The notes beneath the pieces are model-generated. The model had not been told where the DNA came from. It searched no databases and saw only the letters and a program-made list of their open reading frames with translations. Below, piece by piece: positions 1 to 34,669 of a stretch of 34,669 nucleotides of DNA. Within the stretch, counting starts at the first letter, position 1. Every line of letters starts with the position of its first letter. Source of the stretch: Meiothermus sp. (GTDB taxonomy: Bacteria > Deinococcota > Deinococci > Deinococcales > Thermaceae); the NCBI RefSeq assembly GCF_025060375.1, contig NZ_JANXCG010000064.1, positions 1 through 34,669 of the forward strand, read 5' to 3'. The position numbers and the translations under genes were made by a program.

Positions 1-1710
1 GGCCCGCAGGACTATGCCTTCACCCTCTCCAAAACCAGCCTGACCATCGCCTCGGGCGGTTCCGACAGCGCCACCCTCACCTACAGCAAGCCCACCCTGA
101 GCGTTAGCGTGGTGGGCCTGCCCTCCGGTGCCAGCGCCAACACCGTCATCACCTTCAGCGGTCCGGGTACTGTGGCGCCCGTAACCCTCACGGGCACCAA
201 CCGCACGGCCAGCGACGTGGTGGTGCCGCGCTTTGGCAGCTACGGCATAAGCGCCACAGCTTTGGTGGACGGCACCTTTGTGGATGGCTTCTACTTCACT
301 ACCACGTCGGCCACCGCAGCTCCCTCTGCTGCGGCGCCCAACGCCAGCGCGAGCGTGAGCCTCACCGCCCGGGGCGGAACCGGCCGGGTGTATGTGGCCG
401 GCAACGGGGTGCTGGGCGGGTCAGGCTTCGACGCCTCCTTCTCGCTGGCCGATGGGGCGACTACCCTCACGTCCTTCACCCCGCAAACTAACACCACCCT
501 CACATCCAGCGATATCTTCAAGGTAGCCTTCGATGCCGAGGGCAACGCCTACCTGGTCTACCAGAGCAACGGTGCGCGTAGCGCCAAGATTGTGCGGGTA
601 ACGGAGGCCAATCTGCGCTCGGGCCTGCTCTCCGAGACCGCCCCGGGCAACAAGGTCATCACCGGCGACGCTTTCTACATTCCTGCAAGCCAGGGCGGCA
701 ACGAGGAGGTCGAGCCGGCGGACGTGGCCTTCGACGCCCAGGGCAACCTGTGGATTGCCAACGACAACGGCAGCGCCATCGCCTGCATCTCGCGCGCGAG
801 GCTGACGGGCCCGGGGAATACCATAGACACCCCCGACCAGCTCTTCGGAGGTACAGGGGCGCCAGCGGGCGTGTACCAGTTCGTGCGCGGGCTGGCCTTC
901 GACCGCAGCGGCAACCTCTGGTTCACCTCCAACGACTACGTGGCCGCTGACCCAGTCCGCCGCTCCCGCCTCAACCGCCTGCCGGCTAGCCTGCTTACCT
1001 GCAGTGGCGGCCGCAGCACTCCCACCCCCGACATCCAGCTCGACATCAGCAACGCTGGCGGGCCTGGCGCACCCATCATCAAACCGGCCGGACTGGCCCT
1101 CTCGCCGGACGGCAACTCCCTCTGGGTGGCCGACTACGGCGGCAGCTCGGAGAAGTATCGTTGCGCGCCGCCTTCTGGTCCAGGCGACTCCCGCCCTGCC
1201 TGCCCTGGTAACCCTGGCCTGGTCATTGCAAACACCGTGCCTGTGGACGCCAACGAGGAGACCGAGAGCCTCATCCGCATCGATATCAGCACCCTGGGTC
1301 CCACCGCTGGACTGGTACCAGCCACCATCGCCGACCGCATCACGGTGCCTGCCGGCAGCGGTACCAACCGGGGTCTGCAGCAGCCCTTCCACATTGCCTT
1401 TGACAAGCAGGGGCGGCTTTGGGTGGCGACCAACAACAACGTGATTGTGACCAGCGGCGACACCACCAGCCCCTGCGGCTTCACCTTGGGTGCTGGGGAG
1501 GCGGCTGTATGCCTGCCGCCAACCACCCTTACAGACCGTCAGGGCAAGCTCTACGTGTTGCCTCTTAGCGGTGTGCCTAGCGGTAGCCTGCCGCGCGACG
1601 TTACTCCAGCACAGGTTATCCCCTCGGGCACTGCGGGCCTGGGCTTCACCGGGGTAGCCTTCAACGTGCCCCCCCTGAACGCCCCCATGTACGTGCGGCC
1701 CGGGCAGTAG
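1..1710 (+). CDS. Secreted beta-propeller protein, paralog 1 of 3 (5' end outside window)
   Basis: The reading frame is open from base 1, so the N-terminus is missing; 569 residues are visible and the stop is TAG. The first ~130 visible residues are Ser/Thr/Asn-rich beta-sandwich sequence, the tail of a repeat array. From about residue 125 a six-bladed propeller can be read as recurring motifs of the type AFD-x2-G-N-L-W: FKVAFDAEGNAYL, ADVAFDAQGNLWI, RGLAFDRSGNLWF, a GLALSPDGNSLWV blade, FHIAFDKQGRLWV and a TDRQGKLYV blade. Such NHL/SMP-30/Vgb-like folds act as secreted binding proteins or lactonases; no catalytic residues can be assigned and the function is unknown. It is homologous to the next two genes throughout the propeller. 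Codon choice (Gly GGC rather than GGG) and Thr/Asn richness differ from the other two copies. A strong terminator follows, so it is a separate transcription unit. Confidence 0.85.
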   Translation, partial: GPQDYAFTLSKTSLTIASGGSDSATLTYSKPTLSVSVVGLPSGASANTVITFSGPGTVAPVTLTGTNRTASDVVVPRFGSYGISATALVDGTFVDGFYFTTTSATAAPSAAAPNASASVSLTARGGTGRVYVAGNGVLGGSGFDASFSLADGATTLTSFTPQTNTTLTSSDIFKVAFDAEGNAYLVYQSNGARSAKIVRVTEANLRSGLLSETAPGNKVITGDAFYIPASQGGNEEVEPADVAFDAQGNLWIANDNGSAIACISRARLTGPGNTIDTPDQLFGGTGAPAGVYQFVRGLAFDRSGNLWFTSNDYVAADPVRRSRLNRLPASLLTCSGGRSTPTPDIQLDISNAGGPGAPIIKPAGLALSPDGNSLWVADYGGSSEKYRCAPPSGPGDSRPACPGNPGLVIANTVPVDANEETESLIRIDISTLGPTAGLVPATIADRITVPAGSGTNRGLQQPFHIAFDKQGRLWVATNNNVIVTSGDTTSPCGFTLGAGEAAVCLPPTTLTDRQGKLYVLPLSGVPSGSLPRDVTPAQVIPSGTAGLGFTGVAFNVPPLNAPMYVRPGQ

Positions 1711-1725
1711 GCCCCCCCGCGCCAA

Positions 1726-1750
1726 CCCTCCGCCTAAGGCGGGGGGTTTT
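1726..1750 (+). terminator. Intrinsic terminator after propeller paralog 1
   Basis: A 9-bp stem (1726-1734 with 1738-1746, one G-T pair) closes a three-base TAA loop and is followed directly by TTTT at 1747-1750. It lies 16 bp after the stop codon and separates paralog 1 from paralogs 2 and 3. Confidence 0.88.
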
Positions 1751-1877
1751 CGTTATGGAAATACGTTACGGAGGCTTGAGCCAGCGCAAGCTCCTGCTGG
1801 TTCAGGTCACAGGCAGGCTCCCAGGCGGCACTGGGGCAGGGCTCTGGCCCGTAACGCTGGGTTTACAGGGCCTTTCC

Positions 1878-1883
1878 TAGACT
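1878..1883 (+). promoter_or_regulatory. -10 element TAGACT, leaderless type
   Basis: TAGACT fits the TAnnnT -10 pattern and ends 6 nt before the GTG at 1890, so transcription would start at or near the start codon. No convincing -35 hexamer lies 16-18 nt upstream. The 140 bp between the terminator and this gene also hold an inverted repeat (GCCAGC near 1782 with GCTGG near 1796) of unknown role. Confidence 0.45.
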
Positions 1884-1889
1884 GCCCGC

Positions 1890-4379
1890 GTGCGTCGGGT
1901 GGTTTTGGCTTCGCTCCTTGGGGCCTGGATGGGCTGGCTCCTGGCCTCCTGCGCTGCTCCGCCCCGGGAGGGGGCGCTGGAACTGGAGATCAGGGCCCCT
2001 GCGGGGCTCCGGCCCAGGGTGGTGGTGCGGGGGCCAGGGCTGGAGCGGCGGGTGGAGGAGAGCGGAAGGGTGCGGCTGGGCGGGCTGGCCCCGGGCGACT
2101 ACAGCGTGAGCGCCGAGGCTGTGGATGGGGAGGATGGCCACCTCTACCGCGCGGCCCTCAGCCTGGAGGGCGCGGCGGTGGCCTCTGGCAGCGTGCGCAG
2201 TTCCCTCTCGGCCGGGGAGACCCGGCGGGTGGGGGTGGAGTACCGCGTGGCCACCGGACGGCTGCGGCTGGAGGTGGCGGTCAGTCCAGCCCTGGCGGGC
2301 TTTGTCCCCCAGGTGGAGGTGCGGGGCCCCGGCGGGTACGCCGAGCGGGTGGGCGGGGGGGTGCTCCGGCTCGAGCCCGGCCTCTACACCCTCACCCCCA
2401 GCCTGCCTCCCCAGGGCTACACCCTCTCCCTTTCGTCCTCCCAGGTGGAGGTGCGGGCCGGCCAGGAGGTGGAGGCCCGGGTGGCCTACGCCCGGGGGTT
2501 CGGGACCCTTTGGGTGGAGGTCGCCCCGCCCGGCGGGGTGGAGGGGTTCGCCGCGGGGGCAGAGCTGTACGGACCAGACGGCGGCCTCTTGAGGCGGCTC
2601 GACGCCAGCGAACGCCTCCGGCTGCCCGCGGGGGTCTACACCCTGGTGGCCCGGCCCGTGGCGGCGGGGGGGGTGGTCTGGGCCCCCATGGCCGAGCGGC
2701 AGAGCGCGGTGGTGCCGGCGGACGGGGAGGCCCGGCTCTCCCTCGGCTACCAGGCCACCCAGGCGGCCCTAGGGGTCAGCGTTGTGGGGGTGGGGGCAGG
2801 GGATGAGGTGCGGGTTCGGCTCGAGCCGGGCGCCCTGCTCCAGAGCCGGGTGGGCCCTGGCCCGCTGCGCTTTGAGGGGCTGGCCTTCGGCGAATATACC
2901 TTGAGGGCCCAGGCGGTGCGGCCGGGGGTCTGGGCGGAGCGCTACTGGGAAGGGGAGGCCAGGGTGCAGGCCAGCCCCGCTAGCCCTCTGCCCAGCTTGG
3001 ACCTCTCAGGCTGGACCGAACGGGCGGGTAGCGGGCGCATCTGGGTAGCGGGCAACGGCAGCTTCAGCAACGGCGGGCGGGGTGGAACCAGCACCGGGGA
3101 GCTGAACGCGGTCTACTACCTGGAGGACGGGGCTGCGGGCTTCTCCACCTTTATCGCCCCTACCCCCTTGCAGGGGCCCTTCCGCATCGCCTTTGACCGG
3201 GAGGGCAGCCTCTACGTCCTCCACCAGTATGTGGCGGGCAGCCCGGCCCGCATCGTGCGGGTGAGCCAGGCCAACCTGCGGGCTGGCCGGATTTCCGAGG
3301 GCGAACCGGGCAACACCGTGATTGAGGGGGAGGTGTGGGGCTGGCCGGCGGGCGTGGCTCCAGGGCCCCACATGGAGGTTTGGGGCAACGAACCGGCCGA
3401 TATGGCCTTCGATGCCCGGGGCAACCTCTGGGTGGTGAACGACGTGCTGGGGCTTATCGCCTGTGTGCGGGCCAGCGACCTGAGGTCTGGGGCAGCCCGG
3501 ATTCGCGAGGCGGGGGCGCGCATCTGGGGTCCGGGCACCGGCCTCTACCGCTACGTCCTCTCCACCCCAGGGCAGAACGGCGACAACCGCCCCTTCCTCA
3601 TCCCCCACGCCCTGGCCTTCGACCTGGAGGGGAACCTCTGGTTCACCTCGGGGGGCTACCAGGGGCCGCGGCCGGGCGAGGGGAGTCCGGTCAAGCGGGC
3701 CTTTCTGAACCGGCTCCACGCCGCCCGCCTCAGCTATGCGGCAAACGGCGACTGCAACGGGGGGGATGTGGGCCTGGGCGAGGCGGAGCTGGCCCAGTGG
3801 GTGGACGTTCGGCTGGACGTGAGCCTGGCCGAGAGCGATGCCGGCCCTGTGGCCAAGCCGGTGGCCCTGGCCCTGGAGCCGGGCGGAGGGGCCTTGTGGG
3901 TGGGCGATTTCGGGGGGAACGCAGGGGGCAGCGGCGACCTATACCGCGATGCCAACGCCGCCCCCGAGACCCTGCTGCGCGTTCCCCTGGCGGGGGAGAA
4001 CCTGCGCCCGGGGGCCGCCTGGCGGCCGGCCTGGGTCAGCCACCGCCTGACCGTGGGGGTGGGCAGCGGCCTGGACAGGGGGCTGCAGCAGGTCTTCGGC
4101 CTGGCCTTTGACCGGGCGGGGTACCTTTGGGTGGCCAGCAACAACAACGTGGAGGTGCTCCCCAGCGACACCGGGGAGGCCGCCCTGGCCCGCACCGACC
4201 GGCGGGGCCGGCTCTACCGGCTGGATGTGCGGGGGTATAGGATGAGCGCAGTCTACACCCAGACCCTGGACCTGCGCGGGGCGGCCCAGGTGTTCAGCGT
4301 GCCCACCGAGGGGGTGGGTCTGGTGGGGGTGGCGGTGAACCTCCCCAATCCTGAAGCCCTGCCCTTCGTGCGGCCCTAG
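1890..4379 (+). CDS. Propeller lipoprotein, paralog 2 of 3
   Basis: 829 residues. The N-terminus has two arginines, a hydrophobic stretch and the lipobox LLASC, so it should be exported, lipid-modified and anchored in the envelope. Residues ~27-375 hold four divergent repeats of roughly 85-95 residues, each with a GP-G element, an L-x-PG-x-YTL turn and a closing V-x-AG ... V-x-Y strand, like carboxypeptidase-regulatory or PEGA-type beta-sandwiches. Residues ~385-829 form a six-bladed NHL/SMP-30-like propeller (FRIAFDREGSLYV, ADMAFDARGNLWV, HALAFDLEGNLWF, LALEPGGGALWV, FGLAFDRAGYLWV, TDRRGRLYR). No enzyme signature is visible. GTG is chosen as start because it immediately precedes the signal peptide and follows a TAGACT -10. 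The third paralog is co-transcribed. Surface glycan or protein binding is possible but not shown. Confidence 0.85.
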   Translation: MRRVVLASLLGAWMGWLLASCAAPPREGALELEIRAPAGLRPRVVVRGPGLERRVEESGRVRLGGLAPGDYSVSAEAVDGEDGHLYRAALSLEGAAVASGSVRSSLSAGETRRVGVEYRVATGRLRLEVAVSPALAGFVPQVEVRGPGGYAERVGGGVLRLEPGLYTLTPSLPPQGYTLSLSSSQVEVRAGQEVEARVAYARGFGTLWVEVAPPGGVEGFAAGAELYGPDGGLLRRLDASERLRLPAGVYTLVARPVAAGGVVWAPMAERQSAVVPADGEARLSLGYQATQAALGVSVVGVGAGDEVRVRLEPGALLQSRVGPGPLRFEGLAFGEYTLRAQAVRPGVWAERYWEGEARVQASPASPLPSLDLSGWTERAGSGRIWVAGNGSFSNGGRGGTSTGELNAVYYLEDGAAGFSTFIAPTPLQGPFRIAFDREGSLYVLHQYVAGSPARIVRVSQANLRAGRISEGEPGNTVIEGEVWGWPAGVAPGPHMEVWGNEPADMAFDARGNLWVVNDVLGLIACVRASDLRSGAARIREAGARIWGPGTGLYRYVLSTPGQNGDNRPFLIPHALAFDLEGNLWFTSGGYQGPRPGEGSPVKRAFLNRLHAARLSYAANGDCNGGDVGLGEAELAQWVDVRLDVSLAESDAGPVAKPVALALEPGGGALWVGDFGGNAGGSGDLYRDANAAPETLLRVPLAGENLRPGAAWRPAWVSHRLTVGVGSGLDRGLQQVFGLAFDRAGYLWVASNNNVEVLPSDTGEAALARTDRRGRLYRLDVRGYRMSAVYTQTLDLRGAAQVFSVPTEGVGLVGVAVNLPNPEALPFVRP

Positions 4380-4385
4380 GAGGTG
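4378..4385 (+). promoter_or_regulatory. Shine-Dalgarno sequence overlapping a stop codon
   Basis: AGGAGGTG begins inside the TAG stop of paralog 2 and lies 8 nt (from the GGAGG core) before ATG 4392. This decides the start of paralog 3 (ATG 4392 rather than GTG 4383) and indicates translational coupling. Confidence 0.85.
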
Positions 4386-4391
4386 GGAACC

Positions 4392-6854
4392 ATGTGGTGG
4401 ATGCGGATGGGGCTCTTGCTGGGGGTGTTCCTGCTGGTGGCCTGTGCCCCCCGGCCGGGCGGGGCTACCCTGGTGGTGCGGCTCGAGGCGCCGGTCCCCC
4501 TCACCCCGCGCCTAGAGGTGAAGGGGCCTGGCTTTGAGCGGGTGGTGGAGCGGCTGGGCGAGACCCTCCTGGAGGGGCTGGCCCCGGGCCTCTACACCCT
4601 GACGCTGCTGCCGGTGGAGGGACCCGACGGCTACCGCTACGGCGGGGAGGGCGCGCGGGTTGCCCTCGAGGCAGGGGCCAGGGAGAGCGTCGCCCTGGCC
4701 TACCAGCCAATCACCGGCCGGCTGGTGCTGAGCCTTAGCCTGAGCCCGCCGGTGGAGGGCTTTGTCCCCAGGGCCGAGGTGAGAAGGGGGGAGGAAGTGG
4801 TGGCCCGGGTGGAGGGTCTCCGCGAGCACAGCCTCAGCCTGGAGCCAGGGGTCTACACCGTGTGGGCCGGGCCGCCCCCACGGAACTACCGGGTGAGCCG
4901 GGAGAGCCAGCCGGTGGTGGTGCAGGCAGGGCAGCTGGTGGCGCTGCAGGTGGCCTACGGTCTGGGCTTCGGCACCATAGAGGTAAGGGTAGCGGCCCCT
5001 GCGGGGCTCCAGCCCAGGGTGCGGCTGGTGGGGCCGGCGGGCCCCATCGGGCTGGAGGGTTCTGCTACCCTGGAGCGCCAGGTGGTGGGGGAGTACCGGG
5101 TGGAGGCCGAGGGGGTGCGCTGGGAGGGGGTGGCCTACCAGGCCCTTGTGGTGGTGAATCCGGCGGGGCGCAACCCCTTCTCCCTGGAGGATGGGGCCAC
5201 CCAGCGGGTGGAGGTGCGTTACCAGCCCTCCGAGTCGGCGGTGGACCTTTCGCTCTCGGGGCTCCAGCGGGGCGACCAGGTGCGGCTTGTCCTGCGGCAG
5301 GGCTCGGCGGTGGGGCAGGTGGTGGCGGAGCGTGCGGTAGACCCTGGGGGTACCCAGGTGCGCTTTGAGGGGCTGCCCTTTGGTACCTATCACCTGAGCG
5401 CTAGCGGGGTCCGTCGGCGGGTTTACCTGGACGCCGAACTGGCCGCCGACCCCCTCACCCTGACCACCAGCGCAGAGCGCCCCAGGGCCACCGCCAGCCT
5501 CTCCTTCCGGGTTCGCCCCGGGAGCGGGCAGGCCTGGGTGGGGGGCAACGGGGCCCGCGACAACAGCGGCTGGACGGCCAATGGGGTGGCGGTGCCGGGT
5601 ACCCGCCGAGGGGACGATGGGGCCTTCGCCGGGGACGAGATGGGGCTGGCACCCCTTTCCGACCTGCCCCAGGCTGGGCTCTATCGCCTGCGCCGGGACA
5701 GTCAGGGCAACCTCTATGCGGTCTACCAGTTTGTGGTGGGGCAGAGCCAGAACCGCATCCTGCGGTTTAGCCGGGAGCGGCTCGAGGCCGGCCAGCTTGC
5801 GGAGGGCTTTGCCCTGCGCCTTGTGGGGGCGGCCCCGGGGGAGCGGGTGGTGGGCGGGGCCACCCTCAACAACCCCACCGACCTGGCCTTCGATGCCGAG
5901 GGGCACCTCTGGGTGGTCAACCAGGCCAGTGACGCCATCGCCTGCGTTCGGGCCGAGCGCCTCTCGGCCAGCGGGACCCTGAGCCAGCCCAACCAGCTCT
6001 GGGTGGGCGAGCTGCAAAGCCCGCGGGCCTTGGCCTTCGACCGGGAGGGGAACCTCTGGGTGGCGGGGGGCTACTTCCTGCCAGGGCAGCAGCGGGCTTA
6101 CCTGGTACGCCTGCCCCGCCCTTCCTGCCCGGCCTCGCTCTACGGGGGCACGCCGGCTCCCCTCAGCCCGGACGTGCGGCTCGAGCTGAGCCAGCCTACC
6201 CACCCGGCGGGGGCCTTCTACCAGCCCTCGGCGCTGGCCCTGTCCCCGGATGGGGCCAGCCTCTGGGTGGCCGACCTGGGCGGGGGCAGCGACTACTACA
6301 ACTCCAACCCGGACTGCATCGCCAACGGCAGCATAGACCTCAACACCCTGCGGGAGACGGTCATCAAGGTGCCCTTGAGCGGGGTGAACCTCCAGCCTAG
6401 CGGCCTCTACCGCCCGGCCCAGGTGGACAGGCGCCTTACCGCGGGCCCCTACAGCCGCCACCCCGTGCTCCCCGGCCAGGACCCGCCCGACCGCGGCCTC
6501 CAGCAAGCCGCTGACCTGGCCTTCGACAGCCGGGGCAATCTCTGGATTGCTGCGGCCAACAACGCGGAGATTGACCCCAACCATCCCTGCTACGCTACCG
6601 CGGGCTTTGTGAGCGGGACGCTCGAGCAGCGCCAGGCCCAGTGCGCCAACCCCGACACCGCCACGGTGGACTGCCCCGGGCCCCTCTCCCGACTCCTTAC
6701 GGACCGGCGGGGCCGGATTTACGTGGTCGGGGCCGCTGATCTGGCAGGGCAGGCGGGCGGGCTTACGGTTGTGAATCCGCTGGAGGTGCTCCGGGGGCCC
6801 GTGGGCTCCGAGGGGGCGGGCTTCACCGGGCTGGTTCTCCTCGTACCCCGCTGA
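4392..6854 (+). CDS. Propeller lipoprotein, paralog 3 of 3
   Basis: 820 residues with the same architecture as the gene upstream. The signal peptide has a Leu/Val-rich core and the lipobox LLVAC, so it is a predicted lipoprotein. Four beta-sandwich repeats follow (~residues 25-375; the recurrent elements are L-x-PG-x-YT and AG-x2 ... V-x-Y). Then comes a six-bladed propeller (YRLRRDSQGNLYA, TDLAFDAEGHLWV, RALAFDREGNLWV, LALSPDGASLWV, ADLAFDSRGNLWI, LTDRRGRIYV). ATG 4392 is set by the Shine-Dalgarno sequence overlapping the previous stop. The propeller carries Cys residues in loops (for example DCIANGS and HPCYATAG) that could form disulfides in the envelope; this is inference. The molecular function is unknown. 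The 3' end faces the hemolysin III gene tail to tail across 12 bp with no visible terminator. Confidence 0.87.
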   Translation: MWWMRMGLLLGVFLLVACAPRPGGATLVVRLEAPVPLTPRLEVKGPGFERVVERLGETLLEGLAPGLYTLTLLPVEGPDGYRYGGEGARVALEAGARESVALAYQPITGRLVLSLSLSPPVEGFVPRAEVRRGEEVVARVEGLREHSLSLEPGVYTVWAGPPPRNYRVSRESQPVVVQAGQLVALQVAYGLGFGTIEVRVAAPAGLQPRVRLVGPAGPIGLEGSATLERQVVGEYRVEAEGVRWEGVAYQALVVVNPAGRNPFSLEDGATQRVEVRYQPSESAVDLSLSGLQRGDQVRLVLRQGSAVGQVVAERAVDPGGTQVRFEGLPFGTYHLSASGVRRRVYLDAELAADPLTLTTSAERPRATASLSFRVRPGSGQAWVGGNGARDNSGWTANGVAVPGTRRGDDGAFAGDEMGLAPLSDLPQAGLYRLRRDSQGNLYAVYQFVVGQSQNRILRFSRERLEAGQLAEGFALRLVGAAPGERVVGGATLNNPTDLAFDAEGHLWVVNQASDAIACVRAERLSASGTLSQPNQLWVGELQSPRALAFDREGNLWVAGGYFLPGQQRAYLVRLPRPSCPASLYGGTPAPLSPDVRLELSQPTHPAGAFYQPSALALSPDGASLWVADLGGGSDYYNSNPDCIANGSIDLNTLRETVIKVPLSGVNLQPSGLYRPAQVDRRLTAGPYSRHPVLPGQDPPDRGLQQAADLAFDSRGNLWIAAANNAEIDPNHPCYATAGFVSGTLEQRQAQCANPDTATVDCPGPLSRLLTDRRGRIYVVGAADLAGQAGGLTVVNPLEVLRGPVGSEGAGFTGLVLLVPR

Positions 6855-6866
6855 GCGCTGGGGCCC

Positions 6867-7511
6867 CTAGAGGTAGAGGGCCAGCACCGCGAGGTACATC
6901 CCCAAACTGCCCAGGAGGACAAAGAGGTGCCAAAGCCCATGGAAACCCACCCTTTGGGGCAAGGGGTTGGGCCACTTGGCCGCGTACACCGCCGCCCCTA
7001 GGCTGTAGGCCAGCCCACCCCCCAGCAGCCCCCCCAGGGCCAGCGGGCTTAGGAGCAGCTTGGGGAGCAGGAAAATTGAGAGCCAGCCCAGGGCCAGGTA
7101 GCCCGCGGTGTAGAGCCAGCGTGGGGTCTCTAGGCTGATCAGCCGCTGGGCGGCCCCCAGGCCAGCCAGCCCCCAGACCAGCCCCAGCGCCCAGGGCCGC
7201 CAGGTGGCCTCCAGGGCCAGGAGCAGCACCGGCGTGTAGGTTCCGGCAATGAAGAGAAAGATGGCGGCGTGGTCAAGCCTGCGCAGCCAGAGCAGGGTGC
7301 TTTGCGGTACCCGCAGGGCGTGGTAGAGGGTTGAGGCAACGTACATTAGGGTCATGGTCAGGCCGAAGACCAAAGCCCCCACCAGCTTGGTCGGGCTACC
7401 CTGGCTGAGCAGGAGCAGCGCGAGGGAACCCAGGAGGGCTAGCAGGGCGCCCAGGCCGTGGGAGTAGGCGTTGAAGGGCTCCCGGGCTGTGGAGGAAAAG
7501 AGGCTTTTCAT
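6867..7511 (-). CDS. Hemolysin III / PAQR family membrane protein
   Basis: 214 residues, the usual length for bacterial HlyIII (TrhA/YqfA) proteins. About seven hydrophobic segments are visible. The family landmarks are present: an N-terminal E-x2-N-x3-SH (REPFNAYSH), S-x-LYHAL after the second segment, LDHAAIFLFIAGTYTP in the third, and a C-terminal GFHGLWHLFV carrying the two metal-type histidines. Members are integral membrane proteins with putative Zn-dependent hydrolase chemistry related to adiponectin receptors; in bacteria the usual label is hemolysin III and some affect membrane lipid homeostasis. It starts 21 nt after the glnS stop on the same strand, so it is probably co-transcribed with glnS. 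No good Shine-Dalgarno sequence is seen. Confidence 0.9.
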   Translation of the reverse strand: MKSLFSSTAREPFNAYSHGLGALLALLGSLALLLLSQGSPTKLVGALVFGLTMTLMYVASTLYHALRVPQSTLLWLRRLDHAAIFLFIAGTYTPVLLLALEATWRPWALGLVWGLAGLGAAQRLISLETPRWLYTAGYLALGWLSIFLLPKLLLSPLALGGLLGGGLAYSLGAAVYAAKWPNPLPQRVGFHGLWHLFVLLGSLGMYLAVLALYL

Positions 7512-7532
7512 GGGGAGGCCTGAGGGGCTGGT

Positions 7533-9875
<2,343 letters not shown>

Positions 9876-9881
9876 GCCAAC

Positions 9882-9910
9882 AGGCTAAGGATACACCCCT
9901 GGGCCGACAA
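9882..9910 (-). promoter_or_regulatory. glnS promoter, leaderless type
   Basis: On the minus strand TTGTCG (9905-9910) and TAGCCT (9882-9887) are separated by exactly 17 nt, and the -10 ends 6 nt before ATG 9875. The -35 matches TTGACA at four of six positions. No Shine-Dalgarno sequence is present, consistent with a leaderless message. Confidence 0.6.
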
Positions 9911-9922
9911 TTCCCACAGGCC

Positions 9923-10363
9923 TCATTGGCAGGAGGGGCAGACCCCCCGCAGCTCCAAGCGGGCCTCCTCCACAAACCAGCCGGTTCGGTTCTCTACCGC
10001 GGCCTTGATGGGATCGGGGTTGAACTCAGGCAGCTCGCGGGCCAGGATGTCCTGGACCGCTCCGCACTGCACGCAGAGGAGGTGGTGGTGCCGCTCGCTG
10101 TAGCCGTCGTAGCGGGTGTTGCCCTGCTGGTCTTTGAACTCCCAAAGGAGCCCGGCGTTGCGCAGCACCTGCAGGTTTAGATAGACGGTAGAGAGGCCGA
10201 TGTTGTGGCCCCTCCTCTTCAGGCCCTGGTGTAGCTCCTCTGGGGTGGGGTGGGTGTTTTTGCGGTCCAGGTAGGCCAGGATGCGCTCCCGCGGCAGGGT
10301 GTGCCGTAGACCCGCCGCCCTGAGGCGCGACCGATGGCTCTCACGCTCTTTGGCTTTGGCCAT
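9923..10363 (-). CDS. PerR-like Fur-family transcriptional regulator
   Basis: 146 residues from ATG 10363, preceded by a Shine-Dalgarno-like AGGGGG; a GTG at 10390 would add nine residues and is less likely. The N-terminal winged helix includes RHTLPRERILAYL and the recognition region GLSTVYLNLQVL. The regulatory-metal ligands of Bacillus PerR are all present with PerR spacing: His of THPT, Asp of RYD, the pair of His six and eight residues later (ERHHH), and Asp of VQD. PerR carries RYD where Fur carries RFE. The structural zinc site is C-x2-C (CVQC) plus C-terminal CPSC. A peroxide- or metal-sensing repressor is therefore the best call. The divergent AT-rich upstream region suggests autoregulation and possible control of the FtsB-like gene. 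Confidence 0.88.
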   Translation of the reverse strand: MAKAKERESHRSRLRAAGLRHTLPRERILAYLDRKNTHPTPEELHQGLKRRGHNIGLSTVYLNLQVLRNAGLLWEFKDQQGNTRYDGYSERHHHLLCVQCGAVQDILARELPEFNPDPIKAAVENRTGWFVEEARLELRGVCPSCQ

Positions 10364-10477
10364 GGGAACCCCCTGTATAACTTTCACCACTATAAAAGAT
10401 TTTCAGAAGAAGGGTACTGGGGGCTCGAGCCGGCCGTAGAAAACCGCCGGTCCGCTCGGTGCTATACTGAAAGCACT
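10364..10477. promoter_or_regulatory. Divergent intergenic region, AT-rich island, possible PerR operator
   Basis: Between the divergent perR-like and ftsB-like genes, 10376-10406 is unusually AT-rich for this window. It holds TTATAC and TATAGT hexamers on the minus strand and an imperfect CTTT ... AAAG inverted repeat at 10381-10398. This is a plausible promoter/operator for the regulator itself, but it is not a clean match to the PerR box. Confidence 0.35.
10463..10468 (+). promoter_or_regulatory. -10 element TATACT upstream of ftsB-like gene
   Basis: TATACT (five of six matches to TATAAT) ends 9 nt before GTG 10478. No Shine-Dalgarno sequence lies between, so a leaderless or very short 5' leader is expected. 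No clear -35 is seen. Confidence 0.5.
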
Positions 10478-10756
10478 GTGGATAAGCCGATCTACCGCTT
10501 CCTGCACCTGGTCTTCGCTTTGGGAACGCTGCATATGCTGGTGCTGGTAGGCCTCGAGGTGCAGCGGCTGGTGGGGCTTCGCCGGGAGGTTGCCCTGGTC
10601 TCGAGCCGGGTGGCCCAGCTCGAGCTGCGCAACCAGCGGCTAAGCGAGGAGTTGCAGATGGCCGCTGACCCCGCTTACCGGGAGGGCCTGGTCCGCCAGA
10701 TGGGCTATGTCCACAAGGATGAGCTGCTGCGCCGCTGGCCCCTTCCCCAGCGCTAG
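10478..10756 (+). CDS. FtsB/DivIC-like septum formation protein
   Basis: 92 residues. There is a short cytoplasmic N-terminus (DKPIYRF), one transmembrane segment (residues ~8-25, FLHLVFALGTLHMLVLVGL), and then a coiled coil of Leu/Glu/Arg heptads (VALVSSRVAQLELRNQRLSEEL) ending in the family-like tail AYREGLVRQMGYVHKDE. FtsB and DivIC are small bitopic divisome proteins that join FtsL and FtsQ/DivIB and help activate septal peptidoglycan synthesis; the tail with R-x2-GYV resembles the conserved R-x2-L-G-x-V of that family. GTG 10478 is chosen because a TATACT -10 lies 9 nt before it; a longer frame upstream to 10334 would run through the promoter. The next gene follows by 8 bp. Confidence 0.8.
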   Translation: MDKPIYRFLHLVFALGTLHMLVLVGLEVQRLVGLRREVALVSSRVAQLELRNQRLSEELQMAADPAYREGLVRQMGYVHKDELLRRWPLPQR

Positions 10757-10764
10757 GGGGTAGT

Positions 10765-11064
10765 ATGGGGTCTATGCTCGAGCGGCTGACCGAACAGTTC
10801 CTGGAGGATGAGGCGCTCACCGAGGGGCTTTCCGACGAGGAGGCGGGGACGCTCTTGGGGTGGTTAATTGGGGTTGCGGAGGACCTCGAGGCCCAGGCCC
10901 AGGAGTCCGCCCAGGAGCTGGTGAGCCAGCTCAAACGCCTGGGCCGCCAGATTACCCGTATTTCACGGCGCTACGCCGTGCCGGTGGACGAGCTGATAGA
11001 CCTGGTGGAGCTGGCCTGGGAGGAGCCGGGGGAAGACCCCCCGGCGCGCCCCATGCAGGCTTGA
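10765..11064 (+). CDS. Small acidic helical protein of unknown function
   Basis: 99 residues from ATG 10765, or 96 from ATG 10774. An AGGGGG overlapping the previous stop lies 4 nt before ATG 10765, while a TAGTAT hexamer ends 7 nt before ATG 10774, so both starts are plausible. The sequence is acidic and predicted all-helical, with a Leu/Glu/Gln coiled-coil stretch (LEAQAQESAQELVSQLKRL) and a C-terminal helix rich in Asp/Glu (VDELIDLVELAWEE). No signal peptide or membrane segment is present. I do not recognise the family. It directly follows the FtsB-like gene and is probably co-expressed with it. Confidence 0.7.
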   Translation: MGSMLERLTEQFLEDEALTEGLSDEEAGTLLGWLIGVAEDLEAQAQESAQELVSQLKRLGRQITRISRRYAVPVDELIDLVELAWEEPGEDPPARPMQA

Positions 11065-11112
11065 TTAAGCCTCCTTGGTGCAAATGCAACCACCCCAGGG
11101 CCCCGGAGGGCT

Positions 11113-11118
11113 TACCCT
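11113..11118 (+). promoter_or_regulatory. Possible -10 TACCCT for the small ORF
   Basis: TACCCT fits TAnnnT and ends 6 nt before ATG 11125, the spacing seen at several other starts in this window. The match is GC-rich and there is no -35, so the call is weak. Confidence 0.3.
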
Positions 11119-11124
11119 GTGGGT

Positions 11125-11280
11125 ATGAGCAGGGAGCGTGCATTTGAACTCGTATTCGTGCGGCCCCATCAGGACAAGCCCCGGACGCGGGCCTCGCTGC
11201 GCAACTGGCTCCTGCCTGTCCCCTCCGGGCTGGGCGAGGTGCGCCGCCGGCCCGTCTCCAGCTGGAAGCATTCCGCCTGA
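11125..11280 (+). CDS. Possible 51-residue small basic protein
   Basis: The frame runs ATG to TGA and encodes 51 residues, beginning MSRERAFELVFVRPHQDK and ending SSWKHSA. It is basic (many Arg/Lys), has no membrane segment or signal peptide, and is not recognised. Support: it lies in the otherwise empty space between the acidic helical protein and a strong same-strand terminator whose stem starts 16 nt after the stop; a TAnnnT hexamer ends 6 nt before ATG; and the first dozen codons are less GC-rich than the rest, as is common at real gene starts. Against it: the length and lack of a recognised family. It could also be a structured leader or small RNA instead. Confidence 0.45.
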   Translation: MSRERAFELVFVRPHQDKPRTRASLRNWLLPVPSGLGEVRRRPVSSWKHSA

Positions 11281-11296
11281 GCATTGCCCTGCCCAG

Positions 11297-11325
11297 CCGC
11301 CCCCGCGCCTCCCGGGGGCGGTTTT
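11297..11325 (+). terminator. Intrinsic terminator ending the ftsB-like transcription unit
   Basis: A perfect 9-bp GC stem (11297-11305 with 11313-11321) with a 7-nt loop is followed by TTTT at 11322-11325. The T-run overlaps the stop codon of the opposing LCP gene. It has no T-run in the minus direction, so it serves the plus-strand unit. Confidence 0.88.
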
Positions 11326-12484
11326 ACTGCGCCTCGTCGGGCTTGCTCAGGTCGGTCCCCAGCCGCACCGTGAGGTCGCTGTAGAGCGCTGCCTCGCCCG
11401 AGACCCGGTAGGGCAGCCCGAGGGCTTCCCCTAGGGCCTGGGCCAGCCCGGCCTCCCCGTTGGTCAGCACCTCGCTCTTTGGAGGGGGGCTCTCCACCTC
11501 CCGCAGCAGAACCCGTAGCCCCAGCTCCCTCAGCCGGTTGCGAAGGTCGGTGGCTTGGGCCTCCTGAGGAGCAGCGTAGAGGACCACCGCCAGTCGGCCC
11601 CGCAGGTCTCGGGCGGTTTCGGCTGGGGCAGCGTCGCTGAAGTAGCGCTCCACGAGGCGCCGGAGCTCCTCCCGGTTGACCTCCCAGCCGCGCCCGAACT
11701 GGCCGGGGGTGAGCAGCGAGACCAGCTCGGGCCGGGTGGCGAGAAAACCCAGGAGGGCACCGATTTCCTCGCGGGTTAGGTCGGTGCGGATGTGGGGTTC
11801 CACCTGGGCAAGGGCCTGGGGCAGGCGCAGGAGGCCCGCAGGGGAAAGGAGCTGTTGCTTGAGGGCGTTGAAGAAGTTCTGTTGGCGCTGGATGCGCCCG
11901 ATGTCCCCCAGGGGATCGTGGCGGAAGCGCAGATAGCCCTCGGCCTGGACGCCGTTTAGCCGCTGGCAGCCCGGCTCCAGGTTGATTTCCAGCCTGGCCG
12001 CGGTGTCGCGGTAACGCATGGTCTTCTCCACGCAGACCTCGAGCCCCCCTAGGGCGTCCACGCCGCTGCGGATTGCATCCACGCTCACCGCCACATAGGC
12101 GTCCACGCCCACTCCGGTGAGGTTCTGCACCACCGCCTTGGCCAGCTCGGGGCCGCCGAGCTTGTTGGCGTGGTTGATGATGTGCCAGCCATACCCAGGG
12201 ATTTGCACGTACACATCCCGTGGGATGGAGAGCACGCTAATCCGGTGCGCCCTAGGGTCAAAGCGCACCAGCAGGTTGACGTCGGAGAGGCCCCGGAAGT
12301 TTTCCGGCGCGCGCTGATGGTAGTACTTGTACTCGGGGGCCACCCCGAGCACCAGCACGTTCAGGGGCTCGTTGAGCTTGCGGGGGAGGGCGCCGTAGCG
12401 CAGAAGGGGTTGCAGGAGCGGATAGGCCCACCAGCCGACCCCAACCAGTGCCAACAAGAACCCCCACAGGACGAAGCGTCGCAT
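11324..12484 (-). CDS. LytR-CpsA-Psr (LCP) family cell-envelope glycopolymer transferase
   Basis: 386 residues. An N-terminal signal anchor (FVLWGFLLALVGVGWWAY) precedes an extracytoplasmic LCP domain (~residues 40-220) with the family landmarks NVLVLGV, SDVNLLVRFD, the catalytic-site segment VLSIPRDVYV, INHANKLGG, DALGGLEV and YLRFRHDPLGDIGRIQRQQ. A C-terminal LytR_C-type domain follows (~residues 300-386, GRLAVVLYAAPQ ... GLRVLL). LCP proteins transfer lipid-linked glycopolymers to peptidoglycan or other surface acceptors using their conserved Arg/Asp residues. GGAGGT touches the ATG directly, too close to act as a ribosome site; a TAGACT -10 ends 9 nt upstream, so a leaderless start is more likely. 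The TagA-type glycosyltransferase at 15118 could supply its lipid-linked substrate (inference). Confidence 0.93.
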   Translation of the reverse strand: MRRFVLWGFLLALVGVGWWAYPLLQPLLRYGALPRKLNEPLNVLVLGVAPEYKYYHQRAPENFRGLSDVNLLVRFDPRAHRISVLSIPRDVYVQIPGYGWHIINHANKLGGPELAKAVVQNLTGVGVDAYVAVSVDAIRSGVDALGGLEVCVEKTMRYRDTAARLEINLEPGCQRLNGVQAEGYLRFRHDPLGDIGRIQRQQNFFNALKQQLLSPAGLLRLPQALAQVEPHIRTDLTREEIGALLGFLATRPELVSLLTPGQFGRGWEVNREELRRLVERYFSDAAPAETARDLRGRLAVVLYAAPQEAQATDLRNRLRELGLRVLLREVESPPPKSEVLTNGEAGLAQALGEALGLPYRVSGEAALYSDLTVRLGTDLSKPDEAQ

Positions 12485-12493
12485 ACCTCCGCC

Positions 12494-12499
12494 AGTCTA
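12494..12499 (-). promoter_or_regulatory. -10 element TAGACT upstream of the LCP gene
   Basis: On the minus strand TAGACT ends 9 nt before ATG 12484, within the 41-bp gap after pilC. It would let the LCP gene be transcribed separately from pilC. Confidence 0.4.
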
Positions 12500-12525
12500 G
12501 TCCAGCCTGGGTGAGAAGGGAGAGG

Positions 12526-13746
12526 CTACTGCTGGGAGAGGGTACCGATGATGCGGAAGAGGGGCAGGAACATGCCGGCCACGATGACCCCCACCACGAC
12601 CCCGAGGAAGATGATCATCAGGGGTTCAATGGCCGCGGTAAGGGCGCTTACCGCTTCGTCCACCTCCCGCTCGTAGAAGTCGGCGATTTTGGTGAGCATG
12701 GTGTCTAGGGCACCGGTTTCCTCCCCGATGGCCACCATGGAGCCCACCATCGGAGGGAAGACCTGGGGGTGGGCCTGAAGGGTGGCGTAGACCGGCTCGC
12801 CAGCCTGGATGGCTACCTTGGTCTGCTCCAGGATGTCCTCCACAATGGCGTTGCCAGCGGTGCCCTTGGTGATGTCCAGGGCTTCTACGATGTTTACCCC
12901 ACTGCTGATGAGCAGGCTGAAGGTGCGAGAGAAGCGGGCCAGGGCGCTTTTCTTTACCAGGTTGCCGAAGATGGGCAGCCTGAGCTTAATCTGGTCGATC
13001 TGGCGCCGGCCCCGGTCGGTGCGGTAGTAGGAGCGGTAGGCGAAGTATAGGCCCACCGCCAGCAGCAGGAGGAACAGGCTGCTTTGCCGCAGGAAGTCGG
13101 AAATGGCCATCAGCGCTCGGGTGAGCAGGGGCAGCTCGGAGCCTAGGCCGGTCAGAATCTGGGCAAACTGCGGGACGATGGTGGTGAGGAGGAAGTAGGT
13201 CACCCCAATCGCAAAGACGAAGACGATGGCCGGATAGGTGAGGGCCGAGCGGATCTTTCCAATCAGGGCTAGCTCGTTTTCCTGGAAGGTGGCCAGCCGG
13301 TCTAGGATGGTGTCCAAGGAGCCTGAGGTCTCTCCGGCCCGGACCAGGTTGATGTAGAGCCGGTTGAAGAGCTTGTGGCGGCTCAGGGCCTCGCTGAAGT
13401 TGGCCCCCCCCTCCACCTCCAGCCGCACATCCCGGAGGATCTCCTGGAACTTCCTCTTCTCGGTTTGTTTTTCCAGGATGGCCAGGGCCTGCACGATGGG
13501 CAGCCCAGCCCCCAGCATGGTGGCGAGCTGGCGGCTGAAGATGGCCAGGTCCTTGAGGCCGGGTTTGGGCTCCAGGGCTGTCAGCTTGATCTCGGCCTGG
13601 AGGCCCCGCCCCGGTTCCTTAATCTCGGCGATGAAAAGCCCCTTTTCCCGTAAGACCCGCGCCGCTGTGCGGATGTCGTCGGCCTCTATGACCGCGCTGA
13701 TGAGCCGACCCTGCCTGTCCCGGGCCTTATACTGATAGGCTGGCAT
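12526..13746 (-). CDS. pilC: Type IV pilus inner-membrane platform protein PilC
   Basis: 406 residues, the normal PilC/GspF length. It starts with the typical PAYQYKARDRQGRLISAVIEA. Two T2SF domains follow (~residues 70-195 and ~270-395), each with the F-S-R-x-(L/F)-x3-(I/L)-x-(A/S)-G motif (IFSRQLATMLGAGLPIVQAL and RFSRTFSLLISSGVNIVEAL) and a GE-x-(T/S)-G element (RAGETSGSLD, AIGEETGALD). Three membrane segments are near residues 168-190, 222-240 and 372-395. PilC anchors the pilus assembly and retraction ATPases at the inner membrane; in Thermus it is needed for piliation and natural transformation. No other pil genes are in the window, so it is a detached single gene. TATACT ends 9 nt before ATG. 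Confidence 0.95.
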   Translation of the reverse strand: MPAYQYKARDRQGRLISAVIEADDIRTAARVLREKGLFIAEIKEPGRGLQAEIKLTALEPKPGLKDLAIFSRQLATMLGAGLPIVQALAILEKQTEKRKFQEILRDVRLEVEGGANFSEALSRHKLFNRLYINLVRAGETSGSLDTILDRLATFQENELALIGKIRSALTYPAIVFVFAIGVTYFLLTTIVPQFAQILTGLGSELPLLTRALMAISDFLRQSSLFLLLLAVGLYFAYRSYYRTDRGRRQIDQIKLRLPIFGNLVKKSALARFSRTFSLLISSGVNIVEALDITKGTAGNAIVEDILEQTKVAIQAGEPVYATLQAHPQVFPPMVGSMVAIGEETGALDTMLTKIADFYEREVDEAVSALTAAIEPLMIIFLGVVVGVIVAGMFLPLFRIIGTLSQQ

Positions 13747-13755
13747 ACTGACCCC

Positions 13756-13761
13756 AGTATA
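13756..13761 (-). promoter_or_regulatory. -10 element TATACT upstream of pilC
   Basis: On the minus strand TATACT ends 9 nt before ATG 13746 in the 50-bp region shared with the divergent scpB. No convincing -35 or Shine-Dalgarno sequence is visible. Confidence 0.5.
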
Positions 13762-13796
13762 GCCCCGGGAAGCCCCGGTTTTGGTGATACAGGCCC

Positions 13797-14321
13797 ATGG
13801 CCGAGCACGAACTCAAGGCCCAGCTCCTGGCGGTGCTGTTTGCCGCTGGGCGGCCCGTTTCCCTGAAGGAGCTGCGCCCGCTAGCCCCGGAGGAAACCCT
13901 GCTCAGGGTTATCGCGGCCCTGGAGGGCGAGCTGGGGGAGGGGCGGATGGGGGTGGAGCTCGAGCGGGTGGCAGGGGGCTGGCGGCTGGTGGTGCACCCC
14001 CGGCACCTGGGGGTGGTGGAGCAGGTGCTCCGCCCCACCCCTCCCCGCCTCTCCAAGGCCGCTTTGGAGGTGCTGGCCCTCATCGCCTACCGGCAGCCCC
14101 TGACCCGTTCCGAGCTGGAGGCTCTGCGGGGCCGGAGCGTGGAGGGGGTACTGGAGGGCCTTTTGGAGCGGGGTCTGGTGAGGGTGGTGGGTGAGAAGGA
14201 GGCGGTGGGGCGGCCCAAACTCTACGGCACCACCGAGCGTTTCTTGGAGCTGTTTGGCCTGGAGAGCTTGGAGGACCTGCCGCCCCTTGGGGAAGGCCCG
14301 GTCCTCCTGCTGCGGGACTGA
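13797..14321 (+). CDS. scpB: Segregation and condensation protein B
   Basis: 174 residues, close to the usual ScpB length. It has two winged-helix domains: the first at residues ~5-80 (LKAQLLAVLFAAGRPVSLKEL) and the second at ~85-160 with the characteristic LSKAALEVLALIAYRQPLTRSELEALRG and the tail VGRPKLYGTTERFLELFGL. ScpB binds the kleisin ScpA in the Smc-ScpAB condensin complex for chromosome compaction and segregation. scpA is not adjacent upstream here, since pilC is divergent, so it must lie elsewhere. ATG 13797 is the first start and gives the expected N-terminus; no clear Shine-Dalgarno sequence is seen in the short intergenic region. Confidence 0.95.
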   Translation: MAEHELKAQLLAVLFAAGRPVSLKELRPLAPEETLLRVIAALEGELGEGRMGVELERVAGGWRLVVHPRHLGVVEQVLRPTPPRLSKAALEVLALIAYRQPLTRSELEALRGRSVEGVLEGLLERGLVRVVGEKEAVGRPKLYGTTERFLELFGLESLEDLPPLGEGPVLLLRD

Positions 14322-14340
14322 GCCCCCGGGTTGTGCCGTT

Positions 14341-14369
14341 TTTTGGACAGCTCCCCGCTTCGTTATAAT
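14341..14369 (+). promoter_or_regulatory. Promoter of the comB-like/tagA operon
   Basis: A perfect TATAAT lies at 14364-14369. Upstream, TTTTGG (14341-14346) is 17 nt away, or TTTGGA at 16 nt; the -35 is weak. Predicted transcription starts near 14376, leaving a short leader containing GGAGG (14384-14388). Confidence 0.7.
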
Positions 14370-14389
14370 GCCGCGGAGTAGAGGGAGGC

Positions 14390-15121
14390 GTGACGATTCG
14401 GGTAGACCTGGTTCCCAATCCGCCCTATGCGGGGCCGGTGCTTTTGGTGGATGTGTGGTTTGGCAGCGTGGTGGGCCTTTTGCTCTCCTGTGGGGCCCGG
14501 GAGGTCTGGGTTGCCAGAAGCGTGCGGGCGGCCCGGGTCCTGGCTGAAGGGGGTGGGGTGCTGCTGGGCGAGGAGGAGGGGTTGCCGCCGGAGGGTTTCC
14601 ACCATGGTCTTTCCCTGCGGGCCCTGGAGCGGCTCGAGGTCGCCGGCAAGACCTGTGTGCTGCTGGCCCCGGGCCTGGCCGGGGCGTTGGAATTGGTGCC
14701 GCCCCTTAGCCTGCTGGGCTATTTCAGAAACGCCCAGGGGGTTCTTCGGTACGCCCAAACGGAAGGCATCAGCACCCTGGTGGTGGCGGCCGACAGGGGC
14801 CGCCCACCCAGCCTGGCCAACACCGTGGTGGCGGGGTTTCTGGCTCGGCGCCTGGAGCAGCTTGCGGGGCTTAGGGACAGCCTGCAGGAGGGGGCCCGGG
14901 CGGCCGCCCGCCTCCTCAGGACCTTCCCTGACCCCCAGGAGGCCCTGGTGCAGTCGGAGGAAGGCCAGGCGCTCCTGCGCGCCGGTCGGAGCGAGGACCT
15001 GGCCCTGGCCAGTCTAATCAGCGTGGAGGAGCGGGTGCCCAGGCTTGTGGAGGTGCGTCTGCTCGAGGCGGAACGCTACGGTCTGAGCAAGAACCGCTAC
15101 GGCTTCTGCTTCCGGGGGTGA
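14390..15121 (+). CDS. ComB-like (2-phosphosulfolactate phosphatase family) protein with altered motifs
   Basis: 243 residues. Overall layout matches the ComB family: an N-terminal strand leading to VLLVDVWFG where ComB has a (I/V)DV-x-RA motif; G-L-S-L-R-A-L-E near residue 75; GKTCVLLAPGLAGALE where ComB has a TTNGT-type loop; a later segment ADRGRPPSLANTVVAG in place of the ComB AG-x-SLED region; and a C-terminal RYGFCFRG. ComB hydrolyses 2-phosphosulfolactate in coenzyme M synthesis, and bacterial relatives are often of unknown role. Because the key loops differ, I call only the family, not the reaction. GTG 14390 lies 1 nt after GGAGG, an odd spacing; a rare start at ATT 14396 cannot be excluded. 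It overlaps tagA by 4 bp. Confidence 0.65.
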   Translation: MTIRVDLVPNPPYAGPVLLVDVWFGSVVGLLLSCGAREVWVARSVRAARVLAEGGGVLLGEEEGLPPEGFHHGLSLRALERLEVAGKTCVLLAPGLAGALELVPPLSLLGYFRNAQGVLRYAQTEGISTLVVAADRGRPPSLANTVVAGFLARRLEQLAGLRDSLQEGARAAARLLRTFPDPQEALVQSEEGQALLRAGRSEDLALASLISVEERVPRLVEVRLLEAERYGLSKNRYGFCFRG

Positions 15122-15867
15122 GGGTGCAGCGGGTTGAGGTTCTGGGCACCCCGGTGGACCTGGTGGACCTCCAGGGGGCTTTGGCCTGGATAGAGGAGCG
15201 GATTGCCCATCCCCTGCCCCACTGCGCGCAGGTCATCACCACCAACCCCGAGGCGGTGGTGCGGGCCCAGGCGGAGCCCGGCCTCATGCGGGCCTTGTGG
15301 GAGAGCGAGCTGGTTACCGCGGACGGGGTGGGCATCGTGTGGGCGGTGGCGCGTTTGACTGGCCATCGGCTTCCGGAGCGGGTGCCGGGCTCGGAGATCC
15401 TCCCGCGCCTGTTTGCCCGCATGGGGGAGCGGCTTGGGGTCTTCTTCCTGGGGGCTGCCCCGGGGGTGGCCGAACGGGCTGCTCACAACGCGAGGGAACG
15501 CTGGGGGGTGCGCGTCTGTGGGGTGCACGACGGGTACTTCTCCGATGAGGAGCGGGTGTTGGAGGCCATCCGGGTGGCCCAGCCCGACTTGCTGGTGGTG
15601 GGGATGGGGGAGCGGCAGGACACCTTCATCCACCGGCACAAGACCCGCCTGGCGGCCAAGGTGGCCATCGGCGTGGGCGGCATGATTGACGTGCTTGCAG
15701 GGGACGTGCGGCGGGCCCCCCGCTGGGCCCAGCGGATGGGGCTGGAGTGGTTGGTGCGCATCGCCTCCGACCCCAGGCGCTGGCGGCGCTTTCCCAGGCT
15801 GCTCCGGTTTGCCTGGATGGTCTTGGCCGGGAGCCGTCAGCGGAAGAGGCCCCCTGGAGGCTCGTAA
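15118..15867 (+). CDS. WecG/TagA/CpsF family glycosyltransferase (GT26)
   Basis: 249 residues, the usual family size. Motifs in order: VITTNPEAVVRA, the catalytic-Asp segment VTADGVGIVWA, PGSEILPRLF, VFFLGAAPGVAERAA, DLLVVGMGERQDTFI, GVGGMIDVLAGDVRRAP and QRMGLEWLVRIASDPRRWRR. The family transfers ManNAc or ManNAcA to undecaprenyl-diphospho-GlcNAc at the cytoplasmic face of the membrane, the second step of teichoic-acid linkage-unit or enterobacterial common antigen synthesis. The basic C-terminal tail fits membrane association. GTG 15118 overlaps the TGA of the ComB-like gene (GTGA), implying coupled translation. The LCP transferase at 11324 could act on the finished polymer. Its 3' end overlaps the opposing lipocalin gene by 31 bp. 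Confidence 0.93.
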   Translation: MRVQRVEVLGTPVDLVDLQGALAWIEERIAHPLPHCAQVITTNPEAVVRAQAEPGLMRALWESELVTADGVGIVWAVARLTGHRLPERVPGSEILPRLFARMGERLGVFFLGAAPGVAERAAHNARERWGVRVCGVHDGYFSDEERVLEAIRVAQPDLLVVGMGERQDTFIHRHKTRLAAKVAIGVGGMIDVLAGDVRRAPRWAQRMGLEWLVRIASDPRRWRRFPRLLRFAWMVLAGSRQRKRPPGGS

Positions 15868-16886
15868 GGGCCAGCCACGAATTCCCCCATGCCCCGGGCC
15901 AGCACTGGCGTTCCCCGCCAGGTGCCGCTTCCCACCACCGGGCCTTCCCAGTAGGCCACCCGGGTGGAGGCGGTGAGGAGTTCCTGATCCTTGCGCAGAG
16001 GCTCGAGCCGGAGGGAAAGCCCCTCTCCCTCTACCTGCCAGGCCAGGGCGTAGCTGCGGCCCGAGGGGGAGGTCCAGCGTTCCAGGGGGGTCATGCGGAG
16101 GTCCCTCACCGCTTCCACCCTTCCCTGGGGGTCGGTGGCCGAGCCGGCGAGCTGCACCACCTCCCCCTTCCGGTTCCTCACCCGGTAGAGCATCAGGTCG
16201 CTGCCATCGGAGAGGTGCAGGCCAAACCAGTCCCAAAGCGCCCCCAGGGCAGTGGGGTTGCCCTCCTCGCTCCCGAGCTGGTCGCCCCACTGGTGGTCCA
16301 TCCAGGCCTCACCCCGCACTGGCCGGCCCAGAATGGTTCCCTCCAGGGCCATCCGGGTGAAGGAGACGTAGTACATCCGGCCGGTCTCGGCGGTGCCAGA
16401 GTAGCCTGGGGGGTGCACCACGGCGGGTTTCAGCGGAACGAGCCGCACTTGGATGGGGCCTGCGGTGAGCCAGAAGCTGTTGCCTTCCTGCCGAAGCCTC
16501 CAGTCGCCCTGCTCGATCAGGAGCGGCGGATAGACCACCCGGCTGTCCCCAAAGGGGCGGTCGAAGCGGAAGTCGAAGCGCTCCTCGAAGCGCTTCTGGT
16601 CAGCTCTGAGGTCGGTGATGGCGATGTGGGAGGCGTGGTAGGGACCAGGGAAGAGGAGGGCCGGAGGGAGGGGTCCCAGGCGCCAGTTTTGCGGCACGTA
16701 GGCCTTGAAGAAGGCCCAGTGAAAGGCTAGGCCAGCCTCGGGGAGGTAGGCTGAGACGTACCACCACTCCAGCGGGGCGTTGTGGGGTCCCCAGCTGTCC
16801 GGGCTGGGGAGGCGCTCGGGGTCTACCCCTTGTAGCGCAGGCAGGCAGCCGGTGAGCAGGAGCAGAGCAAGCATCCAGCGGCGCAT
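15837..16886 (-). CDS. AttH/CrtC-like lipocalin-domain lipoprotein
   Basis: 349 residues from ATG 16886; a GTG two codons upstream is less likely. The signal peptide MLALLLLTGC ends in a lipobox. The mature protein resembles the AttH/carotenoid 1,2-hydratase (CrtC-like) double-lipocalin family: an N-terminal PLEWWYVSAYL, FHWAFFKAY, YHASHIAITD, and the middle signature GEAWMDHQWGDQL followed by WDWFGLHLSDGSDLMLYRVR. Family members are secreted or periplasmic and bind or hydrate hydrophobic ligands such as carotenoids; Thermaceae make carotenoids, but a hydratase role is not established here. TAAACT ends 7 nt before ATG and GGTGGAG abuts the ATG, suggesting a leaderless message. It is convergent with tagA (31-bp overlap) and divergent from tatD. 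Confidence 0.82.
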   Translation of the reverse strand: MRRWMLALLLLTGCLPALQGVDPERLPSPDSWGPHNAPLEWWYVSAYLPEAGLAFHWAFFKAYVPQNWRLGPLPPALLFPGPYHASHIAITDLRADQKRFEERFDFRFDRPFGDSRVVYPPLLIEQGDWRLRQEGNSFWLTAGPIQVRLVPLKPAVVHPPGYSGTAETGRMYYVSFTRMALEGTILGRPVRGEAWMDHQWGDQLGSEEGNPTALGALWDWFGLHLSDGSDLMLYRVRNRKGEVVQLAGSATDPQGRVEAVRDLRMTPLERWTSPSGRSYALAWQVEGEGLSLRLEPLRKDQELLTASTRVAYWEGPVVGSGTWRGTPVLARGMGEFVAGPYEPPGGLFR

Positions 16887-16893
16887 CTCCACC

Positions 16894-16899
16894 AGTTTA
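16894..16899 (-). promoter_or_regulatory. -10 element TAAACT, leaderless type (lipocalin gene)
   Basis: On the minus strand TAAACT (five of six to TATAAT) ends 7 nt before ATG 16886. It sits back to back with the tatD -10 in a 59-bp divergent region. Confidence 0.5.
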
Positions 16900-16932
16900 G
16901 GGAGGCCCTGGGGACCGGGCTGTAGCCGCGCG

Positions 16933-16938
16933 TAGAAT
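16933..16938 (+). promoter_or_regulatory. -10 element TAGAAT, leaderless type (tatD)
   Basis: TAGAAT (five of six to TATAAT) ends 7 nt before GTG 16946, which fixes the tatD start and predicts a leaderless transcript. No clear -35 is present. Confidence 0.55.
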
Positions 16939-16945
16939 CGGGGTT

Positions 16946-17707
16946 GTGACCGATACCCACTGCCACCTAGACCACATGGCGCCGGCGGAGGCCGAGGCGG
17001 CCATCGCGGCCTCTGCCCACTTCAAGGCCGTCGTAACGGTGGGCACCGACCCCGTGCGCAACCGCCGGGCGCTGGCCTTTGCTGAAGCCCACGCCCACAT
17101 CTTCGCTGCGGTGGGCCTCCACCCCACCGAGGCCCACCTGCTCTCGCCCGAGCTCGAGGCCGACCTGGCCCACCTGGCCACCCACCCCCGGGTGCGGGCC
17201 ATTGGCGAGAGCGGCCTTGACTACTACTGGACCCCGGAGACCCGCGGGGCCCAGCTCAGGGCGCTGGGGTTTCAGCACCGGCTGGCCTTGGAGCGGGGAC
17301 TGCCCCTAATCCTGCATGTGCGCAGCAGGGACGGGCTGGCGGAGCTTGAGCTAGCCGATTGGCTCGAGCAGCACCGCCCGCCCCGGTTTGTGCTGCACGC
17401 GTTTGGGGGTCACCCCAGGCTGCTGGAGGTAGGCCTGAGGCTGGGGGGTTACTTCAGCTTGGCAGGGCCCCTCACCTACAGGAAGAACGAGGCCTTGCGT
17501 CGGGCCGTCCAGGCGATTCCGCTGGAGCGCCTCCTGGTAGAGACCGATGCCCCCTTCCTGCCCCCCGAGCCCCACCGGGGCCAGCGCAGCCAGCCGGCTA
17601 TGGTGCGCCTTACCCTGGCCAGGCTGGCCGAGCTGCGTGGCCTTGGCTTGGAGGAGATGGAGCGCATCACCGACCAGAACGCCCGGGTCCTTTTCGCCTT
17701 GGGTTGA
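16946..17707 (+). CDS. tatD: TatD-family metal-dependent DNase
   Basis: 253 residues, the usual TatD/YcfH length. Metal-ligand motifs of the TIM-barrel amidohydrolase fold are intact: THCHLDH at residues 4-10, IGESGLDYY with the bridging Glu (~residue 90), LHVRSRDG with a His, VLHAFGG with a His, and the C-terminal VETDAPFLPP carrying the catalytic Asp. TatD enzymes are Mg2+-dependent 3'-5' exonucleases linked to DNA repair and turnover. GTG is chosen because a TAGAAT -10 ends 7 nt before it and the frame begins directly with the THCH motif. aspS follows but has its own promoter. Confidence 0.95.
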   Translation: MTDTHCHLDHMAPAEAEAAIAASAHFKAVVTVGTDPVRNRRALAFAEAHAHIFAAVGLHPTEAHLLSPELEADLAHLATHPRVRAIGESGLDYYWTPETRGAQLRALGFQHRLALERGLPLILHVRSRDGLAELELADWLEQHRPPRFVLHAFGGHPRLLEVGLRLGGYFSLAGPLTYRKNEALRRAVQAIPLERLLVETDAPFLPPEPHRGQRSQPAMVRLTLARLAELRGLGLEEMERITDQNARVLFALG

Positions 17708-17725
17708 GGGTCCTCTTAGGCTTGC

Positions 17726-17754
17726 TTGACCCAAGAGGCCGCGCCCCGTAAGAT
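17726..17754 (+). promoter_or_regulatory. Strong aspS promoter
   Basis: TTGACC (17726-17731) and TAAGAT (17749-17754) are separated by exactly 17 nt; each matches five (-35) or four (-10) of six sigma-A consensus bases. The start of transcription is predicted near 17761, giving a leader of about 115 nt before aspS. Confidence 0.85.
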
Positions 17755-17760
17755 GCGGAG

Positions 17761-17876
17761 CGGGATGCTGCGGACGTGCAACGATCGCTAAAGGTGGGGG
17801 TAACCAGAGGCCCCCGATACCGCGTTGTATCGGGGGTTTTCCCTTAGAGGCTACGTCCGCGCCCGTAGGAGTCCGC
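17761..17876 (+). promoter_or_regulatory. Structured aspS leader with mutually exclusive hairpins
   Basis: The ~116-nt leader can form several competing structures: a GGGGG/CCCCC antiterminator (17796-17800 with 17811-17815) against the terminator at 17811-17836; a long-range 8-bp pairing of GCGGACGT (17770-17777) with ACGTCCGC (17853-17860); the same 5' segment with GTCCGC touching the start codon (17871-17876); and a CTACG/CGTAG hairpin (17851-17855 with 17864-17868) that covers part of the TAGGAG ribosome site (17866-17871). This looks like a regulatory switch acting on transcription and perhaps translation. It matches no riboswitch class I recognise. Confidence 0.6.
17811..17840 (+). terminator. 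Intrinsic terminator in the aspS leader
   Basis: A perfect 10-bp stem (17811-17820 with 17827-17836), loop CGCGTT, is followed by TTTT at 17837-17840. It lies about 50 nt downstream of the predicted start and 36 nt upstream of aspS, so it should act as an attenuator. Confidence 0.88.
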
Positions 17877-19148
17877 ATGTGTAGAGTCCTGGCCCGCGAG
17901 GTTTCCTCTCACGTTGGGAAAACCGTCTGTCTGCAGGGTTTTTTGCACTGGAAGCGCGACCTGGGTGGCATCCGCTTCGTCCTCCTGCGCGACCGCAGCG
18001 GGGTGGTGCAGGTGGTGGTGGACCGGCGCTTTGAGCTGCCCCTGGCCGAGTCCTCAATGAGGGTGGTGGGACGGGTGGTAGAAAACCCCAAAGCGCCGGG
18101 GGGCTACGAGGTGGTGGCGGAAGAGCTGGAATTTTACGCCAAGGCGGTTGAGCCCAGCCCCATCGAGATTCCCAAGGAGGAGTGGCGGGCCAGCCCCGAA
18201 GCCCTGCTGGAGTACCGCTACGTGAGCCTGCGAGGGGAAAAGGCAAGGGCCCCCCTCAAGCTGCAGGCGGCCTTGGTGCGGGGCTTCCGCAGCTACTTGG
18301 ACGCCCAGGGTTTTACCGAAATCTTCACCCCCAAAATTGTCTCGGCAGGGGCCGAGGGGGGGAGCAACCTCTTCGGCGTGGACTACTTTGAGCGCCGGGC
18401 CTACCTGGCCCAGTCGCCCCAGCTGTACAAGCAGATCATGGTGGGGGTTTTCGAGCGGGTCTATGAGGTGGCCCCGGTCTTCCGAGCCGAGCAGCACGCC
18501 ACCAGCCGCCACCTAAACGAGTACCTTTCCCTGGACGTGGAGATGGGTTTCATCCGCTCGGAGGAGGACGTGATGGCCCTGGAGGAGGAGCTTCTGCGGG
18601 CCATGCTCGAGGAGGCCCGAAGCTCGGCTGGGTTTGAGGCCAGGCTGCTCGAGGTGGAGTGGCCCAACACCCAGGAGATGCCCCGCCTAGAGCACAAGGA
18701 GGCCCGCCGCATCCTGCGGGAGGAGCTTGGCCTGCCGGTGGGGGCGGATCTGAACGAGGAGGCCGAGCGGGCCTTGGGGGCCTGGGCCAAGGAGCGGTGG
18801 GGGGTGGATTTCCTCTTCGTCACCAAGTACCCCGAGTCGGCCCGGCCCTTCTACGCCTACCCCGAGGGGGATGGCTTGACCCGGGGCTTTGACCTGCTGT
18901 TCAGGGGGTTGGAGATTACCTCTGGTGGGCAGCGCATCCATCAGCACGAGGTCCTGGTGGAGCAGCTCAGGAGGAAAGGGCACGACCCGGCGCAGTTTGC
19001 CGGCTACCTGGAGGTCTTCAAGTACGGCATGCCTCCCCACGGCGGCTTCGCCATCGGGGCCGAGCGGCTTACCCAGAAGCTGGCGGGCCTGCCCAACGTG
19101 CGCTACGCCCGGGCCTTCCCCCGCGACCGCCACCGGCTCACTCCGTAG
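17877..19148 (+). CDS. aspS: Archaeal-type, probably non-discriminating aspartyl-tRNA synthetase
   Basis: 423 residues, the short archaeal/eukaryal type that lacks the ~150-residue bacterial GAD insertion and closely resembles Thermus AspRS2. An N-terminal OB-fold anticodon domain (~1-100, FLHWKRDLGGIRFVLLRDRSGVVQVV) precedes the class II core: motif 1 FTEIFTPKIV, the AEGGSNLFGVDYF and AQSPQLYKQ segments, motif 2 APVFRAEQHATSRHLNEY, and motif 3 HGGFAIGAERLTQKL. Thermus AspRS2 is non-discriminating: it makes Asp-tRNA-Asp and Asp-tRNA-Asn, the latter amidated by GatCAB. Non-discrimination here is inferred from similarity. The start follows TAGGAG by 5 nt. The gene has its own promoter and attenuator-like leader. 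Its last 11 bp overlap the opposing small gene at 19138. Confidence 0.95.
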   Translation: MCRVLAREVSSHVGKTVCLQGFLHWKRDLGGIRFVLLRDRSGVVQVVVDRRFELPLAESSMRVVGRVVENPKAPGGYEVVAEELEFYAKAVEPSPIEIPKEEWRASPEALLEYRYVSLRGEKARAPLKLQAALVRGFRSYLDAQGFTEIFTPKIVSAGAEGGSNLFGVDYFERRAYLAQSPQLYKQIMVGVFERVYEVAPVFRAEQHATSRHLNEYLSLDVEMGFIRSEEDVMALEEELLRAMLEEARSSAGFEARLLEVEWPNTQEMPRLEHKEARRILREELGLPVGADLNEEAERALGAWAKERWGVDFLFVTKYPESARPFYAYPEGDGLTRGFDLLFRGLEITSGGQRIHQHEVLVEQLRRKGHDPAQFAGYLEVFKYGMPPHGGFAIGAERLTQKLAGLPNVRYARAFPRDRHRLTP

Positions 19149-19401
19149 GCCGCCCCTTTAGCGCGCGCTGGATGGAATCCTGCTCTATGCCGAGCTCGAG
19201 CCGCATCTTGTCCAGACGCTGGCGCAGACCCTCCTCGCTCACCCCAAGGTGCTTGGAGAGGGTCTGGACCTTCCCCGGGTCGTAGAGGGTGCTCAGCGTC
19301 AGGGCCATGGCCTCGCGGTACTTAGGGCCCAGCATTACCTCAATGGTCTTGATGCGCAGTTGAATCTCAAACCACTCGAGCTTCTCAGCCTCGTTTGCCA
19401 T
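19138..19401 (-). CDS. Small HTH-like protein of unknown function
   Basis: 87 residues from ATG 19401, which follows a GGAGAG by 3 nt and begins MANEAEKLEWFEIQ. It is charged and helical with no membrane segment. Residues ~37-68 (YDPGKVQTLSKHLGVSEEGLRQRLDKMRLELGI) look like a helix-turn-helix of the type found in small regulators or sigma-like regions. I do not recognise a named family. The start lies inside the murJ 3' end (17-bp overlap), so it is translationally coupled to murJ and is the last gene of the DUF1385-sbcD-sbcC-murJ run. Its stop codon overlaps the aspS 3' end by 11 bp on the opposite strand. A DNA-binding role is inference only. Confidence 0.75.
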   Translation of the reverse strand: MANEAEKLEWFEIQLRIKTIEVMLGPKYREAMALTLSTLYDPGKVQTLSKHLGVSEEGLRQRLDKMRLELGIEQDSIQRALKGRPTE

Positions 19402-20893
19402 CTTCTCTCCATAGGGGTAGCCCAAGCCCGCGGGCCAGCCCAGCAAACACCGCTAATCCTACCAGCCCACCCCCCAACAGGGGTAGCAGGTTGACCAGGA
19501 AGGGCCCCGGGGGACCCAGCCAGGTGGCCCCCTGGTGGGCCAGCAGCCCCGCTGGGAGGGCGGCCAGGCTGGCCTTCAGCGTGGCCCGCCAGGTCTGGCC
19601 CCCCTCCACCATCCCAAGCCGCTCCAGCCGGTGGATGTAGGCGGCCAGACCAGCCCACCCTGCCGCGGCGGTGGCCAGGTTGAGGGCGAAAAGGCCCTGC
19701 TCGCGCAGGAGCCAGTAGCCCAGGGTGTTGAGAAGGGCCACCGCCACGGTAACCCGCACCGCCTGGCCCACCTGCCCCACTGCGTAGAAGCCCCTTAGCA
19801 GAAGCTGGTTCAGCCCCCAAGGCAGCAGGGCCAGGCCCAAGGCCGTGACGGTCTGCGTCGTGAAGGTCCGGTTGGCCTCGGTGAAGTTGGGGGTAAGGGC
19901 ATAGACCAGGCCCACCCCCCAGGGGGCCAGGGCCACCATCATCGCCGAGGCAAAGGCTAGGGGGACTGCAAGCCGCACCAGAAGACGGCTCAGGAGGGCG
20001 CGGGCCGCCTCGCTTCCTCCCAGGGCCGAAAGGCGGGGAAAGGCGGCCATGGCAGGGGAAACGGCCAGGAGGCCCAGCGCGGTGGTAAAGAAGAGCTCGC
20101 CGTTTTGGAATCCGGTTACGGCGGCGGAGGGGTAGGCCGCCAGGATGCTGAGGAGGACCAGGTTCAAAAACTGCCGGACCGAGGTGGTGAAGGCAAAGGG
20201 GCCGATCCGGGCCAGGGCCTGCCGGAAGGCGGGGTGCCAGCGGAACTCGAGCCCATACCCCTTCAGGCCCGGCAGCTGCACGAGGGCTTGTAGGGCCCCG
20301 CCCACCGTGACCGAGAGGCCCAGCGCCGCTACGCTCTGAGGGAAGAGGAGCATCAGCCCGATGGCCCCCAGGTTGAAGGCCACCGGGCTGAAACTGGAAA
20401 GCCCGAAGCGCTCCCCTGACTGGAGCATGGAGGAGAAGAGCGCGGCCATGGATATAGCCAGCAGGAAGGGAAGGGTGAGCCGCACCAGGAGGACGAGCTG
20501 CTCAAACACCTCGGGGTCCCGCAGGGGGCTGGCCTGGCCCAAGGCGGCCTCGGAGAGCCACAGCAGCCCCCCGGCGATCTGGGGGGCAAAGAGCAGCCCC
20601 AGCCCCAGGACGACCAGGTTGACCCCCAGCAGGAAAGCGCCAAAGCGGCGGGCAAAACGCCGGGCCTCCTCGGGGGGGAGCTGGGCCAGGACCGGAATCA
20701 GGGCGTTCTGGATGGCCCCCTCGGCTAGCAGCTCACGGAGCAGGTTGGGGATCCGGTAGGCCACCCAGAAGGCGTCTTTTAGGGTGTCGGGAAGGGGGAG
20801 GTTGGTGAGGATGGTCTGGCGCAGCTGGCCCAGCAGTCGGCTGGCCAGGGTGCCGCTCATGACCAGGAGGGTATTGCGGAGGATGCGCGACAT
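19385..20893 (-). CDS. murJ: Lipid II flippase MurJ
   Basis: 502 residues with about 13-14 hydrophobic segments, as expected for MurJ of the MOP superfamily. N-terminal landmarks match E. coli MurJ: SRLLGQLRQ (conserved Arg pair lining the cavity) and YRIPNLLRELLAEGAIQNALIPVL. Further matches are SGERFGLSSFSPVAFNLGAI and LPWGLNQLLLRGFYAVGQ. MurJ flips lipid II from the cytoplasmic to the periplasmic face of the inner membrane for peptidoglycan synthesis and is essential in most walled bacteria. The gene begins 11 bp after the sbcC stop with no clear Shine-Dalgarno sequence or promoter and overlaps the next small gene by 17 bp, so it belongs to the same operon. No alternative upstream start is needed. 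Confidence 0.95.
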   Translation of the reverse strand: MSRILRNTLLVMSGTLASRLLGQLRQTILTNLPLPDTLKDAFWVAYRIPNLLRELLAEGAIQNALIPVLAQLPPEEARRFARRFGAFLLGVNLVVLGLGLLFAPQIAGGLLWLSEAALGQASPLRDPEVFEQLVLLVRLTLPFLLAISMAALFSSMLQSGERFGLSSFSPVAFNLGAIGLMLLFPQSVAALGLSVTVGGALQALVQLPGLKGYGLEFRWHPAFRQALARIGPFAFTTSVRQFLNLVLLSILAAYPSAAVTGFQNGELFFTTALGLLAVSPAMAAFPRLSALGGSEAARALLSRLLVRLAVPLAFASAMMVALAPWGVGLVYALTPNFTEANRTFTTQTVTALGLALLPWGLNQLLLRGFYAVGQVGQAVRVTVAVALLNTLGYWLLREQGLFALNLATAAAGWAGLAAYIHRLERLGMVEGGQTWRATLKASLAALPAGLLAHQGATWLGPPGPFLVNLLPLLGGGLVGLAVFAGLARGLGLPLWREDGKRG

Positions 20894-20904
20894 GGGGGGC
20901 CGGA

Positions 20905-23622
20905 TCAGTCCACCCAGTAGGCCCGGCTCCCCTTGGGGGACTTTTCCACCCGCAGCCGGGCCGGCAGGCGTTCGGCTAGGGCCTCCACGTGGGTCACGAT
21001 GCCCACCAGGCGGCCCTGGGTGGGCAGGGCCTCCAGCACCCCGGCCACCTGCTCCAGGCTCTCCATGTCCAGGGTGCCGAACCCCTCGTCCAGGAACAGG
21101 GCCCCGATGCGGCCTTGGGAGAGGTGTTCGGAGAGGGAGAGGGCCAGGGATAGGCTGGCCATGAAGCTCTCGCCGCCGGAGAGGGTGCGCACGGGCCGCT
21201 GGGCCTGGGTCCAGCGGTCAAACACCAGGTATTCGCCCCTGACCAGCCCCAGGGTGTAGCGGTTGTGGGAGAGGGCCTGGACGAGCTCTGAGGCCCGTTG
21301 CACCAGCCCCCTTTGGTAGTGCTCCAGCAGGTAGTCTGGGAAGCGGTCGGCCCTCAGGTCGTTTGACAGCCTCTCCCAGAGGTCGATTTCCTGCTCCAGC
21401 TTCGCCTTTTCCCCAAGGGCTTCCCGCCGCCGCTTCAGGTCTTCGCGCAGCTTCTCCAGCCGGGCTTCCTTGGCCCCTATGGCGCGGCGGGTCTCCCTGA
21501 GGGCCTCCTTCAGCCCCTGGAGCCCTTGCTCCTTGGCCTGCACCTGCTCGTGGGTTACGGGGGTCTGCCCGGCCAGCTCCTCCTCCAGGGGCTTCAGCCG
21601 GGCGGCTATCTCCTGCTCCTCCTGGCGGTGCGCCTCGAGCCTCCCCGCCTGTGCGGCCAGCTCCTCCTCCTCCATCCGGGCCTGCTTCAGGGCCGCTGGG
21701 CCCTCAAAGCCCGCCTCCTTGAGCAGGGCCTGCACCGCAGCCCGCTGGCCCTCCAGCTGCTTGGCCAGGGTTTCCACCCGGGCCGATTCCTCCTTCTCTT
21801 TGGCCTGGGCGGCCACCAGCTCCCCTTCGATCCGCCCTATCTCTTCCCGCCGGGCCTCCAGGCGGTTCAGCTCCTCCCTCAGCTCCCTCTCAAAATCCGC
21901 CACCCCCTTCCCCTGGGTGGCCTCGCGCAGTTCCCTGGCCAAGGAGGCGAGCCTTTGCTGCCGCTCCTCCTGCAGCGCCTCGAGGGAGGCTATGTCCCGG
22001 AGCTGGTCTTTGAGGCGCTGAAGCTCATCTTCAGCACTCTTCCGGGAATCCTGGGCCTCCTCGAGCTGCCTTTGAAGGCGGGGAAGGTCCTCCTCCAAGG
22101 CCTTCAGCTGCCCTTGACGTCTGGCGTAGTCTTCCCTCAGCCGTTCTAGCTCCTCCTTGAGGGCGTCCACCTCCTCCTTAAGCCGCTTCACCTCCTCTCC
22201 CTCAGGCTTGGGGGGAGGCCGGTCCACGGTCTGGCCGCAGAGGGGGCAGGGCTCACCGGGCCTGAGGTGGGGGTGGTACTGGGCCAGGCCCTGGCGCATC
22301 TGCTCAGCGGCCAGGCGGGCTTCGGCCTCCTGGAGGGCCCCCTCCTTCTCGAGGCCCTGCTGCTTCAGCCCCTCCATCTCATCCCGGAGGGTCTTTTGTC
22401 TTTGCTGGTTCTCCTCGAGCTGCTTCTGGGCCCTCTCAACCCTGCTTTTGTCCTGATCCAGCCGCTTTTCCGCCTGCTCCTTTTGCCCAAGAAGCCCCTC
22501 GGCCTCCCGCAGGCGCTGTAGCCGGTCCTCGTCGAAGGGAAGGGGGTTCTGGTGCCGTAGCTCCAGGTGCCCGCCGTGCCGCTTCAGGGCCTGCTCCTTG
22601 AGCCGCAGGGCCTCTATTCCGGCGAGCTGGGCCCTGAGGGCCTCGAGGCGCTGGGGGTCAAACCCCTCCTTCAGCCCGGCCAGCGCTTGCCTGAGGTCCT
22701 CCAGGTCCCTTTGGGTCTTTCTAAGCTGGGCCTGGGCCGCTGAGCACTCGCCCTCCAGCTCCTCCAGGCGCTTTAGGTGCGGCCAGAGCCGCTGGGCCTC
22801 CCTGGCCTGCTCCAGCCGCCGGGCCAGCTCCTCCATTTCGGGCTGGGCCCGCTCCCAGTTCCCCCTGCGCCGCCTCAGGCGTTCAAGCTCCTCAAACTTT
22901 TGCTCCAGCCCCTTTAGCCTCTCCAGCTCCCTTTCCTCCCCTTGGATGTGCCCTTCCAGCCGGGTCTCATCTGCGCGGAGCTGCTCCAGGGCCTCCTCCA
23001 GGCAGGCCACCTCCTCCTCCTGAACCTCCCCCAGGGCCTTCAACTCCCCTTCCAGCGAAGCCCTTCTCTCACGGAGGCCTCTGAGCCGGTCCGAGACCCG
23101 TCTGGCCATCTCTCCGAGGGACTGCAGGCCGTAAAGGGCAGACAGGGTTTCCCGCCGCTCCTTTGGCGAGCCCCGCAGGAACAGGTCAAACTGGCCCTGG
23201 GGCAGCAGGACGGCCCGGACGAAGGCCTCGTAGTCCATGCCCAGAATCCTGACCAGCTTCTCGTCCAGCTCCCTGGCCCGTTCCGAAGCGGGGTCGGTCC
23301 GCCACTGGCCGTTTTCTAACCGCTCCAACCGGTGCTGGTTTTCCCGGCCCACCACCCGCACCACCCGCCAAACCTGCTCGCCCACCCTGAACTCCAGCTC
23401 CACCCGGGCGGCTTCAGCCTGGGGGTGCACAAGCTCCCTCAGGCCCTGGCCCCCGATGCGCGGGGTGGCCTTGTAGAGGGCGTAGGTGATGGCGTCCAGC
23501 AGGGTGGTCTTGCCAGCGCCGGTCTGCCCGGTGATGGCAAAGAGCTCCACGTCGTCGAAGGGGATGGACAACGGGTCAAGGTAAGGACCGAAGCCCTGGA
23601 GGGAGAGTCGCAGGGGTCGCAT
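20905..23622 (-). CDS. sbcC: Exonuclease subunit SbcC (Rad50-like ATPase)
   Basis: 905 residues. Walker A is GQTGAGKT at residues 32-39; two long Glu/Arg/Gln/Leu-rich coiled-coil arms (~180-455 and ~480-770) flank a zinc hook CPLC at residues ~459-462; the ABC signature LSGGES is near residue 814, followed by Walker B LFLDEGFGTLD. SbcC dimerises through the zinc hook and with SbcD forms an ATP-dependent double-strand exonuclease and hairpin endonuclease that clears palindromes and blocked DNA ends. GAGGAG lies 4 nt before ATG 23622 and the sbcD stop is 12 bp upstream, so the pair is co-transcribed. It is slightly shorter than E. coli SbcC (1048) because of shorter coiled coils. Confidence 0.97.
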   Translation of the reverse strand: MRPLRLSLQGFGPYLDPLSIPFDDVELFAITGQTGAGKTTLLDAITYALYKATPRIGGQGLRELVHPQAEAARVELEFRVGEQVWRVVRVVGRENQHRLERLENGQWRTDPASERARELDEKLVRILGMDYEAFVRAVLLPQGQFDLFLRGSPKERRETLSALYGLQSLGEMARRVSDRLRGLRERRASLEGELKALGEVQEEEVACLEEALEQLRADETRLEGHIQGEERELERLKGLEQKFEELERLRRRRGNWERAQPEMEELARRLEQAREAQRLWPHLKRLEELEGECSAAQAQLRKTQRDLEDLRQALAGLKEGFDPQRLEALRAQLAGIEALRLKEQALKRHGGHLELRHQNPLPFDEDRLQRLREAEGLLGQKEQAEKRLDQDKSRVERAQKQLEENQQRQKTLRDEMEGLKQQGLEKEGALQEAEARLAAEQMRQGLAQYHPHLRPGEPCPLCGQTVDRPPPKPEGEEVKRLKEEVDALKEELERLREDYARRQGQLKALEEDLPRLQRQLEEAQDSRKSAEDELQRLKDQLRDIASLEALQEERQQRLASLARELREATQGKGVADFERELREELNRLEARREEIGRIEGELVAAQAKEKEESARVETLAKQLEGQRAAVQALLKEAGFEGPAALKQARMEEEELAAQAGRLEAHRQEEQEIAARLKPLEEELAGQTPVTHEQVQAKEQGLQGLKEALRETRRAIGAKEARLEKLREDLKRRREALGEKAKLEQEIDLWERLSNDLRADRFPDYLLEHYQRGLVQRASELVQALSHNRYTLGLVRGEYLVFDRWTQAQRPVRTLSGGESFMASLSLALSLSEHLSQGRIGALFLDEGFGTLDMESLEQVAGVLEALPTQGRLVGIVTHVEALAERLPARLRVEKSPKGSRAYWVD

Positions 23623-23634
23623 GTTTCTCCTCAG

Positions 23635-24771
23635 CTAGCGGGGGGCCAGAACTTCCTCCAGCACCTCCTGGAAGGCCTTTAGGAGCTCGTCGAGCGATGC
23701 CTCACCGGCAGTTTCCCGGCGGTACTGGGCGTAGGCCTCACTCCAGCTCAGGCGCTCGGGGCTTGCCGGGGGGCTTGGGCCTTCCCTCGAGGGGGCTTGG
23801 AACTCCACATCGAGCAGCCGGGGTACCTCCTCAAACAGCCGCTTGCGCAACGCGGGGTTCCCCTGTCCCTCCAAGACCAGCTTGGTGTAACCGGGGAATT
23901 CCCGCAGCTCCTCCCAGCGCCGGTCCAGGTCTTCCAGGCGGAGCCGAAAGGTCTTGAGCGGCTTGCCCCAGCGGCCCGGTATCTCGTGCACCCGCGCGGG
24001 CTTTCCCGGTTCCAGCTCCACCAGCAAGGCCCCGCGGGGTGCCCCCTCCCCCTCGCCGAAGTCGAGCTGGATCAGCGAGCCTGGGTACCAGGCGACCGGT
24101 CCGTCGGAGACCTTCTGCTGCTTGTGGATGTGCCCTAGGGCTACGTAGCCCAAGGTGGGGGGAAGGTGCCCCTTCAGAACCGCGTAGCTGTTGGTGGTGT
24201 GGAAGGTGAACTCCCCCCCGCCGAGCTGGGCCCCCTCCACGGTCAGGTGGGCCATCAGCAGGTGGACCCCTGGGGCGGTCAGGTGGGCGATGAGCTGCCG
24301 CATTCCCTCGGCGTAGGTCTGCCGCCACCCCCCGGTGTCCTGCTGCAGGAGTTGCTGGGCCTTGACCAAGCGCCGCTCCGAGAGGAAAGGCAGCAGGGCC
24401 ACCCGCAGGCCGCCGACCTCTACCACACCTCCCTCCTGGGCGAAGCGCAGGTTTCCATAGGCCCGGGTCCCGGTCAGGGCCAGCAGGGGGGCCAGGGCCT
24501 CCAGCCGCTCCCGGCTGTCGTGGTTTCCGGCGATGACCAAGGCTGGGATACCCTTTTCCTTGAGCCCCACGAAGAACTCGAAGGCCGCGGCCTCGGCTGC
24601 GCTCGAGACAACGCTTCGATCAAAGAGGTCACCCGAGACCAGCACCAGCTCCACCCTCTCTGAGGAGACCAACCCCAGCAGCTCCTTCAAGGCCTCGTGC
24701 ACCTCCGGGGTGCGGTCTTGGCCCTTGAGGGTCTTGCCCAGGTGCCAGTCTGCGGTGTGCAGAATCCGCAT
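23635..24771 (-). CDS. sbcD: Exonuclease subunit SbcD (Mre11-like nuclease)
   Basis: 378 residues. The phosphoesterase metal-binding motifs are all present: I ADWHLGKTL (Asp8, His10), II SGDLFDRS, III AGNHDSRERL, then LMAHLTVEG and the terminal GHIHKQQ. A C-terminal capping region follows. SbcD is the Mn2+-dependent nuclease of the SbcCD complex. A TAGGAT -10 ends 6 nt before ATG 24771 within the 16-bp gap after the DUF1385 gene, so sbcD can be transcribed both from this leaderless promoter and by read-through. sbcC follows after 12 bp. Confidence 0.96.
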   Translation of the reverse strand: MRILHTADWHLGKTLKGQDRTPEVHEALKELLGLVSSERVELVLVSGDLFDRSVVSSAAEAAAFEFFVGLKEKGIPALVIAGNHDSRERLEALAPLLALTGTRAYGNLRFAQEGGVVEVGGLRVALLPFLSERRLVKAQQLLQQDTGGWRQTYAEGMRQLIAHLTAPGVHLLMAHLTVEGAQLGGGEFTFHTTNSYAVLKGHLPPTLGYVALGHIHKQQKVSDGPVAWYPGSLIQLDFGEGEGAPRGALLVELEPGKPARVHEIPGRWGKPLKTFRLRLEDLDRRWEELREFPGYTKLVLEGQGNPALRKRLFEEVPRLLDVEFQAPSREGPSPPASPERLSWSEAYAQYRRETAGEASLDELLKAFQEVLEEVLAPR

Positions 24772-24777
24772 GGTCCG

Positions 24778-24783
24778 ATCCTA
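24778..24783 (-). promoter_or_regulatory. -10 element TAGGAT, leaderless type (sbcD)
   Basis: On the minus strand TAGGAT ends 6 nt before ATG 24771. Its -35 region would lie inside the 3' end of the DUF1385 gene; none is obvious. Confidence 0.45.
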
Positions 24784-24787
24784 CCGC

Positions 24788-25720
24788 CTAGGCCACGGGT
24801 GCGGCTTCGGAGGGCCCCTTGGCCACCGCGGCCTGGGTGCTGGCGATGGCCACCTCAATCATCTCGTCGGTGGGCTCGCGCACGGTGAGCATTTGGAACC
24901 TGTAGCCGAGCCAGCGGAAGAAGCGGGAGAAGGGGTCTTGGTGGCTGGCTGAGTAGCGCAGCACTTCGTAGGCGACCGCCGCCACCACCGGAATCAGCAG
25001 GAGCCTGGGGAAAGCCCAGTACCAGGCCACCGTGAGGGGAGGGAAGAAGCTGTAGATGAAGACCCCCACCACCGCGGTAAAGGCGATGAAGCTGGTGCCG
25101 CAGCGGGGGTGGTAGGCGGATTGGGCCCGGACGTTCTCCACCGTGAGGGGCAGGCCTTTCTCGTAGGCGGCAATAGCCTTGTGTTCGGCCCCGTGGTACT
25201 GGAAGAAGCGCCGCATCTCCGGCATCCGCCCGATGAAGGCCAGGTAACCCACCAAAATGGCCGCTTCAAATGCCCCGGCCACAGTGTAGAAGAGAAGCCG
25301 AAAGCGCTCCTCGTCCACCAAAAACCCGGCCAGCCGTGCGGGCAGCCAGACAAAGAGCGCAAAGGCCACCAGGAGCGAGACCGCCAGGGTTCCGTAGAAG
25401 GCTACCCCGGAGACCTTCTCCTCCTCCTCTCCGGCCAGCTCCGCGCTTCGGGAGAGCGACCGGTAGGAGGTGCTGAGCGCGTCCCAAAGGGCCACCACCC
25501 CTCGCACCAGGGGCAGCCGGGCCCAGGGGTACTTGAGCGTCAGGGCCAGCTCCTCGTGGCGCTCCACGTGAATCCGGCCATCCGGCAGGCGCACCGCTAG
25601 GGCCCAGGCCTGGGGGGCCTTCATCATCACCCCCTCCAGTGCGGCGCTCCCGCCTAGGGTGGCGGTGTTCAGGGGGAGGCCGAGCTTGTGCCAGTCTGGG
25701 GTCTTTCGCCTCGTTCGCAC
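24788..25720 (-). CDS. DUF1385 family membrane protein (YqhQ-like)
   Basis: 310 residues from GTG 25720. Family landmarks: GGSAALEGVMMKAPQ near the N-terminus, LVRGVVALWDALS, the conserved FFQYHGAEHKAIAAYE with adjacent His, and AYHPRCGTSFIAF. Four or more membrane segments are visible (around VSGVAFYGTLAVSLLVAFALFVWL, LLFYTVAGAFEAAILVGYLAF, FTAVVGVFIYSFFP and LLLIPVVAAVAYEVL). The biochemical role of DUF1385 is unknown to me; the conserved His/Glu/Cys cluster could bind metal. GTG 25720 is preferred because TATGCT ends exactly 6 nt before it; an upstream TTG at 25753 would lie across that promoter. It heads the run toward sbcD, sbcC and murJ. Confidence 0.9.
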   Translation of the reverse strand: MRTRRKTPDWHKLGLPLNTATLGGSAALEGVMMKAPQAWALAVRLPDGRIHVERHEELALTLKYPWARLPLVRGVVALWDALSTSYRSLSRSAELAGEEEEKVSGVAFYGTLAVSLLVAFALFVWLPARLAGFLVDEERFRLLFYTVAGAFEAAILVGYLAFIGRMPEMRRFFQYHGAEHKAIAAYEKGLPLTVENVRAQSAYHPRCGTSFIAFTAVVGVFIYSFFPPLTVAWYWAFPRLLLIPVVAAVAYEVLRYSASHQDPFSRFFRWLGYRFQMLTVREPTDEMIEVAIASTQAAVAKGPSEAAPVA

Positions 25721-25726
25721 CCCAAT

Positions 25727-25732
25727 AGCATA
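25727..25732 (-). promoter_or_regulatory. -10 element TATGCT, leaderless type (DUF1385 gene)
   Basis: On the minus strand TATGCT ends 6 nt before GTG 25720. TTGCCA (25748-25753) lies 15 nt upstream and may be a short-spaced -35. This element decides the start of the gene. Confidence 0.5.
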
Positions 25733-25753
25733 CCGAATGGGGAAGGGTGGCAA

Positions 25754-25982
25754 GGAGTGTGCTGCGGCCAGGAGGGGTGCCCCAAAGCCGCTTTCAGCGG
25801 CTGCTGCAGGCGGCGCTCAGTCCACCGCGAGAGGATGCCGGAAAGCCCCCCTGCGGTGGCCCCGGCTGGGCTGTGCGTCCTTGGGCCAAAGCCGCTAAGG
25901 TGCGGCCGAGCTAACCTAGGGGTTCTATCCCTTTCTGAGGGGCTGGCCCAGTTGGGGGGCGTTGTGGGGGCTCGAGCCCCGC
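25754..25982. other. Noncoding 229-bp region rich in hairpins
   Basis: No gene is seen here. It holds a perfect 7-bp hairpin at 25786-25802 (AGCCGCT, loop TTC, AGCGGCT); an inverted repeat CCACCGC (25822-25828) with GCGGTGG (25853-25859); a second copy of CCAAAGCCGCT at 25886-25896 (first at 25782-25792), also able to pair locally; and the palindrome at 25967-25980. Read on the minus strand, both repeat copies give a hairpin arm followed by CTTTGG, resembling weak terminators for the BMP transporter operon. A structured small RNA is an alternative. It matches no RNA family I recognise. Confidence 0.5.
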
Positions 25983-27509
25983 CTAAGCGACCACTCCGGC
26001 CATCCAGAGGCCCAGCTTCTCCTCTGTGGCCTCGTCGGCCTTTAGCTCGCCCATAATGCGACCCTCAAACATCACCAAGATTCGGTCAGACAGCGAGCGG
26101 ACCTCGTTTAGGTCGGCCGAGACCAGCAGCACCGCCATTCCCTGGTCGCGGGCCCGCACGATCTGCTCGTGGATGAACTTTATGGCCCCGATGTCCACCC
26201 CACGGGTCGGCTGGGCGGCCACCAGCAGCCTGGGGCCCCGGCTCAGCTCCCGCCCCACGACGATTTTCTGGGCGTTGCCCCCTGAGTAGCGCCGTGCCGC
26301 CAGGCCGGTGCTGCGGGGCCGCACATCAAAGGCCTCCACGATGCGCTGGGCGTTGGCCTCAATCTGCTCCGCGTTCAAAAACCCGAGGAAGCCTGCGTTG
26401 GGCGGCCGGTAGTGGTCGCCCAGGATGAGGTTCTCCCGGGTGGTGAAGTCGAGCACCAGCCCCCTGGCGTTGCGGTCCTCGGGGATGTGTGAAACCCCCC
26501 ACGCCCGCACCGTGCGAGCGTTTGGCCGAAGGGGCTGGCCCCCGTACTTGATCTGCCCCTCGTAGGGCCTGAGGCCTGTGATGGCCTCTACCAGCTCGGT
26601 CTGGCCGTTGCCCTCTACCCCGGCGATGCCCACAATCTCCCCAGCCCGTACCTCAAAGCTCACCCCGTTCAGGCGGTGCTTTCTGTCCTTCCCGTGCACC
26701 CTCAGGTTCTCCACCTTGAGCACCACCTCCTTGGGCCTGGCCTGGCCTTTTTCCACCGAGAGGATGACCTCCCGCCCCACCATCATCCGGGCCAGCTCGG
26801 CTACGCTGGTCTCAGGGGTGTTCACTGTGCCCACCACCCGGCCATCCCGGATGACGGTGACCCGGTCGGACAGCTTGATGACCTCGGCCAGCTTGTGGCT
26901 GATGAAGATGACCGCGTTGCCCTGGGCCACGTACCGGCGGAGAAAGGTGAAGAGCTCGTCGGCCTCCTGTGGGGTTAAGACCGCGGTGGGCTCGTCTAGG
27001 ATGAGGATGCGGGCCTTGCGGTAGAGGGCCTTGATGATTTCCACCCGCTGCTGGAGCCCCACGGGTAGCTCCTCTACCGGGGTGTCCAGGGGCAGGTTAA
27101 ACTCCAGCTCCCGCATCAGGGCCTCCACCTCGGCTCGAGCCCGTGCCAGGTCAATCTGCGCTCCCTGCCGGGGCTCGGCGCCCAGGATGATGTTCTCCAG
27201 CACCGTGAAGGGGTCCACCAGCATGAAGTGCTGGTGCACCATGCCAATGCCCAGGGCGATGGCCTCGCGGGGTTCGCTGATCTGGGCCGGCCGCCCGTCC
27301 ACAAGGATCTCCCCCTGGTCGGGCCTGACCAGGCCGTAGACGATCTTCATCAGGGTGGATTTACCGGCCCCGTTTTCCCCTACCACCGCCAGCACCTCCC
27401 CCCAGCGCACCTGGAGGGAGATGCGGTCGTTGGCCAGGACCAGTGGGTAGCGCTTGGTGATGTTCCTGAGTTCCAGGGCCACCGCCCCCTTCGCCGCTTG
27501 CGGGTTCAT
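25983..27509 (-). CDS. ABC transporter double ATPase for a BMP-type nucleoside uptake system
   Basis: 508 residues from ATG 27509; ATG 27521 would add four. Two fused nucleotide-binding domains of the RbsA/YufO (NupO) type: domain 1 with Walker [11 protein letters not shown]-loop MVHQHFML, signature-like [11 protein letters not shown] and Walker [12 protein letters not shown]; domain 2 with the degenerate Walker [10 protein letters not shown], signature YSGGNAQK and [11 protein letters not shown] in place of a full Walker B. It energises uptake with two permeases and a BMP-family binding protein, here encoded just upstream. TATGAT ends 7 nt before ATG 27509, which suggests a second start of transcription after the intergenic terminator. 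The usual permease genes do not follow; the next minus-strand gene is DUF1385. Confidence 0.94.
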
Positions 27510-27516
27510 GCCCTCA

Positions 27517-27522
27517 ATCATA
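27517..27522 (-). promoter_or_regulatory. Possible -10 TATGAT for the ATPase gene
   Basis: On the minus strand TATGAT (five of six to TATAAT) ends 7 nt before ATG 27509. No -35 is evident; the upstream hairpin occupies that position. Confidence 0.35.
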
Positions 27523-27550
27523 CAAAGAACCCAGGGGGGGCACCCCTGGG
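27523..27550 (-). terminator. Terminator between binding-protein and ATPase genes
   Basis: On the minus strand CCCAGGGG pairs with CCCCTGGG (27543-27550 with 27530-27537; 5-nt loop) and is followed by TTCTTTG. It starts 19 nt after the binding-protein stop. Such partial terminators let the binding protein be made in excess over the ATPase. Confidence 0.7.
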
Positions 27551-27568
27551 CCGGTGGGGCCGCGCGGT

Positions 27569-28702
27569 CTAGCGCCTATCGGGCACCTTGAGGGCCCCGG
27601 AGATGATCTGGCTGCGGATCACGGCCAAGCGGTTGATGACCGCCTGGGGAATGAGGGCCCGGTTGTAGTCGTCCAGGGCGTAGCCTACCCCGTTGTTGCT
27701 GAGGCCAAACTCGCGCACCCCACCCTTGAAGTTGCCCTCCTTGACGGACTTGATCACCTCGTAGGTGGCCACGTCCACCCGCTTGAGCATGGAGGTGAGG
27801 ACGTGGTTCAGGGTGCGGGGGTTGTTGTCGGTGTCGCCCAGGTAGTTTTGGTTGGCGTCCACCCCAATCATGAACATCGGCCGGGTGGTGGCCGCCGGGC
27901 AGGAGCGCTCGTAGGCCGCATAGCGGGGCACGCTAGAGCCGTTGTTGGAGATGAAGCGCACGCCGGAGGGCAGCTCGTTTTGCTTTAGGCAGCGTTGCTG
28001 CTTCACGAAGTCGAGCACCCCGAGCCCGCTGGCTCCCGCCGCGGCGTAGATGATGTCGGCCCCCTGCTTGGCCTGGGCGCTGGCGATCTCCTTGGCCTTA
28101 CCGGGGTCGTTCCAGGCGGTGGGGGTGTTGCCTACGTAGTTGATGAGCACCCGCGGGTTGGCGATGCCCCGCTCGCGCATCCCCGCAATGGCTCCGGCCC
28201 GGTAGCCCTGCTCAAACTTGTGGATCAGGGGGATGTCCATCCCACCCACGAAGCCCACCACACCGGTGTTGGTTAGGCGGCCTGCGATGTAGCCCACCAG
28301 GTAGCTGCCCTCGTGCTCACGGAAGACCAGGCCCACCGCGTTCTCGCACTTGCCCTCGCAGGGTACCGAATCGATTACGGCGAACTTGATGTCCTTGAAC
28401 TCCCGGGCGTTTCTGGTGATGGAGGGCTCGTTGGCAAAGCCTACCCCGATGATGAGGTCAAAGCCCTCCTCGGCGAAGCGGCGGATGCCCTGACCTACCT
28501 GGCCGGGGTCGGCCGGCTCAAAGTCGAAAACCCTTACCCCAAGCTCCCGAGCAGCCCGCTGGGCCCCCTCGAAGGTGGACTGGTTGAAGCTGCGGTCGTT
28601 TTTCCCGCCGGCATCAAAGGCCATGCCCACCCGGATCTCCTGGGCCAGGCCCAGGCTGAGGGCGGTAGCGGCGGCTACCCATAGGACGGCGAGTCTCTTC
28701 AT
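27569..28702 (-). CDS. BMP-family ABC transporter substrate-binding protein (nucleoside type)
   Basis: 377 residues from ATG 28702, which has AAGGAGG 9 nt upstream; a longer frame to 28726 would include this ribosome site. A signal peptide ([20 protein letters not shown], cleavage near residue 20) lacks a lipobox Cys, so the protein should be free in the periplasm. The mature part shows the PnrA/Med fold: [69 protein letters not shown] and [14 protein letters not shown]. Known members bind purine nucleosides, and the DxGGxNDxSFN motif fits; the exact ligand is not readable. Four Cys (CEGKC and two later) could form disulfides. It heads the operon with the double ATPase. Confidence 0.94.
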
Positions 28703-28752
28703 GACGGCTTCCTCCTTGCGAAGCACGGGCTATATAGCCACTGGCCTCCGGC

Positions 28753-28781
28753 ATTATAGTCGAGAATGCCGCAGGCGTGAA
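28753..28781 (-). promoter_or_regulatory. Promoter of the BMP transporter operon
   Basis: On the minus strand TTCACG (28776-28781) and a perfect TATAAT (28753-28758) are 17 nt apart. Transcription would start near 28746, leaving a ~45-nt leader with the AAGGAGG ribosome site. A TATATA at 28731-28736 is an alternative -10. Confidence 0.65.
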
Positions 28782-28812
28782 AGGGGCTTGGTGAAGCGGG
28801 CAGGGGAGGTGC

Positions 28813-30831
<2,019 letters not shown>

Positions 30832-30834
30832 CCC

Positions 30835-33375
30835 TCAGCGGCAAAGGTCGCTCGAGCAGACATCCAGCACGGCCCACTCGCGCCCCGCCTCGCTCTTCAC
30901 CCTCAGCTTGAGGTAAAGCCGACCTCCCTCGGTCCAGTAGCGGTCCCCGCTGCTGGCCTCGAACTCCGCTCTGGAGGCCGCCCGGGCCAGGCGGTTGCGG
31001 TTGTCAATCCAGTAGTCGCGGTAGATGTAGGGCTCGCCGCTGTAGGGTACGGTCACATAGACGAAGTCCCCCGGTTCGCTGTCCTCCAGCCGAAGCCTGA
31101 GCCGGCGGGGTAGCCCGCCGCTGGCCTCCAGGGTGTAGGTGCGGCCCTTGATGACCGTGGCCCCGAAGAACCGGGGGTCGTTGGGGGCCCCCCACATGCG
31201 GAAGACCGGCCGTCCGCCGTCCTCGCGGGTCAGGGAGACCGGGCCGATGTTCTCCCCGCTCTCGCTCCGGATGTGCAGCCGGGCGTAGCCGTAGCCGCAG
31301 ATCCTGGCGTTCCACTCCGCGCGCGCCTCGCAGCCGGTGTCCCACAGGAAGGGGTTGTTGAGCACCACCGCATGGCCCTGCCTGCCGCTCACCGAGCCGT
31401 CCAGGTCCACGAAGACGCTGCCCCGGTAGCCGTCGGCGCTCTGGCCCCTGCTCAGCTCCTCTGGGGTGGGTTCGGGCCGGGGGGGCAGATAGACCGCCTT
31501 GGCGTTGGTGAAGCGGGCCCTCTCGGCGAAGTTGCGGCTGTCGATGTCGAAGCTGGTAAAGCGCAGGTAGCTCAGGGCCCCGGCCTCGCGGATGGTGCGG
31601 TGGGCACCTTGGGCGTTGTGGATTTCCAGGGGCTGGAAGTTCACAAACTCCACGTTGCGGAAGCCCACCTTGCCGTCGTAGAACTCAAACCCCCGTATGG
31701 GAAAGTTGTCCTGGATGGGGCCGGCGCTGCTGGCCCAGGGGCGGGGCAGGCTGCGGCCATCCGCTCCGCGAAACTCCCAGTCGCGCGGGAACCCCTTGTT
31801 GGCGCTGTCCCCCACAATGAGGGAGTCCTCCAGGGTGGTGGCCCGGGAGGCGAAGGTAACCCCGATGGCGTTGTCGGCCAGCCGGGCTCCGGTTACCTTG
31901 TGGTTCAGGCCCCGCAGCCAGATGGCGTTGCCGCGGTGCTTATAGGCGGTGAAGTTCTTGAACTCGGCCACCACCGGGGGGTTGAGGGCGTCGTTGTACT
32001 GGTTCTGCGTGTCGGCTGGCCGGGTGCGGGGGTTGTAGACCGCGCTCTCGGCCTCCAGGGTATCCCGGTTGGGGCCGCGGTCCACCATCAGCCCATCCCA
32101 GCTCGAGTGGGACACATTCCCCGAAAACTCCCCCAAAGGGGTGCGGCGGGGCCAGATGGTGGTGGTGGCCGAGGGGCCGGTGGGGTTTTCGGGCAGGGCA
32201 TACCAGAACCCAATGCCGTCGGAGCCGGCCGCCACGTTGTTGCGCACGGTGTTGGCCGGGTGGGTAATCCAGAAGGTGGCGGGGGTTCTATCGGTGGGGA
32301 TGACCGGTTGCTCGCCCCGGCTGGCCTCGGGCCGTCGGGTCAGGAGGCCCAGGTTGCCCTCCAGCAGGTTTTGGGTCTCGGCCCCGTCCTCCAGGAAGTA
32401 GCAGTGGCCCACAGCGTTGTAGGCCACGTTGCCTACCACCTCCACCCCGCTGGTCCCGTGGATGGTGATGCAGCGGTTGAAGCTTTCGTGAATGGAGGTG
32501 TGCTTGATGTACTGGCCCCGGGCCTCGCCCACCAGGTGCCAGTGGACGGGGTAGCGGGCCAGCCGGTTGCGCTGGCCCATGCGGCGGAGCTCCACTCCCG
32601 AGATGCGCATGGAGCTGCCCATCATGGCCATGATGTGCCCACCGAAGCCGTTGATGGCCGAGGCTTCGTCGCCCTGCACCACCACGTTGCGCGAGAGCAG
32701 GCCCACCTCCCCACGCTGGTCCACGCCAAAGGTGACCTCGCCGAAGTGGGGAAACTCGAGGGGGCGGTCCAGGGTTAGGGTGTTGCCCGAGATGGCCACG
32801 ATGGTCCGCACCTCGGCCTGGCGGGGGTCGTAGTCGGTGGAGGCAAGCACGATGCGGTCCCCTACCCGCCATCCGCTGGCGTTCAGCACGGCAATTTCCC
32901 GAGCGCCTCGAGGGGCGCTCTGGGCCAGCTTGGTCCAGCCCGGGCGGGGTTCGCCATGCAGCTCGAGCACCCCCCCCATCACCCCCAGCACCTTGGTGCC
33001 CATGCCCATCTGGTCTTCCTCCGGGTTGTTGCCGGTGAGGGTGATGACCGCTCGCTGCCGGAAGGGCTCCTGAGGGGTGCCGACCTCGAGCCGCCCATGG
33101 ACCATAATCCAGTCGGCGCTGAGCTCCAGGTCCTTTCGGTCAAAGCGCAGCGCGCCATAGATGTTGAGCCCCCTCAAGGGGGGTGGGCTCACGTCCAGGA
33201 CAACGCCCAGATCAGGGGGGATGTTGACCACCTCGTTTGCCCGGGGGACCTGCCCGCTGGGCCAGGTCCGGGGGTCCGACCAGGCCCCCCAGCGCTGGGG
33301 GCCGCCGGGGGGCTCGCTCTGCCCAGCGCAGCCCGCGGCCAGCAGTAGGAAGACGCTCCAAAGAAGGTTGCGCAT
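30835..33375 (-). CDS. G8-domain, parallel beta-helix lipoprotein (CEMIP/TMEM2-like)
   Basis: 846 residues from ATG 33375, which begins a signal peptide ending in the lipobox LLAAGC. Residues ~28-150 form a G8 domain: W-x-DPRTWPSGQVP, VVLDV, LNIYGALRF, IMVHGRLEVGT, ITLTGN. Residues ~150-620 are right-handed beta-helix repeats including HWHLVGEARGQYIKHTSIH, ESFNRCITIHGTSGVEVVGN and AVGHCYFLEDGAE, which strongly resemble the segment in vertebrate CEMIP (KIAA1199) and TMEM2, proteins that bind or degrade hyaluronan. The remaining C-terminal part is beta-rich with several Cys. A role in binding or cutting surface or environmental glycans is inferred. It lies downstream of an O-antigen ligase-type gene on the same strand, 73 bp apart. 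Confidence 0.85.
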   Translation of the reverse strand: MRNLLWSVFLLLAAGCAGQSEPPGGPQRWGAWSDPRTWPSGQVPRANEVVNIPPDLGVVLDVSPPPLRGLNIYGALRFDRKDLELSADWIMVHGRLEVGTPQEPFRQRAVITLTGNNPEEDQMGMGTKVLGVMGGVLELHGEPRPGWTKLAQSAPRGAREIAVLNASGWRVGDRIVLASTDYDPRQAEVRTIVAISGNTLTLDRPLEFPHFGEVTFGVDQRGEVGLLSRNVVVQGDEASAINGFGGHIMAMMGSSMRISGVELRRMGQRNRLARYPVHWHLVGEARGQYIKHTSIHESFNRCITIHGTSGVEVVGNVAYNAVGHCYFLEDGAETQNLLEGNLGLLTRRPEASRGEQPVIPTDRTPATFWITHPANTVRNNVAAGSDGIGFWYALPENPTGPSATTTIWPRRTPLGEFSGNVSHSSWDGLMVDRGPNRDTLEAESAVYNPRTRPADTQNQYNDALNPPVVAEFKNFTAYKHRGNAIWLRGLNHKVTGARLADNAIGVTFASRATTLEDSLIVGDSANKGFPRDWEFRGADGRSLPRPWASSAGPIQDNFPIRGFEFYDGKVGFRNVEFVNFQPLEIHNAQGAHRTIREAGALSYLRFTSFDIDSRNFAERARFTNAKAVYLPPRPEPTPEELSRGQSADGYRGSVFVDLDGSVSGRQGHAVVLNNPFLWDTGCEARAEWNARICGYGYARLHIRSESGENIGPVSLTREDGGRPVFRMWGAPNDPRFFGATVIKGRTYTLEASGGLPRRLRLRLEDSEPGDFVYVTVPYSGEPYIYRDYWIDNRNRLARAASRAEFEASSGDRYWTEGGRLYLKLRVKSEAGREWAVLDVCSSDLCR

Positions 33376-33430
33376 AGGGTAGAGGCACCGCCGGGGGCGG
33401 CTTAGCCCCAAGGTACAGAAGGGCTGCCTT

Positions 33431-33447
33431 CCCCTTGTTTGAAGGGG
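33431..33447. other. Intergenic hairpin between O-antigen ligase-type and G8 genes
   Basis: CCCCTT (33431-33436) pairs with AAGGGG (33442-33447) around a 5-nt loop. No T-run follows on the minus strand, so it is not a classical terminator; it may stabilise or partly separate the two transcripts. Confidence 0.4.
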
Positions 33448-33448
33448 A

Positions 33449-34669
33449 TTAACCCGGCTTAATGGGGGCCTGGTGGCTGTTCGCGGAAGGGCCCAAGGCC
33501 CCGGCTACGGCCAGGAGAAAGGGGTAGTAGACCCAGGCGGAGAAAAAGGTGAAGTCGGTGGTGTTCAGCAGCAGAACGGCACCTAGAAGGGTGAGGGCGG
33601 CCCAGGCCCGCCGCCTTGCCAGGGCCCACCCCACCCCCGCCAGCCAGAGCCCGAGGGCCACCAGGGCCAGCAGCCCCCCTTCCGCCAGCAGTTGCAACCC
33701 CAGGTTGTGGGCGTGGCCGGGGGAGTACTCAATGGCCCCCCTCGGGGGGTGCAGGTCAAAGTAGAGGGGAAAGTGTCCGAAACCAACCCCTCCTAGAGGG
33801 TGTTCGCGGAAGGCCTGCCAGGCCACCTGCCAGAACTGGAGCCGGGCCTGGGCGTTGCTGTCCAGGGTCAGGGCCTGGGCTAGGCGGCCCAGCAGCTCGG
33901 GCTCCGCCAGGGCCACTCCGGCCAGCAGCCCCCCCGCGCCCAGGGCCAACCAGCGGTAGCGCCCCAGGCTCCATCCCCAGGCCGCGCCCAGGAGCAGCAG
34001 GGCCCAGAAGGCCGTGCGGCTTCCGGAAAGCCAGAGCGTTGCCGCGGCCACCGCCAGCGCCACCCCGCCCAGCCGCCGCCCACCCAGGGCCCAGACCAGG
34101 CCAGCGGCCGCCACCGCCCCGTGGCCCAGGAAGTTGGGCTGGGGGGTGAGGCCGGCCGCCCGCGCGCCTGGACCCGCCTCGAGCCACTGCCACCCCGCGT
34201 AGCCCAGGTGGGCCAGCATCCCGAGCAGCACCCCCCAGGCCACCACAGAGGGCGGCACCACCCGGAGCAGCCAGACCCCAGCCTGCAAGACCAAAAATCC
34301 TAGCAAGGCCGCGCCTACCCACCACCCCAGGCGCCACTCGAGCCCTTTGAGAGTAGGCCCCAGCCGGTAGGGGGTGGGGCGGGAGCCTTCCTCCAGCTGG
34401 GGCCAGCCCACCTCCAGGTAAGTGTAATCTCCCCCCTCGTTGAAGAAGTCGATGGCCCGCACCGCGCTATCCCCCTCCTGGGCGGTGTAGCTGGCCCAGA
34501 CCCGCCACACCCCGGGGGCCACCAGCTCCTTTTGTGTGGGCACCGGGTGGTGCCCCCTCTGGGTGAAGAAGGTGATCCTGAGCCGGGCCTCGCGGCCATC
34601 GTGCCGCAGGTAGAAGCTCTGGGTGTAGGTCTTGCCCGGCTCGAGGGGGTACCACTTATTCATGAAAAA
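33449..34669 (-). CDS. O-antigen ligase/polymerase-type membrane protein (5' end outside window)
   Basis: 406 residues are visible; the frame stays open to the window edge (two Phe codons precede the first Met), so the N-terminus is missing. The visible N-terminal ~105 residues look like a soluble jelly-roll/CBM-type domain (KTYTQSFYLRHDGREARLRITFF, GVWRVWASYTA, YTYLEVGWPQLEEGSRPTPY). About nine membrane segments follow. The Wzy_C landmarks are LSGSRTAFWALLLL and, in the large extracytoplasmic loop, REHPLGGVGFGHFPLYF and GHAHNLGLQLLAEGGLLALV with the conserved His-x-His-Asn. Family members join or polymerise lipid-linked glycans at the outer face of the inner membrane; ligase and polymerase cannot be told apart from sequence. 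A soluble domain inside the chain is unusual. Confidence 0.85.
   Translation of the reverse strand, partial: FFMNKWYPLEPGKTYTQSFYLRHDGREARLRITFFTQRGHHPVPTQKELVAPGVWRVWASYTAQEGDSAVRAIDFFNEGGDYTYLEVGWPQLEEGSRPTPYRLGPTLKGLEWRLGWWVGAALLGFLVLQAGVWLLRVVPPSVVAWGVLLGMLAHLGYAGWQWLEAGPGARAAGLTPQPNFLGHGAVAAAGLVWALGGRRLGGVALAVAAATLWLSGSRTAFWALLLLGAAWGWSLGRYRWLALGAGGLLAGVALAEPELLGRLAQALTLDSNAQARLQFWQVAWQAFREHPLGGVGFGHFPLYFDLHPPRGAIEYSPGHAHNLGLQLLAEGGLLALVALGLWLAGVGWALARRRAWAALTLLGAVLLLNTTDFTFFSAWVYYPFLLAVAGALGPSANSHQAPIKPG

Follow-up and report, generated by a model that had tools for sequence, protein, structure and literature searches.

The leader of the aspS2 gene in a Meiothermus sp. genome is very probably a ribosome-mediated transcription attenuator that senses how fully tRNA-Asn is charged and, in most species other than those of Thermus, senses tRNA-Asp charging as well. 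It was analyzed within a window of 34,669 nucleotides (contig NZ_JANXCG010000064.1; the whole stretch of DNA under analysis), and all leader features described below lie on the plus strand. The leader is built around a short ORF (17765 to 17791) that a sequence-only reading of this DNA had overlooked, and translation of this mini-ORF probably decides whether RNA polymerase stops before aspS2 or reads on. The parts of the device, their conservation, the frame specificity of the codons, covariation of the antiterminator strands in Trueperaceae and a fitting geometry were all observed. The arrangement is kept in almost every relative examined among the Thermus-Meiothermus-Truepera bacteria.

The aspS2 gene (17877 to 19148, plus strand) encodes a 423-aa protein that was identified as an archaeal-type non-discriminating aspartate--tRNA(Asn) ligase by matches to the NF003483 (554 bits; cut-off, 353) and TIGR00458 (389 bits; cut-off, 368) profiles; its closest public counterpart was from Meiothermus luteus (97%). 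An enzyme of this type loads both tRNA-Asp and tRNA-Asn, and in Thermus thermophilus and Deinococcus radiodurans a second AspRS acts with GatCAB to produce asparagine on tRNA-Asn (PMC4206432). Since Thermus and Deinococcus make asparagine by way of AspRS2 and GatCAB, the proposed attenuation would amount to end-product control of asparagine synthesis. An AsnRS-like relative (37% identity) was detected on contig C89 of the same genome, together with further class II relatives; among these, a 727-codon frame on C32 is probably the bacterial AspRS. Both assignments are our own. The gatA, gatB and gatC genes were located at three separate genome sites. About 8 kb from aspS2, the minus strand of the window (7533 to 9875) encodes a protein that resembles glutaminyl-tRNA synthetase and carries a GatB/YqeY domain at its C terminus (Pfam matches to tRNA-synt_1c and GatB_Yqey). 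Within this genome, no leader of the aspS2 kind was seen by eye before the asnS-like and aspS1-like genes, and none was apparent before gatA, gatB or gatC.

The near-consensus promoter claimed in the sequence-only reading was confirmed. This promoter, TTGACC and TAAGAT separated by 17 nt (17726 to 17754), matches 9 of 12 consensus positions and was found once where 0.2 occurrences were expected. Relatives were examined in a sample comprising the window and 90 aspS2-upstream regions of the same order (L177 being M. luteus), and leaders were sought as TTGA[CA], a spacer of 16 to 19 nt, TANNNT and, within a short distance, a start codon. In 87 of the 91 loci the pattern was kept, with TTGAC[N]-N17/18-TANNNT preceding the leader ORF. 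The -10 hexamer ends 7 to 11 nt before the ATG across loci (10 nt in the window), so that the mini-ORF can be preceded by only a few untranslated bases. A second in-frame ATG at 17753 overlaps the -10 box and is therefore unlikely to be transcribed. The same genome has many promoters that directly adjoin a start codon, with TTGAC-N16..19-TANNNT-N6..12-ATG occurring at 26 sites compared to 2 for the reversed pattern. Judged by sequence only, the position of the promoter directly upstream of the ORF and terminator is consistent with one shared transcript.

The near-leaderless mini-ORF encodes MLRTCNDR in eight codons followed by a stop (ATG CTG CGG ACG TGC AAC GAT CGC TAA). Its regulatory codons, a single AAC (Asn) and a single GAT (Asp) at 17780 to 17785, are directly 5' of the last sense codon and correspond to the identities of both tRNAs charged by the aspS2 enzyme; such a match between regulatory codons and target pathway is a defining property of leader-peptide attenuators. 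The short ORF was detected automatically in 87 of the 91 loci (window included), with Asn present in 86 of these leader peptides and an adjacent Asn/Asp codon pair in 78. Inspection by eye revealed remnants or a variant in three of the other four loci: L148 and L154 are truncated at contig ends and have Asn/Asp codons in the remainder (GACGACGATAAT and GACGATAAT), and L153 has a promoter variant with a leader reading MRAARNFNDNNDRLRAA before its stop. The sole locus among the 91 in which no leader could be recognized by eye before aspS2 was L170. At L159, the promoter was kept and the Asn/Asp pair was lost from a degenerate leader peptide (MILRLPFNPLQRPAKLLLR). Examples of the peptides are MLRADDNL in Meiothermus, MLRRRDDNP in Calidithermus, MRPRLLNNG and MRLPQGNDA in Thermus, MRGLLNNDR in family f4, MKCFFNNSADDDN in f3 and MNAFPRFDDDNLGCRLGA in Trueperaceae. 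Asp was absent from 17 of 26 Thermus leader peptides, and hence Asn is the common denominator. A search of plasmid records yielded no Deinococcus relative.

Conservation of the mini-ORF was frame specific. Among 71 distinct peptides (875 residues), Asn and Asp made up 23.8% of residues in frame and 23.4% when ORFs were picked blind to these residues; the two shifted frames gave 1.1% and 2.1%. Every one of the 133 runs of successive [AG]AY codons was in the ATG frame, with a density of 40 per kb compared to 1.6 per kb upstream. Selection on the decoded residue predicts the use of both synonymous codons for each residue, and the leaders contained 58 AAC, 78 AAT, 81 GAC and 32 GAT codons. Conservation in relatives had been named beforehand as the check that could refute a leader switch, and the outcome of this comparison favors the switch.

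A stable hairpin was present between the leader ORF and aspS2 in 86 of 87 loci. In the window, this terminator (17811 to 17840) consists of a 10-bp stem, CCCCCGATAC/GTATCGGGGG (17811 to 17820 and 17827 to 17836), a CGCGTT loop and TTTT. The sequence-only reading had described a perfect intrinsic terminator, and the perfect stem was confirmed, but its U-tract is just TTTT followed by CCC and the terminator was consequently unlisted by a terminator scan. The fold of the whole leader had a z score of only -1.45 relative to shuffles, so that stability is no evidence in itself. T-runs with medians of 5.5 to 7 followed the hairpins of Meiothermus, Calidithermus, f4, f3 and Trueperaceae. The Thermus hairpins (L105 to L132) were very strong (median, -28.9 kcal/mol), were followed by a median of 2 T and were located 18 to 27 nt before the start codon. 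Although strong, these hairpins have no U-tract, so that termination may differ in Thermus or control may have shifted to the level of translation. These properties favor an explanation in which the same ORF and alternative hairpins act mainly through translation initiation or RNA stability, at least in Thermus. The T-runs of the other five groups argue against this explanation, as does the location of the aspS2 ribosome site of the window (AGGAG; 17867 to 17871) outside the terminator hairpin, and we consider it improbable. A small hairpin that had been proposed to cover this ribosome site was not upheld, its fold being no better than those of shuffles (z = +0.83).

Folding and strand tests identified an antiterminator whose 5' strand, TGGGGGT (17795 to 17801), is directly 3' of the leader stop codon. 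The shared strand GCCCCCG (17810 to 17816) pairs either with this strand or with the terminator at 17831 to 17836, and thus the G-tract competes for the C-tract at 17811 to 17815. In this respect, the sequence-only reading was correct both about a competing antiterminator and about a terminator/antiterminator switch before an AspRS gene. In Thermaceae, the regulatory codons are 1 to 3 codons 5' of the stop, and 2 to 6 nt separate the first stop-codon base from the start of the G-tract. In Trueperaceae, most regulatory codons are shifted five to ten codons toward the 5' end, and the final codons before the stop (LGA and stop) encode the G-strand, CTCGGGG. In both layouts, a ribosome that has reached the stop codon covers the G-strand, which is free when the ribosome is at the Asn codon.

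The consequences of ribosome position were examined by folding. In the window, the RNA free before the terminator 3' arm had a folding energy of -14.0 kcal/mol when the A site held AAC, compared to -2.0 kcal/mol when it held the stop codon, and a gain of >4 kcal/mol between the stop and stalled states was detected in 87 of 87 loci. Upstream capture of the terminator 5' strand had a mean probability of 0.78 in the stalled state versus 0.19 at the stop. Under a strict on/off criterion, 57 of 86 loci switched, compared to 23% of composition-preserving shuffles. The antiterminator and terminator are mutually exclusive and the antiterminator 5' strand is covered at the stop codon, as in attenuators; the result for the window is sensitive to the assumed footprint, with the on/off difference requiring a boundary of ∼13 nt and the antiterminator forming at the stop too when this is 2 nt less. 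The completed terminator beats the antiterminator at equilibrium in most species (in the window, P is 0.96 in both states). A thermodynamic switch is thereby ruled out and the switch must be kinetic, with the antiterminator acting by forming first. A protector (1:2) hairpin of the trp type was not found in the window and the antiterminator still formed in a ribosome-free model (probability, 0.63 in the window; mean, 0.77), so that read-through is predicted for a leader that is not translated. The antiterminator strands of Trueperaceae co-vary (swap test, p = 0.0026, with no correction for shared ancestry), as exemplified by TTGGGGT/ACCCCAA in L155, CTTCGGG/CCCGAAG in L156 and CCCGGGG/CCCCGGG in L164. 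The equivalent test in Thermaceae (p = 0.36) was uninformative because the G- and C-tracts are invariant.

We propose that RNA polymerase starts a few bases 5' of the mini-ORF, which would be translated at once. With Asn-tRNA(Asn) or Asp-tRNA(Asp) in short supply, the ribosome would stall with AAC or GAT in the A site, leaving the G-tract free to capture the emerging C-tract; the resulting antiterminator would permit read-through into aspS2. When both aminoacyl-tRNAs are plentiful, the ribosome would reach the stop codon and cover the G-tract, the C-tract would pair with the next G-tract and transcription would terminate. Comparative sequence analysis and folding are the basis on which we infer that the mini-ORF is translated, that ribosomes stall, that transcription terminates and which way the system responds.

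A second, long-range helix was indicated by swap tests. TGCGGACGTG, inside the leader ORF (17769 to 17778), can form 10 contiguous pairs, G.U counted, with TACGTCCGCG, between the terminator and the ribosome site (17852 to 17861). The sequence-only reading had suggested that a GCGGAC segment pairs either after the terminator or beside the start codon. The former pairing was supported, as the helix was found again, in altered sequence, in Meiothermus (ACGGGCGG/CCGCCCGT, GCTGTGGCTGG/CCGGCCGCAGC and TGGACGG/CCGTCCA) and Calidithermus (GCCGTTGG/CCAGCGGC), but the GTCCGC alternative by the start codon, although present in the window, was absent by eye from the nearest relative, L177. Equivalent helices were also found in part of f4 (TGGGCCCG/CGGGCCCA and TGGGGCCG/CGGCCCCA). 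Swap tests gave p values of ∼0.001 each in Meiothermus, Calidithermus and f4, with no correction for shared ancestry, and just 7 of 14, 2 of 6 and 4 of 10 loci, respectively, beat their own shuffles. A gapped-duplex version of the test was weaker (p = 0.046 in Meiothermus), and the helix was unsupported in Thermus (p = 0.16). This helix can form only in read-through RNA, where we suggest that it shuts off further translation of the leader or shields the aspS2 mRNA at its 5' end. The near-leaderless ORF, the missing protector hairpin and the long-range helix are unusual features and might make the leader a variant. It is conceivable, though rather doubtful, that they constitute a distinct layout, in which a near-leaderless mini-ORF is combined with a three-strand switch that lacks a protector hairpin and reads through by default if untranslated, and with a second, co-varying helix that is confined to read-through RNA and has one of the two roles suggested above.

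Control by a protein, perhaps AspRS itself, or by a small molecule had also been put forward from the sequence. Autoregulation of synthetase genes occurs in other systems, a precedent that holds nothing specific to the aspS2 leader. Binding of AspRS, aspartate or asparagine to the leader RNA, with the ORF being incidental, is very unlikely: the conserved element is the mini-ORF with its Asn/Asp codons, conservation across clades is of a coding pattern and strand complementarity rather than of a pocket-like sequence, no Rfam match was obtained and an incidental ORF would not hold Asn/Asp codons in frame. No T-box, riboswitch or other Rfam cis-element was detected at the gathering threshold, and relaxed matches were at chance level. 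An even smaller probability attaches to direct binding of uncharged tRNA-Asn by a T-box, whether intact or degenerate. Rfam T-boxes (RF00230) do precede eight aspS2 orthologues from other phyla (seven Clostridia-type loci and one from Anaerolineae), and GGTGGGGGTAACC in the window, with what we take to be a faint resemblance to a T-box motif, could be a remnant. However, no RF00230 match was found in the window leader, even at a relaxed threshold, GGTGGGGGTAACC is not conserved in relatives and just ∼45 nt separate the likely transcription start from the antiterminator. The sequence-only reading had rightly set a T-box aside; its view that the leader fits nothing known was not sustained, as the arrangement is that of classical ribosome-mediated attenuation by a conserved Asn/Asp mini-ORF, and its suggestion of control by tRNA holds only indirectly, through a ribosome reading the Asn/Asp codons. 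A chance ORF before a terminator that acts constitutively and does no more than reduce aspS2 expression can be dismissed, for although a single 8-codon ORF in one sequence is weak evidence, frame-specific conservation across several families already contradicts this explanation.

The same genome holds further attenuator candidates before asd, trpB and ilvB. The leader before asd, the aspartate-semialdehyde dehydrogenase gene, encodes MVWYTTTP with three Thr codons, is followed by a hairpin with a T-run (C14:90050-90399; L183, L203) and looks like a threonine attenuator. The trpB gene is preceded by MRPRTPRGYKWHHQRWWRG, with three Trp codons (C74:2890-4300; L196, L205), and ilvB (acetolactate synthase) by the Leu/Val/Ile-rich MLFAYLSLAVVGLVIIRPAGDTV and a hairpin (C14:37300-39103; L182, L204). 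These units share with the aspS2 leader the promoter-to-ATG layout, a pathway-fitting short ORF and a hairpin with a T-run before the gene but involve other amino acids. The fit between codons and pathway was less clear for a short ORF and hairpin of the same layout before thrS (C76:19320-19666; L198, L207), for MQAHRGKPGQTRSFGYSYWPAVPVGLA and a hairpin before another gene (C76:6990-7333; L197, L206) and for short ORFs with hairpins before leuC (C93:7440-7781; L202, L208) and a homocitrate-synthase-like gene (C11:11083-11440; L179, L209).

No attenuator of aspS2, nor one of aspS or one with Asn/Asp codons, was described in the open-access literature (subscription journals were mostly outside this search). 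If correct, our interpretation provides a regulatory mechanism for the tRNA-dependent asparagine pathway (AspRS2 and GatCAB) of Thermus-type bacteria, in which the cell gauges scarcity of Asn-tRNA directly by the ribosome. In Clostridium acetobutylicum, a tRNA-Asn-sensing two-codon T-box controls the transamidation operon (Saad et al. 2013, described in PMC4052509). The clostridial T-box leaders share with the aspS2 leader the gene or pathway, the tRNA-Asn charging signal and a terminator/antiterminator output; they are, however, 200 to 300 nt long and bind tRNA directly, whereas the codons of the aspS2 leader would be read by a ribosome. Two unrelated RNA devices thus appear to have converged on one signal and target. 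Leader-peptide attenuators of synthetase genes include that of pheST in gamma-proteobacteria and the trpS and leuS candidates in Streptomyces (PMC1262725). Like these, the aspS2 leader has a short ORF with cognate codons near its stop, a terminator, a mutually exclusive antiterminator and a synthetase target. It differs in lacking a detectable protector hairpin, in its extra long-range helix, in its phylum, in having Asn/Asp codons matched to a non-discriminating AspRS and in its near-leaderless ORF, an indication that near-leaderless mini-ORFs can support attenuation by leader peptides. The proposed mechanism itself is classical; the regulatory codon pair, the target gene and the lineage are new, and the distribution is lineage-wide.
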